A stretch of 64,000 nt of DNA, taken from contig JABURQ010000154.1 in assembly GCA_014762625.1 (NCBI GenBank), positions 1 to 64,000 on the forward strand, in the 5' to 3' direction. Below are positions 1 through 64,000 of this stretch, in pieces; positions within the stretch are counted from its first letter, which is position 1, and every line of letters starts with the position of its first letter. The stretch is from Planctomycetaceae bacterium (GTDB taxonomy: Bacteria > Planctomycetota > Planctomycetia > Planctomycetales > Planctomycetaceae). A program made the position numbers and the translations under genes. The notes below the pieces were generated by a model. The model ran no database searches. It was not told the DNA's origin and worked only from the letters and a program-made list of their open reading frames with translations.

Positions 1-2
1 CC

Positions 3-1967
3 GATCCCCAATACGCCGGACGCGTGTCGCTCTCGTATGCACTCAATACAACCGGTGCGTTCGTCGGTGTTCTCTCTACCACGTTCTTTCTCTTGGTCTT
101 CGTTGGAGTTCGTACCAGCAGTTACGTTGCGGCAGGAATGTCAGCAGCATGCGGGATTGCCGCGTTGATGAGTCTCAAAGGAAAAACGGCGGCAGTCCAC
201 AAAACAGTGGCGAAATCTGGAAAACAGTCTTTCACCGGAGATGGAAGTTCGTGCCTTGACTCACAACTGTTCTGGTTGTTTCTCGCCGCCATATCGGGTT
301 TCGGGACGTTAGGACTTGAAGTTCTTTACATACGAATGTTCGCACTCGTCTTTCACAACAGCACGTATACGTTCGGAACCGTGGTAGCCGTGTTCCTGGC
401 ATCTTTAGCTCTAGGCGCTGCGCTGGCATCCCGTTTGCAACGACGCTACCAGACGAAAAGTCTTGCCGGATGGACCGCTTGCTCGGGCGCATTGGCTACG
501 CCGATTTCTGCGCTCACTTTCGTTGGGCTGACTGGTCTGAATTATTACAGTTATGGCGAGTCATTCTGGCAGTACATCGGCGGCGTTCTCGTGCTTGTAA
601 CCTTGGTCGTCGCACCACCGATCACACTGCTCGGAATGCTCTTGCCATTGGCGTGGAAGGCGACCGGGCATAGCGAGAACGTCGGGGAAGTGGTCGGGAG
701 GCTAACTGCGATCAACACACTTGCGGCCGCATCCGGTGCGCTGATTGCGAGCTTTCTGCTGCTGCCATGGATCGGCTTATGGTCATCTTTTGTGTTGATA
801 GCGATGCCCTTTGCTGTCATCGGATTTGCCCTGCTTCTGCACAACAAACACCTGCTGGGCGCGATCAGTGTGATGACCGTCTTCTCAGTCCTGGTCCTAA
901 TTACTTCACGCAGTCCGGTCGAACCAAACAACAATAGGACGCTTCTGGGGGAGCAGCTCGTGCAGCGCTGGAACTCTTCTTACGGCTGGATCGATGTTGT
1001 ACGGCAAGAGCAGACAGGCTCACTCAGAGTTCGTCAAAACTTGCACTACCGATTTGGTCGCACCGGGGAGGATGCTCGTGAGTATCGTCAAGCACATATT
1101 CCTTTGCTTTTGCACGACCGCCCGCAGGACGTGTTGTTTCTGGGTTTGGGGACCGGACTGACTGCGGGTGGTGCGATTCCACATCGGGAAGTGGAAAATA
1201 TCGCGGTCGTGGAGTTAATCCCCGAAGTGATCAAGGCAGCACGTTTGCTGGAAGATCACAACTTTGGCGTCGTCGATCACGCAAATGTGCAGGTCCACGT
1301 GGACGACGCCCGACACTATCTTCTGGCTACTGAGCGCCAGTTCGATGTCATCGTCTCCGATCTGTTCGTTCCGTGGGAAAGCGAATCGGGTTACCTATAC
1401 ACCGTCGAGCATTACCGAGTAGCTCGCCAGAGATTGAAGCCCGGCGGCCTGTTTTGCCAATGGCTGCCTGTGTACCAGATGGGCTCGCGTGAATTCGAAC
1501 TGATCGCCGACAGCTTCGCCACGGTGTTTTCACACACCACACTCTGGTGGGGCGAGATGGATGCAGCTAAACCTGTCCTTGCCCTGGTGGGCACCGATCG
1601 TCGAATCGAATTGGATTCAGAACAATTGGAGCAACGCCTGGCGGAACTCAGATCGGTGACGAATTCGTATGACCATCAATTGAGTTCGGGCAAGCAATTT
1701 TTCGGGAACTATCAAGGTGATTGGACGCCGCGAAATCCCTCTTGGCTGAACACTGATGAACATCCACGAATCGAATTTTTGACACCTGTTTCAAACCGCA
1801 ACCGTGAGATGCTTGGCGGCCTGGCACTCTTGGAGTATTTCGATCAGGTATTGTCTCAACTCCCCTTTCGTGGTGCCGGTTTGCACAGTGCTGTCGAGAC
1901 CAATTCAGAGTTCCGACAACAGCGCCTCGAATGGCAACGCTTCATTTTGTCGGGAGGCAGGAATTAA
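3..1967 (+). CDS. Membrane-bound spermidine-synthase-like protein (5' truncated by window edge)
   Basis: The frame is open from base 3 with no credible start, so the N-terminus lies outside the window. The visible part has several hydrophobic segments, including a GFGTLGLEVLYIRM stretch that normally opens a fused transporter/spermidine-synthase protein. A soluble C-terminal half follows with a nucleotide-binding FLGLGTGLTAGG motif, an acidic VVELIPEV strand end and VSDLFVPW, matching the Rossmann-like aminopropyltransferase fold. Because that opening stretch sits internally, the full protein probably carries an additional membrane half upstream. The substrate is not predictable: such fusions often lack demonstrated polyamine activity. 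The stop overlaps the next ATPase start (TAATG), which suggests co-translation with the metal genes. The fold is fairly sure, the function unknown. Confidence 0.75.
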   Translation, partial: DPQYAGRVSLSYALNTTGAFVGVLSTTFFLLVFVGVRTSSYVAAGMSAACGIAALMSLKGKTAAVHKTVAKSGKQSFTGDGSSCLDSQLFWLFLAAISGFGTLGLEVLYIRMFALVFHNSTYTFGTVVAVFLASLALGAALASRLQRRYQTKSLAGWTACSGALATPISALTFVGLTGLNYYSYGESFWQYIGGVLVLVTLVVAPPITLLGMLLPLAWKATGHSENVGEVVGRLTAINTLAAASGALIASFLLLPWIGLWSSFVLIAMPFAVIGFALLLHNKHLLGAISVMTVFSVLVLITSRSPVEPNNNRTLLGEQLVQRWNSSYGWIDVVRQEQTGSLRVRQNLHYRFGRTGEDAREYRQAHIPLLLHDRPQDVLFLGLGTGLTAGGAIPHREVENIAVVELIPEVIKAARLLEDHNFGVVDHANVQVHVDDARHYLLATERQFDVIVSDLFVPWESESGYLYTVEHYRVARQRLKPGGLFCQWLPVYQMGSREFELIADSFATVFSHTTLWWGEMDAAKPVLALVGTDRRIELDSEQLEQRLAELRSVTNSYDHQLSSGKQFFGNYQGDWTPRNPSWLNTDEHPRIEFLTPVSNRNREMLGGLALLEYFDQVLSQLPFRGAGLHSAVETNSEFRQQRLEWQRFILSGGRN

Positions 1968-4444
1968 TGAAAGAAAACATGACTAAGACGAAAATCGAAC
2001 TTGGTTTCCTACTCCCAGGTGTGCCGGATGCGCGTGACAAATGCGTCGAGAGAATTGGCGAACGATTACGCGAGCATGCTGGAATCGATAATGCGCATCT
2101 CTCGGTCGCGGACGAAAGCCAGCCTGATCGGCTCTGCATTCATTTTAATCCCGAAGCGATTTCGATGGACGATGTCCGGCAGCTTGCTCGTCGGGAAGGT
2201 GCTAAGCTCGAAGATCGTTACGGTCATTTCATCAGGCGCATTGAATCAATTCATGCAAGGCGTGCTTCCGCGATTGAATCACGTTTGGCGAGAGTCAACG
2301 GTGTTCTCGAAGCTGCTGTATCACCAGACGGCGCCGTCCGCGTCGAATATGATCGCGACGTCACCGACGAGCAGGCGATTGAAACGGCTTTGCGGGAATG
2401 GTCCGATCCCAACGACATCGTCGCGCCGGATCATGCTGACCACAAACACGACGACGAAGGTCATGAAGACGATCATGACCACGCCGGTCACGATCACGCT
2501 CACGGAGGCATCTTTGGACCGCGAAGCGAATTGATCTTCGCGATTCTGTGTGGCTCTTTTCTGCTGGTCGGGTGGCTATTGGAGACGTTCACGGAAATTT
2601 CCGAGTGGATTGCGGTCGCCTGTTTTGTCGCGGCCTATCTGTTCGGCGGCTACTACACCGTCACCGAAGCGATCGAGAAAATTCTCGCCAGAAAGTTCGA
2701 GATCGACTTCCTGATGCTGATCGCTGCTGCGGGGGCTGCGTCTCTCGGTGCATGGGCCGAAGGAGCGTTGCTGCTGTTTCTATTCAGTATCGGTCATGCA
2801 TTGGAAGGCTATGCGATGGGGCGAGCCAAACGTGCCATCGAAGCGCTCGCGGAACTTGCCCCGCGAACGGCTCGTGTTCGCCGCGATGGAACCGAATCGG
2901 AATTGCCGGTCGAACAGCTGGTTGTCGGTGATGTGGTGGTCATTAAACCCGATGAACGAGTCCCCGCTGATGGATTCGTCATCCTTGGGGAATCGAGCAT
3001 CAATCAGGCCCCGATCACAGGCGAGAGCGTACCCGTTGATAAGCGAGCCGTCGCTGACGCGGAGTCAGCAGCGAATGATCCAGAGTCCCTTCCGCCGGAG
3101 CATCGGGCATTCGCTGGAACGATCAACCAATCCGGGGCTTTGGAAATACAGGTCACCAAGATCGCTTCCGAGAACACGTTGGCTCGCGTCGTGACGATGG
3201 TGAGCGAAGCGGAGACCAGAGTCTCTCCGACGCAAAAGTTTACGAAACGCTTTGAGAAGTATTTCGTCCCATCGGTGATCCTACTTGTCATTTTGCTGAT
3301 GTTTGCACCGTTGGTGTTGGATGAGTCTTTCAGTGAATCCTTCTACCGAGCAATGGCGGTTCTTGTCGCCGCCAGTCCGTGCGCTTTGGCCATCGCCACG
3401 CCAAGTGCCGTGCTGAGCGGTGTGGCTCGGGCGGCAAAGGGTGGCATTCTGGTCAAAGGTGGCGGACCGCTGGAAAGTCTTGGCAGTCTCGACGCAATTG
3501 CCTTCGACAAGACCGGTACATTAACCGAAGGTGAGCCGAAGGTCACCGACGTGCGTGCAGTTGACGGTGTCGAAGAAGCTGAACTGCTGCGCGTCGCCAT
3601 CGCAGTCGAAGACCTCAGCAAGCACCCGCTTGCACAGGCCGTCGTGCGGGACGGCAAAGAACGGCTGGGAAATTCGACGGACATTCCCGATGCGACCGAC
3701 TTGCTAAGCATCACCGGTCGTGGAATTCAAGCCACCGTCGAGGGTGGTCTCGTTCATATCGGCAAGGACGATCTGTTTGCGGAAGTCGAGGGTACACCGT
3801 TGTCGGACTCAGTTCGCAAGACGGTTGAGTCTTTGGAGCGTGACGGACGCACCACGATGATTGTGCGGCATGGTGATCGCTATCTTGGTGTGATCGGTCT
3901 CATGGACACACCTCGCGAAGCGTCGAAACGCACAATTGCTCGTCTGCGAGAATTGGGCATCGAGCGAATGATCATGATCTCCGGTGACAACCAGCAAGTC
4001 GCCGATGCGGTTGCGAGAGAAGTCGGACTGGATGAAGCTCGCGGCGATCTGATGCCCGACGACAAAGTCGCTGAGATCAAAAAGATGCACGGAGAAGGCG
4101 GTGTGGCAATGGTTGGCGACGGCGTCAACGATGCACCCGCGATGGCGTCAGCATCGGTTGGCATCGCGATGGGAGCTGCCGGCAGTGATGTGGCGCTCGA
4201 AACCGCCGACGTGGCCCTGATGGCCGACAACCTCGATCATCTGCCGCTGGCTATTGGCCTCAGTCGGGCAACAAAAAGCATCATCCGTCAGAACCTATGG
4301 ATGAGTCTCGGCATGGTCGCCTTCCTCGTTCCCGCCACAATTTTCGGACTGAACATTGGCCCCGCAGTTGCTCTGCATGAAGGCAGCACTCTGGTCGTGG
4401 TTTTCAACGCACTGCGTCTGCTAGCTTACAAAACAAAATTCTGA
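1967..4444 (+). CDS. P1B-4-type metal-transporting P-type ATPase (Co/Fe/Zn-like)
   Basis: This 825-residue metal-export ATPase should move a divalent cation out of the cytoplasm. ATG 1967 was chosen because GGGAGG lies just upstream and the start overlaps the previous stop. The transmembrane metal site reads S-P-C at residues 470-472 instead of C-P-C, and a HEGST motif is near residue 804; together these mark the P1B-4 subgroup (CoaT/CtpD/PfeT-like). Phosphorylation motif DKTGT is at 514, and TGES and GDGVNDAP are present. The N-terminus has two ferredoxin-like stretches without CxxC (about 1-145), then a His/Asp-rich segment (about 150-180), presumably a metal sensor. Selectivity among Co, Fe, Zn and Ni cannot be read from sequence. 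Confidence 0.93.
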   Translation: MKENMTKTKIELGFLLPGVPDARDKCVERIGERLREHAGIDNAHLSVADESQPDRLCIHFNPEAISMDDVRQLARREGAKLEDRYGHFIRRIESIHARRASAIESRLARVNGVLEAAVSPDGAVRVEYDRDVTDEQAIETALREWSDPNDIVAPDHADHKHDDEGHEDDHDHAGHDHAHGGIFGPRSELIFAILCGSFLLVGWLLETFTEISEWIAVACFVAAYLFGGYYTVTEAIEKILARKFEIDFLMLIAAAGAASLGAWAEGALLLFLFSIGHALEGYAMGRAKRAIEALAELAPRTARVRRDGTESELPVEQLVVGDVVVIKPDERVPADGFVILGESSINQAPITGESVPVDKRAVADAESAANDPESLPPEHRAFAGTINQSGALEIQVTKIASENTLARVVTMVSEAETRVSPTQKFTKRFEKYFVPSVILLVILLMFAPLVLDESFSESFYRAMAVLVAASPCALAIATPSAVLSGVARAAKGGILVKGGGPLESLGSLDAIAFDKTGTLTEGEPKVTDVRAVDGVEEAELLRVAIAVEDLSKHPLAQAVVRDGKERLGNSTDIPDATDLLSITGRGIQATVEGGLVHIGKDDLFAEVEGTPLSDSVRKTVESLERDGRTTMIVRHGDRYLGVIGLMDTPREASKRTIARLRELGIERMIMISGDNQQVADAVAREVGLDEARGDLMPDDKVAEIKKMHGEGGVAMVGDGVNDAPAMASASVGIAMGAAGSDVALETADVALMADNLDHLPLAIGLSRATKSIIRQNLWMSLGMVAFLVPATIFGLNIGPAVALHEGSTLVVVFNALRLLAYKTKF

Positions 4445-4456
4445 CAGGAGATTCAA

Positions 4457-4651
4457 ATGGAGATCAAACACATCATTCTCGGCTTACTTGAAGGCGTCGT
4501 CTGGTATTTCTTCATCTATTATTTGCTCACCACGATTAAGAAGCCTGACCGTAATCTGTGGATCGCATCTGCAGTTCTGTTGGTATTATTATACGTGGGT
4601 TTCGTTCTTTGCCCGTGGGTCAGACATACACCAGCCTGGCAAGGACTCTAG
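4457..4651 (+). CDS. Small two-helix membrane protein between metal ATPases
   Basis: A 64-residue protein with an ACAGGAG ribosome-binding site a few bases before ATG 4457. Two hydrophobic helices (about residues 4-25 and 34-52) flank a short basic loop (KKPDRN). It sits 12 bases after the P1B-4 ATPase and about 9 bases before the P1B-2 ATPase, so all three are probably one transcript. I do not recognise the family. Position suggests an accessory or regulatory subunit of one of the ATPases, but this is inference. Confidence 0.65.
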   Translation: MEIKHIILGLLEGVVWYFFIYYLLTTIKKPDRNLWIASAVLLVLLYVGFVLCPWVRHTPAWQGL

Positions 4652-4660
4652 GGATCGATC

Positions 4661-6796
4661 ATGTCATCAGAAATGCAACTGCGAGTACACGGAATGGATT
4701 GCGCTGAGGAAGTCACGTTGCTCAAGCGGGAATTGTTGCCGGTTGTGGGTAGCGATGAACTGCTTGGATTTGATGTTCTCAACGGAAAGCTGGTCGTCGA
4801 GCGACCCGCAGAAGTCTCAGAGGCGGACATCCTTTCGGCCATTGAGCGAACCGGATTAAAGGCCGTACCGTGGCAAGATAAGCCGCAGGACCGAGATGAT
4901 CTTTCCTTTTGGCAACGCCAGCAACGGATGGTCCTGACTGCTGTCAGTGGAGTGTTCGGACTTGCGGGTTTAGTGGTGCAACTTGTCGCTGGTGAATCTG
5001 CACCTGTGCCGGTCACGGCAATCGCGCTGTATAGCACCGGCATTGCCGCTGGACTGTTGATAGTGTTGCCGAAAGCATGGCGATCACTTGTTTCATTGCG
5101 TCCGGATATGAATCTGTTGATGTCCGTGGCCGTCGTCGGAGCCGTGCTGATCGGCGAATGGTTCGAGGGTGCGACCGTCGCGTTCCTATTTTCATTCTCG
5201 CTACTATTGGAGTCATGGAGTGTCGGGCGTGCCCGTCGAGCAATCGCGTCGCTGATGGACTTGTCACCTCCGACGGCTCACCTGCGGCATGAAGCAGGTC
5301 ATGTCAGCGATGTTGCTCCGACAGAAGTGCCAGTTGGATCAATCGTCGTCGTGCGACCGGGTGAAAAGATCCCGTTAGACGGTTTCGTTAGCGAAGGAAA
5401 CAGCAGCGTCAATCAGGCACCGATTACCGGTGAGAGCGTTCCGGTTGAGAAAGAAATCGGTGACGAAGTCTTCGCGGGAACGATCAACGGCGACGGTCTG
5501 CTAGAAATCGAAACGACGAAAGCTGCTGAAGACACAACGCTGGCTCGCATCATCAAGATGGTCGGTGACGCCGGTTCGAAGCGTGCTCCATCAGAAAAAT
5601 GGGTTGAGAAGTTCGCTGCCATCTACACGCCCGCCGTGATGATTGTGGCATTGCTAATGCTGCTCATTCCGCCGCTGGCTTTTGGAGGGCAGTGGGTGGA
5701 TTGGCTGTACCGATCCTTGGTGCTGCTGGTGATTGCCTGTCCGTGTGCGTTGGTGATTTCAACACCGGTGAGCGTGGTGGCATCACTCGCAGCTGCGGCT
5801 CGCAATGGTGTTCTCATTAAAGGCGGAGTGTTCGTCGAACTGCCCGCACAGTTGAAAGCCATCGCAATGGACAAAACCGGCACATTGACACAGGGGGCAC
5901 CGACTGTGGTAGACGTTGTGCCGATGAACGGACACGACGAAACGGAACTGCTGACTCGGGCTGGGGCATTGGAAATGAACAGCAATCATCCGCTGGCCAG
6001 GGCGATCGTCGAAGAAACAAAACAGCGCGGCATGACGATTCCAGTTGCCGAACGCTTCGCGACCATTCAAGGAAAGGGTGCTTCCGGCGTGATCAACGGG
6101 AAACCTTATTGGCTTGGCTCACACCGTTACCTGGAAGATCGTGGTCAGGAAACGCCGGAAGTTCACAATCAACTTGAAGCAATGCAAGGATCCGGTCGCA
6201 CTGTCGTTGTTGTCGGCAATGATGAACATGTCTGCGGATTCATCACCCTCGCCGATGCCATCCGCGAAGAGACTCGTGAGGCAATTCGGCAACTGCACGA
6301 AGCGGGCGTGAAACAGATCGTCATGTTGACCGGCGACAACGCAGGCACTGCACAAGCGATCGCACAAGAGGCGGGCATCGACGAAGTTCACGCAGAATTA
6401 TTGCCCGAGGACAAAGTCTCCGCAGTCGAGCGACTCGTCGAGGAATACCAGTTCGTCGCGATGATCGGCGACGGAGTCAATGATGCTCCCGCACTGGCCC
6501 GCGCTTCGCTGGGTCTCGCAATGGGAGCCGCCGGAAGCGATGCGGCAATCGAAACGGCCGATATTGCGTTGATGTCGGACGACTTGTCGAAGCTACCGTG
6601 GCTGATTCACCACTCGCGACGAACGCTGAGGATCATCCGCCAGAACATTGCCTTCTCACTGGCGGTCAAGGTCCTGTTCGTCATCCTCACATTCGCAGGA
6701 TTCGCCTCTCTCTGGGCCGCCATCGCAGCCGACATGGGAGCCTCACTGCTGGTGATCGGCAATGGCCTTCGACTGTTGCATGGATCGGGCAAATAG
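4661..6796 (+). CDS. zntA: Zn/Cd/Pb-exporting P1B-2 ATPase (ZntA/CadA-like)
   Basis: A 711-residue heavy-metal export ATPase of the inner membrane. An N-terminal HMA-like domain (about residues 3-65) carries GMDCAEE, keeping the first Cys of the usual GMDCxxC site but losing the second. The transmembrane CPC is at residues 360-362, DKTGT at about 404, with TGES, GDGVNDAP and a last-helix ADMGASLLV stretch whose Asp is typical of Zn/Cd/Pb pumps (P1B-2). It follows the P1B-4 ATPase and the small membrane protein closely, so a three-gene operon is likely. The incomplete N-terminal CxxC may alter regulation but not transport, because that domain is dispensable in ZntA relatives. Confidence 0.93.
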   Translation: MSSEMQLRVHGMDCAEEVTLLKRELLPVVGSDELLGFDVLNGKLVVERPAEVSEADILSAIERTGLKAVPWQDKPQDRDDLSFWQRQQRMVLTAVSGVFGLAGLVVQLVAGESAPVPVTAIALYSTGIAAGLLIVLPKAWRSLVSLRPDMNLLMSVAVVGAVLIGEWFEGATVAFLFSFSLLLESWSVGRARRAIASLMDLSPPTAHLRHEAGHVSDVAPTEVPVGSIVVVRPGEKIPLDGFVSEGNSSVNQAPITGESVPVEKEIGDEVFAGTINGDGLLEIETTKAAEDTTLARIIKMVGDAGSKRAPSEKWVEKFAAIYTPAVMIVALLMLLIPPLAFGGQWVDWLYRSLVLLVIACPCALVISTPVSVVASLAAAARNGVLIKGGVFVELPAQLKAIAMDKTGTLTQGAPTVVDVVPMNGHDETELLTRAGALEMNSNHPLARAIVEETKQRGMTIPVAERFATIQGKGASGVINGKPYWLGSHRYLEDRGQETPEVHNQLEAMQGSGRTVVVVGNDEHVCGFITLADAIREETREAIRQLHEAGVKQIVMLTGDNAGTAQAIAQEAGIDEVHAELLPEDKVSAVERLVEEYQFVAMIGDGVNDAPALARASLGLAMGAAGSDAAIETADIALMSDDLSKLPWLIHHSRRTLRIIRQNIAFSLAVKVLFVILTFAGFASLWAAIAADMGASLLVIGNGLRLLHGSGK

Positions 6797-6804
6797 AGGA
6801 CCAA

Positions 6805-7737
6805 CTATTGAAAACGGATCGACAATCCGGTGCCGACGAAAAAGTCATCGGCGGCATCGTTGAGTCCGGTTCCAGCCCGAATGTCCCATTGGATGTCGTT
6901 GCTGATGAGAAAAGTGAAGCCACCATTGAAATAGTGTTCGGTCTGCGCTGTGTCAGCCGAATCCGGGAAGAAAGCATACCATTCTGTGTACGCGCCCCAT
7001 TCATCTGACAGCGAATAGGCGACTGTCCATGATTGAGCCCATTCGGTATATGTCCCTCCGGATCCATCGTCGATTGCACTATTGAACTGAGTGCTTCCGG
7101 CCGTTGAAAGAAAGTCATTAATCTCCCAACCATAGATCAGATTCGCACCGGGAAGAACTTCGTTTGCCGTAAATGCTGACGCTCCTGTCGGGACAGTCAT
7201 TTGTGGTATTAAAGCCATTTCAGGAAGAATGCCTTCTTGCGGCGTCAGACCGAGCTTGAATCCAAGGTACAAGTCCTCCGAACCGTGAAAATCAAGTCCG
7301 TTCGTGGTCTCATTCGCGTAATTCCAACCGACCCTGAGTTCGAGCCAGTCTGCAAGCACTCCATAGCGGAGCAAAGGTTCAGGGTAAGAATGAGACCGTG
7401 TGTCTGAAATACCGTCATCGTCATGGGTAAAGGTGTAGCCAAATTCGAGCTGAGCAATGCCCTGACCGACTGTTGAACTGGCTTCGGTGAAATCGGGGCG
7501 GTCAGTCACCAACGGTGCGTCGAGGTCCGGTCCGCCCTGACAGGTAAGCGATGGTGACCACTGGAAAAGCGTACCGCACGAACAACCGGACGAGCCAAAC
7601 AGTGATGAGTAGCTGGTTGAACGAGGTCGTCCGTCACAGGCTTCTTGAGCATTTGAGTCACAGTATGAGCCCAAAACGACGAGAATGACAGACGTGGAAA
7701 CTGCTGTGCGTAGATTCGATGCCGGCAAAACGACCAT
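6805..7737 (-). CDS. Exported outer-membrane beta-barrel protein, transporter/phenol-MetA-like
   Basis: A 310-residue protein with a signal peptide (about 1-30, ending SNAQ) and a short Cys-containing stretch (CSCG). The mature part has TDRPDFTEASSTVG, the hallmark start of the MetA-pathway-of-phenol-degradation/transporter barrel family, and alternating Tyr/Trp/Phe strands ending in a short RFQ terminus that fits an outer-membrane barrel. It is convergent with the zntA-like gene, with only 8 bases between. In planctomycetes such proteins often accompany metal efflux genes, but no substrate can be assigned. Alternative reading: a generic porin of unknown role. Confidence 0.75.
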   Translation of the reverse strand: MVVLPASNLRTAVSTSVILVVLGSYCDSNAQEACDGRPRSTSYSSLFGSSGCSCGTLFQWSPSLTCQGGPDLDAPLVTDRPDFTEASSTVGQGIAQLEFGYTFTHDDDGISDTRSHSYPEPLLRYGVLADWLELRVGWNYANETTNGLDFHGSEDLYLGFKLGLTPQEGILPEMALIPQMTVPTGASAFTANEVLPGANLIYGWEINDFLSTAGSTQFNSAIDDGSGGTYTEWAQSWTVAYSLSDEWGAYTEWYAFFPDSADTAQTEHYFNGGFTFLISNDIQWDIRAGTGLNDAADDFFVGTGLSIRFQ

Positions 7738-7994
7738 CGCGATACTCCATTAAGTTTAATCGCCCAGCTGACCTATCTCCAGATGTAGCCGCGGCTACAT
7801 TTCTCATCGCCTTCAGCTTCTCGACGTCTTGAATGTAATCTACCAAAATCCTTGGTAAAAAATATAATCCTCCGTTCGTGGGGCGAAGTTCGTGCTCCCA
7901 ACACGCATCTAAAATTGGTGGCGGACTCTCAATGCAATTTGAATGATCTTGCGGTGGGTGATTAGCAAATTAGCAATTCATGACGTTCGCCCAC

Positions 7995-8128
7995 AATCAT
8001 CCGCCGGAACATTGCTTTCTCGCTGTCAAAGCAATGTTCCTCATTCGCACTTTCTCGGAACTCACCTCCCATTTTGGTCGCCATGAGAATCTCGCGGATT
8101 GTCAATGGAAATGGACTGCGGTTACATA
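7995..8128 (+). pseudogene. Decayed 3' remnant of a second ZntA-like P-type ATPase
   Basis: This stretch aligns by eye with the last part of the intact zntA-like gene (about 6637-6783). Both begin ATCATCCGCC-GAACATTGC and both end in the segment coding NGNGLRL, against GNGLRLLHG in the intact copy. Between these anchors there are indels, so the frame is broken: the first part reads IIRRNIAFSL in one frame and the end reads in another. It is a relic only, within the 419-base gap between two minus-strand genes. It implies an ancestral duplication or a recombined second ATPase gene. Confidence 0.7.
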
Positions 8129-8156
8129 ATTTTGTGAAGCAGAGAGAGTGGCTTGC

Positions 8157-8894
8157 TCACACAGTGGGAGGTGGCGGTGTATCAATCCGCTTAGGGGTGA
8201 CATTGCCTGGTTGGGATGAGGAACTAGGACCAAGTGAAGGAGGTGGCGGACTATTCATGCGAATCGAATCTTCCGATGGCAATTGTTCGCGACGAAATTC
8301 CGACTGGGGCTGGCGGTCCCTTACCGAGTCGTGAGGCAATGAGGGTTGTCCGAAGTAGTCTTGGTCGGATGGTGGTACCGCGTCACGACTTGGAAATTGA
8401 GGACCATGCGAATGACCTTCGTGCGAATGACCTTCGTGCGAGTGTCCGCCATGCGAATGTCCGCTGTGGCTATCACCGACGTGTGGATGGTTGTGCCCGA
8501 GTGCTCCAAAGCCAAAGGCGGGTTGGTACTGATCCACCAAACCGTTCGGCAATGTGCGGTCACACCGAAGCGGACATCCAAGGGATTCCCTATAAACAGA
8601 ATCGTTTCCATAACGACAAGACGCCTCTGCGTGAACCGGAATCGTTTGGTGCCGACTCAGCACTGTGTTCGGATACGCAATGTGGCGATATCTGTGAAAG
8701 GCGTTGTGACCGTGATGGTAATTGTGATGCGAATCGTGACGATAGCCATGACCATGATCATAGTGACTGTACGAATCTCCGTGGGCATATTCGCCGTGCA
8801 GTTCTCCATAGAGATGCTGTGCTGACGCGGGAGTTGTGATGCAGATGGAAAATGCCAACACGGATAGCAGAGTCAGTATGGTTGTGCGAAACAT
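8157..8894 (-). CDS. Exported His-rich, Pro-rich protein
   Basis: A 245-residue protein starting at ATG 8894, chosen because ACAGGATC lies just upstream and the signal peptide (residues 1-25, ending PASAQ) then begins properly. The mature region is His/Tyr/Gly-rich. A five-residue unit (GHSHE or GHSHG) repeats around residues 145-165, coded by imperfect 15-base repeats. The C-terminus is Pro/Ser/Gln-rich. The histidine clusters suggest binding of Zn, Ni or Cu in the periplasm or at the envelope. I do not recognise a family. The next gene downstream is a barrel protein on the same strand, so they may be expressed together. Confidence 0.7.
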   Translation of the reverse strand: MFRTTILTLLSVLAFSICITTPASAQHLYGELHGEYAHGDSYSHYDHGHGYRHDSHHNYHHGHNAFHRYRHIAYPNTVLSRHQTIPVHAEASCRYGNDSVYRESLGCPLRCDRTLPNGLVDQYQPAFGFGALGHNHPHVGDSHSGHSHGGHSHEGHSHEGHSHGPQFPSRDAVPPSDQDYFGQPSLPHDSVRDRQPQSEFRREQLPSEDSIRMNSPPPPSLGPSSSSQPGNVTPKRIDTPPPPTV

Positions 8895-8991
8895 TTTTTG
8901 ATCCTGTTGGATTGTTGGGTGCAACATGAAAGAATCCGCCGCGACTGGGGCGCCTCGTTGAATTCGGTTTCAACAGCAGGTGATTAGCAGA

Positions 8992-9273
8992 TCAGTGATG
9001 CCCGAAATGCACTCGTCCGACACCAATGTGCAGTCCACCGTGATGACCACCGTAATAGCCATGACCACCGTGGTAGAGACCTTGACCGCCGTAATACCCA
9101 TGGCCACCGTTGTAGACGCCATGACCACCGTAATACCCATGGCCACCGTGGTAGGCACCATGACCACCGTGGGAGGATCTATGACCTCCGTGACGCCAAC
9201 GGCCTGCTTCCGAAGTTGAGGAAAAGAGACTAAATCCGACAATGAAAGCTGACAGAGTGAGAAGAGACTTCAT
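8992..9273 (-). CDS. Small exported Gly/His/Tyr repeat protein
   Basis: A 93-residue protein with a signal peptide (about 1-23, ending SEAG) followed by tandem 13-residue units of the form GGHGYYGGHGVYN, coded by roughly 39-base direct repeats, and a His-rich tail (HFGHH). A clear AAGGAAG ribosome-binding site precedes ATG 9273. The composition resembles glycine-rich metal-binding or matrix proteins. With the adjacent His-rich protein in a metal island, a role as an extracytoplasmic metal buffer is plausible but unproven. Confidence 0.7.
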   Translation of the reverse strand: MKSLLTLSAFIVGFSLFSSTSEAGRWRHGGHRSSHGGHGAYHGGHGYYGGHGVYNGGHGYYGGQGLYHGGHGYYGGHHGGLHIGVGRVHFGHH

Positions 9274-9678
9274 GAGGACTTCCTTTGTGAACGGTTAAAA
9301 GTGACTCGTCTGACTACGGTCCATTATACCCGCATAGCGCGTACCAAACGCTAGAAACAGGCACTTTCTGCCGAAAACAAATCGGCAGTGACGTCAGTTT
9401 AATGTCGGCTTGTGTTCGCTGTGACGACACTCTGGTCGGAAAAGCACCCCAAATCAGGTTCTTCTGTTGATTCCCTCCGGTCAGAATCGGCTAATCATGC
9501 GCTCGCAATCATTAAGCCTGAAGGAACATAGCTGCCAGGCGATCTAGAGTTTTGCAACAGCGCGTTACGTGCATTGCGAAATCACAACAGCAAATCACTG
9601 TAGACCACTTTCAAAATAACCGATAAATTTTACTAAAAGAGATCGTTGCGTGGATTAGACAGAATCACACCTCAAACC
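9274..9678. other. Divergent intergenic region with one hairpin
   Basis: This 405-base gap separates divergent genes for two exported metal-binding-type proteins. A perfect 7-bp stem, CTGCCGA/TCGGCAG with loop AAACAAA, lies at 9368-9388. No convincing open reading frame or MerR-type operator is visible. Promoters for both genes must lie here. Confidence 0.5.
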
Positions 9679-10128
9679 ATGTTTAGTAACTTCATCACAA
9701 TCTTGATGACAGTCGCTTTCGCGTTTCACGCGACAGCTGGCTGCTGCACGCACCACGCTCACGCTTGTGCTTTCCACAAGCCGGGGCATGGCAATTTGAC
9801 AACTTTTGCTGAGGTCGATCTGTGCGCACACGGTCATCAGCCCGGTGAAGATCATGCGGAGTCAACGAGTGAGAACATCACCAATAGATCCGATCATGAG
9901 CACAATGGTGGTCGACATCGCAAATGCGAAGAAGGCGATTGCAGCTTCACGTCATCACAGCGAAGCAGTCATCTGGAGTTAACCCTGGTGTGTCAGACGC
10001 ACTGCAATAATGATCACGGTGATGACCGAGATCGTCTGCTCACTCTGTATTCTCCCACCGGAACACTTCCCGATCCGCTCTCATTACCGGATACCGCTCG
10101 CGTCAGGACTCAAGTCTGGCGGCTGTAA
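9679..10128 (+). CDS. Cys/His-rich exported protein
   Basis: The 149-residue protein begins at ATG 9679, giving a signal peptide (about 1-19). An upstream TTG in frame is less likely because it would bury the signal. The mature N-terminus is CCTHHAHACAFH, then scattered His/Asp/Cys (HEHNGGRH, KCEEGDC, CQTHC), a strong candidate for soft-metal binding. It ends in QVWRL, resembling the short Trp-containing C-termini of two other exported Cys-rich proteins here (26981-27427 and 33892-34341). No known family recognised. The next gene, 430 bases on, is an ABC ATPase. Confidence 0.65.
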   Translation: MFSNFITILMTVAFAFHATAGCCTHHAHACAFHKPGHGNLTTFAEVDLCAHGHQPGEDHAESTSENITNRSDHEHNGGRHRKCEEGDCSFTSSQRSSHLELTLVCQTHCNNDHGDDRDRLLTLYSPTGTLPDPLSLPDTARVRTQVWRL

Positions 10129-10561
10129 AAGCACGCGACCAAGGTTTGTGTTCTTCAGTTGGTGACAACCAGAGGCTCTCAATGCCACTGACGCACTCGT
10201 CCCGTAAGCAATGCCGGACGCTCTCTTTCTCTTGGTCTAATCCCCCTGATATTGATTTGATCGCTTTCCGCTGCGTTTGTCCCAGGCATGGGATATGTCG
10301 CACGCAGGTTGGATGAAATTTCGTGTGATGGATACAGAACAATGAAAATGCGCTTTTGCCAAACAACTACTGAAGTGAGTCTAGAGTGTCGGCCCCCAGA
10401 TCGTCGACAGTGCGACGTGAGGCGATGCGAAAGTGGCCACTTTCTCTACGAGTTGCCGACCTGCCCGACCGGCGGAAGAACTTAATCCTAGTTTCATCTT
10501 GAAAGACACGTGAAATCACCGTTTCACCATCAGACTTCAACATTCTCACACAGGACTGCTC
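10129..10561. other. Gap without a recognisable gene
   Basis: This 433-base stretch holds only short weak reading frames without ribosome-binding sites. No tRNA, IS end or clear hairpin terminator is seen. The last 60 bases presumably carry the promoter and leader of the ABC ATPase gene. Confidence 0.5.
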
Positions 10562-11245
10562 ATGTACGAACTTCATTCAGTCACGCAAATTTACGAACAT
10601 CGCGGCAATGTTGTGACGGCACTTGACAATTGCAATCTTGAAATTCCAGATAACGATTTTATATCCATTGTTGGTCCAAGCGGTAGTGGAAAAACGACGC
10701 TGCTGTCAATTCTCAGCGGAATGATGGCCCCATTATCCGGGAGCGTCTTTCTCGGTGGATTGCCGTTATACGAACTTCCGGTTGACGAGCGAACGAAGCT
10801 TCGAGGCGAGAAGATCGGATTCGTCTTTCAATCTTTCAATCTCGTGAAGTGGTTATCAGTCTGTGAAAATGTGCAGATTTCGTTGATGTTTTCTGGAGAA
10901 CCGGCAGGTGAGCAACGTGCTCGTGCCCTTGAATTGCTAGACCGCGTTGGACTTTCAAGCCGAGCCGATCACTTGCCAACGGAACTAACTCAGGGTCAAC
11001 AACATCTTGTCGCACTGGCTCGCACATTGTCCAACGATCCGCGAGTGATCCTTGTAGACCAACCCACAAGAAACCTCGATCCGCGGACACGCAAGCAGGT
11101 CATGAACTCTCTGTCTCAGTTTCACGAAGATGGTCGAACAATCGTCATTGCAACTCATGACGCCGACACCGCAGCAATTGCACAACGGACAATTCTGATG
11201 GTTGATGGCGTTTATCAGGAGGTGGCTGTCAAGTCAGCTGCGTAG
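10562..11245 (+). CDS. ABC transporter ATP-binding protein with altered catalytic motifs (LolD/MacB-like)
   Basis: A 227-residue ATPase of the LolD/MacB-type family. Walker [10 protein letters not shown] lies at about residues 39-47 and a Q-loop at FQSFN. The signature, usually LSGGQQ, reads LTQGQQ (142-147). Walker B reads [12 protein letters not shown], so the catalytic Glu is Gln at position 167 (codon CAA instead of GAA); the H-loop His (THD) is kept. In model ABC proteins this E-to-Q exchange traps ATP and nearly stops hydrolysis. No FtsX/MacB permease is adjacent; a bestrophin-like gene follows after 37 bases. It may be a non-hydrolysing regulator or degenerate. A sequencing error cannot be excluded. 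Confidence 0.85.
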
Positions 11246-11282
11246 TTCATACGTCTTCAACTATTGCTAGGATGATTTCTCC

Positions 11283-12371
11283 ATGTATACAAGAAAAGTC
11301 GTGCCGATCCGATGGATGCTTCGTTGGACTCGCCCCCACATCGTCGGATTTACGGCGTTGGCCTTCATACCTGTTTTTCTCTTTGAAGTTGTTGGCTTCA
11401 AGTGGCTTCACGTACCTTGGCTTCCTCTGAGCGTGCTTGGAACGGCGGTCGCGTTCATTGTGGGCTTCAAAAATAATGCTTCGTATGATCGGCTATGGGA
11501 AGCTCGAAAGATTTGGGGAGGAATCGTCAATGCGTCACGTTCTTTGACAGTGATGGTGAAGGACCTGATTCAAAAAGATGACATCCCGCCAGGGGAATTA
11601 GCTGCGATTCACAGGGAGCTTGTGTATCGACATATCGCATGGATGACGGCATTACGTTACCAACTGCGAACAGTCCGACCTTGGGAGAATAAGCGTGCGA
11701 CTCCTGCAAACAGACGCTTCGAGGGTGTTATGATCGACATCGTAGAGTCCAATGTTCCATTGGAACACGCGATTGAGAAATTCCTTTCACCCGCTGACTT
11801 GGAACAAATCTCTAACAAGTCGAATCATGCGTCGCAAATTCTTGGGCTTCAGTCGCGACGGCTTAAAGAGCTACGAAAGCAGGGATTTCTCGAAGTTTTC
11901 GAGCATGTTGAACTGGAACGGATGCTTGCGGAGTTGTACACATTGCAAGGGAAATGCGAAAGAATCAAAAACTTTCCCTACCCACGGCAGTTCGCGACTC
12001 TCAACTACATATTCGTATGGCTTTTCATCTTCCTCTTGCCCTATGGGCTCATGGAAGAGTTTGAGAAAATCGGTGATCATATTGTCTCCGATCACACTGC
12101 GCACGAAGCAGCAATGATTGAGCTGCATAGTCTGTGGACGTTGTTCGGCAAACACTTCATTTGGTTCTCCATTCCATTTAGCGCAACTGTCTCATGGGTT
12201 TTTTACGCTTTGGAAGTGGTCGGTGAACATTCAGAGAACCCTTTTGAGGGAGGTCCTAATGATATCCCGATAACAAATCTGTGCCGCAACATCGAGATTG
12301 ATATTCGACAATTAATCGATGATGATGGCGTGCCGGAGCCGCTGACTTGGAACGATGGAGTTGTTCTGTGA
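11283..12371 (+). CDS. Bestrophin-like (UPF0187) anion channel family protein
   Basis: A 362-residue membrane protein. The N-terminal region has two hydrophobic helices (about 19-36 and 40-62), then FKNNASYDRLWEARKIWG, the conserved bestrophin/UPF0187 signature. Two further helices (about 235-255 and 285-310) and a C-terminal hydrophilic tail with GPNDIPITNLCRNIEIDIRQ complete the typical architecture. Bacterial relatives form pentameric ion channels of the inner membrane; conducted ion is uncertain. An AGGATG ribosome-binding site precedes ATG 11283. It probably shares a transcript with the ABC ATPase 37 bases upstream. It is convergent with the MerT fusion gene, 29 bases apart. Confidence 0.88.
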   Translation: MYTRKVVPIRWMLRWTRPHIVGFTALAFIPVFLFEVVGFKWLHVPWLPLSVLGTAVAFIVGFKNNASYDRLWEARKIWGGIVNASRSLTVMVKDLIQKDDIPPGELAAIHRELVYRHIAWMTALRYQLRTVRPWENKRATPANRRFEGVMIDIVESNVPLEHAIEKFLSPADLEQISNKSNHASQILGLQSRRLKELRKQGFLEVFEHVELERMLAELYTLQGKCERIKNFPYPRQFATLNYIFVWLFIFLLPYGLMEEFEKIGDHIVSDHTAHEAAMIELHSLWTLFGKHFIWFSIPFSATVSWVFYALEVVGEHSENPFEGGPNDIPITNLCRNIEIDIRQLIDDDGVPEPLTWNDGVVL

Positions 12372-12400
12372 ATCGCAGTTGTATTCGGTCACTATTCTGC

Positions 12401-13936
12401 TCATTGATCGCAGGCGGGAGACTCCTCCTTAATCACTTCTCCCTTGATACCAGCTTTCTCAACCGCAGTCAGAACAGCATTCTTCGGTAAAGTACAGCAA
12501 GCCGGGCTGTGGACTTTGGCTCGTCCTGCCTTGAAATCAACCTGAACAGCGGTGATACCGGGAACGCTACGGATCGCTTCCGAAACTTCCACCGCACATC
12601 CCTCGCAGGTCATGCCTTCGATGTTCAAAACGGTTTGACGAAGCGATTCGTTCGGAGCATTGCTCGCCTGCTTGTCGCCCTCGCTGCCTGTTGACCATTT
12701 GGCTTCTGTTGCCGTCGTGTCGTCGGCTTCGGATATTTTCCCTGAACTCAGAAGTTCTCCGCTGTATCCGGCCTTCTTCAAGGCCGTCAAAATGTCTTCT
12801 TTGGGGATTGGGTTACCGGGTTTCACGCCGACGACCGCCTGTCCTTTCTCGTAGTTGACATCGACGGCGACGATGCCGGGCACCTGACGGATCGCTTGAG
12901 CGACTGTCGTAGCACAGCCTTCACAGGTCATGCCTTCGATCTGGAAGACGGCCCGATTCATATCCTCCGTCACGGCGGCGGCATCACTCGTGCCAAACAA
13001 CACACCGACGTAGCTGGGGAAGAAGAGGAAGGCGACCGCCAATACGGTCACGCCCCACAACATGACCTTGTTCAACGCGATCATGTTGAAACGACGTTTA
13101 CCGGTCGGGGCACAGCAGTCGTCCGCCACGTCACTTTCCGTGGGACAGCAGTCGTGTCCCGATTCGGCAACAGTTTTCTTGGGACGGTAGGTGAAGTAGA
13201 ACGCTGCTCCGAGAAATCCGAACGTCACGACCATGAACAGCGGGCGATACGTTTCCAGCGTGGCTGCGATCCCGACCCCGGACACGCCAACCGCCAGCAG
13301 AAGCAGCGGTAGCCAGCAACAGGCCGAGGCCATGATCGCCGAGACGACAGTGCCGATCTTGGCGATTTTCTCGCCACGGCCTGTCGATGATTTCGCCGTC
13401 GATGTGGGCGTCACGTTCAAGTCATTCATCCGCATTTCCTCCTGAGCGATTTGGATACCTTTCGTCACACTCCCCAGACAGCACGAACCGCTCGGATTGG
13501 AAGTCTCACAGTGACAGCCGGGGTCTTTCATCTTCGCCCGGATGTCTTCCAGAGCGTCGGAGCGGCCCTTCGTGCCAAGTTCCTCTTTGATGCTGCCGAC
13601 CGAATGCCCGAAGCAGTAGCACAGCGGGCGCTCGCCGCTGGATTCCTTCACGCCGACCGGAACTTTCAGTTGCGGCTTGGTGAACTGCGTGTCTCCTTCC
13701 TCGGTGAAGTACACCACGTCGCAGTCCTGCGATGGGCAAAACCGCCAGCCAGTGTCATCTTTGACGGATGCGCAATCTTCACTTGCCGTAGCACAGCAGG
13801 ATCGACTGTCTGCTGTGAACTTTTCGGCGAACTCGTCATCGAGCAACGCGCCGAGCGTCAATGTGCTCACTCGTTTGGCCTTGTGTCCACAGGACGGACA
13901 CTGAACCCTCTTCGTTGTCTCGGTCCGCTTGCTCAT
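12401..13936 (-). CDS. CopZ-like / MerT-like / tandem HMA fusion metal-transport protein
   Basis: A 511-residue composite protein; ATG 13936 is taken, but a GTG one codon upstream (13939) is nearly as good. Residues about 10-170 resemble the Archaeoglobus CopZ type: a Cys-rich zinc part (CPSCGHK, CPSQDC) and a BFD-like 2Fe-2S part (CYC...CHC). Residues about 190-310 form a MerT-like membrane module with SACCWLPLLLL. Two HMA domains follow, each with GMTCEGC (about 333-338 and 439-445), the last ending in a CC pair. Metal could pass from the HMA sites to the membrane Cys pair and the cytoplasmic Fe-S part. A divergent MerR gene and MerR-type promoter lie upstream. No MerA is present, so mercury reduction is not implied. 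Confidence 0.85.
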   Translation of the reverse strand: MSKRTETTKRVQCPSCGHKAKRVSTLTLGALLDDEFAEKFTADSRSCCATASEDCASVKDDTGWRFCPSQDCDVVYFTEEGDTQFTKPQLKVPVGVKESSGERPLCYCFGHSVGSIKEELGTKGRSDALEDIRAKMKDPGCHCETSNPSGSCCLGSVTKGIQIAQEEMRMNDLNVTPTSTAKSSTGRGEKIAKIGTVVSAIMASACCWLPLLLLAVGVSGVGIAATLETYRPLFMVVTFGFLGAAFYFTYRPKKTVAESGHDCCPTESDVADDCCAPTGKRRFNMIALNKVMLWGVTVLAVAFLFFPSYVGVLFGTSDAAAVTEDMNRAVFQIEGMTCEGCATTVAQAIRQVPGIVAVDVNYEKGQAVVGVKPGNPIPKEDILTALKKAGYSGELLSSGKISEADDTTATEAKWSTGSEGDKQASNAPNESLRQTVLNIEGMTCEGCAVEVSEAIRSVPGITAVQVDFKAGRAKVHSPACCTLPKNAVLTAVEKAGIKGEVIKEESPACDQ

Positions 13937-13993
13937 CACATCGTTGCTCCGTGTTTGTGCTCACCTTGATTGCTGAATGGACGTTTCTCCTGT

Positions 13994-14025
13994 ATTATCG
14001 AGGTTGCACTTAAGTGTAAGGTCAA
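13994..14025 (-). promoter_or_regulatory. MerR-family promoter/operator with 20-bp spacer
   Basis: Read on the minus strand there is TTGACC (-35, 14020-14025), a 20-bp spacer (14000-14019) and GATAAT (-10, 13994-13999). The spacer holds the near-perfect palindrome TTACACTTAAGTGCAA. An overlong 19-20-bp spacer with a centred dyad is the known architecture of MerR-activated promoters. It points at the MerT-fusion gene and sits about 80-110 bases from the merR-like start, so that regulator is the obvious ligand-responsive activator. Confidence 0.85.
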
Positions 14026-14105
14026 GCCGGATTCGCGATTTCTTGACTTTTTCCCGAGAAAGTTAGCGTTACGCCGTTCTTGCACATGACCTGTGAAGAA
14101 TTGAA

Positions 14106-14510
14106 ATGAGCAAACGACTGACAATCAGTGAGTTGGCGAAGGCCGCTGGCATCCCCATATCCACTCTTCGATACTACGAGCGGATCGGTCTCGTTGAACC
14201 AGAAGATCGTAGCTTTGGGAACTACCGACTCTACAGTGACCATTCGCTTAAGAAACTGAAGTTCATCCGAGCGGCGCAAGCCATCGGCTTCACACTGGAA
14301 GACGTCAAGTCACTGCTTGCCGACGGCGAAGGCAAAGCACTAACGTGCGGCAACGTTCAGGACCTCATTGAAGCACGATTGACCGATGTCGAAGAACGCC
14401 TCAAAGACCTGCGACACGTTCGCAAAGTGCTGAAGTCTGCTCTGGAGCAATGTCACCAACAAAAGAAGTCCGACTGTTGCCACGTCGTGACGGAGCTAAA
14501 GGCAAAGTAG
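14106..14510 (+). CDS. MerR-family metal-responsive regulator
   Basis: A 134-residue transcriptional regulator. The N-terminal winged helix begins LTISELAKAAGIPISTLRYYERIGL, followed by a second wing (FGNYRLYSD) and a dimerisation coiled coil (about 80-118). Candidate metal ligands are Cys in LTCGNV (about residue 79) and the C-terminal cluster EQCHQQKKSDCCH, resembling MerR/ZntR/PbrR sensors with a Cys triad. It is divergent from the MerT-fusion gene and should remodel the 20-bp-spacer promoter at 13994-14025. The inducing ion (Hg, Pb, Zn or Cu) cannot be decided from sequence. Confidence 0.93.
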   Translation: MSKRLTISELAKAAGIPISTLRYYERIGLVEPEDRSFGNYRLYSDHSLKKLKFIRAAQAIGFTLEDVKSLLADGEGKALTCGNVQDLIEARLTDVEERLKDLRHVRKVLKSALEQCHQQKKSDCCHVVTELKAK

Positions 14511-14687
14511 AAGGGACACACTGGCCACAATGATCTTTCGAGCAACCAAAGTGGGGCTGGTCAGACTCAACAATTGGAAGCGAATTTCGCCGGGTTTCGT
14601 TAATCAATACACCGAACTGCCTTTCAAACTTTCCTGCCAGCAAGAATTGTCGGTTGAGATTAGTGTCCTATCATCATTCTGAATTCG

Positions 14688-15191
14688 ATGGACGTCTGGA
14701 GAAAGCCCGTGGCTATGACCAGTGACTTGAAGCACATTTATCTGTCCGACCATTCCGCAATGATGACGGCAGAGATTGAGTTGATTCATCGATGCAGGGA
14801 TTCCAACAAGTCGGTTGATGAGTTTACTCAGCTTGTTGATGAACTTGATACACTTTCACGCCATGTGCAGGAAGAGCAGGATGTTGTACGAGTTCTTCTC
14901 CAAGAGCAGGGGGAATCTCCTGACGTTTTCAAAGAACTTTCGGGATGGGTCGTTGAGAAAATCGGTCGACTAAAACTCAATGGAAAGTTATCTGAGTATT
15001 CGGATTTGAGCCGCGTGCTGGAGTTGGAAATTCTTCTCTCCTCAGCCCAGTCGCGCACCTGCCTATGGAAGACGCTCCATGCGCTTCGAGCCGATGATTT
15101 ACGATGTCAAGACTTCCTGGCTCGAACCGTGGAGCATGTTCAACAATTGAACACCTTGCATCAGCAAGCTTCTCAAAAGGCATTTTCGTAA
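14688..15191 (+). CDS. Alpha-helical protein of unknown function, possibly ferritin/hemerythrin-like
   Basis: A protein of up to 167 residues; ATG at about 14715 (MTSDLKHIY) is an alternative start that removes nine residues. It is almost entirely predicted helix, with long amphipathic stretches and recurring acidic/His positions (SDHSAMMTAEIELIHRC, LELEILLSSAQS). Such ExxH/ELE patterns occur in ferritin-like four-helix bundles, but I cannot assign a metal site. It lies between the MerR gene and the Csp gene on the same strand. Function unknown. Confidence 0.55.
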   Translation: MDVWRKPVAMTSDLKHIYLSDHSAMMTAEIELIHRCRDSNKSVDEFTQLVDELDTLSRHVQEEQDVVRVLLQEQGESPDVFKELSGWVVEKIGRLKLNGKLSEYSDLSRVLELEILLSSAQSRTCLWKTLHALRADDLRCQDFLARTVEHVQQLNTLHQQASQKAFS

Positions 15192-15430
15192 TTCACCCAT
15201 GACCACCGCCAAAAATCTCTGAAAGCTCAGTTTCAAACCACGCTGGTCGACAAGCTACCACCGAAGTTCTTTGTCTAACATCGAGACATGAAATCTAGAT
15301 TTCCGAAACCAACATTCTTTTATAGCAAAACTGCTTCATAACGACACCACTCTGAAGGTATATCGATTTCGTAGAAAGACGCTCCAAAAGTTTGATGTGC
15401 ACACTCTTGTTTTTTGGCATAGAGTTTGCC

Positions 15431-15461
15431 AAGTTGAGATTTGGGAACCGTGCCGTAACTT
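15431..15461 (+). repeat. Copy A of the GGGAACCGTGCC hairpin element
   Basis: The core GGGAACCGTGCC is at 15443-15454, between short arms AAGTT (15431-15435) and AACTT (15457-15461). It lies 35 bases before the Csp start codon, in its leader. The other copies are at 23811-23842, 24079-24125, 28007-28059 and 56291-56351. Confidence 0.5.
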
Positions 15462-15488
15462 AACCTCTTACGGAAACGGAGAAGATTG

Positions 15489-15812
15489 ATGAGTCAGTAT
15501 TCATCATGCATTGAGGCTTGCCAGAAGTGTGTCGTCGAATGCGTCGAATGTTTGGACGCGATGGCGACGATGGAAAGTTCGAACGAATGTCCGCGATGCT
15601 GCGTCGAATGCATCGACATTTGCGAACTCTGCATCAAAGCGATGGCCCGCGACAGCAAATTCGCCAGCGAATACTGTCGCCTCTGTGCAAAAATCTGCGA
15701 ATGGTGCGCCGATCAGTGTGCAGCACATGATCACGATCACTGTAAGAAGTGCGCAGACGCTTGCCGCACGTGTGCTAAAGAGTGCCAGGAGATGAGCGGA
15801 GCAGCCGCTTAA
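15489..15812 (+). CDS. csp: Four-helix-bundle copper-storage protein (Csp family)
   Basis: A 107-residue protein with about 21 cysteines spaced along four helices (CxxxCxxC-type patterns such as CQKCVVECVEC, CCVECIDICELC, CRLCAKICEWC, CKKCADACRTC). This is the Csp/DUF326 arrangement, in which Cys residues line the core and hold many Cu(I) ions. No signal peptide is seen, so it resembles cytosolic Csp3. GGAGAAG just before ATG 15489 supports the start. It buffers Cu(I) and fits the copper genes around it. A GGGAACCGTGCC element lies in the 294-base leader region. Confidence 0.92.
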   Translation: MSQYSSCIEACQKCVVECVECLDAMATMESSNECPRCCVECIDICELCIKAMARDSKFASEYCRLCAKICEWCADQCAAHDHDHCKKCADACRTCAKECQEMSGAAA

Positions 15813-15961
15813 GCTTTTTCTGACACAGCGTGATCCAGCGACTTTCGAACTCTCACTGCGTCATCGTGACGGGTTCAAAGTCCTGGTTCTTTTTCTTTCG
15901 AATTCTGTCGAACGTTCTCCGGATGAAACACCAGTGTTCGGAGCTATTAAGAGGTGATGTC

Positions 15962-16624
15962 ATGAAACGCTTTTGGTGGGGACTTGGAACCGGAATCTTA
16001 GTGATGTTGGTCTTACCGTTAATCGTGATGGCATCGGGCTTGATCAATATGGGGGCAACAACAAAACCGGGCGTGGTTGAGAAGAATTTCGCTGCACTGG
16101 CGATCCGAAGCTCGATGGCGTGGAGGGCTCCTGAACAGAAAAATCCGATGGCTGGGGATTCGCAAGCGGTGGAGCAGGGATTGACGTCATATGCTCAAAT
16201 GTGTGCTCGATGCCATGGAGGTCCGGGCGTCGAACCTGGAGTGTTTGCCAAAGGACTGAATCCACCTGCTCCTCAACTTGACCATGCTGCAGAAGAGTTC
16301 TCACAAGGCGAGCTCTTCTGGATCACAAAGCACGGCATTCGCATGACCGGGATGCCTGCCTTCGGTCCGACCCACCAAGATGAGGAGATTTGGAAGATTG
16401 TAGCCTTCATAAAGAAGATCCCAGAACTCTCGCAGGCTCAAAAGGAACAGCTAAAAGAAGCTGCTCCAACCAAACATCAGCACGATTCGAAGCATGGTGA
16501 AGCAGGACATCACGGTGAACGGGACGAGAAAAACCCCGATCACAATGATCACGGATCTGAAAGTGAAGGACAAAAGCAACGGACAGACGAGAAGCCCGAG
16601 AACGCTCACAAGCATGGTGAATGA
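15962..16624 (+). CDS. Membrane-anchored monoheme cytochrome c with His-rich tail
   Basis: A 220-residue protein; ATG 15962 is chosen because GAGGTGAT precedes it and the N-terminal anchor (about residues 6-28) starts correctly. The cytochrome domain holds one heme site, CARCH (about residues 80-84), and an axial Met candidate in GMPAFGPTH. After about residue 160 there is a charged, His/Asp/Glu-rich tail (KHQHDSKHGEAGHHGE...HKHGE) unusual for a cytochrome and suggestive of metal chelation. It may serve periplasmic electron transfer, for example with the oxidases or reductases of this island, but no partner is evident. Confidence 0.8.
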   Translation: MKRFWWGLGTGILVMLVLPLIVMASGLINMGATTKPGVVEKNFAALAIRSSMAWRAPEQKNPMAGDSQAVEQGLTSYAQMCARCHGGPGVEPGVFAKGLNPPAPQLDHAAEEFSQGELFWITKHGIRMTGMPAFGPTHQDEEIWKIVAFIKKIPELSQAQKEQLKEAAPTKHQHDSKHGEAGHHGERDEKNPDHNDHGSESEGQKQRTDEKPENAHKHGE

Positions 16625-16705
16625 CTGTCTTCACGCTTTTCACATAATTCCTCTTCTGTCATCACTTTAATCACCTGACACTTCAAACCTTTCGAAAGTC
16701 ATTTT

Positions 16706-18208
16706 ATGAGATACTGGCTGGCCGGGACCTATCTTTTAATTGTGATCTTTTTCTTCGTTGAAAGCCTGCTTCACCCGATTTTGTGGTTAAGCTTCGTCGT
16801 TATTGGACCGCTGACGGCTCTGGCAGCTTACGATTTTTTCCAGACGCACAATAACGTTCGCCGCAACTACCCTCTGCTGGGAACAATCAATGAGTTAATC
16901 AAACGAGAGCGACATATTCCACAGGAAATTGTTCTCCAGAAAAGCTGGGAAGGTCGACCGTTCTCTCTTTTACAACAGCGGCTCGTCAAAAAACGTGCGG
17001 ACGATGAGTTGACGAGCGAACCATTCGGAACGGAGATGGACTATGGTGCCATTGGTCACGACTGGTTGGTGCACTCACTCTATCCTGTGAATGAAGTTAA
17101 AGATAATTTCCGTGTTCGAGTTGGAGGACCACAATGTCGCCAGCATTACAATGCCAGCATCCTGAATGTGGCAGCGATGAGTTACGGTTCGATTAGCTCC
17201 AATGCTGTACGTGCTCTTTGCAAAGCTGCGAAGAAAGAGAACTTTGCAGTCAACACAGGTGAAGGGGGAATTTCCGATCACCATTGGGAACCCGGTTGCG
17301 ATCTAATTTGGCAAATTGGAACTGCTTATTTCGGCTGTCGTACTCAGGATGGACGCTTCAATTCAGATGTCTTCGCAGAGCAGGCGCTCCGACCGACCAT
17401 CAAGATGATAGAGATTAAAATTTCGCAAGGAGCGAAGCCCGGCTTCGGGGCCATCCTTCCTGCTTCAAAGAACACCAGAGAAATCGCCAACTACAGACAA
17501 ATTGAACCGCACAACGATGTTCACTCTCCCCCGAACCATAGCGAGTTTCAGACACATGAGGAACTGCTTGGATTTGTACAGAGACTTCGTGATCTATCAG
17601 ATGGAAAACCGATCGGGATCAAACTGTGCCTCGGTCAACAGGACGAGTTCAAAGAACTCTGCCGGGTGATGCAACAGGCGGAGATCGTTCCCGACTTCAT
17701 CGCGATTGCAGGTGGGGAAGGCGGAAGCGGGGCAGCGGCGCTCGACTCAATTCATCACGTTGGGAGTCCAACAGAGGAATCTCTCGTCTTTGTTAACAAA
17801 GAACTGATGGAGGTGGGTCTACGCGACCACATCACATTGTTCGTTGCCGGCAAAGTCATCAGTGGATTCGATACCGTCCGTTATCTGGCTCTCGGTGCTG
17901 ACGCTTGTTATTCCGCGCGGGGGATGATGTTCGCATTAGGGTGTGTGCAGTCACTGAAATGTAACAAGAATACCTGTCCGACAGGGATTACGACGATGAA
18001 CCCTGCACGAGTTGCAGGTCTTGTTGTGAATGATAAAGCAATGAAAGTGGCGAACTATCATCGAAACACAATCGAAGGTGTGAGGTCGATTATGGCAGCT
18101 GCCGGTGTTTCGGATCGCTCAGGATTGAATTGCTCACTCATCCAACGACGTATTGATGAACAGACAATTCTTACTCTGGAAGAAGTTTATAATCAGAATG
18201 GCATATAA
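16706..18208 (+). CDS. FMN-binding glutamate-synthase-family protein, membrane anchored
   Basis: A 500-residue protein. Two N-terminal hydrophobic segments (about 4-22 and 26-46) precede a GltB central-domain TIM barrel: MSYGSISSNAVRAL, NTGEGG, AKPGFGAILP, GGEGGSGAA and the 3Fe-4S motif CVQSLKCNKNTCPTG. Conventional GltB has an amidotransferase domain, absent here, so this belongs to the stand-alone FMN-binding glutamate synthase family of unknown reaction. It is followed by an amino-acid permease and an ion channel on the same strand, which may hint at amino-acid or ion homeostasis. Confidence 0.9.
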   Translation: MRYWLAGTYLLIVIFFFVESLLHPILWLSFVVIGPLTALAAYDFFQTHNNVRRNYPLLGTINELIKRERHIPQEIVLQKSWEGRPFSLLQQRLVKKRADDELTSEPFGTEMDYGAIGHDWLVHSLYPVNEVKDNFRVRVGGPQCRQHYNASILNVAAMSYGSISSNAVRALCKAAKKENFAVNTGEGGISDHHWEPGCDLIWQIGTAYFGCRTQDGRFNSDVFAEQALRPTIKMIEIKISQGAKPGFGAILPASKNTREIANYRQIEPHNDVHSPPNHSEFQTHEELLGFVQRLRDLSDGKPIGIKLCLGQQDEFKELCRVMQQAEIVPDFIAIAGGEGGSGAAALDSIHHVGSPTEESLVFVNKELMEVGLRDHITLFVAGKVISGFDTVRYLALGADACYSARGMMFALGCVQSLKCNKNTCPTGITTMNPARVAGLVVNDKAMKVANYHRNTIEGVRSIMAAAGVSDRSGLNCSLIQRRIDEQTILTLEEVYNQNGI

Positions 18209-18263
18209 GCATAGATTTCATTCAAGCCCGGACACCACACGTTTAATTCAGTAGTGAAGGAAG

Positions 18264-19637
18264 ATGATGTCAGAAAGTAGCAAAGAAGGTTCTTCGAAGT
18301 ACGAGAAGGGAAGTCTTTCCCTCCCCGGTGCAGTGGCGATGGGGACTGGCGTGATGATTGGGGCAGGAATTTTTGCTCTCACCGGTCAGATGGCGAATCA
18401 GGCGGGGAGCCTGTTTCCCTTTGCGTTTCTATCAGCTGCACTGGTGACGGCATTCAGCGCGTACAGCTACATCAAGATGTCGAATGCTTATCCATCTGCG
18501 GGTGGCATTGCGATGTATCTAAAGAAAGCGTACGGAGAAGGGACAGTCACCGCTGGCTGCGCGATGCTGATGTACTTCTCGATGGTCATCAACGAGAGCC
18601 TGGTCGCCCGGACCTTCGGAACTTACACCTTGCAGTTGTTCGACGTCGGGGAAGATTCCTGGCTTGTCCCAGTGCTTGGGGTAGGTCTGTTAGTGTTTGC
18701 GTTCATTGTGAACATCATGGGCAACGATTTCATCGGCAAGATGTCGATGATCACCGCTGTCATCAAGATTGGCGGCATTGCCATCTTCGCGGGCATTGGG
18801 CTATGGCTTTCGGGCTTCTCGTTTCAAACCGTCACCAGTATGAAAGAAGCAAGCGGCGGAGGCTTTCTGGCAGCCACAGCCTTGGGGATTCTGAGCTACA
18901 AGGGATTCACGACCATTACGAACAGTGGTGGAGAACTAAAGGATCCACACAAAAATGTCAGCCGGGCGATCATCATTTCGATCTCGGTCTGCGTCGCTTT
19001 GTATCTACTCGTGGCGTTTGCCGTCGCTGGAAGTCTGAGCCTCGACGAAATCATCAAGGCCAAGGACTACGTGTTGGCGGAAGCGGCTCGGCCCGTGCTG
19101 GGGCAGTATGCGGTGTGGTTCACTGTCGGCATCGCGATTGTTGCGACCGTTTCCGGAGTGATTGCAAGTACATTTGCTGTCTCACGCATGTTGGCGATGC
19201 TCTCCGAGATGAGGCTTGTGCCACATCGCCATCTTGGCATGCCGGGGGACGTTCAGAAACACACGCTCGTGTATACGATCGTCTTGGCGATCCTGCTCAC
19301 AATCTTTTTCGATCTGAGCCGGATTGCCTCATTGGGAGCAATCTTCTACATCATTATGGACATCGCAATTCATTGGGGCGTCTTTCGTCATCTCAAGAAA
19401 GACATCGAAGCCAACAGCTTCATTCTGATCTCGGCAATTGTCCTTGATGTGATCGTTCTAGGAGCTTTTCTCTTTGTCAAAGTCTCCTCTGATCCACAAG
19501 TTTTGATTGTGGCTGCAGTCGGCCTGGTGATGATCTTCGCAGGAGAGAAATGGTTCCTGAAATGGAAACCGGACTACCTGACCGAAGATGATATGCGTAA
19601 CGATTCCTCACATCACGACGATGAACCAGCTTCTTGA
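18264..19637 (+). CDS. APC-superfamily amino-acid permease
   Basis: A 457-residue integral membrane protein with about 12 hydrophobic helices. The first helix carries GTGVMIGAGIFALTGQ, the glycine-rich unwound motif of the amino acid-polyamine-organocation superfamily, and helix 6 the LSYKGFTTITNSGGEL stretch. It ends in a short acidic/His tail (SSHHDDEPAS). ATG 18267 is an alternative start. It lies 55 bases downstream of the glutamate-synthase-like gene and 18 bases before the ion-channel gene. Substrate not predictable. Confidence 0.9.
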   Translation: MMSESSKEGSSKYEKGSLSLPGAVAMGTGVMIGAGIFALTGQMANQAGSLFPFAFLSAALVTAFSAYSYIKMSNAYPSAGGIAMYLKKAYGEGTVTAGCAMLMYFSMVINESLVARTFGTYTLQLFDVGEDSWLVPVLGVGLLVFAFIVNIMGNDFIGKMSMITAVIKIGGIAIFAGIGLWLSGFSFQTVTSMKEASGGGFLAATALGILSYKGFTTITNSGGELKDPHKNVSRAIIISISVCVALYLLVAFAVAGSLSLDEIIKAKDYVLAEAARPVLGQYAVWFTVGIAIVATVSGVIASTFAVSRMLAMLSEMRLVPHRHLGMPGDVQKHTLVYTIVLAILLTIFFDLSRIASLGAIFYIIMDIAIHWGVFRHLKKDIEANSFILISAIVLDVIVLGAFLFVKVSSDPQVLIVAAVGLVMIFAGEKWFLKWKPDYLTEDDMRNDSSHHDDEPAS

Positions 19638-19655
19638 CCATCACAAGGCGACCGC

Positions 19656-20651
19656 ATGCTTGAGTTTCATTATTTTTGGACGGTTATTGGCGGCTTGGTT
19701 GTGCTCGCCCTGACCGTCGATGCCGTTGTGACGACATTGCTACTCAGTGGAGCAGGTTTTCTTTCGAAATATCTCACCCGTTTCATTGGTCGATGTTGCA
19801 TGAGCCGTGAGCGTGAGTTCATTTCAAAGAACGCATCGGTCTTTGCACTGTTGGCGACGTTCGTACTGTGGTCGCTGCTACTCCTGGCCGGCTGGGCGTT
19901 GATTTTCTGTGGCTCGTCGGAGGCTGTCATTGAGAGTGAAAACAAAGATCCTGCCGATCTGCTGAGCAGGATTTACTTCGCCGGGTTTACGATTACGACT
20001 TTAGGAACGGGGAATTACATCCCGAACGGACCACTCTGGCAACTGCTATCCGTAGTGGCCGCGGCAAATGGGTTCTTCATCGTTACGATCTGTGTGACCT
20101 ACACATTCTCTGTGCTGACAGCGTTGAATGAGAGGCGTTCGATCGGGGTGGCGATCGGACATCTGGGGCACACTCCAGTCGACTTATTGAAGTATGCCTT
20201 GGACGCGGAGTCGCGACAGTTGATTTCTAATCAACTACAAGATTTAACACTTCGGCTTCAACTGGCGAGCGTCAAGACCGATGCGTATCCGGTCATCGAG
20301 TATACGCATGTTCCTGACCGTCAGCATTCCTTTGCCATTGGCGTCGCCAAACTGGGTGAAGCTTGCCTTCTGAGCGAACAGCTGATGCCGTCAGCTCAAT
20401 CGTTTCCTAAAGTCATCACCGATCCATTATGGAAAGCTGTATATCTAATTACAGGTGAAACCAATTCAAACGGTGAGGAGTCGGCGGACTACTCAGCCCA
20501 ATTGTTGATGCCGTATTTCGATCAACTTGACGCCCAGATGAACTGCGAAGAGAAACTGAAAATGCCACCAACCAGCGAAAAGCGAGATCGCCTTTCTGCA
20601 TGGCTGGCGTGGCACCATCGAGATTGGAATGACGTGTACGGGGAAGGCTGA
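19656..20651 (+). CDS. Two-helix potassium-channel-like protein with atypical filter
   Basis: A 331-residue protein. After an N-terminal helix (about 8-32) and a second (about 62-84) there is a pore loop TITTLGTGNYIPN (about residues 113-125) and a following helix, matching the Ion_trans_2 architecture. The usual TxGYGD filter is replaced by TLGTGNY, so K+ selectivity is doubtful. A cytoplasmic helical region without an obvious RCK domain makes up the C-terminal half. It is convergent with the multicopper oxidase, 28 bases apart. Confidence 0.75.
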   Translation: MLEFHYFWTVIGGLVVLALTVDAVVTTLLLSGAGFLSKYLTRFIGRCCMSREREFISKNASVFALLATFVLWSLLLLAGWALIFCGSSEAVIESENKDPADLLSRIYFAGFTITTLGTGNYIPNGPLWQLLSVVAAANGFFIVTICVTYTFSVLTALNERRSIGVAIGHLGHTPVDLLKYALDAESRQLISNQLQDLTLRLQLASVKTDAYPVIEYTHVPDRQHSFAIGVAKLGEACLLSEQLMPSAQSFPKVITDPLWKAVYLITGETNSNGEESADYSAQLLMPYFDQLDAQMNCEEKLKMPPTSEKRDRLSAWLAWHHRDWNDVYGEG

Positions 20652-20679
20652 GGCCTAGTTTCGATCGGTAAAATGCAGT

Positions 20680-22209
20680 CTACGAATGACCTTCATGCAT
20701 CATCATTTTCTCCATCATTCCGGGTGGCGTCTTTTTGTAGTCAGCGGGGTTGCCGAAGCGGTTGACGATCTCGGCAAAGATGGCGCCTTTTTCGATCTTT
20801 TCATCGGTCTCCATGACGCGATGAAACAGATCGTCTGGCAGCACACGCATTGAGGTCATCAGACCTTTCATCGACATGGGGGCCGCTTCTCGCATCCCTT
20901 TCATTTCCCTAGGTTGCCAGACTTTCTTCATGAACTCCATGCTCATTTCCATGCCCTGCATCTTCTGAGGATAGCCGGGAGGGGCTGTTCCGCGTCCTGT
21001 TTTCGTCACAGTCACAGTCGGCCGGACGTCGAGATTTTCCATGTATTGATCGACCGAAACATTTTGACGGATGCGGGGGCCGTTCTGACGAGTCATATGA
21101 TTCATCATGTGATGGATCATATGGCAATGAAATTGCCAATCTCCCGGGTTGTTGGCAATAAACTCAAATTCGCTGGCTTGAGCAACGGCGACGAGTTCTG
21201 TATTGCGTGGAATCCAAGCCGTTTTGGGTGCTCGTGCACCTTCATGGGCAGTGACCCAGAAGGTGTGGCCGTGCATGTGAATCGGATGGTGCTGCATCGG
21301 ACTGAAATTGATCAGCCGTACACGCACCCGTTCGCCATGTTTGACCACACAAGGAGTTGTATAGGGACCACTGCGCCCGTTGATTGTGTGCCAGTTCCAG
21401 TCCATCGACCATGAATCCGAGACTGTTTGATTCGGCAGAATGAAGAAGTTTTGAAAGACGAGTATGAAGTCGCGATCGACCGGCGGATCAAACGGCTTGG
21501 CAGGATGCACGACAATCGGGCCAACCATACCCATTGCTTCCTGCATCGCGACATGCGAGTGATAGAAAAACGTCCCTTCTTCGTGGACATCAAACTCGTA
21601 TTTGAATGTTCTGCCTGGCTGAATGGGATTCTGCGTCATTTCCGCAGCCCCATCGTACTGCACCGGCATTTCGAACCCATGCATATGAAAGTTCGTCGCT
21701 TCGCTAAGGTTGTTGGTCACCAGAATGCGAATACGATCGCCCTGGTTGATCTCGATCAACGGACCGGGCAGGCTGCCGTTGTACCCGTAGACGTTCATAT
21801 GGTAGCCAGGCAGGAATTCGCGACTGACTTCTTCGGCTGAGACGTGAAACTCCTTCACTCCATCAACCATCTTGAACGGGAGTTTCTCCAAGTCAGGCGT
21901 GGTAATGAGTGCGGGGCCATCGGCTGGTTTGCGAAAGCCGGGGACGAGCTTACCGAGGTAATAGTCGCTATCCGGATCGTGACCGCGTGAGGGTTGATAG
22001 CGAGAGAAACCATCGTACTCGGCTTCAACGTGGGAATGCTTGTGTTCGACTGTCGGAGGAAGAGGCTTCTTCGGGACTCCCGGTCCTGTAGCCTCTGGAG
22101 CTGGTTCTTGTCCTTGTGAGACAGAGGCTCCGGCAGAGAATGCGACGGCAGCCAGAGTTCCTTTCTTGAGGAAGTCTCGCCGACCTTGGGGGGGAATTTC
22201 GTTTGACAT
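20680..22209 (-). CDS. Tat-exported multicopper oxidase (CopA/CueO-like)
   Basis: A 509-residue periplasmic cupredoxin oxidase. The N-terminus carries a twin-arginine signal (GRRDFLKKG, about residues 9-17). Copper ligands appear as HMHG (type 2/3), FFYHSH, HPIHMHGHTF and WQFHCHMIHH, giving the mononuclear and trinuclear sites. The C-terminal quarter is Met-rich (MQGMEMSMEFMKK, GMMEKMMMHEG), typical of Cu(I)-oxidising enzymes in copper tolerance. It probably oxidises toxic Cu(I) to Cu(II). It lies 98 bases downstream of the TolC-like gene on the same strand. Confidence 0.93.
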   Translation of the reverse strand: MSNEIPPQGRRDFLKKGTLAAVAFSAGASVSQGQEPAPEATGPGVPKKPLPPTVEHKHSHVEAEYDGFSRYQPSRGHDPDSDYYLGKLVPGFRKPADGPALITTPDLEKLPFKMVDGVKEFHVSAEEVSREFLPGYHMNVYGYNGSLPGPLIEINQGDRIRILVTNNLSEATNFHMHGFEMPVQYDGAAEMTQNPIQPGRTFKYEFDVHEEGTFFYHSHVAMQEAMGMVGPIVVHPAKPFDPPVDRDFILVFQNFFILPNQTVSDSWSMDWNWHTINGRSGPYTTPCVVKHGERVRVRLINFSPMQHHPIHMHGHTFWVTAHEGARAPKTAWIPRNTELVAVAQASEFEFIANNPGDWQFHCHMIHHMMNHMTRQNGPRIRQNVSVDQYMENLDVRPTVTVTKTGRGTAPPGYPQKMQGMEMSMEFMKKVWQPREMKGMREAAPMSMKGLMTSMRVLPDDLFHRVMETDEKIEKGAIFAEIVNRFGNPADYKKTPPGMMEKMMMHEGHS

Positions 22210-22307
22210 AATTCAGACCTTCGTAAAACCGCGTGGGACTCTAAAAATAGTCCCTCAATGATCGATATTTGGATGGAGTCGAGAACGGAAGAAATTCGAG
22301 TCGCCGC

Positions 22308-23780
22308 TTACCGAGGTTTCGGCACAGAGTCAATGTGTCCGCCTGGCAATGGACCGCTCGGGGTTTGTAGACCACCATGAAGCAGAAAACCGTCAATCAA
22401 AATTTCACTCGTTCGTTGAGCAGAGAGATTCATCACGTACTCGACACGTGCCCGCGTGTAGTCGTCGTATGCCTGAAGAACGTCATCCCAGGCAATACGA
22501 TTGGCTTTGTAGCTCGATAGCACCAGGCTGTACGCCTTCTTTCGTTCGGGCAGAATGACAGTTTCATAATTCTGCACGTTTTGTGCAGCTGTTAGGTAGC
22601 GTCCATATTCAACTGACAGGCGTCGACGCAGGTCGAGCTCGGTTCTTCGAATCTCACTCTGCTGACGGCTGTAGTCCGCTTCCGCCTGCTTAATCGTGCC
22701 TTGGTTACGATCATAAAGTGGAATTTCGAGGGACAACATGGCGCTGTAGGTCGTTTCCCGCGCATCAAAGTTGTAGCCGGCTCCAGTCCCGGCAACGATA
22801 TCGGGGACCCACTCGACTCGTTCTCTCTGCACAGTAATCAAATCTTCACGGAGCTTCGCGTGAGCAGCACATAATTCGGGGCTTTGAGCAAGAATGTTTG
22901 CGTAGGCTGCATCAAAATCAATGAGATCTCGTGACGACTTGAGTTCTCCGTTCAGACTGGGAGCTGAGATTTCCGCACCTGTGAGTGAAATCAATTCGAG
23001 TAGATGCTGACGGTAATCGTTCTGAGCATTCATCACAGCCAGTCGATGCTGTTGCAACAATGCATTCGCTTGATGTGCTTCTGCGCGGGAAGCCTGCCCC
23101 ACGTTATATCGCTCTCGAATAGTGACAAGGTTGTCTTCTGCATTCTTGAGCAGTTCTTTCTTCAAGTCGATAATATGGCGAGCAGCGAGAGCTTTAACGA
23201 AGTGAATTCGCACATCATTGCAAACACGGTACTGCTGAGCGACAGCGAGAAACTCGGCGACTTTGGCTCGTTGCAGATACTTGTTCTCACTCAGTTCGAG
23301 CTTGCCTGCCGTGACGAATCGTTGCTCGATCTCCGCACCCTGCCATTCTCCAGCCGTTCCACCGACTCCAATTTGCTCACCGAGATAGCGTAAGGTCGGA
23401 TTCGGATAGAGTCCTGCCTGAATTGCACGATTGAGCTGAGAATTGATGTGCAGTCGCGACTGACGGATGGTCGGATTGTATTCCGCAGCCATGCTGAGGA
23501 ACGCCTCCAATGTGTAATCTTGATTATCGAGCACTTCCCCTGGATCTGAAAAAGCCCAAGTTGGACCAATGGTATTGGGAGTGGGTGGTGGAGCGAGGAA
23601 CTCACGACCAGCTTTATCACTGGACACCGTGTCACTCTCCAGTGGAACTGGGAAAGCGTTTGGCGAGGGCGGCACATGGCGGGGGTGAAGCTGTTGGGCA
23701 CTCACTGGAGACGCACAGAATGAGCCGATCAATACTGTACTGATGACAGCAGACTGGATACATATTTGTAATGTTTTCAC
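22308..23780 (-). CDS. TolC/CusC-like outer-membrane efflux protein
   Basis: This is about 490 residues if translation starts at GTG 23780, which gives a proper signal peptide (KTLQICIQSAVIS..., ending VSAQQ); the frame stays open upstream to 23861. The mature protein has two repeats of long helices with the OEP pattern (e.g. LFSGN-type regions replaced by AGLYPNP and AKLREDLITVQRERVEW), so it should form the trimeric outer-membrane channel of a CusCBA complex. It is transcribed toward the multicopper oxidase and is divergent from a second OEP gene. Confidence 0.88.
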   Translation of the reverse strand: MKTLQICIQSAVISTVLIGSFCASPVSAQQLHPRHVPPSPNAFPVPLESDTVSSDKAGREFLAPPPTPNTIGPTWAFSDPGEVLDNQDYTLEAFLSMAAEYNPTIRQSRLHINSQLNRAIQAGLYPNPTLRYLGEQIGVGGTAGEWQGAEIEQRFVTAGKLELSENKYLQRAKVAEFLAVAQQYRVCNDVRIHFVKALAARHIIDLKKELLKNAEDNLVTIRERYNVGQASRAEAHQANALLQQHRLAVMNAQNDYRQHLLELISLTGAEISAPSLNGELKSSRDLIDFDAAYANILAQSPELCAAHAKLREDLITVQRERVEWVPDIVAGTGAGYNFDARETTYSAMLSLEIPLYDRNQGTIKQAEADYSRQQSEIRRTELDLRRRLSVEYGRYLTAAQNVQNYETVILPERKKAYSLVLSSYKANRIAWDDVLQAYDDYTRARVEYVMNLSAQRTSEILIDGFLLHGGLQTPSGPLPGGHIDSVPKPR

Positions 23781-23810
23781 CGACGGAATCCCTTTCCAGG
23801 TGGATAAATG

Positions 23811-23842
23811 TCGTCGGCACGGTTCCCAGTGCACGTTTCGAC
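23811..23842 (-). repeat. Copy B of the GGGAACCGTGCC element
   Basis: On the minus strand the core GGGAACCGTGCC occupies 23827-23816, between GTCG and CGAC arms (23839-23842 and 23813-23816 on the plus coordinate). It is 35 bases before the GTG start of the TolC-like gene, the same distance as copy A from csp. Confidence 0.5.
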
Positions 23843-24078
23843 TTCCGTCAGTCGTTGCCACCAGACTGAAACCCGATAAAGCGAGCCGATCAAGGCCAGC
23901 AGGGATAAATCGGTGTTACAATCCCACCAATCGGTCTATTTCCTCAGTGATTTTCCTGCCGAGACTCGCGATTAGGCGAGAAGAGTCATTCTGCCGGTGG
24001 GAGAACCGTCGAAATCCCTACGACCCGATCAAACAATCGTTGACAGTTTCAAAAGCTGTACGATGCGTTTCATTGCTG

Positions 24079-24125
24079 CATTCGGATTCGTCGATAGCAG
24101 AGGGGGAACCGTGTCGCGCCGAATG
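24079..24125 (+). repeat. Copy E (variant) of the GGGAACCGTGCC element
   Basis: Arms CATTCGG (24079-24085) and CCGAATG (24119-24125) form a perfect 7-bp stem. The variant core GGGAACCGTGTC is at 24104-24115, just before the 3' arm, about 60 bases upstream of the lipoprotein start at 24185. Confidence 0.5.
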
Positions 24126-24184
24126 ACATCGGACGCATTGCGTACCGATTTGTCAATCACCATGTAGGGAAGGATGCCGCACGA

Positions 24185-25783
24185 ATGGATTCGCACCAAT
24201 CTCAGAATCAACTCAAGAAGTGGGCGGTCTCCGTCGCTCTTCTCGGCTCATTGGTTCCCTTCGGTTGTCAGACCAATCGTTCTTCGCTTGCTAAGGTCTC
24301 AGTCGAACCGCGCGAAACAATCTCAAAGCCCGCTAATCGCATCAAGTCGCCAATTCTGCAGACAGCATTCCAGGAAGATTCTGATTCCGACGAGTCAGAC
24401 CCTATCCCTGCTCCCTTGGAAACAGAGGTTGAGAAAGAGTTGTCCGATTCGGTCGATGCCACTGTCACACCGCTACCACCTCCGGTTGACAATGAGCTTC
24501 CAAGTCTCGAAGCGACGGCACTGGGCGCCAACCCGAATCTCATCAAGTTGCAGCAGCAGGCACAGGCGGCGTTTGCAAAAGCCCGCTATCAGGACGCACT
24601 GCCCGATCCGACAATCGGTGCCAACATTTTCGGGTTGCCGATTGAAACAGCTGCCGGATCTCAGCAGGCGAATCTTTCGATCATGCAGATGATCCCGTGG
24701 CTTGATCGATTGGACGCTCAGCGTCAACAAGCTTGCTACGAAGCAATGTCTCAAGACCAGCAGTATCAGGCAGAAGCTCTGCGTGTCGTCGGTGACATTC
24801 GAGCCAGTTATTACCGGCTCTATATTCTCCACCGTCAGATCGAAACAATTCAGGCGAATCAGGAACTTCTGGAGTCGCTCATTGAAATTGCAAATTCACG
24901 AATCGCCACCGGCCAGGCAACTCAGGGAGATGTGTTACTCGGAACGCTTGAATTAAGCCGCCTTGAAGAACAGTTGATCACGTTGCGACAACAGATTCGA
25001 TCGACCGAAGCCCAGATCAACCGGCTTTTGAACCGACCGGTTGACATTGCGATCAACGTTCCCGCAGAGCTGGACGTTCCCGAACCGAACTGGACACACA
25101 ACTTCCTGGTGTCGATGGCGTTTCAGCGGCAACCAATGATCGCGATGGCACAGCTTCAAGCGAATGCGGCCCGCTGGGGTGTGGAGGTCGCTGAACTACG
25201 TCGTAAACCGGACTTTCAGGTGGGAGCGTCGTGGTTCTTTATCGATGGCAACCGCCCGAACTCCAATATCGTCGACGTGGGACAGGACGCTTTTTCCGTC
25301 GGGGCAACAATGACCATTCCGCTTGATCGGCAGAAGTATGATGCCATTCGAGATGAAGCGTTGTGGCGACATGCAGCGTCAACATCAAACATTGCTGACG
25401 TTCAGAAGGCGTTTGATGCCCGACTATTGGATCTTCTCGAACAGGCACGTTCCGCGAACGATACGGCGAGTCTTTACCGTAGCACCATCATTCCGCAGTC
25501 AGAGCAAACACTCCGTGCTGATCAGGAGGCCCTGATCAACGGGACTGTCGAGTTTGATCGTGTCATTCAGGACTTCCGCAACTTGCTCACGCTCGAGTTC
25601 GAGTATCACCGCTCGATCGGAAATCTCGCAATCGCGATAGCACGCATACGGCAAGCAGTGGGTGTCGACGTCGTGGTCGAAAAGGGTCGCGAAATCGACA
25701 ATCTTGAGAAACCGCAGTCAATTCCACCGAGCATCGAGGGTGCGGAATTCCCAAGTCTTCCCGAACCTCTTTTACCACGCTAA
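24185..25783 (+). CDS. TolC-like outer-membrane efflux lipoprotein
   Basis: A 532-residue protein. A signal peptide of about 27 residues ends with a lipobox (LVPFGC), so the mature N-terminal Cys should be lipidated. After an acidic linker (DSDESDPIPAPLE), the OEP domain begins (ARYQDALPDPTIGANIFGLP) with long coiled-coil helices and ends in SLPEPLLPR. It would form the outer-membrane end of an RND efflux pump and can pair with one of the CusBA systems downstream. A 13-bp inverted repeat follows the stop. Confidence 0.88.
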   Translation: MDSHQSQNQLKKWAVSVALLGSLVPFGCQTNRSSLAKVSVEPRETISKPANRIKSPILQTAFQEDSDSDESDPIPAPLETEVEKELSDSVDATVTPLPPPVDNELPSLEATALGANPNLIKLQQQAQAAFAKARYQDALPDPTIGANIFGLPIETAAGSQQANLSIMQMIPWLDRLDAQRQQACYEAMSQDQQYQAEALRVVGDIRASYYRLYILHRQIETIQANQELLESLIEIANSRIATGQATQGDVLLGTLELSRLEEQLITLRQQIRSTEAQINRLLNRPVDIAINVPAELDVPEPNWTHNFLVSMAFQRQPMIAMAQLQANAARWGVEVAELRRKPDFQVGASWFFIDGNRPNSNIVDVGQDAFSVGATMTIPLDRQKYDAIRDEALWRHAASTSNIADVQKAFDARLLDLLEQARSANDTASLYRSTIIPQSEQTLRADQEALINGTVEFDRVIQDFRNLLTLEFEYHRSIGNLAIAIARIRQAVGVDVVVEKGREIDNLEKPQSIPPSIEGAEFPSLPEPLLPR

Positions 25784-25787
25784 AAGT

Positions 25788-25819
25788 GATAGGAGGACAA
25801 ACAGAATTGTCCTCCTATC
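25788..25819. terminator. Bidirectional hairpin terminator
   Basis: A perfect 13-bp inverted repeat, GATAGGAGGACAA/TTGTCCTCCTATC, with a 6-base loop (ACAGAA) lies between the convergent ends of the plus-strand efflux lipoprotein (stop at 25783) and the minus-strand gene ending at 25845. There is no good T-run on the plus side; the minus side reads into ACTTTT. Confidence 0.75.
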
Positions 25820-25844
25820 GTAGAACCGTTTGCGGCTTCAAAGC

Positions 25845-26540
25845 TTACTGGAGAGTGAAGTAACCTTCAGCTTTCACCGAACTCGCAAGATAGTTATTTG
25901 GGCTCTTTTGAAGCGAACTCACGCACCCCTGGCAACAGACATAGATGGAACGACTTCCGACTGTCACGCGAATCGGTCGTCCCATCGATCCCAACGGTTG
26001 CTTGGTCACCGGACAAGTCCTCTGCTGTAGGGCGATGCGCTGTTCGGAAACGGGAAGTTCAGCGATTCCTTCCATTCCCTGAGGTATGACAACGTTAGCT
26101 TGAGGACGGACCGAGAATTCTCCACCGCTCGGAGGCAGTTGCCGCTGTGCAGGTTGCAGCGGGCTAAACGAACGTCCTGGGAGGAAATTGGAAGTTGGTG
26201 GAGGGCTTGAACCCTGATAGTAGGGACTGACTGGAGCTGAGGGACGTGAATCTGAGTAAGGACTGCCCGGAGCGTGATAAGGAGTCGCAGGGGCAAGATA
26301 TCGTCCCGTATTTGGTGACTGTCGGCAGGTGCCATCAGTGCAAAGCGGTTGATACTGTTGGGTAGGATATTTTTGGTTGAAGACCGATGAATTGTAAGTC
26401 TGAGATGGTGATCGTTGCGTCGCACACCCACAGCCTCGATTCGGTGAACCAACGCCGTAGTCGCCATGACCAGCGGGGAGCGATGCTGTAATACATGAAA
26501 AGGAAAATAGTGTCGCAATTGAGAGTAGTCGTGAAATCAT
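25845..26540 (-). CDS. Exported Pro/Ser-rich protein with C-terminal CPV...LGSMG...CCxGC metal module
   Basis: A 231-residue protein taken from ATG 26540 (an in-frame ATG at 26555 is possible); the N-terminus is signal-like. A Cys-bearing segment (RGCGCATQ), a long Pro/Ser/Tyr-rich low-complexity linker (about 30-130), then residues 175-225 contain CPVTKQPLGSMGRP and VCCQGC. That module resembles the TRASH/YHS-type metal-binding fold and is shared by the second CusB adaptor (C-terminus), the protein at 41105 and, more distantly, the one at 27674. Probably a periplasmic metal-binding or hand-over protein. Confidence 0.75.
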   Translation of the reverse strand: MISRLLSIATLFSFSCITASLPAGHGDYGVGSPNRGCGCATQRSPSQTYNSSVFNQKYPTQQYQPLCTDGTCRQSPNTGRYLAPATPYHAPGSPYSDSRPSAPVSPYYQGSSPPPTSNFLPGRSFSPLQPAQRQLPPSGGEFSVRPQANVVIPQGMEGIAELPVSEQRIALQQRTCPVTKQPLGSMGRPIRVTVGSRSIYVCCQGCVSSLQKSPNNYLASSVKAEGYFTLQ

Positions 26541-26980
26541 TTTGAATCCGATCATCTTACTGAGAGGCTTTGACGAAATGGCATCGTCAGTGGATAAAGC
26601 AAGACGTCGTGACTTGCGACAGAGCCGAGTGAAGCAATCGCCGTGCCAGAAAAAATTGATTTATCCGCAGGCAGTAGAGTTTGTAGATTGGTTAGCTATA
26701 GAACACACAGATGAGTTGTTATTGAGAGAGCAGGTCACGATGGCGCAACCCGCAAAAGCGAGTTTTTGAGTCTGCCGATAGTTTGATTCGCTGTGATCGA
26801 TGAGATGACTCAGCGCACCCACCTGATGGCGCACTCCCTCTCTGAAATCGACATTCGGTCAGTAGCCTCCTTCAAAAACGAGAATTTTGAACTGGACAGG
26901 TCAGCAAATTTTGTAACAATTCCAACGTATTGAACTAAACATGAACTATTTTCAAGCGTCGAACTACTTTCCAAGCGTCA
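26541..26980. other. Promoter-type gap without a convincing gene
   Basis: 440 bases between divergent genes. An open frame (26542-26769) exists but has no ribosome-binding site and no recognisable composition. No hairpin terminator or repeat element is seen. It presumably carries promoters for both sides. Confidence 0.45.
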
Positions 26981-27427
26981 ATGTTTCACACCTTTCCATC
27001 AATTCGTCGTTCGCTCACTGCCGTGCTTGCGCTGACGGTTGGGGTACAGGCGGTGGCTTTTGCTGGAGTGCCTTCTTGCTTGTTGAGTGACTCCTCAAAA
27101 GCAACCTGTTGCCACGGCGGCAAGGATATGGAAACCTGCTGTGAGGATGCTGCTGCGTGTCGTTGCCGTTCACAGGCTGTTAACGACACTAAAGTTCATT
27201 CTGAGATTCAGGAGGTGTGCCGGTGCAGTTCTGAGCAACCGGCTCCCGCAGTTCCGTGCGAGACAGAAGGTGCCGGTGTCGTGCGACTTCTGTTGGTGTT
27301 GGGCAACGCTCAAGTGATTGAACATCTGGACAACGACGCCAGTTCTGTAAGGACCTTAGCCTGTTCAGACGCTCGACCTGCTCCCAAGGTCAGTCTCAAC
27401 TCTTTGCTCTGCGTCTGGCAGACATAA
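26981..27427 (+). CDS. Cys-rich exported protein heading the first CusBA cluster
   Basis: A 148-residue protein. The signal peptide (about 1-28) is followed by clustered Cys (CCHGGKDMETCCEDAAACRCR, then VCRCSS), consistent with soft-metal binding. The C-terminus ends LCVWQT, resembling QVWRL and TAAWLL in two other Cys-rich exported proteins of this window. No known family recognised. It lies upstream of a metal-module lipoprotein and the CusB-CusA pair, so it is probably induced and used with that pump. Confidence 0.65.
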   Translation: MFHTFPSIRRSLTAVLALTVGVQAVAFAGVPSCLLSDSSKATCCHGGKDMETCCEDAAACRCRSQAVNDTKVHSEIQEVCRCSSEQPAPAVPCETEGAGVVRLLLVLGNAQVIEHLDNDASSVRTLACSDARPAPKVSLNSLLCVWQT

Positions 27428-27506
27428 TTCTCTCTTTGTGCGCGTGCAGAATCATGTATCTGCTCACTCATGCGCATTCTCACCATCAAAGCGATGCATG
27501 AGTAAT

Positions 27507-27529
27507 TCCCGACAGAAGTTGTGTCGGGA
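27507..27529. terminator. Hairpin after the Cys-rich gene
   Basis: Stem TCCCGACA/TGTCGGGA (27507-27514 and 27522-27529) with a 7-base loop, 80 bases after the upstream stop at 27427. No T-run follows, so this may be an attenuator or a transcript-stabilising structure rather than a strong terminator. Confidence 0.4.
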
Positions 27530-27673
27530 CTAATGCTCGGCATGGCGCTTTGTTGATGCCCTGAACAAGGCTCGCAGTTCGCACTGTCTCATTTGCTGTT
27601 CGTTCAATCGGTTCAGCAACAATTGTCGCCACTCTTACAACTGTTTCAACTCAATTTCCTAAAAGGTTTCACT

Positions 27674-27976
27674 ATGCGCTATCTCATTTTCAGCTTGCTT
27701 TCACTTTCCCTGGCTGTCTCGATCGGCTGTACCCAAGAAGGCACAACGCCCGCTAATTCAGAAGCAGCGACCACCCTCAACACGATTAACGAACATTGCC
27801 CGATCATGGGCGGTGATGTGACTGCCGAAGGAGGCACGGTCGAGTGGAACGGGGAGACGGTAGGCTTCTGTTGCGATGGCTGTAGCGAGAAATGGCAGGC
27901 CCTTTCTGAAGAAGAAAAGAAAGCCGCTCTCGCAAAGGCGGAAGAGGCTCACGAAAGCCACGACTATGAGTCCTAA
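27674..27976 (+). CDS. Small lipoprotein with metal-binding CPIMGG...CCDGC module
   Basis: A 100-residue lipoprotein beginning at ATG 27674 (AAAAGG upstream). Lipobox VSIGC (about residue 19) follows a short signal. The module CPIMGGDVTAEGG...FCCDGCSEKW is a YHS/TRASH-like metal site; the end is Glu/His-rich (AEEAHESHDYES). It lies 217 bases before the CusB start and probably delivers metal to the adaptor, although no experiment supports that here. Confidence 0.75.
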   Translation: MRYLIFSLLSLSLAVSIGCTQEGTTPANSEAATTLNTINEHCPIMGGDVTAEGGTVEWNGETVGFCCDGCSEKWQALSEEEKKAALAKAEEAHESHDYES

Positions 27977-28006
27977 TGCCTAACCCCTGCTTCCCGAAGA
28001 AAGCGG

Positions 28007-28059
28007 CTGGTCGCAGTGGCCGATGGCACGGTTCCCACTTTGTCACCTGCTGCGACCAG
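28007..28059 (-). repeat. Copy C of the GGGAACCGTGCC hairpin element
   Basis: Arms CTGGTCGCAG and CTGCGACCAG (28007-28016 and 28050-28059) give a 10-bp stem. The core GGGAACCGTGCC, read on the minus strand, is at 28036-28025 inside it. It lies between two plus-strand genes, with no minus-strand gene downstream nearby, so a simple promoter role is unlikely at this copy. Confidence 0.55.
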
Positions 28060-28192
28060 TCCGCCCTTCAGAGCCGAGGTAATAATCATACACAAAGCCG
28101 ATGCCTCGCTTTGAATTAACTCCTCAATCAGCGAGGAGTTCGTGCGATTCCATCTCATTCTGTCCACGCGCTAATTACGGCGAGATTACATT

Positions 28193-30271
28193 ATGAATGC
28201 AGCGACAACGTCATCCGAAAATCAACGGGCAGATCAATCGGAAGCCACTTCTGAGTCGAAGGCAAAACCGAAACGGTGGTGGATTCGCCAACTGTTGGCG
28301 TTCTTCTTATTCGTTGCAGCGGGGATCGTTCTGATCGGAGCAGTCGGTTTCGCCCAGCGATCTGGCTGGTTTCAAGCACCGTCATCAGGCATCTTAATGG
28401 GACCATCGACGACCAACAAATCGGACGCGATTCACACTTGCCCCATGCATCCGCAAATTCGCCAACCGGGACCGGGCAAGTGTCCAATCTGCGGAATGGC
28501 ACTCGTACCGGCCTCTGCGGGGAGTGATGCCAACGTCGATGAACTGGCCGTGAATATCGAACCAACTGCGCGGCGATTGGCCAACATTGAAACCGCTGAA
28601 GTGAAGGGCGAGACCGTCGTTTCGACCATCGAAACAATCGGAGAGATTGCCATCGATGAGAGTCGCATGTCGACGATTCCCTCGTACATCAATGGTCGCA
28701 TCGAAGAATTGTTTGCGGACTACACCGGAGTGAAGGTTACCAAAGGCGATCATCTCGCTGTTGTCTACAGTCCGGAATTGTACTCTGCCCAAGTTGAGTA
28801 CTTGGAAAGTCGAAAAGCTATTTCTAGTACGACTCCTCCGTCTCTTCAAGCTGTCAGGCAAGCACAGGAAAAACTTGCAGCCAATTCGCGACAGCGTCTG
28901 GTGGAACTCGGCTTGAACGAAGAACAGATCAAAACTCTCGAAGAAACCGGCGAAGCCAAGTCTCGTCTGACAATTTATTCAACGGTTGGCGGGACGGTTA
29001 TCGAGAAGATGGCCATGGAGGGAAAATACGTCAAAGCGGGTGAGCCGATCTATCGCATCGCTGACTTGTCGACAGTGTGGCTGATGCTTGAACTCTATCC
29101 CGAAGACGCCTCGCGCATTCGCTTTGGCCAGCGGGTTGATGCAGTGCTGCCGTCACTGCCGGGTGAAGTCTTTGAAGGGCGGGTGGCGTTCATCGATCCG
29201 GTCGTCAATGAGAAACAGCGCACGGTCGGAGTTCGGGTTGAGTTCATGAATGAAGACGGTCGCCTGCGTCCAGGAGACTATGCGACGGCCAAGATTTATC
29301 TCCCCATCGGTCAACAGGGTGAGGTCTACGATGCCGATCTTGCAAACAAATGGATCAGTCCGATGCATCCTCAGATTATTCGCGATGAATCAGGTGAATG
29401 CCCCATCTGCGGAATGGATCTCGTGCCCACTGAACACTATGGCTATTCGGACACTCCCGTTGAGCAACCGGAGTCACTCAACGTTCCTCGATCCGCCGTA
29501 TTGATGGCGGGAAACCACAGCGTGGTGTATGTCGAAACTGATCCCGGACGATTCGAGATTCGTCCGGTGACTTTGGGACCGCTCCTCAAGGACAAAGCCG
29601 TCATTCTTTCCGGTCTCAAACAAAACGAAAAAGTGGCGACTGCCGGCAACTTCCTGATCGACTCGCAAATGCAACTCGCCGGGAAGCCAAGTTTGATCGA
29701 TCCTACGAGAGCAATCATTGCTCAACGTGAGCGAAAAACACCGCTCGAGTTTGAGAACATTGATGTGCAATCGGTAGCCGGTGAAGTCGGTGAAACACTT
29801 AGCCAGCTGTATAACGCCTACTTTGCAATTCAAAAGTTGTTGGCAAACGACAAGAAACCAGACGAAAAGAACGCTCAGACGCTCCACAAACGAGCTGTCG
29901 AACTTGCTGCAATCGCCGATTTTTCTGACGAGGTGCGAGAGCAATTTGAAGTGATCGCCAAGCATAGCGAGCACCTGCATCATATGAGTCTGGAAAAGGC
30001 ACGTCTCGAAGCATTTCGGCCAATCAGTCACGCTGTCGTTAATCTGGCAGCACATGTTCGTAGTGACGCTGCAAAGCAGGAATTCTCTCACATGTTCTGT
30101 CCCATGGTCAAAGGAGGCGGTGGCGACTGGCTGCAAGCCAACAATGAATTGAAGAACCCCTACTGGGGGAGCCAGATGCTGACCTGTGGGGAATTCGTTC
30201 AGGAGTTACCCACGATTGGTGCGGTCGCTGATGAGGTACAGGAAGATCCTTCAGTTGAAAGTGACAAATAG
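28193..30271 (+). CDS. cusB: CusB-like RND efflux adaptor with two HMBD modules and DUF3347
   Basis: A 692-residue membrane-fusion protein of a copper/silver pump. An N-terminal anchor (about 32-55) is followed by HMBD 1 (CPMHPQIRQPGPGKCPICGM, about 82-105), the hairpin/lipoyl/beta-barrel core, then HMBD 2 (SPMHPQI...[10 protein letters not shown], about 388-410) placed within the core, and a DUF3347 helical domain (about 530-680) rich in His/Met/Cys. Such modules receive Cu(I)/Ag(I) and pass it to CusA. It is 3 bases upstream of CusA, so the two are co-transcribed. Longer than the classic roughly 400-residue CusB. Confidence 0.95.
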   Translation: MNAATTSSENQRADQSEATSESKAKPKRWWIRQLLAFFLFVAAGIVLIGAVGFAQRSGWFQAPSSGILMGPSTTNKSDAIHTCPMHPQIRQPGPGKCPICGMALVPASAGSDANVDELAVNIEPTARRLANIETAEVKGETVVSTIETIGEIAIDESRMSTIPSYINGRIEELFADYTGVKVTKGDHLAVVYSPELYSAQVEYLESRKAISSTTPPSLQAVRQAQEKLAANSRQRLVELGLNEEQIKTLEETGEAKSRLTIYSTVGGTVIEKMAMEGKYVKAGEPIYRIADLSTVWLMLELYPEDASRIRFGQRVDAVLPSLPGEVFEGRVAFIDPVVNEKQRTVGVRVEFMNEDGRLRPGDYATAKIYLPIGQQGEVYDADLANKWISPMHPQIIRDESGECPICGMDLVPTEHYGYSDTPVEQPESLNVPRSAVLMAGNHSVVYVETDPGRFEIRPVTLGPLLKDKAVILSGLKQNEKVATAGNFLIDSQMQLAGKPSLIDPTRAIIAQRERKTPLEFENIDVQSVAGEVGETLSQLYNAYFAIQKLLANDKKPDEKNAQTLHKRAVELAAIADFSDEVREQFEVIAKHSEHLHHMSLEKARLEAFRPISHAVVNLAAHVRSDAAKQEFSHMFCPMVKGGGGDWLQANNELKNPYWGSQMLTCGEFVQELPTIGAVADEVQEDPSVESDK

Positions 30272-30274
30272 ATT

Positions 30275-33200
30275 ATGCTCACTGCAATCATACGTTTCTG
30301 TACTCGCGAGCGCATTGTTGTCTTCATACTGACATGCGTGGCGGTTGCGTTTGGAATCTATTCAACGCGTGAAGTTCCGATCGATGCGATTCCGAACATT
30401 GGAGAGAATCAGGTCATCGTCTTCACTGCTTGGCCAGGCCGCTCACCCAAAGATGTCGAAGATCAGGTCACCTATCCGCTCTCGGTTGCCCTACTAGCTG
30501 TTCCGAATGCGGAAAGTGTTCGCGGGAAGAGTTTGTTCGGATATAGCTTTGTTCAAGTGACATTCTCCGACGACACAGACTTTTATTGGGCGCGTTCGCG
30601 TGTCTCGGAACAACTCGGTACAGCAACTTCAGTTCTTCCGGAAGGAGTCGTGCCGACGTTGGGACCAGACGCCACCGGTCTAGGCCAGGTGTACTATTAC
30701 ACGCTCGAACCACCCCCAGGGATGAACCTCGCGGAGTTGCGAAGTCTCCAGGACTTCGTGGTGAAGTATGAACTGCAAGCCGTCCCTGGAGTGAGTGAAG
30801 TCGCCAGCGTCGGGGGGTATGTCCGCCAGTATCAGATTGAGGTCGATCCCGACAAGCTTCGCTTTCACGATGTCCCCCTCGATCAGCTCATCGCTGCCGT
30901 CAAAGATTCCAACATTGACGTGGGGGCCAAAACGGTCGAATCGGCTGGAATGGAATTCATTATCCGTGGACGGGGCTTCATTGGTGCCGATCAGGACGTT
31001 TCCAAAGCAGTTGAAGATATCGAGAAGACGGTTGTCATTTCGCGGGACGGAATTCCCGTTCGAATTCGTGATCTGGGTGTCGTTCAACTGGGACCAGATT
31101 TTCGACGCGGCGCTATCGATCTCAATGGAACCGAAGCCGTCGGCGGCGTTGTCGTCATGCGTTATGGAGAAAATCCTCGCAAAGTCATTGAGAACATCAA
31201 AGCCAAGATTGCTCAACTCGAACCGAGTTTAGACGGCGTCACAATTCGTGGCATTTACGATCGTACTGATCTTGTTGAAGAGACAGTCACAACGTTAACC
31301 GATGCGCTCACCGAAGAGATCGTGATCACTGCGGTGGTGATCCTCCTATTTTTACTTCACGTTCGAGCCAGTATCGTCGTCGCGGTCACTTTGCCTGTTG
31401 CCGTTCTTCTGGCGTTCATCGCAATGAATGTTTTTGGAATCGATGCCAACATCATGTCCCTGGCGGGGATTGCAATTGCGATTGGCACAATGGTTGACAT
31501 GGGGATCATTGTTTCGGAGACGATCTATGATCAACTGGCAGAGTGGGAATCAAATGGACGAAAGGGGGGAGAGTCACAGCGAGTTGATGTGATTATTTCT
31601 GCGGCGGGAGAAGTGGCTCCCGCGGTGTTGACCGCGGTCACAACCACCGTTGTCAGCTTCCTTCCGGTTTTCATGCTGACCGGACGCGACTACCGGTTGT
31701 TTGCCCCCTTGGCATGGACGAAGACGTTTTCCCTTGTGGCGGCGCTCATTGTCGCCGTGACCCTCGTTCCATTTTTGAGTCGACTCTTATTGTCGTCGAG
31801 TCGAATGAAACTCAACACGCGACTTATTGGTACCGCAACGCTTTCGTTGATTGCAGGGTTGTCGTGCTGGTTTCTCTGGGGAGCGAGATTAGCCGAGCGG
31901 CTTCCCATTGGATTATCTTTGACGACAGCTCTGGCTGTCGTGCTCGGCGCACTGTTCGGATATTGGATCCTGAGCGAGCGACTGAGACCGGTCGATGAGA
32001 ATCCTGTCAGCCGCTTCATCCTTTGGGTCTATGAACCTCTCCTACGATTTTTCCTCAGACGCAAAGCCATTTTCTTGATCCTTCCAACAACCGTCGTGCT
32101 CTTGGGGTTGGGGGCGTGGTTTGGGCTCAACACGGTCTTCCGCCCTTTCGAATCGGTGGCGAGTCGCTTGGGCGCGGATATGAATCAGGTGCCAGGTTAT
32201 GTCAAGTTCAAGCATGTGTTTACTGGACTCGAATCCGACGACTGGATAGCGCTTGATGAAGGCAGCTGGTTCTATATGCCGACTCTCTACCCAGCCGCGA
32301 GCTTTTCCCAGGCAATGGAAGTTCTGCAAACGCAGGACGCGCTCATTAAAGAGATTCCGGAAGTCGAAAATGTCCTCGGAAAGATTGGCCGCGTGGAATC
32401 CGCCCTCGATCCGGCACCGGCCGCCATGATCGAAACCTATGTCATGCTCAAGCCGCAAGAAGAGTGGCGGGAAGGGATGACGTCGCAAGCAATCTGGAGT
32501 CAGATCAACTCCGTGGCAACGCTTCCCGGTGTTACGCAGGCGTCACCATTGCAACCAATTGAAGGTCGGGTGGTGATGTTGCAAAGCGGGATCAAAGCGT
32601 CGATGGCGATCCGTATTTTCGGAGACAGCTTGGAGGGTCTCGCGGAAGCATCCTTCAAAGTTGCTGACCAACTCAAAACAGTGCCACAGGTCGATGCCGG
32701 GACAGTCAACCCTGATATCGTCTTGGGTAAGCCATACATTGAATTTGAAGTCGACCGTGAAATGGCGGCTCGCTATGGCATGTCCACAATGATGGTCAAT
32801 CAGATTATTGAGACCGCTTTGGGGGGAATGAATCTGACCAAAACAGTGGAAGGCCGCGAACGATACCCCATTCGAGTTCGCTATCAGAGAAATCTCAGAG
32901 AACGCATCGATGAACTGGGACGGCTGCCGGTGGTCACGCATTCGGGAGAAACGGTTCCGTTAAATCTGTTAGCCAAAATGACCACCACATGGGGACCGGG
33001 AGTCATCAACAGCGAAGACGCGAGGCTCGTCGCACATGTTTCATTCGCTCCATCGGGAATGGTCGGCGATCTCGAAACGGTGCAAGCGGTTGAAGCATCG
33101 CTACGAGAAGCTCAAACAAATGAACAACTCGATCTCCCTGCTGGGTACGCTCTCAAACCGGTCGGCTCATTTCAAAATCAGATTGAAGCGAACCAACGTT

Positions 33201-33784
33201 TGCTGTGGGTGATCCCCTTAGTCATTCTGACCAATCTGTTCATAATCTATTTACAGTTCCGGCATCTGCCAGTCACTCTGGCGGTCTTCGCAGGGATACC
33301 CGTTGCCTTTGCTGGAGGAATGATCATGCTGGCAATCAACGGGATCGAAATCAATACAGCGGTCTGGGTTGGGTTCATCGCATTGTTTGGGATCGCCGTC
33401 GACGATGGAGTCGTGATGGCGACTTACCTTGATCAAGTCTTCACGCGCAAACAGCTACGAACCATTGAAGACATCCGGAATGCGACGGTCCTAGCTGGCA
33501 TGAAACGGATTCGTCCGTGCCTCATGACGACGTTTACGACGGTCATCGCCTTACTTCCAGTGCTCACTTCGACCGGCCGCGGAGCCGATGTCGCCAAAGC
33601 GATGGCCTGGCCCGTTTTCGGCGGTATGGTTGTCGCGTTACTCACTCTGTTCGTTGTCCCGGTTGTCTTTTGCGGATTCAAAGAACTCAAAATGAACCTC
33701 GGCCTGCACGACCGACATTGGGAGGGAATTGAATCTTTCGAAACTCAATCGAGCGAAGACAAGGCAAGTCCGGCAGTTTCGTAG
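30275..33784 (+). CDS. cusA: CusA-like RND copper/silver efflux pump, copy 1
   Basis: A 1169-residue inner-membrane RND permease with two large periplasmic loops and 12 helices. Helix 4 contains IAIAIGTMVDMGII with the proton-relay Asp near residue 407; helix 10 contains IAVDDGVVMATY. The pore region RVVMLQSGIKASMAIRIFGD carries Met residues at positions expected for the CusA metal path. It shares close similarity over its whole length with the second copy at 36702-40205, so they arose by duplication. A 13-bp hairpin follows the stop. Confidence 0.95.
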   Translation: MLTAIIRFCTRERIVVFILTCVAVAFGIYSTREVPIDAIPNIGENQVIVFTAWPGRSPKDVEDQVTYPLSVALLAVPNAESVRGKSLFGYSFVQVTFSDDTDFYWARSRVSEQLGTATSVLPEGVVPTLGPDATGLGQVYYYTLEPPPGMNLAELRSLQDFVVKYELQAVPGVSEVASVGGYVRQYQIEVDPDKLRFHDVPLDQLIAAVKDSNIDVGAKTVESAGMEFIIRGRGFIGADQDVSKAVEDIEKTVVISRDGIPVRIRDLGVVQLGPDFRRGAIDLNGTEAVGGVVVMRYGENPRKVIENIKAKIAQLEPSLDGVTIRGIYDRTDLVEETVTTLTDALTEEIVITAVVILLFLLHVRASIVVAVTLPVAVLLAFIAMNVFGIDANIMSLAGIAIAIGTMVDMGIIVSETIYDQLAEWESNGRKGGESQRVDVIISAAGEVAPAVLTAVTTTVVSFLPVFMLTGRDYRLFAPLAWTKTFSLVAALIVAVTLVPFLSRLLLSSSRMKLNTRLIGTATLSLIAGLSCWFLWGARLAERLPIGLSLTTALAVVLGALFGYWILSERLRPVDENPVSRFILWVYEPLLRFFLRRKAIFLILPTTVVLLGLGAWFGLNTVFRPFESVASRLGADMNQVPGYVKFKHVFTGLESDDWIALDEGSWFYMPTLYPAASFSQAMEVLQTQDALIKEIPEVENVLGKIGRVESALDPAPAAMIETYVMLKPQEEWREGMTSQAIWSQINSVATLPGVTQASPLQPIEGRVVMLQSGIKASMAIRIFGDSLEGLAEASFKVADQLKTVPQVDAGTVNPDIVLGKPYIEFEVDREMAARYGMSTMMVNQIIETALGGMNLTKTVEGRERYPIRVRYQRNLRERIDELGRLPVVTHSGETVPLNLLAKMTTTWGPGVINSEDARLVAHVSFAPSGMVGDLETVQAVEASLREAQTNEQLDLPAGYALKPVGSFQNQIEANQRLLWVIPLVILTNLFIIYLQFRHLPVTLAVFAGIPVAFAGGMIMLAINGIEINTAVWVGFIALFGIAVDDGVVMATYLDQVFTRKQLRTIEDIRNATVLAGMKRIRPCLMTTFTTVIALLPVLTSTGRGADVAKAMAWPVFGGMVVALLTLFVVPVVFCGFKELKMNLGLHDRHWEGIESFETQSSEDKASPAVS

Positions 33785-33787
33785 CAT

Positions 33788-33820
33788 CGAATTTGCTGAC
33801 GGGCGATGTCAGCAAATTCG
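33788..33820. terminator. Hairpin terminator after cusA copy 1
   Basis: A 13-bp inverted repeat, CGAATTTGCTGAC/GTCAGCAAATTCG, with loop GGGCGAT, starts 4 bases after the cusA stop and is followed by TCTTG. It can end the first efflux operon. Confidence 0.65.
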
Positions 33821-33891
33821 TCTTGAGTCATTTCAATATTTATCCGATAAGTTCAATAGTTCAATTCATACATTCCCACTGCATGCTTCAA

Positions 33892-34341
33892 ATGTCTTCA
33901 CCATTCCGCACATCGCTGTTGACCGCGTTCCTCGCGGTCGCGCAACTCCTGAGCAGCATGACTGTTCAGGCGATGGCAGATGTGTCGGCAGCGAATTGTT
34001 GTTGCTGTTCGGACGGCGCCAGATCGTCTGGGAACTGCTGTTGCTCTACGCAGTTTGAGAAACACGGAAAAGAATCGTGCTGCAATTCGATTTCTGAAAA
34101 AAATGTCATCTGCGCTCCGAGCTGTGATTGCGGGTGCCAGCATCGGCCCCAGCCTGAAGCGCCAGCTCGACCGATGAATTTGTGGGAATCACTGACTTTG
34201 CTGACGCCTTGCCATTCGGTGACGCAAGCTGATGTCGCCTCGACTCAAGAACGAGGACGTTTCATCGCAGCGACAGTCATCCCGTGTTCTTTTCACGACG
34301 GGATTCCAACTCACATGATCACTGCCGCCTGGTTGCTGTAG
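33892..34341 (+). CDS. Cys-rich exported protein heading the second CusBA cluster
   Basis: About 149 residues from ATG 33892 (MSSPFRTSLL); an ATG three codons earlier (33883) is also possible. A signal peptide (about 1-28) precedes NCCCCSDGA, GNCCCSTQF, SCCNS and PSCDCGCQHRP, an exceptional density of Cys pairs. The C-terminus ends TAAWLL. It has the same plan as the Cys-rich proteins at 9679-10128 and 26981-27427. Likely binds Cu(I)/Ag(I) or other soft ions outside the membrane. Confidence 0.65.
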   Translation: MSSPFRTSLLTAFLAVAQLLSSMTVQAMADVSAANCCCCSDGARSSGNCCCSTQFEKHGKESCCNSISEKNVICAPSCDCGCQHRPQPEAPARPMNLWESLTLLTPCHSVTQADVASTQERGRFIAATVIPCSFHDGIPTHMITAAWLL

Positions 34342-34662
34342 AAGACCTCTCTCGCGTCTTTGCTGATTTGCATGACCAGTCACACTTTGCATCGATCATG
34401 TGTGATTCTTTGATCGAAATGAATGTCTTGGCTGCTCAGTCACTTCCTGACCGGCCTTTTGTCTCGCAGACGAACATTGTGAGTCGACTGATCATTTCGG
34501 CAAATAATTCTCAGACGCGTCAAATCCTCTCTATCGAAAGACTCCGTTGAAAGCGTTCTTTCCAAGAACGCCGGACATCTCTCTCGATTGCTTTGTCGTC
34601 AAATTTCTCTCGCCGTCATGGAAGTCGGTGATTCCATTGAAGGGTTTGTCGAGGTGACTGCC
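34342..34662. other. Leader region without a recognisable gene
   Basis: 321 bases between the Cys-rich gene and the second CusB start. A strong GAGGTGA ribosome-binding site at about 34651 belongs to CusB. No hairpin or repeat core was seen. Confidence 0.45.
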
Positions 34663-36702
34663 ATGTCAGATTCTGATGCTAATTTACAACAGAGCGATCC
34701 GGGAATGGACTCCGGACGTTCTGCAAATCAACCTGATACAAAGGAAAAGCGGCATCTTCCCGATTCACGGGCAAGACCAACTGCGAGATCGTCACAGAGG
34801 CGTATCTGGGCGGTCCTGAAGTTCATGTTGCCGTCTGTTCTCTTATTTGTTTCCGGAACCGGACTTCTCGGTTTGCTCGGGATCGCACAGCGAGTCGGTT
34901 GGATCACATCGGGAACTGTCGCAACAACTGACGCGGGCGGTTCCTCGTCTGCGGGAAGCGTTGATTACATCTGTCCGATGATGTGTACGCCGCCGCAAAA
35001 GGAACCTGGCCGTTGTCCGGTGTGTGCGATGGAACTGGTCCCGGCGTCTGCTGGCGGAGGCGGAGACGAGCGATCGGTGGTTGTTGATCCCGCTTCGCGT
35101 CGTGTGGCGAACATCCAAACCGTGGCTGTTCAGCGGGTGGCGATGACTCGTACGATTCGCGCTGTGGGAGAAATTCAATACGACGAAAGTTCACTGAAAA
35201 CGATATCGGCCTATTCCGATGGGCGTTTCGACAAGTTGTACGTCGACTACACCGGTGCCGTCGTTGAAGCAGGCGACCGTCTGGCTTCGTTCTACTCCCC
35301 CGAGCTGTATTCTGCTCAAGTGGAATATGTTGAGGCAGCCAAAGCTGTGAAACGTCAGACGTCTCAAAACCTGGCCTCGGTCGCTGAAGCGAATCGTCGC
35401 ATGCTGGAGAATGTTCGTCAGCGGCTCATCGAACTGGGAATGTCAGAGACACAAGTCAAGCATCTCGCCACCACCGGCGTTCCTCAGAGCCGTCTGGATA
35501 TCATTGCTCCCATGAGTGGAACAGTGATTGAGAAAGTTGCTGTCGAAGGAGAATACGCGAAGGAAGGGCAAGCGATCTTCCGGTTGGCCAATCTTTCGCG
35601 AGTGTGGCTTGTTCTCAAGCTGTTCCCCGAAGATGCCGCGTCCATTCGATATGGGCAGCGTGTGAAAGCGAGGGTCAAGTCCCTTTCAGGAAGAGTCTTC
35701 ATTGGCCGTGTTGCATTTGTTGATCCGGAAGTCGATCAGAAATCCCGAACTGTCGAAGTGAGAGTCGTCGTCGAGAACGAGGACGGGCAATTGCGGATCG
35801 GTGACTACGCGAAAGCTGAGATCGAGGTTCCCCTTTCGAGCTCAAATGGAAGCGACCTCGTTTACGATCCTGAGCTAGCGAACAAATGGATCAGCCCACG
35901 GCATCCGCACATCATTTCTGACAAGCCGGGTGAATGTCCTCTCTGTGATACCAGTCTCGTTCCCGCTTCCGACTTCGGATTTACGGACCAGCTGCATCAG
36001 CGAGCATCCGCGACAGTGATCCCGCGAAATGCTCTGTTGATGGCGGCGGGACAGAGTGTTGTTTACGTGGAAACTGATCCAGGTCGTTTTGAAATTCGTC
36101 GAGTACAGACGGGTTCTTCTTCCGGGGAGAATGTCGTGATTGTCAAAGGACTGGCCGAAGGTGAACTGGTGGCGACCAATGGAAACTTTCTGCTCGATTC
36201 GCAGATGCAATTGGCCGGCAATCCGTCACTTATTGATCCCCTGCGGGCGCCCGAGCCGCTGGAAATGGTTCCCGGCTTCGAAGCCTCCATGCTCGCTGAG
36301 ATTCGCCAACTTCCTGAAGGAGATCAAAAGGTGGTCCATGCACAAATGATCTGTCCGATTACTGAGATGAAACTCGGATCGATGGGAGTTCCACAAAAGG
36401 TCATGGTGAAAGGACAACCTGTCTTCATCTGTTGTGAGGGGTGTCGAGAGGGCCTTCTTGAAGAACCTGATACCAACCTCAGAAAACTTGAAGAGTATCG
36501 GACGAATTTAGAGTCGGGGATGCAAAGGGAACAAGCAACGCTCCCCGATCTACCCTCTATGGGAGCAATGACGCCGCTGACTCCTGGCAGTGACTTGCCT
36601 CCCATGGGGGTGATGACACCGATTTCTCCGAATTCGGGACAACGAGTCTTGCAGGAGCTTCGATCAGCTGAGGCGGAGGCAGACGCAGGGAGGGCACGAT
36701 AA
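34663..36702 (+). CDS. cusB: CusB-like RND efflux adaptor with variant HMBD modules and C-terminal CP...CCxGC module
   Basis: 679 residues starting at ATG 34663 (GAGGTGA 7 bases upstream); the frame stays open upstream. After a membrane anchor, HMBD 1 is altered: CPMMCTPPQKEPGRCPVCAM replaces CPMHPQI. The second reads SPRHPHI...CPLCDTSLVP, losing the Met of CPMHP and of CGM. A C-terminal module CPITEMKLGSMGVP...ICCEGC replaces the DUF3347 of the first copy. The changes suggest different metal binding from copy 1. TAATG overlap with the downstream CusA start shows tight coupling. Confidence 0.93.
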   Translation: MSDSDANLQQSDPGMDSGRSANQPDTKEKRHLPDSRARPTARSSQRRIWAVLKFMLPSVLLFVSGTGLLGLLGIAQRVGWITSGTVATTDAGGSSSAGSVDYICPMMCTPPQKEPGRCPVCAMELVPASAGGGGDERSVVVDPASRRVANIQTVAVQRVAMTRTIRAVGEIQYDESSLKTISAYSDGRFDKLYVDYTGAVVEAGDRLASFYSPELYSAQVEYVEAAKAVKRQTSQNLASVAEANRRMLENVRQRLIELGMSETQVKHLATTGVPQSRLDIIAPMSGTVIEKVAVEGEYAKEGQAIFRLANLSRVWLVLKLFPEDAASIRYGQRVKARVKSLSGRVFIGRVAFVDPEVDQKSRTVEVRVVVENEDGQLRIGDYAKAEIEVPLSSSNGSDLVYDPELANKWISPRHPHIISDKPGECPLCDTSLVPASDFGFTDQLHQRASATVIPRNALLMAAGQSVVYVETDPGRFEIRRVQTGSSSGENVVIVKGLAEGELVATNGNFLLDSQMQLAGNPSLIDPLRAPEPLEMVPGFEASMLAEIRQLPEGDQKVVHAQMICPITEMKLGSMGVPQKVMVKGQPVFICCEGCREGLLEEPDTNLRKLEEYRTNLESGMQREQATLPDLPSMGAMTPLTPGSDLPPMGVMTPISPNSGQRVLQELRSAEAEADAGRAR

Positions 36703-39700
36703 TGAAATGGCTCATCAACTTTTGCATTCGCGAACGAATACTGATTGGGATCGCTTCGATCGGTTTGATTGCTTACGGCTGGTACGCTGCTCAGCACGTT
36801 CCTGTCGATGCCATTCCCAACGTTGGCGAGAATCAGGTGATTGTGCTCACCGAATGGATGGGGCGGTCTCCCAAAGACATTGAAGACCAGATTACCTATC
36901 CGCTGTCGATCGCTTTGCAAGCGGTCCCTGGCTCGAAGAGTGTCCGCGGAAAGAGCATGTTTGGATTTAGCTTCGTGCAAGTGACGTTTGATGACGACGT
37001 CGACTTCTATTGGGCGCGCTCGCGTGTTGCTGAGCAACTGACGACAGTTGCTGGATCCTTGCCTGACGGCATCACGCCGACACTGGCTCCCGATGCGACT
37101 GCTCTGGGGCAGATTTACTATTACGTCCTGGAACCACCCCCGGGCATGGACCTGGCGGAACTACGATCAAAGCAGGACTTCTTCGTCAAATATGCTTTGC
37201 AGTCGGTCGATGGAGTGGCGGAAGTCGCGTCGATCGGGGGGTATGTTCGGCAGTACCAGATTGACGTCGATCCCGACGAACTCCGTTATCACAATCTTCC
37301 TCTGAACAAGGTCATCGATGCTGTGAAAGCGTCGAACATCGACGTCGGTGCAAAGACCGTCGAGAAAGGGGACATGGAATACATCGTTCGGGGGAAAGGC
37401 TTTATCGGAGCGGGCAAGACCGAACAGGAAACGCTCGAACAGATCGAAGAGACAGTTGTGGCGACCCAGGACGGTGTTCCGATTACGCTCAAGGAATTGG
37501 CTGACGTTCAAGTCGGCCCCTCTTTCCGCCGCGGCGCTCTCGACTTCAACGGCCACGAGGCTGTTGGCGGAGTCGTGGTGATGAGGTATGGAGAGAATCC
37601 TCGAGAGGTGATCGAGCGAGTGAAAGCGAAGATCAAATCGCTCGAAGCCGAACTCGACGGCATCCAGATCATCGGGGTATACGACCGCACCGAATTGATT
37701 CACGAAACGATCGCAACACTGACGAAGGCACTCTCAGAAGAAACGTTGATCACGATTGTGGTGATGGTGCTGTTTCTGCTTCATTTCCGTGCCAGCCTCA
37801 TTATTGCCATCACCCTACCGACAGCTGTGCTGATGTCGTTTATCGCCATGCATCTGTTTGGGGTGGACGCAAATATTATGTCGCTAGCGGGGATCGCGAT
37901 TGCCATCGGGACCATGGTCGACATGGGAATCATCATTCTTGAGAACATCTACGATCACCTGGCCGAATGGGAAGCGCACGGTTCTCCCGGTGGTTCGGAA
38001 GGTCGTCTGATTGTCATTCGCGATTCGGCTGCGGAAGTCGTTCCGGCGGTGATGACGGCAGTGACCACGACCATCGTCAGCTTTCTACCAGTGTTCTTTC
38101 TCACCGGTCGTGATCACAGACTATTCGCTCCCTTGGCATGGACGAAGACGTTCGCGCTGGCTTCGAGTTTGATCGTCGCGGTCATCATTGTTCCCATGCT
38201 CTGTCGGGTCTTACTGCGAAGTGCAAAACCGACTAAGTTGAAGCGGTTCGGGTCGGCTATGGGGCTGGGACTGATCAGCGGTCTGCTAATTCATTTCCTC
38301 TGGGCTGAGCGAGTCGTTCACTGGACTGGACTTTTCCATCCGGCGAATGTTGCGATCGGGACTTTGCTTGGCGCTTTCATGGGGTGGTGGTTGGCATCGG
38401 AACGGGTCCGTCCCCTGGCACAAAATCCCGTCAGTCGTTCTGTCCTGTGGATGTACGGCGGTCGGTTGAAGTTCGCTCTCAATCACAAACTTCTCGCTTT
38501 GTCCGCACCCGCACTTATCTTCGTAATTGGTCTGGGTGCCTGGATCGGACTGCCGACCGTACTTAAGCCGGTTGAACAGTTCGCCAATGTGATGGGAGCC
38601 GACCTGAATGAAGTTCCCGGCTACGTCGACGCCAAGCACCTGTTCACCGGGTTAAAAACTGACGACTGGATCGCACTCGACGAAGGAAGCTGGTTCTACA
38701 TGCCCAGCCTGTATCCCGCTTCGAGTTTCAATCAGGCGATGGAAACCTTGCAGGCACAAGATGCCATGATCAAGCAGATTCCCGAGGTCGCCAACGTCCT
38801 CGGAAAGATTGGGCGCGTCGAGTCGGCTCTTGATCCTGCTCCAGCTGCGATGGTTGAAACCTACGTCATGCTGAAACCGCGAGAGCAATGGCGTGCAGGG
38901 ATGAATGAGCGCAAGATTTGGGACGAGATCAACAAGGTCGCCACCCTTCCAGGAATTACGCCAGCCTCACCACTTCAACCAATCGAAGGTCGGGTCGTGA
39001 TGTTGCAGGCGGGGATCAAAGCTTCTATGGCGGTGCGGATCTACGGAGACAACCTCAAGGGTCTTTCTCAAGCCGCTCAGGCAGTCGCCGAGCATCTGAA
39101 GTCGCATCACCTCGTCAACTCTGGCACGGTCAATCCCGACATTGTGATGGGTAAGCCTTATGTTGAATTCGAAGTGAATCGAAAAGAGGCAGCTCGCTAT
39201 AGCATGAACGTCATGATGGTCAACCAGATTGTCGCCGCCGGCTTGGGCGGACTCGACGTCACAGAGACGGTTGAAGGACGGGAACGTTATCCGATTCAAG
39301 TGAGATACGAACGCAGCGTACGTGAACATCTTGAAGACCTGGGGGCCATTCCCGTTGTGACGCATACCAACGAAGTTGTACCTCTTGGCGATCTTGCAGA
39401 TGTGACGACGACGTGGGGACCAGGAGCGATCAATAGCGAAGATGCGAGGCTCGTGGCGCACGTCTCCTTTTCTCCGCAAGGCAATGCCGGCGATCTGGAG
39501 ACAGTCGATTCTGTCATGGCTTCGCTTCGCGGAGCGCGAATAATTGGTGATCTGAAATTTCCCGAGGGGAACTTCGAACTTCAACCGGTCGGTTCCTTTC
39601 AGAATCAAATCGAAGCCAATCGCCGACTGATGTGGATCGTCCCATTGGTAATTCTGATCAACTTGCTGTTGCACTACCTGCACTTCCGCAACCTGCCGAT

Positions 39701-40205
39701 CTCGCTGGTTGTCTTTTCGGGGATTCCAGTCGCAGCAGCCGGTGGCATGATTGCGGTGGCGGTGATGGGCGTCGACATGAACACAGCCATGTGGGTTGGA
39801 TTTATTGCTTTGTTCGGACTGGCAGCCGACGACGGTATCGTGATGGCAACCTACATGCGGGAGACGCTCAAGCGTCGTTCCGTTCGGAATGTCGCAGAGA
39901 TTCGAGCAGCAATTTATGAGGCTGGACTCAAGCGGATTCGTCCCTGTGTGATGACGACCGTGACAACCCTCGCCGCTCTCGTTCCGGTGCTGATGTCGGA
40001 TGGGCGGGGCGCCGATGTCGCCCGCGCGATGGCTCTCCCCGTATTTGGCGGAATGCTCATTGAACCTTTCACGACGTTCATCGTTCCGACGCTCTACTGC
40101 GCCTACATGGAATTCAAGATGCAGGCTGGTCTCGAAGATGAAGTCTTCAATCTCGATGAACGTTCGTCAGAACTGGATCGACTCCACAATTCGCAAGCTG
40201 CATGA
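36702..40205 (+). CDS. cusA: CusA-like RND copper/silver efflux pump, copy 2
   Basis: A 1167-residue RND pump with IAIAIGTMVDMGII in helix 4 (Asp near 407) and LAADDGIVMATYM in helix 10. Compared with copy 1, helix 10 has AADDG instead of AVDDG. The pore segment RVVMLQAGIKASMAVRIYGD carries the same Met pattern as copy 1. Start overlaps the adaptor stop (TAATG). Its Cys-rich leader protein, adaptor and pump repeat the order of the first cluster, which fits tandem duplication followed by divergence. Confidence 0.95.
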   Translation: MKWLINFCIRERILIGIASIGLIAYGWYAAQHVPVDAIPNVGENQVIVLTEWMGRSPKDIEDQITYPLSIALQAVPGSKSVRGKSMFGFSFVQVTFDDDVDFYWARSRVAEQLTTVAGSLPDGITPTLAPDATALGQIYYYVLEPPPGMDLAELRSKQDFFVKYALQSVDGVAEVASIGGYVRQYQIDVDPDELRYHNLPLNKVIDAVKASNIDVGAKTVEKGDMEYIVRGKGFIGAGKTEQETLEQIEETVVATQDGVPITLKELADVQVGPSFRRGALDFNGHEAVGGVVVMRYGENPREVIERVKAKIKSLEAELDGIQIIGVYDRTELIHETIATLTKALSEETLITIVVMVLFLLHFRASLIIAITLPTAVLMSFIAMHLFGVDANIMSLAGIAIAIGTMVDMGIIILENIYDHLAEWEAHGSPGGSEGRLIVIRDSAAEVVPAVMTAVTTTIVSFLPVFFLTGRDHRLFAPLAWTKTFALASSLIVAVIIVPMLCRVLLRSAKPTKLKRFGSAMGLGLISGLLIHFLWAERVVHWTGLFHPANVAIGTLLGAFMGWWLASERVRPLAQNPVSRSVLWMYGGRLKFALNHKLLALSAPALIFVIGLGAWIGLPTVLKPVEQFANVMGADLNEVPGYVDAKHLFTGLKTDDWIALDEGSWFYMPSLYPASSFNQAMETLQAQDAMIKQIPEVANVLGKIGRVESALDPAPAAMVETYVMLKPREQWRAGMNERKIWDEINKVATLPGITPASPLQPIEGRVVMLQAGIKASMAVRIYGDNLKGLSQAAQAVAEHLKSHHLVNSGTVNPDIVMGKPYVEFEVNRKEAARYSMNVMMVNQIVAAGLGGLDVTETVEGRERYPIQVRYERSVREHLEDLGAIPVVTHTNEVVPLGDLADVTTTWGPGAINSEDARLVAHVSFSPQGNAGDLETVDSVMASLRGARIIGDLKFPEGNFELQPVGSFQNQIEANRRLMWIVPLVILINLLLHYLHFRNLPISLVVFSGIPVAAAGGMIAVAVMGVDMNTAMWVGFIALFGLAADDGIVMATYMRETLKRRSVRNVAEIRAAIYEAGLKRIRPCVMTTVTTLAALVPVLMSDGRGADVARAMALPVFGGMLIEPFTTFIVPTLYCAYMEFKMQAGLEDEVFNLDERSSELDRLHNSQAA

Positions 40206-40264
40206 GATGCCATGAAACCTCCTTTGATAGCCGCAGGTCATTAGGCGCAAGTCACGAGGACATT

Positions 40265-41035
40265 ATGAATCACTTTAAAAGAAAACTGCAATTACTTGGC
40301 TGGCACACATACTACGACGGATGGACATTCACAGTCTTTCGATCAGTCGTTAAAGCGTCAGAAATCTTGAAACTTCGTGGGACCAGGTCTTCCTGGTTTC
40401 AGGAGATGGCGGAGAGACAATTTGACAACAGGTTCAAAGTGAAAACCCGAGGGATTGTTTCCACCAAACAACTCGGTTATTCGGCAGAACAAAGGATTCA
40501 TGCCGTCGTGTACCTTCCAACTCGGGCATCAAGTATTGCCTGGCTGCTCTCCGTTTTGCCAATTGATTACGAACGGTTTAGTTTTGTGGATTTCGGATCG
40601 GGTAGAGGGAGAGTTCTTCTGGTCGCGGGACAGTTTCCTTTTCGTTCTGTGGCTGGGGTTGAGTTGTCTACCGAACTCCATCAAATCGCTTCTCGCAACA
40701 TTTTGAGCTCGAAAATACTGTGTCGAAAATGCAGCAGTCTCTCTTCTCACAACGCAAATGCGTGTGACTTTGAAATTCCGGAGTCCCCTCTGGTGGCCTT
40801 CTTATACAATCCGTTTTCCCAGGTCGTCCTGAAAACAGTGCTGGAAAATCTTCATGCGGCAACGACGCAGCAATCGCGTCCATTAATTGTCATTTACCAT
40901 AACCCGGTCTACTCAAAAGAAATTGAAGAAGGTGATAAGTTGCGCGATGCATTCCATGCCTGTCTGCCTGGCCACGGATGGAATATCTACGCCAATGAAC
41001 ACGCGATTTCGACCCCATCAGAATCATCATTTTAA
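40265..41035 (+). CDS. Class I SAM-dependent methyltransferase-like protein
   Basis: A 256-residue protein from ATG 40265 (GAGG in the preceding 10 bases). Rossmann motif I reads VDFGSGRGRVLLVAG and motif II VAGVELSTELH; a later FLYNPF segment matches the class I fold post-I region. Substrate unknown. It lies between the second pump and small metal-module genes and may be an unrelated passenger. No metal-binding clusters of note beyond CRKC. Confidence 0.75.
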   Translation: MNHFKRKLQLLGWHTYYDGWTFTVFRSVVKASEILKLRGTRSSWFQEMAERQFDNRFKVKTRGIVSTKQLGYSAEQRIHAVVYLPTRASSIAWLLSVLPIDYERFSFVDFGSGRGRVLLVAGQFPFRSVAGVELSTELHQIASRNILSSKILCRKCSSLSSHNANACDFEIPESPLVAFLYNPFSQVVLKTVLENLHAATTQQSRPLIVIYHNPVYSKEIEEGDKLRDAFHACLPGHGWNIYANEHAISTPSESSF

Positions 41036-41104
41036 CGCAACTCGAATCGTAGACGTATCGGCGTTCGATAGCAGCTTGCGATTCAGCAATGTAAGGAGAC
41101 GAAA

Positions 41105-41563
41105 ATGAAAATGCTTACTGTCCTCACTACCGTTTTTGCATTCAGCATGTCCGGCTCGATCTTCGCAGATGGAGGCCCCGACCATGACGGCGAGGCGAAA
41201 CGTGATCACCTCCGCGCGCAAGCTCAAAAGATCTGCCCTGTTTCTGGAAAGCCTCTCGGCAGCATGGGGAAACCGATCAAGGTTGCTGTTGGAGAGCAGA
41301 AGGAAGAAGTTTTTCTCTGTTGCCAAGGCTGCACCCAAGGTCAACTCAATCCTCAGCACTGGGCGACAATCCATTCGAATATCGCCAAGGCCCAAGGCAA
41401 GTGCCCTGTCATGCAGAAGCCTTTGCCATCACAACCGAAGTGGACAATTGTCGAAGGGCAAATTGTCTATATCTGCTGCCCTCCATGCACGAAGAAAATC
41501 GCAGCCGATCCGGAAACCTATTTGAGCCGTGTCGATGGCTACTACTCACAAACCATTAAGTAA
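41105..41563 (+). CDS. Exported protein with two CP...CC metal modules
   Basis: A 152-residue protein. A signal peptide (about 1-21) is followed by two tandem modules: CPVSGKPLGSMGKP...LCCQGC and CPVMQKPLPSQPKW...ICCPPC. The second has lost the GSMG part. The same module sits at the C-terminus of the second CusB and in the protein at 25845-26540. It probably binds Cu or another soft metal in the periplasm. AAGGAGACGAAA before ATG 41105 gives a good ribosome-binding site. Confidence 0.82.
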   Translation: MKMLTVLTTVFAFSMSGSIFADGGPDHDGEAKRDHLRAQAQKICPVSGKPLGSMGKPIKVAVGEQKEEVFLCCQGCTQGQLNPQHWATIHSNIAKAQGKCPVMQKPLPSQPKWTIVEGQIVYICCPPCTKKIAADPETYLSRVDGYYSQTIK

Positions 41564-41710
41564 CCGTTTGCCTGAAAGGACTGCCGGGGTCAAGATTCCG
41601 ACAGTTGAGATCAAACAATGCAGATGACATTCAGGGACGAACGGCATCTTCTGGTTTCTTCTGACAAAGAACTGACACGTTGAGATTTCGAATTGAAAGG
41701 ATTCAAAACG

Positions 41711-41923
41711 ATGAAACAATCACCACTGATCGTGTTAACGATCTGTAATTTGCTTCTGTTTTCTGCTACCGGCTGTCAGTCTTCACGGCAGACCGTCGCC
41801 AGCCCGGTTTGGGATGGACAGATTGCAGAAGACGAAAATTCCGGCACAACATCTGAAATGAGAGTGGCAAGTCGACCGGTGTCGACATCCTCACCGGGCG
41901 GTTCGTGCCAGAGTTGCCATTGA
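41711..41923 (+). CDS. Small lipoprotein ending in CQSCH
   Basis: A 70-residue lipoprotein from ATG 41711 (AAAGGA upstream). The lipobox is SATGC (about residue 23). The mature chain is Ser/Glu-rich and its last five residues are CQSCH, a heme-c-like CXXCH placed at the very C-terminus. With no room for a heme fold, a metal-ligand role is more likely than heme attachment. It precedes the CopA gene by 174 bases. Confidence 0.65.
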   Translation: MKQSPLIVLTICNLLLFSATGCQSSRQTVASPVWDGQIAEDENSGTTSEMRVASRPVSTSSPGGSCQSCH

Positions 41924-42097
41924 AAACTGAGTGATTTGGAGATTGAGGTTCGCCGTCACAGGCGGCAATCCTCACTCCGGCTTTCGAAAAAGACATATGT
42001 TTCGGAAAGTCAAGACGATCTTCCGAGTTGATAGAAGAATTGAAGATGCCTTGCGGTACCTGGCATGGGGCCGAAAGGATGTTGAGAGTGATTCGAT

Positions 42098-44605
42098 ATG
42101 GCAATTGACCCAATTTGCGGAATGACAGTGTCCGAAACAACGGACCTGAAGACGACCGTTGATGGCGAGACCTACTTTTTCTGTAGTCCGAACTGTCTTA
42201 AGAAATTTACACAGAAGAATACCGAGACGAGTGAGTCGCATGGCTGCTGTGGTGAGGAAAAACCCAGTTTGGTTCAGCTTGGACAAAAGAGCTCAAGCGA
42301 GCCTGCTGCGCACGATTGTTGTCACGGGGAGAATGGGAGCGATGGCTCGATGGCAGTGAACGCGTCGAGCGAGGCAAAATACATTTGCCCGATGTGTCCT
42401 GGAGTTGAGAGCGATGTGCCGGGAGACTGTCCAAAGTGTGGCATGGCGCTGGAACGTAATCCCTCGTACCGCGGCGAGAGCAAAACGATCTACACCTGTC
42501 CGATGCATCCAGAGATCGAACAGGAGGGACCGGGTGATTGTCCGATCTGTGGAATGGACCTCGAACCGAAGACAATTGTCGTCAACGACGAGGAAGATAA
42601 CACCGAACTGAATTCGATGACGCGTCGATTGTGGGTGTCCGTTGTCCTGACAATTCCAATCATGTTGTTGGCGATGGGAGAGATGGTCGGAATTCCCATC
42701 CAGTCATGGGTTGACACTCAGGCATCGCATTGGCTTCAACTGATACTGGCGACACCGGTGTTTTTCTGGTGCGGTTGGCCGTTTCTGGTTCGGGGTGTCC
42801 GCTCTTTGAAAACCGGCAACCTGAATATGTTCACTCTCATCGCGATGGGAACAGCAGCGGCCTACTTCTTCAGCCTCTTCGCGATGTCGTTTCCGCATCT
42901 GATCCCCGCAAGTTTCCTGACCCATGGTGAAGTTCCCGTCTACTTCGAAGCCGCAGCGATGATTATCGCTTTAGTCTTGCTCGGGCAGGTTCTTGAACTT
43001 CGAGCCCGCAAACAGACGAGCGGAGCGATTCGCGAACTGATGTCGCTGTCTCCAGACACGGCTCGGGTCGTGCGCGACGGTCAGGAACAAGTCATTCCCC
43101 TTGATCAGGTTGTCGAAGGCGACCGAATCCGCATCGTTCCCGGCGAAAAGATTCCCGTTGATGGTTCGGTCATGAGTGGAAGCAGCACCGTCGATGAATC
43201 GATGATTACCGGCGAGCCGATCCCGATCCGCAAACAGAAAGGCGATCAAACTATCGGAGGAACGGTCAACCAGACTGGTTCATTTGAAATGGTCGCAGAG
43301 AAAGTCGGTAGCGAAACCACGTTGTCTCGTATCGTTGAAATGGTCGCCAACGCTCAGCGAAGCCGAGCACCAATTCAAAAACTCGCCGATACTGTTTCGG
43401 GATACTTCGTACCGGCTGTGATCTTGGTCTCCATGTTGACATTTGTTCTCTGGGCAATCTTTGGACCGGAAGCGTCACGATTTTCGTATGCTTTTGTGAA
43501 TGCCGTTGCCGTGCTGGTCATCGCGTGCCCCTGCGCACTGGGGCTGGCAACGCCGATGTCGATTATGGTCGGGGTCGGACGAGGAGCGAAGGAAGGCGTT
43601 CTCATTAAAGATGCCGAGTCGCTCGAAGTGTTAGAGAAAGTCGACTACCTGATTGTCGACAAGACCGGAACACTCACCGAAGGTCGTCCTCGACTCACCG
43701 ATGTAATTTCGCTTAGCGAGGTGAGTAAAGAAGAACTGTTAAGAATAACTGCCTCGCTCGAACAGCAAAGCGAACATCCGCTCGGTGAAGCGATTCTCGC
43801 AGCCGCTCGCGAGCAGGGACTCGACCTTCCAGAGGTTGAAGAGTTTGATTCTTCAACAGGCCTGGGAATCCAAGGGAAGGTCAAAAACCAAAATCTGCTG
43901 ATCGGAAGCCCGGTGTTCCTCAAACAAAACGGCATTACCGGAGTTGATGAAGCGCAGCAACAAGCAGACGAGTTGCGATCTCAGGGAAGCACCGTTGTGC
44001 ATGTTGCGATCGACAACCAGCTCGCAGGTTTATTGGCTGTCAACGATCCGATTAAGGAATCAACGCCGCAAGCGGTTGAAGGGCTACACAAACTCGGTAT
44101 CAAGATCGCCATGCTCACAGGCGACAACGAAGTGACTGCGCAGCATGTCGCAAAACAACTTAATATTGACGAGGTGGGAGCAGGCGTCAGCCCCGAAGAC
44201 AAGCACAATCGTGTTGAGGAATTAAAAAAGCAGGGCAAGATCGTCGCGATGGCGGGCGATGGAATCAACGATGCTCCCGCCCTGGCTGCCTCTGACGTGG
44301 GGATCGCAATGGGAACTGGAACCGATGTCGCGATCGAGAGCGCTGGTGTAACACTCGTTAAAGGAGACCTGCGTGGGATCGAACGAGCAATTCGCCTGAG
44401 CCGTATCACAATGAAGAACATTCGCCAGAACCTGTTCTTCGCATTCATCTATAACACTCTGGGAGTGCCGATTGCAGCAGGTCTCCTCTATCCATTCTTT
44501 GGAATCTTGTTGAGCCCCATGATCGCGGCAGCGGCGATGAGCTTGAGCTCCGTCTCTGTCATTGCGAACTCTTTGCGACTACGAACTGTCCGGCTGGATG
44601 GATGA
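42098..44605 (+). CDS. copA: P1B-1 copper-exporting ATPase with YHS and two HMBD modules (CopA-like)
   Basis: An 835-residue Cu(I) export ATPase. The N-terminus has a YHS-type domain ([10 protein letters not shown]...[11 protein letters not shown], about 4-40), a first HMBD with a Cys-altered [20 protein letters not shown] and a second typical [20 protein letters not shown] (about 90-165); no CxxC HMA domain. The transmembrane CPC is at 477-479, DKTGT at about 521, and the last helix pair carries MSLSSVSV with the MxxSS of copper pumps. It removes Cu(I) from the cytoplasm into the space served by the oxidase and CusCBA. Confidence 0.95.
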
Positions 44606-44636
44606 GCAGTGAACAAATTGAATCGAGTTGAAGTTG

Positions 44637-45971
44637 ATGATTGATTTAAATGAAAGGCAACGGCATCAAGTTGTCGTCATTGGTGGTGGATTCGGCGGGC
44701 TGGAGACGGTTCGTCGACTCAAGAAGGCCGATGTCGATGTTACACTGATCGACCGACGGAATTTCCACCTGTTCCAGCCACTTCTCTATCAAGTCGCAAC
44801 GGGGGGGCTTTCGCCAGCCAATATCGCGGCTCCTTTGCGGTCGATCTTTGGTAAGCAAAAGAACTGTCGAATCTTGCTGGGGGAAGTGACTGGCTTCGAC
44901 CTCGAACAAAATGAGGTCATCCTGCAAGACGACCGGTGTCGGTTTGACACCTTGGTTGTCGCAGCGGGAGCGTCTCCAAGTTACTTTGGTAACGATTCTT
45001 GGCAAAAATACGCACCACCGCTGAAATCGATTGAGGACGCGACCGCGATTCGCAGCCGATTATTCTGGTGCTTCGAGCAGGCAGAGCGTGAAGCTTGTAA
45101 AAAGGATCGCTGTGAATGGTTAACGTTTGTGATCGTTGGAGGTGGACCGACGGGGGTAGAGCTGGCAGGAGCGCTCGCGGAAATCTCTCGACACACACTT
45201 GTCAATGACTTTCGAAGCATCGACCCCAGCGAAGCACGGATCATTCTTGTCGAAGCGGGTGATCAAGTTCTCAGCTCGTATCCGCCAGACCTCACCTCGA
45301 AAGCAGAATCGAAAATTCGTCAGTTGGGAATTGAGCTGAGAACGAAAACACAGGTAACTGAGATCAAACAAGACTACGTCGAGGTCGAGCATGTAGGCAG
45401 CACTGAAAGGATCGCCACTTATTCCGTCATCTGGGCAGCCGGCGTGAAAGCAAACCCTTTGGGTGGAAAACTTGCTCAAGCCGCAAACTGTAAGACGGAC
45501 AGGATGGGGCGTGTTCTCGTCAGCGACGATCTCACTCTCTCGACGAACCCGAGTATCTTTGTCATTGGTGACCTCGCATATGTCACCAACGATGAGGACA
45601 ACCCTCTACCAGGAATTGCACCGGTTGCTATTCAACAAGCTAAGTTTGTGGCGAAGTTGATCCAACTACGGCAATCGGGACGTAAAAGTAAAGATCGATT
45701 TCATTACCGCGATCTTGGCTCAATGGCTACGATCGGAAGGAAGGCGGCAATTGCAGAGATCGGAAAGTTCAAGTTCAGTGGAATTTTTGCATGGTGGCTG
45801 TGGCTGGCAATCCATCTGATGCAGATTGTGCAGTTTCAGAATCGGGTGTTGATCCTCATCCAATGGGCCTACAGCTATCTCACGTACAACCGCGCTGCGA
45901 GACTGATCACTCATCCGACGCACAACGATAATGAAGCTGACACTTCAAAAGCTATCGATCAGACCAGCTAA
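44637..45971 (+). CDS. ndh: Type II NADH dehydrogenase (NDH-2)
   Basis: A 444-residue FAD-dependent oxidoreductase taken from ATG 44637. Motifs: VVVIGGGFGGLETVRRL (FAD), FVIVGGGPTGVELAGALAE (NADH), WAAGVKANPL and FVIGDLAYV. C-terminal amphipathic helices (WWLWLAIHLMQIV) attach it to the membrane. It would oxidise NADH and reduce quinone without pumping protons; copper-reducing or stress-linked roles of NDH-2 are known elsewhere. Its 3' end overlaps the convergent cytochrome gene by 20 bases. Confidence 0.92.
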   Translation: MIDLNERQRHQVVVIGGGFGGLETVRRLKKADVDVTLIDRRNFHLFQPLLYQVATGGLSPANIAAPLRSIFGKQKNCRILLGEVTGFDLEQNEVILQDDRCRFDTLVVAAGASPSYFGNDSWQKYAPPLKSIEDATAIRSRLFWCFEQAEREACKKDRCEWLTFVIVGGGPTGVELAGALAEISRHTLVNDFRSIDPSEARIILVEAGDQVLSSYPPDLTSKAESKIRQLGIELRTKTQVTEIKQDYVEVEHVGSTERIATYSVIWAAGVKANPLGGKLAQAANCKTDRMGRVLVSDDLTLSTNPSIFVIGDLAYVTNDEDNPLPGIAPVAIQQAKFVAKLIQLRQSGRKSKDRFHYRDLGSMATIGRKAAIAEIGKFKFSGIFAWWLWLAIHLMQIVQFQNRVLILIQWAYSYLTYNRAARLITHPTHNDNEADTSKAIDQTS

Positions 45972-47259
45972 TTTTTGTCATCCGACCATACCCACGCTTC
46001 CATTGCGTTTGAAACTCGATCTCAGTGATCAAATCATTTTCATTGAGGCTCGCAAACGGTTCTTTCTTTAGCTTGTCTGTTTGGTCTACGTACACCTTCG
46101 CCAGATACCGTCCCGGAGAAAGGCTCTTCTGGTGCAGTTGCTTGGCTCGTTCGGACTCACGAAAAGCGGTGAGACTCAATGAATGTTGCCAAAGTTTTCC
46201 CTTCCCGAACACCAAACGGTCAGACGTCGCGACACGATGTTCCGACCACTCGTCCTCAGTCCATTGATAGATGTCGACCTGCATCAATTGTTGGTCGTAT
46301 TGCTCAGGAATATTTTCAATTTTCATCCAGATGTCTGTGACAATTGAGACTTCTACTGAAGGCTTCGGAAGCTGATCTTCAGAAGTGTACTTGGATTTGA
46401 TGATTGCGGCATAGTCATCGATAAATCGTCGAAATTGTTTGTAGGTCCTGTCTCCTATGACCATTTTCTTTCCACCACCATGTTCGATCTGCATTGTGGG
46501 CTTGAGCAGCAGCAAACTCTTTTCAGGATTTTCCACATCGATGAGATCGTTATCGGTCATGTACTTCATCGAGGTGATTGGGTCGTTCAATTTAATCCAC
46601 GAAACCTGCTCGCCATGCTCCGCAACTTGTTTGTGATTTTGGTCTGGGGAGTGACACGCCGCACATCGGCCAACTTCTGTCCAGACGTTGTCGATAAACG
46701 AAGCGAGTACTCGATCCATGCGTGCATGCCGAATCACCTCGTCCGATACCTTGGGCCCAACACGAACTTTGGACGGTTGAGTTGAGACGAGGTTGGGGTC
46801 GGCAACCGCTGCCAGAATCCAGTCACGAAATGCATCAAATTCCTGCTGCCGCACTTTCTTCTGCACCAAAGAGGAGTTGTCAGGAGCCCGCTTGATAAAG
46901 GTGAGGATTTTCGAGTTCTTCGGATCATCAACGTTGACCAACCCTTGCGTTACCAACGCTGAAAATGTCTCTGCCGCACTTGGTCGAATATAGTCCTTCA
47001 ATGCAACGCTGCTGAGATGGCACTCCGTACAGCTCGACGGATTTGGTGAAGAGAAAATTGGGAGTAAGCGTTGCCGAAATATCTCTTCTGACGATGCGTC
47101 CTTGCTGTTCGAACTTTGCTGTTCTGTTCGGCTCAGTTCAGCTGGCTGATTCATGAATTCGGAACTCTCGGATTCCGACGATTGAACCACTTCCGCTGAA
47201 TCACAACCGGTTAGTGAAACGATCATACTCAGACAAACAATCCGGAATAAATTGCTCAT
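45952..47259 (-). CDS. Diheme cytochrome-c-like lipoprotein
   Basis: About 435 residues from ATG 47259 (in-frame ATGs at 47277/47280 possible). Lipobox LTGC (about residue 19) follows a good signal. Two CXXCH sites, CTECH (about 83) and CAACH (about 207), and a Phe/Asp-rich C-terminal half. Planctomycetes often have such Cys-heme lipoproteins with unknown partners. It lies 294 bases from the end of the Wadjet operon, on the same strand. Confidence 0.72.
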   Translation of the reverse strand: MSNLFRIVCLSMIVSLTGCDSAEVVQSSESESSEFMNQPAELSRTEQQSSNSKDASSEEIFRQRLLPIFSSPNPSSCTECHLSSVALKDYIRPSAAETFSALVTQGLVNVDDPKNSKILTFIKRAPDNSSLVQKKVRQQEFDAFRDWILAAVADPNLVSTQPSKVRVGPKVSDEVIRHARMDRVLASFIDNVWTEVGRCAACHSPDQNHKQVAEHGEQVSWIKLNDPITSMKYMTDNDLIDVENPEKSLLLLKPTMQIEHGGGKKMVIGDRTYKQFRRFIDDYAAIIKSKYTSEDQLPKPSVEVSIVTDIWMKIENIPEQYDQQLMQVDIYQWTEDEWSEHRVATSDRLVFGKGKLWQHSLSLTAFRESERAKQLHQKSLSPGRYLAKVYVDQTDKLKKEPFASLNENDLITEIEFQTQWKRGYGRMTKISWSDR

Positions 47260-47553
47260 ATTCGCTTCTGCTTTCATCACAAATTCTCGTCGCAGTCACA
47301 TAAGCAAATCAGCTTCCGTCAGACGATAGTAACGGTCGCTTACCGACCAGCCTGAATTGTTGAATTTTCTCTGTGGAAGCGACCGTTTCGTAAGCCGTTA
47401 TATCGAAAATGGTTACGCGATATTTCCGTATCATAAATTAACAGAAAGTTTTCTCGCACGCCAATGCGTACATGGTCCTATACATCGTTCTATGCGAGTA
47501 GGTTTTCCGGTAATTTTTGTGATGGTTAGTGTTGGAGCAAGGACGATTCTCAG

Positions 47554-48714
47554 TCAATCTCTTGGGAAGAGTCGTTCCAGAATTGAGATGACATCCGTGC
47601 TGGGAATCTGTTCTTGTTCGATTCGCAGGAACTCGGAGTGACAAACGTCGAAGGCAGCCCTCTCGAAACTCGTCAGATTGACGGGTGGCGAAGGTTCTTT
47701 TGTCGGCTCAACTCGCTGCCCGAGTTGCTCTCGATGACGACACAAAGTTTCGATGTCCATCAGAAGACTTTTCACAGTTGGAAAATGGATGCGAAAACGG
47801 GAGAGAATTGAGAGACCATCGACATCGATGTCTCCCCAGTACCAGATGGTGCATTGGTGCAGCCACGGGATGAGGCGAAAGTCTGCGACCGCATTTCCGA
47901 TGCCTCCCATGGCAAGGGTGTTCGGCAGATTTGGAAGTGTCATCAAACAGGTTTTGTTTTCGACAACGAGCACGTTGGCCGAATCGACATTTTGTTTTGC
48001 CAATGTCTCTAAAGGAATGGAACAGTCTGTCCAAGGACTTCCGAATGCTTGTTGAATCGTTGGATCGAGAAAGCGGATTTGCAGACGGGGTTGATCGTAT
48101 TGCAATCCATAGCGGCGAGCGAAGTGCTGCTCGTCGGCACGAATCGCAGTTGGCGGCAATAAGAGATCCAGCCATCCCCGCAGAATGCGTTGATTTCGTT
48201 CAATAAACTTCGTGTCAATGTTTAAGGGAAGCTCGCGTGCGAAAAGGCCAGGGCGAGGGTTCGCTCGTAAATAGTCAACCACAAGAATCAGTCCTTCGAC
48301 ATCGGCAGCAGAATCAGCGAGCAATTTTCGATTGGACCGCATCCAACGTTCAATTTTTGGGTAATGTTGACGGATGATCTTCACGGCACTTGTGAAGTTT
48401 TCAAACTCGTCTTCCTTGTCAATGAATCGTAAGAAATCTATCTGAGTTGAGAAGAAGATTTTTTCAGGGACCAGATTCTTTCCATGTCGTCGCGAAGTTC
48501 GTTCTCGCCAGTCAATCGAATATCCAAATCCCTTTTCTGCTTTTGATTCGCTTCTGAGCAATTGCACAGCATGAATGGCTGCGGCAGGATCGTCAGGCAA
48601 TTTTCGATCAGCTGGAATGAGACAGGGAAAGAATTCATCACCATCAAGCCAGACCAGTTGGAACTTGGGATAAAGATTGTTCGCTTTCTGGCGAATGTCA
48701 TTTGGATGAATCAT
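47554..48714 (-). CDS. jetD: Wadjet subunit JetD (TOPRIM-like nuclease)
   Basis: A 386-residue protein starting at ATG 48714, where TGATG overlaps the JetC stop. The N-terminal DUF3322-type half is followed by a DUF2220/TOPRIM half with VVENKTCL (Glu) and YWGDIDVDGLSIL (DxD) residues that coordinate Mg2+. In type I Wadjet, JetD cuts small circular DNA that JetABC has extruded and stalled on. It is the last gene of the four-gene operon. The family match is strong in both halves. Confidence 0.92.
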   Translation of the reverse strand: MIHPNDIRQKANNLYPKFQLVWLDGDEFFPCLIPADRKLPDDPAAAIHAVQLLRSESKAEKGFGYSIDWRERTSRRHGKNLVPEKIFFSTQIDFLRFIDKEDEFENFTSAVKIIRQHYPKIERWMRSNRKLLADSAADVEGLILVVDYLRANPRPGLFARELPLNIDTKFIERNQRILRGWLDLLLPPTAIRADEQHFARRYGLQYDQPRLQIRFLDPTIQQAFGSPWTDCSIPLETLAKQNVDSANVLVVENKTCLMTLPNLPNTLAMGGIGNAVADFRLIPWLHQCTIWYWGDIDVDGLSILSRFRIHFPTVKSLLMDIETLCRHREQLGQRVEPTKEPSPPVNLTSFERAAFDVCHSEFLRIEQEQIPSTDVISILERLFPRD

Positions 48715-51700
48715 CAATCTTTACGGTTATGAGAGTTGCTGCTTCGATTCTCGTCTGCTGCATCAACGTATTGAGCAAACTCCTTCGCTGTCATCTGGAA
48801 GACTTCTGAACGATTATTTTTCTTGGTGACATGCAAATAACTCCCCACAAACGGCTGAGTGACGCAGGCCTTCGCATCCAGCGGAGCGACGATGAGCAAC
48901 TGTAGGCCAAATTGTCGGAAGAGCTTTAAAGCGTACTCGGCATGTTGATCGTCAACTTTGGAAAACATTTCGTCGACAACAACAAAACGGAATCGCTGTT
49001 CGTCAGGCTCGCTGGGATCGAGGTCGTACTGGTACGCAATGGCAGCCACGAGAATCGTAAACGCCAGCTTCGCTTTTTCCCCACCTGATTGCCCGGTGCT
49101 GTCGTCGTAACTGGAGACTTGCTCGAGTGTCTTTTCATCGATCACATTGGCGAGAAAGTCGAACCAGTTGCGGACATCGACGACCTTGTCTCGCCAGCGA
49201 CGATGACCTTCATCCTGAAGCTTGACGACAAGTTTTTGTATTCGCACAAACCTGGCTTCGTTCGCCTCTGCAGAATCTTCAAAACTCCCTTCGACACACT
49301 CGCGTAACTGCCGTTGAAATTCGACAATCTCATGATTGTTCACCCGTTTGGGATCGAGCTGAATGTATGTCCCCTCGCGAAAGTCAAGTTGCCTGAGCGA
49401 AAGATTGAGCGTTTCAATTTTGTCTTCGATGTTACGTCGTTCTTTCTCCAGGGTGGCTCGGAACAGACCAATTTCTCGGGTCACTGTGTCATTGAGTCGT
49501 TCTTTGAAGCGATCTGTATGTCGTGGCAGATCCTCATCAATGATTCGCTGACGCAATCCAAGGAAACTGTCCAGATACGTAACTCGCGGAAGCAGGTCGG
49601 CTTCCTCGGGAAACTTCCTGGTGAACTTCGACATGACCTGCGTCAACTGCTCTTCGATGGGGTCGAGCTTTTTACGCAGTGCGATCTGCTCTTTCTCCAA
49701 ACTTTTGCGGAGAGAATCTTGTGTTTGGAGAAGTGCTTCGATGGAAAAACAACTTTCATCGACGGAAGATTCCAACTCTTCAAATGTGGACTGGAATTGA
49801 TCCCAAACATCGTTCTTCTTGTATTCGTTGATCGTATTCCCCGCGTTGAGGATGAGCTTCTCCGCGTCTTGAATTGACCGCTCAAGTCCGCTTTCATCAC
49901 GAATGGACTCGTCTCTCTGAGACTCCAATCCCTTGCGACGGGAGGACAACTTTGCAGCCTGTTCCCGAAGAAACTGAATGGCATCGGAATTCTCTTCGAT
50001 GGTCTTCTTCTCAGCCTTCAAGTCATCGATTGTCTGCTGATCCCGTTTCCAATCAATCTCTGAGAAACCACTAAATGCTTGCAGGTCATTCCAAGCATGA
50101 ATGCGGTTTCGGATAGCACCGAGGTCAGTATCAATGGCTGCGATCTTCTGAGTCGTTTGCTGATCGCTTTCCTCAAGCTCGGCGATTCTCGCGGTGATCT
50201 GTTGTCTCTTGTCCTTGTTATCCCAACCCAGGATGAAGTTTCTTCTGTTGAGAAGTTGATCGCGATCATCTTTGTCGTGGCGTTTACTTCCAGTTTTCAC
50301 ATGCCGCGATAGTGTCATCGCTAAGCCAGATGCCTGTTGAAATTCTCCAATTGACTCACAACAGCGGTAGTCAAAACGAGAAGCCAACTCAGCCTTGACC
50401 CAGGGCAATAATGAATGACCTTCCTTGAAACGTAACTTGCCAAGCATGGAAGCCGGATCGAGATCGGTCGTGTTCTGCAAGGTTGCATGCTCACTGATCC
50501 GCAGATAAATGAGGCGTTGTCCGCGTCCTCGTGCAATGAGCTTGGTCTGCTCAACATGACGACTCACCATGTGATAATATCGATCTGGAACTAGCAGGCT
50601 TAGACCGAAGCTGTGCAAGACTTTTTCGATCGATGATTCCCACTCTCGCTGGTTCTCCTGCACTGCGATGAGTTCCGCGACGAACGGCAACTCTTTCTCA
50701 CTCAGCCCCAATTCCTGACAGATACCCTCTCGCAGCGAAACGGACCATTCGGGAAGGTTTCCTTTTTGTCTTTCGAGACTCGCCAACTCGATTGATAACT
50801 CGCTCCGCTCTTGGCGGACTTGACCACGACTTATGACCAGGTCCGTTCTGTTCTCCTCATATGCTTTGATCGTTGCTTCAAGTTGACCGCGTTGATCTGA
50901 AATGAACTGTTGCACTTTCTGAAAGTCTGATTCACACGTCACACGCGTGTTCAATTCAGTTCGAGTCAATGCACTTTGGTACAGGTCGTACCGTTCTCGT
51001 TTCCGCTTTAACTCGGAAGAGGCATTTTCAATCAGCAACGGAATCATCTTTAGTCGATCACCACCCTCATTTTCGATCTCGTTCTTAATGCGTCGTTGCT
51101 CTTCTTCAACTCTATCAAGCTCTTGCTTGAAGCTTTTCTTTCGTTCGCGCACTTCAACGAGTGACTGTTGAAAATCTTTGAGGGCCGGTTCGAAGACCTC
51201 AATTGTTTTCTGCGCGAAGAACGCATCCAGCCCCTGCGATTTCCTGATGGCTTTATCAAGCTTCACGTTGAATCTGGTGTACTCCTGACCGTGTTTGGCA
51301 ACGGGTTCCAACAGGGCTTGCTGGTCACGGACTTTTATTAAACTCGCATGAGCCTCATTTAACTGAGTGAAGTGCGCCAGCAATGCTTCCAGACGCTCTG
51401 ACCAGTTATGCGGTTCCAGCATGTGATTGCGGATGAACTCATTGAGATTTTCAATGTCCTTGACAGCCACGGTCTGATTGAAGACATCCATGGCCTTCTT
51501 TTTCACTTTCGTGATTTTCCGAAACCAGCCTTCGTATTCCGTGAATGACTTTGTTGCCTTAAAGTCGCGATCTTTGATGGCCTTAAGAATTCCATCGCTG
51601 GAGTCCAGTTGTGAGAAATCACCAGTAATCGTTCGGTCGCCATCCGAGAAACAGTAAATTTTGTCAACTTTCTGCCCATTCCAGTACAAAACCTGCGTCA

Positions 51701-52127
51701 AGCTGAAGGCTGCTCCGTCGTCATTGTTCTGGAAACATGCCAGGAGGACCGAATAGTGTTTCTTTTTCGATCTCAAGCAGCGAGTCTTGATCCCATTACT
51801 GTCTCCATCCGCATTTCGGTCAAAGGCTCCTTCGAAGTACGTTCGCTCTGTCCGTTCTCGTTTCTTGGCACCTGCAGCAACGTTAAAATTGCGGACACCA
51901 GGCTTGACCAGTAACGTCAAAATTGCATCGACCAGTGTCGATTTTCCCGAACCATTCTGACCGACCAGCAGTGTCGACTGTCCCTCTGGAGAAACCGTAT
52001 GAACTTGCTGGTCGAATGTCCCCCAATTCAAGAGTTCGAGTCGCTTCAAGCGAAACCCCGAAGACTGCGAAAACGTGGCTGACACGTAGTCTGATTTGTC
52101 AAAAAGTGCGTTCGCTTGATTCATCAT
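48714..52127 (-). CDS. jetC: Wadjet subunit JetC (SMC-like ATPase)
   Basis: A 1137-residue SMC/MukB-like ATPase. ATG 52127 is chosen because GGAGTGAATAT lies directly before it; an upstream TTG at 52214 would overlap jetB but has weak context. Walker A GQNGSGKST is at residues about 56-64; long coiled coils occupy about 200-470 and 600-960; the signature SGGEK and Walker B VVVDEMFSKVD lie near 1040-1080. JetC dimers extrude DNA loops with JetA and JetB. Its end overlaps jetD by TGATG. Confidence 0.95.
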   Translation of the reverse strand: MMNQANALFDKSDYVSATFSQSSGFRLKRLELLNWGTFDQQVHTVSPEGQSTLLVGQNGSGKSTLVDAILTLLVKPGVRNFNVAAGAKKRERTERTYFEGAFDRNADGDSNGIKTRCLRSKKKHYSVLLACFQNNDDGAAFSLTQVLYWNGQKVDKIYCFSDGDRTITGDFSQLDSSDGILKAIKDRDFKATKSFTEYEGWFRKITKVKKKAMDVFNQTVAVKDIENLNEFIRNHMLEPHNWSERLEALLAHFTQLNEAHASLIKVRDQQALLEPVAKHGQEYTRFNVKLDKAIRKSQGLDAFFAQKTIEVFEPALKDFQQSLVEVRERKKSFKQELDRVEEEQRRIKNEIENEGGDRLKMIPLLIENASSELKRKRERYDLYQSALTRTELNTRVTCESDFQKVQQFISDQRGQLEATIKAYEENRTDLVISRGQVRQERSELSIELASLERQKGNLPEWSVSLREGICQELGLSEKELPFVAELIAVQENQREWESSIEKVLHSFGLSLLVPDRYYHMVSRHVEQTKLIARGRGQRLIYLRISEHATLQNTTDLDPASMLGKLRFKEGHSLLPWVKAELASRFDYRCCESIGEFQQASGLAMTLSRHVKTGSKRHDKDDRDQLLNRRNFILGWDNKDKRQQITARIAELEESDQQTTQKIAAIDTDLGAIRNRIHAWNDLQAFSGFSEIDWKRDQQTIDDLKAEKKTIEENSDAIQFLREQAAKLSSRRKGLESQRDESIRDESGLERSIQDAEKLILNAGNTINEYKKNDVWDQFQSTFEELESSVDESCFSIEALLQTQDSLRKSLEKEQIALRKKLDPIEEQLTQVMSKFTRKFPEEADLLPRVTYLDSFLGLRQRIIDEDLPRHTDRFKERLNDTVTREIGLFRATLEKERRNIEDKIETLNLSLRQLDFREGTYIQLDPKRVNNHEIVEFQRQLRECVEGSFEDSAEANEARFVRIQKLVVKLQDEGHRRWRDKVVDVRNWFDFLANVIDEKTLEQVSSYDDSTGQSGGEKAKLAFTILVAAIAYQYDLDPSEPDEQRFRFVVVDEMFSKVDDQHAEYALKLFRQFGLQLLIVAPLDAKACVTQPFVGSYLHVTKKNNRSEVFQMTAKEFAQYVDAADENRSSNSHNRKD

Positions 52128-52206
52128 ATATTCACTCCAAACGTTTTTAGCTGGAATACAGACCATTTCTGGGTATCGGGCTGACTCTGAGTATTGATGT
52201 TTGGCA

Positions 52207-52830
52207 CTATTCAATCTCCTCGTCCAGACTGATCCGACTCGTTGCCTGTTCTTCTTTTTTCACGAGCAGTTGATCTTTCAAACTCTCCAGTTCTGCGGCT
52301 GGGAGACGTGCCTTCAAAATGCGACGGACTTCCCATGTCGGTGGATCATCGCTGAATCTGCGCACGAATCCGAAGTCATCCAGTCGCTTGAAGGTGGCCC
52401 GCATCTCCTTCAGTTGTTTGACGTCATCCCCTGGGGAGAGACGAAGGGCTTTCCATTGGTCAAACAATGCAGATTCGTCCACCACGCATTTCTCGTCGTG
52501 TGCCTCTTCCTCTTCGAAGCGTCGGTACTCTTCGCGCAGAAGAACACACAGGATCGACTGTTTGTAACTCAGTCGCGAAGTGTGGAAGAGTTTGGGTATG
52601 ACATCATACCCCTCAGGCGTTTCTTCATCGGACATCTGGCGGAGGAACGCCATGCCTTCGGACTCGTTGACAATTAAGACAAGCCCCAGCCGAGAAAAGT
52701 AGTCAGTTAACCGAGAGGTATTCGATAGGAGCAGGTTCCAAACGCGTTCATCTTCTGCATAGACGACCCCGCGTAACAACAGGACTGCCGGAATGCTGAA
52801 CTCTTGAAATTTCGGGAAATCTTCACGCAT
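52207..52830 (-). CDS. jetB: Wadjet subunit JetB (DUF4194)
   Basis: A 207-residue DUF4194-type protein starting at ATG 52830, because AGAGGAGG is spaced 7 bases before it (ATG 52836 has no spacing). Winged-helix-like, acidic in the middle (EEYRRFEEEEAHDE). With JetA it forms the kleisin/KITE module on JetC. It overlaps the JetA 3' end by 8 bases and ends about 80 bases before the chosen JetC start. Confidence 0.9.
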   Translation of the reverse strand: MREDFPKFQEFSIPAVLLLRGVVYAEDERVWNLLLSNTSRLTDYFSRLGLVLIVNESEGMAFLRQMSDEETPEGYDVIPKLFHTSRLSYKQSILCVLLREEYRRFEEEEAHDEKCVVDESALFDQWKALRLSPGDDVKQLKEMRATFKRLDDFGFVRRFSDDPPTWEVRRILKARLPAAELESLKDQLLVKKEEQATSRISLDEEIE

Positions 52831-54301
52831 GACCATTCCTCCTCTTGTTCAAGAAGGTGACCAATGGAACCCGCACCTCGATCCAGTTTCCCTTGCCCTG
52901 GATCGGTGGAATCGATAATGGAATTTCGACTGTCGCATCAATGTGATGATTGTCATCTTTCGCGATTTGCAGATAACCCAGAACTTCGACCGCTCCCGAG
53001 GTCGGTGGATACTCATCGAGCAGATCCGCAAGAGTCGGAGCAGGTCTCAGGTTCAGTAACTCATCAATATGGTTTCGCATCGCACTCCAGTCCAGGCGAT
53101 GCATGGCTGCATACTGCTTGAAGACACCCGTTCTTTCGGCTTCATCCGGTTGGAATTCAGTGAGGTCGACCACCTCCAGCTTGGTCGGCTCCGTCCAGAA
53201 CGTGCGACGAAACGGTGAATCGACCGCTGCATTGACTTCTACCGTCAAACCGACATCTTCGCAGTCATGCTGGTCGTCCAGCGAAACCACCAACCCTCGG
53301 ATCTCCTGCAGAAGCTGCGCAACTCGCTGTCGCTCTGCGTGAGCCTCCACATCCAGCAAGCGTCGCAACGTCGTGGAAAGGCGTTGGTTGGTCCGCATGA
53401 CTTTCTCTGCCTCACGTTGCAGCAAAGTGACCATTCCACGTACCGTCTCCATTCCTTCCTGTTGGTTGCTCAGTTCAGGAATCTTGCGAATCTCAGCAAT
53501 GATCCGTTCGAGCTGTTCCGTTTGCACTGGCGACAGAATGAGGTTCACGAACTCATAGAAGCTCACGCCCTGATCATCTTTCTTGAGGACATCTTCTGCG
53601 TTAAGTGCGTACTCGAGAATCCCACCGCGTGCTGCGAGCCCAGCGACTTGCTGCTGTTGGACTTCGAGTGTAATGTCTCGAAACGATTCCTCGACAGCGC
53701 GGAAATCTCCCTGCAACTGTTTCAGAATTGAAACAGCGGTAGCAAACTGATCTCGAATTTGATCAGGTCGATATGTCGCAACAACACCGTCCTGCTCGAT
53801 CTGAGTGATCTCATCCTGGATTTTCTTCTGTTCATTACGCAGATGCTGCAAGCGAGTTTCGGGATCGTCTGACGAACCGACAACCAGATTCGCGAGTAAG
53901 TCGATCACAAGCTTGAGTCGGGATTCGGTTCCGACGAAATTGAGATCCTTACCAAGAACAAGATCCAGAAACGCAAAAACGTCTTCAGTATGTGGAGTCA
54001 GCTGATAGCTTGGTTCGTCTGCATCCGCTTCCAGAAATCGTCTGAGCCACCGAGTTTCGCTGGAACACCACTCAGCTAGATAAGCATCTGCGCGAGACGG
54101 CAGTTTTCCGGGATCAGTCTCTTGCAAATTCTCTTGGTAAGCGATCAAAGCGGTAACGAGATCAGAATGAGCCCAGGCAATTCGTTCGCCCTGTTTGAAC
54201 TGCTGATTGAGAAAATCGATGATGAATGGCGCGTTCGATGACCGCAGCAAGCTCAACGCGGGCGAAGTATCAAAATAGACCAGTAATTTGGTGAGTTGCA
54301 T
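52823..54301 (-). CDS. jetA: Wadjet subunit JetA (DUF3375, kleisin)
   Basis: A 492-residue DUF3375 protein, mostly helical, with ALSLLRSSNAPFIIDFLNQQF at the N-terminus and a central coiled coil. It is the first gene of the jetABCD operon on the minus strand, in the canonical type I Wadjet order A-B-C-D. It bridges the JetC heads with JetB and loads DNA. It is divergent from the XRE-ImmA gene, with 220 bases between. Confidence 0.93.
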   Translation of the reverse strand: MQLTKLLVYFDTSPALSLLRSSNAPFIIDFLNQQFKQGERIAWAHSDLVTALIAYQENLQETDPGKLPSRADAYLAEWCSSETRWLRRFLEADADEPSYQLTPHTEDVFAFLDLVLGKDLNFVGTESRLKLVIDLLANLVVGSSDDPETRLQHLRNEQKKIQDEITQIEQDGVVATYRPDQIRDQFATAVSILKQLQGDFRAVEESFRDITLEVQQQQVAGLAARGGILEYALNAEDVLKKDDQGVSFYEFVNLILSPVQTEQLERIIAEIRKIPELSNQQEGMETVRGMVTLLQREAEKVMRTNQRLSTTLRRLLDVEAHAERQRVAQLLQEIRGLVVSLDDQHDCEDVGLTVEVNAAVDSPFRRTFWTEPTKLEVVDLTEFQPDEAERTGVFKQYAAMHRLDWSAMRNHIDELLNLRPAPTLADLLDEYPPTSGAVEVLGYLQIAKDDNHHIDATVEIPLSIPPIQGKGNWIEVRVPLVTFLNKRRNGHA

Positions 54302-54521
54302 AGGCCCAGCTCAACATGTGTTATCATCACGTGCATCCCACCACGTTCATTGAAAGCCCTCCATTACTTTTTTGTCCCGATCCTGATGGTAACAAACGGG
54401 TTGAGTAAATTCGAGCGCAAAGCGCGAATGGGCAAGCGCTGATGACTCAACTGGAAGGTTCCTCTCAATGGTGGTTTCCCACGACCTTGATTCTTGCTCC
54501 CGAGTCGTCCATTATCCTTGA

Positions 54522-55691
54522 ATGGCACTTTCCCCTCACGAAATTGGCAAAAGAATTCGGGCAGTTCGCGAACAACTTTCGATGCCGGTATCGTCGGTTG
54601 CTGGTGCGCTGAATGTCAACGAGGCAACGGTGCTTGCGCTAGAGAATGGGCAGCTCGATCCGATACCGGGCGACTATATTCTCATCGTCTCGAAACTCCT
54701 TGAGACAGACTTTCGATATTTTATCTCCACTGATCTTGATGAAACGGAAGATCGCACTCGTCAGATATTTCGATCCCTTAAAGCTCCAAATGCGAACGAC
54801 GCATTCGCGATTCGACGCTTCGTAGCCATGTGCGTATCAGAGCGAGATCTTGAAGTACTTCTGAGTGTTGAACGTCGAAATCTTCCCTCTCAATACCCAA
54901 AACAGACAGACAGCTCGCGACTTCATAAGGAGCAGGGACCAATTGCAGCTCGACAAGAGCGAGACCGGTTGAGACTTGGAACATTGCCGATCGAGAATAT
55001 TTTCCAACACATACGGTCACAGGGGATCAGGCTTTTCCGGCATAGCCTGGAGGATGCAAATTTGTCTGGCGTCACAGTAGTGCATCCTATTGCTGGCGTT
55101 TGTATGCTCATTAATTACGACGAGGATCTCTATCGGCAATTTTTTTCCGCCGCTCATGAGTATGCTCACGTCCTATTCGATCGCAACGAGTTGAATAACA
55201 CCGGCTGCGTGTTGTCATACAAATACTCCAACGAGGAACTTGTGGAATTGAGGGCGAATCGTTTTGCAGCTGAATTCCTCTTCCCAATTCAAGCACTAAA
55301 TAAGTATTCACGTCCTCAAAAGATCGATGGATTGGTGGAACTCATTGGACGGATCGCGAGAGATTACCACGTAAACACTGCAGTCGTCGTCCAACAGATG
55401 CGTCAAGCGAAATGGATTACTCAGCGAACGTTAAACTCGTTCTTCGAGAACCGCCCAATTACCATAAAAAGTAGTGAAAAATCTGACCCTGAAATTCCGA
55501 CTGACCTGACCGAAGCTCAATCTCGACGTTGGATCGCTGCAATTGAGAAGGGAGTCACGAGTTATTACTTGGAACTGCTTCGTCGTGCTCGCACGGAAGA
55601 GCAAATTACATTCGGTCGGTTTTCTGAAATGCTAGGACTTTCTGTTGAATCCGCCCACGATTTCGTTCGCGAAGCGGGGATTGCTTTATGA
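54522..55691 (+). CDS. XRE-type helix-turn-helix / ImmA-IrrE metallopeptidase fusion
   Basis: A 389-residue protein. Residues about 5-65 form a lambda-repressor-like HTH (IGKRIRAVREQLSM...). A zinc peptidase motif HEYAH (212-216) with helix AAHEYAHVLFDR identifies an ImmA/IrrE protease, and an Arg/Phe-rich FAAEFLFP follows. Such fusions regulate stress, toxin or phage genes by cleaving repressors. It overlaps the PIN gene by ATGA, and the two look like a toxin/regulator pair. It is also divergent from jetA, so it may sense invading DNA; that link is inference. Confidence 0.85.
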   Translation: MALSPHEIGKRIRAVREQLSMPVSSVAGALNVNEATVLALENGQLDPIPGDYILIVSKLLETDFRYFISTDLDETEDRTRQIFRSLKAPNANDAFAIRRFVAMCVSERDLEVLLSVERRNLPSQYPKQTDSSRLHKEQGPIAARQERDRLRLGTLPIENIFQHIRSQGIRLFRHSLEDANLSGVTVVHPIAGVCMLINYDEDLYRQFFSAAHEYAHVLFDRNELNNTGCVLSYKYSNEELVELRANRFAAEFLFPIQALNKYSRPQKIDGLVELIGRIARDYHVNTAVVVQQMRQAKWITQRTLNSFFENRPITIKSSEKSDPEIPTDLTEAQSRRWIAAIEKGVTSYYLELLRRARTEEQITFGRFSEMLGLSVESAHDFVREAGIAL

Positions 55692-56236
55692 GTGTCGCTT
55701 CTAACAGAGATGTTTGGATGTTGGACAGTTCGACTTTTATCCATGTCATGATGATTGATCGGCTACAACTTCTTTCAGTCCTTCGAACTCCACTCTGTAT
55801 TCCTGAATATGTTTACTTGTTCGAACTTGGCGTTAACGCAAAGGAGCGAACTCGGCAGAATGCAGAAGACTGTGTTCATCGTCAACAAGCAGAAGTGCAG
55901 CAACTGACTCTTGAAGACCTTGACAGAATCGCTGAACTCGAAGCACCAAGACGTATTGGATTAGGTGAAATTGCATGCGCGATTATTGCGGAAAGGAATC
56001 AAGGAGGGGTTCTATGTGACGATCGTCGTGCAAAGAATTGGCTTTGTGATAGAATCTCTGAATCTGTTTTATGGGAGGACACAGAAGACTTTCTTCTTGA
56101 CGCAGCCGACAACTGGCATGTTAGCGAGTTTGACTTGGAAGGATTTCAAATGACCCTCAGCGACAATTGTTACATCTGTCGAGTCGATCTTCGCCAGGAG
56201 CATTTGTTTCGCCTTTATGGGAGAAACTTCAAATAG
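55688..56236 (+). CDS. PIN-domain nuclease-like protein
   Basis: A 182-residue protein whose start overlaps the previous stop (ATGA). PIN-type acidic residues: Asp13 (WMLDSSTFI), a Glu in FELGVNA or GLGEIACAI, and a cluster VLCDDRRAKNWL. Such proteins are typically RNases, often toxins of toxin-antitoxin pairs. With the XRE-ImmA partner the pair resembles the known COG2856/PIN two-gene systems. Active-site assignment is tentative. Confidence 0.75.
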   Translation: MSVASNRDVWMLDSSTFIHVMMIDRLQLLSVLRTPLCIPEYVYLFELGVNAKERTRQNAEDCVHRQQAEVQQLTLEDLDRIAELEAPRRIGLGEIACAIIAERNQGGVLCDDRRAKNWLCDRISESVLWEDTEDFLLDAADNWHVSEFDLEGFQMTLSDNCYICRVDLRQEHLFRLYGRNFK

Positions 56237-56290
56237 AGGCATGACTTTCTGAGTCTTGATTGATTTGTAACTCGCTTAGAAAACGGAGCT

Positions 56291-56351
56291 GACTGACTGC
56301 GAGCAGAAGGCATAGTGGGAACCGTGCCGAAAGTTTCTGCTGCGGTCAGTC
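56291..56351 (+). repeat. Copy D of the GGGAACCGTGCC hairpin element
   Basis: Outer arms GACTGAC (56291-56297) and GTCAGTC (56345-56351) plus inner arms GCAGAA (56303-56308) and TTCTGC (56335-56340) enclose the core GGGAACCGTGCC at 56317-56328. It lies between convergent genes (PIN and DUF3147), so no downstream gene starts here on that strand. Confidence 0.55.
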
Positions 56352-56434
56352 GCTCACGACCTCGTGAGTTTTATCACAACGATCAATCTGAAGCCGATCT
56401 CCCACCAACTTAGACTGAGAAGTACGACAATCCC

Positions 56435-56770
56435 CTATTTCGTCGCTTCTGGGCCCAGCCAAAACCAAAGACTGATTGTCGCTGAAGCGAGAAGAACGCC
56501 GAGGGCAAACGAACTCCAGAATCCCAGGCCAAGGCGATCAGAGACCGCGAGTGGGATGAAAAATGGGAGACCGAGTGGAACAAGAATGAGTGTCTCCCGC
56601 GCGAGGCGGGAGACAGTCGTGAGATCCTGCTCCTTGTTCCACACCGCAACAAACGCAACAATGCTGATGATCGGCAGGGTCAGCAGTAACGCTCCCATGC
56701 GTGGAAAGCGATCAGCAAGCTGCGAAACGCCAGCGACGATAAGTCCCGCAATGACGGCTCTCCACCACAT
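56435..56770 (-). CDS. DUF3147-family small membrane protein
   Basis: A 111-residue protein with four hydrophobic segments (about 5-17, 25-46, 61-80, 85-105), preceded by GGGAGAG before ATG 56770. It matches the DUF3147 family, which often accompanies heavy-metal efflux genes. Last gene of the third efflux operon. No biochemical role known. Confidence 0.8.
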   Translation of the reverse strand: MWWRAVIAGLIVAGVSQLADRFPRMGALLLTLPIISIVAFVAVWNKEQDLTTVSRLARETLILVPLGLPFFIPLAVSDRLGLGFWSSFALGVLLASATISLWFWLGPEATK

Positions 56771-56809
56771 AGTTTCTCTCCCGAGTTCTTCTGAATTCTG
56801 AAATGTCGC

Positions 56810-57328
56810 TTATTCGTGATCGTGGGCTTCCTCTTTGAAATTCCCGGCGTAAGGCGTGCCGTCAACTTCTCCGCTGATCGTGCCTTCGTACTCCATGACA
56901 GTCGCTAACCCATCATGTGTGCCTACAAACCGCGAGGCTTTACCATCGGTCTCGCCTTCGAGGGGAACCGGCTGAAGTTCTGTCTGGAGTTTGGGCTCTT
57001 TGATTGTTAACAGAATATTTTCCGCAGCAATCGGTTCGGGCGTTTTCTCATCACTGCCGAGCACATAGACGGTCGCCTCTTTTTTATCATGATCGACCGT
57101 GAATTCGACGTGATACTTCCCGCCTCCCCAGTCGGCGACAGTTCCATCATGTGGGCCGGCACCATGTCCATGTGCTCCTTCGCCTTCATGCGGGTGACCA
57201 TGGTCCGATTCGGACGACGCGTTTGTTTCCTGAGAGGCCGATTGTTCGGCAGGCTCATTCTGACAGCCAACCAGCATCGAGGATGTAAGTACTGCAACTG
57301 TGAACAGTGAGCTACGAGAGTTCTTCAT
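56810..57328 (-). CDS. His-rich lipoprotein of the third efflux operon
   Basis: A 172-residue protein with lipobox SMLVGC (about residue 22), then a His/Gly-rich run (DHGHPHEGEGAHGHGAGPHDG) and a beta-rich C-terminal domain (DWGGGKYHVEFTVDHDKKEA...). The His run is likely a metal-binding site. It lies downstream of the broken pump gene and 39 bases before DUF3147, in the same orientation. Possibly periplasmic chaperone or sensor of the pump. Confidence 0.75.
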   Translation of the reverse strand: MKNSRSSLFTVAVLTSSMLVGCQNEPAEQSASQETNASSESDHGHPHEGEGAHGHGAGPHDGTVADWGGGKYHVEFTVDHDKKEATVYVLGSDEKTPEPIAAENILLTIKEPKLQTELQPVPLEGETDGKASRFVGTHDGLATVMEYEGTISGEVDGTPYAGNFKEEAHDHE

Positions 57329-59235
57329 TGTTATAACCTTGGTCTAATGTGAGTGACGTCTACACGACTTTGCATAGACAGAAAGAGAAGTTTTACTGGA
57401 CGCTTTTTGTGAATCGTTTCTTCGACATTTGATTTATGGGATTATGTGATCGTTTGAGTCTCCTTGTCGGGCCAAAGCGAGGGCGTCTTTCCCGCTGAAT
57501 CTCCAGAAAATGCCGGGATGGATCAAAAACTCGCAGAATGTTGATGTCACTAACCCTCCCAGGATCACTGTCGCGACGGGATACAGGATCTCACGGCCCG
57601 GCTCTTGACCACCGAGTACAAGCGGGAGTAGTCCCATCCCTGCGGTCAGCGCGGTCATCAAGACGGGGGCCAGCCGTTCCAGGCTGCCACGGAGAATCAT
57701 TTCCTTGCTGAAGTCTTCGCCTTCCTCCTTCATCAAATGGAAATAGTGTGTAACCAGCAGAATGCCGTTACGAACAGCGATCCCTCCCAGAGAAATAAAT
57801 CCGACGAGACTCGCGACGGTCAATGACTGGTTGGTGAGAACCAACGCCAGCACACCTCCGATGAAGGCCGTGGGTAAGGCGTTCAACAGTTGCAAAACAA
57901 TTCGGACTGACGGAAAGAGAATCATCAATACGACGAACATGCCGATCACCGAGACCGCAGCCAGGACCGCAATTGTACGAGTGGCTCGTTGTTGGCTCTC
58001 GAATTGACCGCCGTATTCAATGAAGTAACCTTCGGGCAAGTTGACCTGGCTATCGACACGTCGCTGAATTTCAGTAACGGCGCTTGCCAAGTCCCTATCC
58101 TGAGTATTGGCACGGATGACCATCCGACGTCTGGCATTCTCACGGTTGACTGCATTCGGTCCCGTTCCTGGTCCGATGTCAGCGAGTTCGCGCAGCTCGA
58201 TTTGTCCACGTTCATCTGGAAGGTCAATACGCAACCGTCCGAGGTTGGCGTAATCGGTGCGGTAGTCTTCTTCCAGACGCACGAGTAGATCAAATCTGCG
58301 TTGCCCCTCAAGAACCTGCGAAACGACTTCGCCTTGCAGAGCGGTCTGCAGAACGGTAGCGACATACGCCCTTGTCACTCCGTGGAAGGCAAGATCATCG
58401 GTTCGCAGTTGAATATGAAGTTCTTCCGTCTGACGAATCGGTTCGATGACCGGCGGGGTGATTCCGTCGATGTTCTGCACTGTTGATTTGACCTGCTCTG
58501 ACAACTGTTGCAACACATCGAGGTTGTCACCGTGAATTTTAATGGCGATCTGAGCATAGACACCGGAAACCATGTGACTGATCAAGTGAGCGAGCGGTTG
58601 TTCGATTTCCAAATCAACGCCGGGAACTTCTTCCCCCAACTCGTCGAGTAGTTTTTTGAGCATCTCTTCGCGTTCGTGATGACTCTCAGGATTCATACTG
58701 AGAATGTACTCACCTGCATTCACGGGTGAGGCGTGTTCATCCATTTCCGCTCGACCAGTTCGACGAACGAAGTGGAGGATTGCTCCGTCTGGGTTCTTTT
58801 CCGTTTTCTGCATGTCCTGAAGTTTTTGGTCAATGAGACCAGCGACTTGATTGGAGGCATCCAGCGATGAGCCGGGCGGCAATGTGACATTGATTTGAAT
58901 ACTTCCTTCATCAAATTCCGGGAGAAAGTTTTTGCCGAGCTGCGCCATCTGCCAACCGGCGAACGCGACTGCGATCCATGTGATCAGCAACAGCAACGTC
59001 GGCATCGCCATACTGATGCGAATGAGATAACTGGCCAGCCACTTCATTGACCGAAGAAGGATTCCATCGTGTTCAGCGTGCGCTGCCTTTGATTGTGGTA
59101 GCAGGTAGTATGACAACACTGGTGTGACCGTAAGAGACACTAATAGTGAAGCCAGAATGGAAACGATGTATGCGACGCCCAGTGGAGTGAACAAGCGGCC
59201 TTCCACACCGGACAGAGCAAATAGCGGTAAGAAGA

Positions 59236-59239
59236 CTAG
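59236..59239. repeat. Left target-site duplication CTAG
   Basis: CTAG directly flanks the left IS end; the identical CTAG lies at 60173-60176 beyond the right end. CTAG is the preferred target of several IS5-family subgroups (YTAR). Confidence 0.8.
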
Positions 59240-59247
59240 AAGCGGTC

Positions 59248-60092
59248 TCAAAACCTTTTGAGTAGTGTAAATGCACAACCGAGGATAACGAAACTTTCGT
59301 AGAGAAAATCATGGCGTTCCCAGCGTGTGACAATGCGACGATAGTTATGCAGCCAGGCAATGGTGCGTTCCACGATCCAGCGGCGAGTGTAGCGTCGAAG
59401 CTTGCGTCTGTCTTGAAGTGGTGGGCTGACGCGGCCTTTCCTGTGAGGACAGATCAAATCGATGTCCTGTGCGGCCAGCCGCTTGCGAAGCTTGTCGCTG
59501 TCGGCTGCTTTGTCATAAATGACACGTTCCGGTTGTCGATTTTTCAAAACCAGTTTTTCAAGCAAGGGCTCAATCAGAATGACTTCATTGCGATTGGCCG
59601 ATTCGGTGTCGATACCGATGGGGATTCCGTTCGCATCGACACAAATCATCACCTTTGTTCCTTTCCCACGACGCGTTGGGCCAATGCTTTGCCCCCTTTT
59701 TTAGCTGAGGAAAACGTCCCATCAGCAAATGTTTCGGAAAGATCGAGGGCCTTACATGAATCGGTCAGTTCAAGCAGACGTTGCCACACCTTGAGCAGCC
59801 GACCATCCTTCGTCCATTCGACAAATCGCCGATGGCAGGTCGCTTTCGATGGATACTCCTTTGGTAAATCTTTCCATCGAGCACCAGTGACGAGTACCCA
59901 CAAAACTCCTTCCAGACAGTCCCGTGGGTGGGCTTTCGGGCGCCCTCCACTTGAAGTCGGAGGAGTCCAGCGAAACAAATCCGCAATCAAATTCCATTGT
60001 TTATCAGTCAAAGTGACTGTGCGATCCGTCCTGGACGCTGAAGTTGAGGAAGCCCGTTTCCGTTTGGGCCACCAAGTCAGCGTCAATTCCAT
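59248..60092 (-). CDS. IS5-family transposase in two overlapping frames (-1 frameshift)
   Basis: The first frame runs 60092 to 59649 (147 residues, HTH-like N-terminus, RPKAHPRDCLEGVLWVL and FADGTFSSAKK with the first catalytic Asp). The second runs 59652 to 59248 with VIYDKAADSD (second Asp) and WIVERTIAWLHNYRR (catalytic Glu). A -1 shift at the A6G5 run (59692-59702) would join them as SAKKRGQSIGPTRRGKGTK, the usual IS5 transposase sequence. Programmed frameshifting is typical of the IS427 subgroup. Confidence 0.85.
59692..59702 (-). promoter_or_regulatory. A6G5 frameshift site of the transposase
   Basis: Read on the minus strand the sequence is AAAAAAGGGGG. A -1 slip here changes the 0 frame AKKGGKALAQ into AKKRGQSIGPTRRGKGTK, matching the conserved region of IS5 transposases. 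Frame difference of the two coding parts is exactly -1. Confidence 0.75.
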
Positions 60093-60172
60093 GAGAGAAT
60101 CTCCTTTCGGAGGATCTCTTCATGCAACTTTAAGACCAACCCAACTAACAATTTGACGTTTTGAGACAACTT

Positions 60173-60176
60173 CTAG
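60173..60176. repeat. Right target-site duplication CTAG
   Basis: Identical to the CTAG at 59236-59239 on the other side of the insertion sequence. Confidence 0.8.
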
Positions 60177-61851
60177 AATCACAACTGCCGTTCCAAAGAC
60201 AATGGCGCTGCGAATTTCTTTACTGGCTTCGTAGACCACTTGTATTGCCGGTCGCGGTGTTTCCAAGCTGTTGTTTTCTTTGAGCCGTCGAAAGATGTTT
60301 TCGACATCGACGATGGCATCGTCGACTAGCTCTCCCATCGCTACGGCAATCCCGCCTAATGTCATGACATTGATGGAGAGTTCGGTGCCGGAGAGGTATC
60401 CAATTGCGCGAAACACTAGCGTGGTGATGACCAGCGATAGGGGGATCGCGGTGAGCGTGATGAATGTCGTACGAAAATTAAGCAGGAATAGAAACAGAAT
60501 GATAATGACCAATACAGCCCCAATCACCAACGCTTCGGCGACGTTGAAGATTCCGCGATCAATGAAGTTGCGGAGTTGGAACAGTTCTGAGTTGATCACA
60601 ATGTCCGCTGTCAGCGAGTCTTCGGCTTCAGCAAATGCCAGTTCCAGTCGATCGGTCAAGCCGCGTGTATCAACGTGAGGTTGCTTGACGATTGTGAACA
60701 CAACACCGGGCCGTCCGCTGACACTGCCATCACCCCGTTTGAACTCGGCCCCTTCCACAACATTCGCAACCTGTCCCAGCAAGACAGATCGCTTGGCGTT
60801 CGCTTTGATCGGAATTTGTTTGAGATCGTGGACCACTCGATCCGGTTCCGGTCCCAATCGCCCAAGCACGCGAATGGGCCGTTCGGTTTCTCCTTTGACG
60901 GCAAAGCCGCCACTCGTGTTGATGTTACTTTCTTTGAGGGCCTGCTCGACCTCCTGGAGTGTCACTCCGTATTCCAGCAACGCCGCCGGATTGATCCTGA
61001 CTTGATACTGCTTGCGATCGCCTCCAAGGATGAAGGCTTCAGCAACGCCAGTCACTTTGAGAATGCGAGGACGGATGACCCAGTCTGAAATGGTCCTGAG
61101 CGCCAAACGCCTCGATGCCTCCGATGGGAAATCAACGATGTGTTCCGTTCCATCAATCGTGACGATTGCCTGACGATCATCGGTCGATTGAGGATCGTCT
61201 TGTATCGGAAGATCCTCCTTGATCGGTTCAACTGCCTCCCAGGAAACATTGTCAACAGAGACTGGTTCCCAAGTCGCCTGTCGATGTCGATCGACAGGTT
61301 GCCATACCTGAATCTTTTCTTGCTCACCTGATTGCGGCGCTAATTCAGCGAGTAATCCTGTTTTGCCGATAGGGTACAACTCGCCCTCATCCGGGCCTTG
61401 CTGACGATAGATCCCCGCGACGACAATTTGCCCCATGATCGACGCCGGTGGCGTCATTTGGGGGAGGATGCCTTCCGGCAAAATGGCATCCAATGTGACG
61501 AGCCTCTCCTGCACGGTTTGTCGGGCTGCGCGGATGTCGGTGTTCCAGTCGAATTCGATGTAGATCACGTTTAGACCGGCAGTCGATTGACTCCGAACGG
61601 CTTGCACTCCGCTGGCCCCGAGTAACGCAATCTCGATCGGTTGCGTAACGAGAGTTTCGACCTCTTCGGTGGCTAGACCGGGGCATTCCGTGATAATAAT
61701 AACGCGCGGCCGATCGAGATCAGGAAAGACATCAATCGGCATTTGTGTTGCGAGATACGAGCCATACACCAGCATGGCCATACTGATAACAACAACGAGC
61801 ATGCGGTAATGGAGCGCGAATCGAATGACAGCATTTAACATAGTGTTTCCC

Positions 61852-63267
61852 TCAATGGCTGGCGTGGACGGTTCCGTCCGCATGTACGTGAACGTCGGCA
61901 CGCATGCCGCTGGCTGCCTGGGCTTTTAGGACCCGATTCAATGAAGCAGCAGACCCTTGTGCGAGATAAAGTCCCGGAGTGATCGTCCCATCATTGGCAA
62001 TAATGATGTTCAATCGATCCTCGTGGAGAACCTGAACCGGAAGTCGATTAAACAGGTCACCGTTTTGCTGGAAGACATACGCTTCCGGCCCTTCACGGAC
62101 GACAGCTCCGCTGGGAAGAACCATCACGTCAGTCATTTGTTCGACCGGGACATGCAGTCGCACTCGCTGTCCAGGACGAAATCGCCAGACTATAAAAGTC
62201 TCCCCGCTCTTTTCATAAGAGCGAGCCTGATTGGATAACGGGACGAAGAAATCAAATGTCCGGCTTTCGCTGTCGATTGAATTCGAGAGGTAGCGGATCT
62301 CGAATGACTGTTCCAAGGCAGGCCAGTGTTCGTCCACATCTTCCGCAAACTCAACTGCAATGTCCCAGCCATTTTGAGCGGCCCGTTCCAGATACGGTGC
62401 TTCGCGTTTGAAGGCGTGCCCTTCAATGTAGAGGGCACTGTGGTCAGATAGAGTGGAGAGCAATTGCCCGGCCTGAACCTGTTGCCCGAGTTCGGCATGT
62501 AACTGCTGAACTTCATAAGCAAACGCCTCTTTCTGGTCGTCACTCTGCTGAAATGCTGTCAGTTGGATCGGGGAAGACTTCTCCCGTTCTGCAATCTGAA
62601 CCGGTGGCGGCGCCACAACCTCAACGGTTGAGATAAATTCGCCCTCCGCGACCTTCTCGATGTCGTGCGGACTCAATCCGCGAGTTAGAAGATCCTGCCG
62701 ATGAGCCTGAATGACCGCTTGCTGTCGACGCAGTTGATTCTCTAGATCAATCACCTTCGTCTTTGGGATGCCACCTGTCTCCGCTAAGGGTCTCAGGCGG
62801 TCGAGCTGTTCTTGAACGAGTTCGATTTCCTTGTTGGAACTGAATAAGTCCTTCTGTGTCTTTTGCAGGTATTCGCTGAACAGTCGTAGAGTGAGCAGCT
62901 GATCTCCCGGACGAACGATTTCTCCTGGAAAAGCGTGAACTTCTAACACAACACCCACTGCTGGGGAGGTAACACCACGGTCAGATCGTCCAGGACGGTC
63001 GACGATTTCGCCGGGAACTTGAATGGTTCGCCAGTACGTTTGTGGTTTGGCCGGCTTCGCCGAGAGACCAAGATTCTTGCGTGCCTGCATCGAGAGTTTG
63101 AGAACTTTTGGCTCTTCAACAGGAGCCGCAGAATCCTCAACATGCAATTCCTTAGGAGCTTGTGCGAATAGAGGTCTCCATTGGTCGCGAGTGAAAAATG
63201 CAGCTGCACTAAGACCCGCTACGAGGACCGCGCCACTCAGTAGGCGTAATGATTTCGAGAAACGCAT
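61852..63267 (-). CDS. CusB/CzcB-like RND efflux adaptor
   Basis: About 471 residues from ATG 63267 (GAGG 8 bases upstream); the frame stays open upstream to 63309. A membrane-anchor or signal helix (about 7-25), a lipoyl/barrel part (TIQVPGEIVDRPGRSDRG, SPAVGVVLEVH), a long coiled-coil hairpin (about 130-200) and a His-rich end (ADVHVHADGTVHASH). No CPMHP module, unlike the two other adaptors. It pairs with the interrupted pump directly downstream, so the system may be inactive unless another pump substitutes. Confidence 0.88.
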   Translation of the reverse strand: MRFSKSLRLLSGAVLVAGLSAAAFFTRDQWRPLFAQAPKELHVEDSAAPVEEPKVLKLSMQARKNLGLSAKPAKPQTYWRTIQVPGEIVDRPGRSDRGVTSPAVGVVLEVHAFPGEIVRPGDQLLTLRLFSEYLQKTQKDLFSSNKEIELVQEQLDRLRPLAETGGIPKTKVIDLENQLRRQQAVIQAHRQDLLTRGLSPHDIEKVAEGEFISTVEVVAPPPVQIAEREKSSPIQLTAFQQSDDQKEAFAYEVQQLHAELGQQVQAGQLLSTLSDHSALYIEGHAFKREAPYLERAAQNGWDIAVEFAEDVDEHWPALEQSFEIRYLSNSIDSESRTFDFFVPLSNQARSYEKSGETFIVWRFRPGQRVRLHVPVEQMTDVMVLPSGAVVREGPEAYVFQQNGDLFNRLPVQVLHEDRLNIIIANDGTITPGLYLAQGSAASLNRVLKAQAASGMRADVHVHADGTVHASH

Positions 63268-63471
63268 ATGACGAACCTCAAAGTCGCGATCAACGATGGA
63301 TGTTTCCAATCCATGGAGATGCGAACACGAAAATGGGTTGAAGAAAACGCTTCTCAGACGAGTTCTAAACGCATTCCAATTACGGAAACGTGAGACGGTC
63401 AGAGAAGGTTGACAGAAAGAAGGCAGCCGACCGATGCACGAGCAAATCCGTGACGGGGGCTGCGAAGAGAC

Positions 63472-63906
63472 TTAGCAGCGAATCGAGAGATTCTGCAGAT
63501 AGAGCGCGCAACGGGGGCGCGAAGTTCGCCAAGCGACCGAAGAAACCGCAGTCTTCGATGCTCCCCCGTCAGTCGAATCATCCAGCTCGACGAACAAGAC
63601 TGCATACTGAGACAGAACAAGATGCACGGTGTAACTGTTGCTCACGAGATGCAGGTCATCGACGTAAATCGCGTCGGAATCATGATCGGGGAATTCGCCT
63701 GCAGCCATAACTACAGGCTCGAAATCATCCTCCCGCTGATCAGAGGACGTGTGCCGGTGACCTGAATGGCATAGATGCGCATGTGGTCGAGCCGCATGAC
63801 CAACTGGCTCCTCAACTGACGAACCGGCATGCGAATGAGGAGCAGAGACAAAACTCTGGCTCACAAGCAGCAGGAGAATCAGGAGTAGGGAGATGGTACG
63901 TTGCAT
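63472..63906 (-). CDS. Exported His-rich protein heading the third efflux operon
   Basis: A 144-residue protein from ATG 63906 (GAAGG just upstream), with a signal peptide (about 1-21) and then HSHAG, HAARPHAHLCHSGHRH, a His-rich metal-binding stretch, then an acidic domain (DDLHLVSNSYTVHLVLSQY). Ends in Cys. It sits at the head of the adaptor, pump, lipoprotein and DUF3147 genes, as the Cys-rich proteins do in the two CusBA clusters. Confidence 0.7.
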   Translation of the reverse strand: MQRTISLLLILLLLVSQSFVSAPHSHAGSSVEEPVGHAARPHAHLCHSGHRHTSSDQREDDFEPVVMAAGEFPDHDSDAIYVDDLHLVSNSYTVHLVLSQYAVLFVELDDSTDGGASKTAVSSVAWRTSRPRCALYLQNLSIRC

Positions 63907-64000
63907 TGTGCCTTCAGGCGATTGGAAGCGATTAAGCGAATGGTTGATCATAGATCGAATTTACGCTCTGGTCAATTGAATCTATGAATTGAGGCAAACG

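Follow-up and report, generated by a model that had tools for sequence, protein, structure and literature searches.

A CopZ-MerT-HMA-HMA fusion behind a MerR-type promoter as the probable transport and relay protein of a planctomycete mer-type operon without merA

INTRODUCTION

Which metal would be handled by a protein that joins a CopZ-type domain, a mercury-type membrane transporter and two HMA domains in one polypeptide, and where would the ion go in a genome that encodes no mercuric reductase? The question is raised by a gene in a 64,000-nucleotide stretch (the window) of contig JABURQ010000154.1 from a Planctomycetaceae bacterium. An initial annotation, made from the sequence alone, recognized this gene and its divergent merR partner, and read copper or broad soft-metal handling from the neighboring genes and the missing reductase. 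The analysis reported here points to mercury rather than copper as the most likely metal, and the fusion probably transports and relays the ion for a planctomycete mer-type operon in a form devoid of merA.

RESULTS

Domain anatomy and conservation of the fusion

The gene and its modules are as follows.

12401-13936, minus strand: CopZ_N-MerT-HMA-HMA fusion gene, 511 aa from ATG, with an alternative GTG start at 13939
13421-13936, minus strand: CopZ-type N-domain, residues ~1-172 (NF047645, PF18423, 2hu9)
13011-13375, minus strand: MerT module with three TM helices, residues ~188-308 (PF02411)
12761-12949, minus strand: HMA domain 1 with GMTCEGC, residues ~330-392 (PF00403)
12446-12634, minus strand: HMA domain 2 with GMTCEGC, residues ~435-497 (second stretch of PF00403)

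Profile searches bore out the proposed single polypeptide, with all four parts scoring over their cut-offs. The N-terminal part matched zf_CopZ PF18423 (55.8 bits, cut-off 28.4) and CopZ_Nterm_CC NF047645 (107.2 bits, cut-off 100; 112 in the genome search), the middle part matched MerT PF02411 (44.1 bits, cut-off 32.9), as the annotated MerT similarity of the membrane part had implied, and the C-terminal part matched HMA PF00403 in two stretches (84.2 bits). The CopZ fold suggested for the first 170 residues was also recovered against the crystal structure of the Archaeoglobus fulgidus CopZ N-domain (2hu9), both by sequence (E 4.6e-12) and by a predicted fold of low confidence (E ~1e-5; model mean pLDDT 60). 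This alignment-based structure model was applied only to secondary structure and fold matching, and it sets the MerT helices at residues 188-216, 231-250, and 285-305. The interval originally assigned to the fusion, 12401-14025, runs on to the end of a promoter box, beyond the gene itself at 12401-13936 (13939 from the GTG).

By alignment with 2hu9 and from the ligand identities of A. fulgidus CopZ, the predicted Zn ligands of the N-domain are C13/C16/C67/C72 and the predicted [2Fe-2S] ligands C106/C108/C143/C152-153. Among 21 relatives, C13, C67, C72, C106, C108, C143, C152, and C153 are kept in all and C16 in 19; the CC pair C206/C207 in TM1 of the MerT module and C338/C341 of HMA1 are likewise invariant. 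HMA2 is found in a subset of relatives only, and C444/C447 are present in 10/10 of those that have it. The MerT module also carries a Cys-rich loop (C263/C264/C274/C275) predicted to be cytosolic. By the positive-inside rule, with a charge bias that is weak, the N-flank of TM1 and the TM2-TM3 loop would face the cytosol and the C-flank the outside. This predicted topology agrees with the known layout of MerT in the membrane with a periplasmic MerP. The dN/dS of the fusion is 0.28-0.34 against close relatives and ~0.21 against farther ones; such purifying selection argues for continued function.

Regulator and promoter

Two elements described by the initial annotation, a divergent merR gene and a promoter with a 20-bp spacer, are present upstream.

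13994-14025, minus strand: MerR-type promoter TTGACC-TTACACTTAAGTGCAACCTC-GATAAT, with a 20-bp spacer and an imperfect dyad
14106-14510, plus strand: divergent MerR-family regulator, 134 aa, with Cys81/Cys116/Cys125

At up to 3 mismatches, the 32-letter promoter consensus has a single match in the 6.2-Mb genome to which the window belongs; its reversed version gave 0 matches, as did shuffles of the window. On that account we rejected the idea that this MerR has another promoter in the genome, and the uniqueness of the operator also implies that no merA is expressed under this promoter type at another site. The 20-bp-spacer promoter precedes the fusion in at least 18 of 26 inspected fusion loci, a divergent merR is a common neighbor, and promoter and MerR are conserved with the fusion.

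Among MerR subfamilies, the regulator scores highest against the mercury MerR model TIGR02051 (109 bits, below the cut-off of 150.85); it exceeds the equivalog cut-off of no subfamily, which counts against a mercury assignment. Its structural relatives are, best first, Tn501 MerR (5crl) and the Bacillus mercury MerR, then PbrR and CadR, then CueR. C81/C116/C125 align with C82/C117/C126 of Tn501 MerR at identical spacings of 35 and 9, and the divergently paired relatives retain the triad, all with Cys at position 81. The 35/9 spacing is common to the Pb sensor PbrR691 too, another point against mercury in particular. A Cys at the first position marks sensors of divalent ions and a Ser those of monovalent ions, Cu or Ag (PMC11591864); the window MerR has Cys81 at that position, not the Ser of the CueR type. 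Because of the Cys81 triad, the best but subthreshold TIGR02051 score, and the spacing common to PbrR691, we read this regulator from its sequence as a probable sensor of divalent soft metals, most likely mercury.

A widespread planctomycete family

About 50 distinct fusions were found in Planctomycetota. The NF047645 cut-off was exceeded in 30 of 392 genomes of the phylum (~8%), nearly always by long frames that encode MerT as well, and one contig scan returned ~26 full or near-full relatives with 34-92% identity, nearly all of them from Planctomycetota. The initial annotation knew of no characterized protein with this module order; that holds as far as our searches show, and the order is no one-off, belonging instead to a widespread family. 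A tree of 50 fusions contains one-HMA and two-HMA forms, the close relative L148 having one. The modules can also be divided: a Neomarinimicrobiota locus (L030) has a MerT-HMA gene directly followed by a CopZ_N gene, and in L133 and L150 overlapping or adjacent frames replace the single fusion frame.

A gene for a YnfA-like small membrane protein adjoins the fusion or CopZ_N in unrelated hosts (L004 7042-7590, L022 7493-7828, and L180 4577-4894), an assignment made by NCBIfam match for L022 and by annotation as YnfA for L180. On plasmid pK2D_1 (CP036351.1), the gene at L081 10001-11236 annotated as merA, "Mercuric reductase," is actually a CopZ_N-MerT-HMA fusion, and a profile search found no MerA on this plasmid. 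The plasmid gene of strain K2D has been published as MerA (PMC11588811).

Linkage to merA in relatives and its absence from the window genome

Directly downstream of the fusion, six loci (L002, L003, L019, L020, L022, and L146) from four lineages of the tree have merA. The merA products of these loci score 498-514 bits against TIGR02053 (cut-off 454), that of L003 reaching 502, and the merA of L002 is split over two frames. The closest merA-bearing relatives of the window are L002, a Gimesia MAG, and L003, from Roseimaritima, which share 90-92% DNA identity with it exactly across merR and the fusion (12379-14488). The similarity stops ~22 bp beyond the fusion stop codon; past that point, both relatives have a DUF gene of 199 aa and then merA, and the window has a bestrophin gene instead. 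Fusion, 199-224-aa DUF, and merA follow one another in Gimesia L002 and again in the Phycisphaera relative L022, which is only 40% identical, so the linkage of fusion and merA is old.

The 199-224-aa protein encoded between fusion and merA (L002 9536-10135, L022 9402-10076, and L003 ~8433-8972) has a hydrophobic N-terminal stretch, its L002 copy is unmatched in Pfam and NCBIfam, and it is a candidate for a new mer accessory protein. Fusion and merA are separated by a second gene, encoding two HMA domains, in L146 (10302-10868) and in L019 (9427-10086). The merR gene and the 14000-14100 region of the window have diverged from L003 more than the fusion has (dS 0.71 for merR and 0.13 for the fusion), a contrast that suggests a mosaic cassette.

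All merA-linked fusions are of the two-HMA form (6/12, against 0/38 of one-HMA or undetected forms; Fisher p 6e-5, the rows being nonindependent and drawn from four tree lineages). Across the phylum sample, true MerA occurs in 4/392 genomes, always within a few kb of MerT and twice adjoining the fusion. MerA and the fusion are weakly associated (2/30 fusion-bearing genomes against 2/362 others, p 0.03), and the majority of fusion carriers without MerA counts against a mercury role. MerA was found in 5/21 collected relatives, plus the broken copy of L002, and fusion-bearing hosts without it include single-contig genomes.

The absence of a reductase from the window, as first annotated, extends to the whole genome, which is 99.99% complete and has no MerA over the cut-off (best MerA-like score 352 bits, cut-off 454). 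MerA elsewhere in the genome was rejected, the candidates being subthreshold lipoamide-dehydrogenase-like proteins, those inspected without the MerA C-terminal Cys pair; a merA remnant within the window was rejected as well, since tblastn gave none. A MerB search returned zero matches in the window genome and likewise zero in control genomes. Because its tree neighbors L003 and L002 bear merA, the gene was likely lost from the window lineage; alternatively, relatives of the L002/L003 type may have gained it.

Neighboring genes

Three genes near the fusion bear on the metal.

3002-4444 and 4661-6796: P1B-ATPases, scoring best as Zn/Cd/Pb/Hg class, not Cu-type
15486-15812: DUF326/Csp-like Cys-rich protein gene, 1 kb from the MerR-fusion locus, below the Csp1 cut-off

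The Csp/DUF326 gene is the only neighbor pointing to copper, and Csp_W matched none of the genes beside the fusion in the relatives examined. Given the scores of the two ATPases, a copper reading of the neighborhood was rejected. The initial annotation's choice of copper thus gave way to merA in relatives with 90-92% identity, a MerR with Cys81/116/125, and ATPases of the Zn/Cd/Pb/Hg type.

Window segments 4614-6774 and 18293-23678 correspond, rearranged and with 91-95% DNA identity, to a metal-resistance island of L148 (G024, same family), where the one-HMA fusion stands directly beside an ATPase.

Stand-alone CopZ_N genes on plasmids

The N-domain alone was searched against plasmids, the source of the cross-phylum evidence, which yielded 28 records, and 19 annotated loci were read. 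A MerR gene lies immediately upstream of the stand-alone CopZ_N gene in 13 of these 19 (L163, L165, L167-L169, L171-L175, and L177-L179), from Deinococcus (7), Bacillota (3), Stenotrophomonas (1), and cyanobacteria (2), under the annotations "Copper chaperone Copz family" or (2Fe-2S)-binding. The MerR exceeds the mercury equivalog cut-off in the Stenotrophomonas, Cytobacillus, Peribacillus, and Cohnella loci, and together with the 13/19 count this argues for a recurrent coupling of CopZ_N to mercury-type regulators. Both cyanobacterial loci have merF between MerR and CopZ_N, merB adjoins CopZ_N in two Deinococcus loci, and a Halorussus locus has merA/merB nearby, with merB within ~2 kb. Minimal MerR-CopZ_N operons with no other adjoining mer gene occur in Stenotrophomonas, Cytobacillus, and Cohnella, and true MerA is encoded on 2 of the 18 CopZ_N plasmids scanned. 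In all, stand-alone CopZ_N sits beside MerR, merF, or merB on plasmids from four bacterial phyla; since such genes adjoin mercury-type regulators in several phyla, the NCBI label "copper chaperone Copz family" may mislead. For two stand-alone copies the neighbors are instead ArsR and a heavy-metal P-type ATPase, which makes the coupling nonexclusive and counts against mercury.

DISCUSSION

From these sequences we infer the metal, the direction of transport, the topology, and the hand-off to the N-domain in a putative mercury relay. At the 20-bp-spacer promoter, MerR would respond to Hg(II), or to another soft divalent ion like it, and switch on the fusion. The ion would be bound first by the C-terminal HMA domains, MerP-like and predicted to be periplasmic, and next by the Cys206-Cys207 pair of the MerT helix TM1. 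On the cytosolic side, the Cys-rich loop between TM2 and TM3 may then deliver it to the CopZ-type Zn/[2Fe-2S] domain at the N-terminus. Import or shuttling of an ion to this N-terminal cluster, an idea already raised by the initial annotation, is plausible. Relatives that bear merA would go on to reduce the relayed ion to Hg(0). At the window locus, the sink may be the CopZ domain itself, small thiols, or a nearby ATPase of the Zn/Cd/Pb/Hg class. Mercury uptake without a reductase would by itself be harmful, and this speaks against such a relay.

The same architecture could serve copper or silver, with import through the HMA and MerT parts, reduction of Cu(II) to Cu(I) by the [2Fe-2S] domain, and delivery to Csp or a Cu-ATPase. 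We consider this unlikely: the regulator has Cys where monovalent sensors have Ser, the nearby ATPases are of the Zn/Cd/Pb/Hg class, and merA is linked to the fusion in relatives. The DUF326/Csp-like gene 1 kb away fits copper, but the relatives examined do not keep Csp next to the fusion. Cus-type RND genes adjoin some relatives, and GMTCxxC HMA motifs, whose ligands include Cu(I) and Hg(II) alike, would suit either metal. The CopZ-N domain is named after a copper chaperone, which tells against mercury, and in A. fulgidus it mediates the reduction of Cu(II) (reviewed in PMC7558416).

That redox chemistry also lends itself to another reading, in which merA-less loci use the CopZ-type domain as a terminal Hg(II) binder or reducer fed by MerT and the HMA domains. 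Minimal MerR-CopZ_N operons with a true mercury MerR in Stenotrophomonas, Cytobacillus, and Cohnella, the MerR-MerF-CopZ_N order of two cyanobacteria, the low count of MerA among plasmids (2/18), and the purifying selection on merA-less fusions all fit it. The reading nonetheless seems rather improbable, as MerA could sit on other replicons of the plasmid hosts, Hg(II) binding or reduction by a CopZ-type domain is putative, and we know of no precedent for the reduction of Hg(II) by a single [2Fe-2S] cluster. Decay of a mer cassette that has lost merA would explain why the likeness to merA-bearing relatives ends just beyond the fusion stop and why the close relative L148 also lost one HMA domain. 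We judge a nonfunctional remnant very improbable given an open frame with all key cysteines, dN/dS values of 0.21-0.34, an intact operator and regulator, and merA-less forms that are widespread and old.

A transport and relay protein of a mer-type operon remains our preferred interpretation of the fusion. Doubtful, in our view, is the more general proposal that the CopZ-type Zn/[2Fe-2S] domain is an unrecognized part of mercury resistance that receives or reduces Hg(II) without MerA, so that MerR-CopZ_N, MerR-MerF-CopZ_N, and the four-part fusion would be builds of one merA-independent system. The Planctomycetes are nearly missing from a published MerA census, with one entry (PMC8261052). Despite this near-absence, a fused mercury-type transporter is widespread in Planctomycetota, mostly without MerA, and the family allows a direct test of the fate of mercury imported without a reductase.

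In the literature searched, no paper links the CopZ N-domain with mer operons, and neither the four-part order nor a phylum-wide link to mer genes was found; the parts are already known, and the order and the link are new as far as these searches show. The MerTP fusion model NF033556 has MerT and then HMA, as in the window fusion, which reaches 146.7 bits over residues 197-392 (below the cut-off of 180) and differs in an added N-terminal CopZ-type domain of ~170 aa, a second HMA domain, and a CC...CC cytosolic loop. The MerT/CopZ fusion-like selenoprotein NF045683 has a similar MerT and HMA arrangement (84 bits), but the window fusion falls far below its cut-off of 375 and has no selenocysteine, and the 235-position model is also too short for a CopZ N-domain. 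CopZ itself also ends in an HMA domain. The A. fulgidus protein has an N-domain homologous to that of the fusion, with Zn and cluster cysteines aligned, and no membrane module, whereas the fusion inserts a MerT part, predicted to span the membrane, between N-domain and HMA. Stand-alone CopZ_Nterm_CC proteins (NF047645, "copper chaperone Copz family protein") in MerR operons share the domain and the regulator family, sometimes with merF or merB, and are encoded by separate small genes, while the window domain is covalently fused to transporter and HMA domains. With the canonical merR-merT-merP-merA operon, the window locus has in common a divergent MerR, a long-spacer promoter, and MerT and MerP-like parts; it departs from that operon in a genome without merA and in the union of MerT, MerP-like, and CopZ-N parts in one polypeptide.
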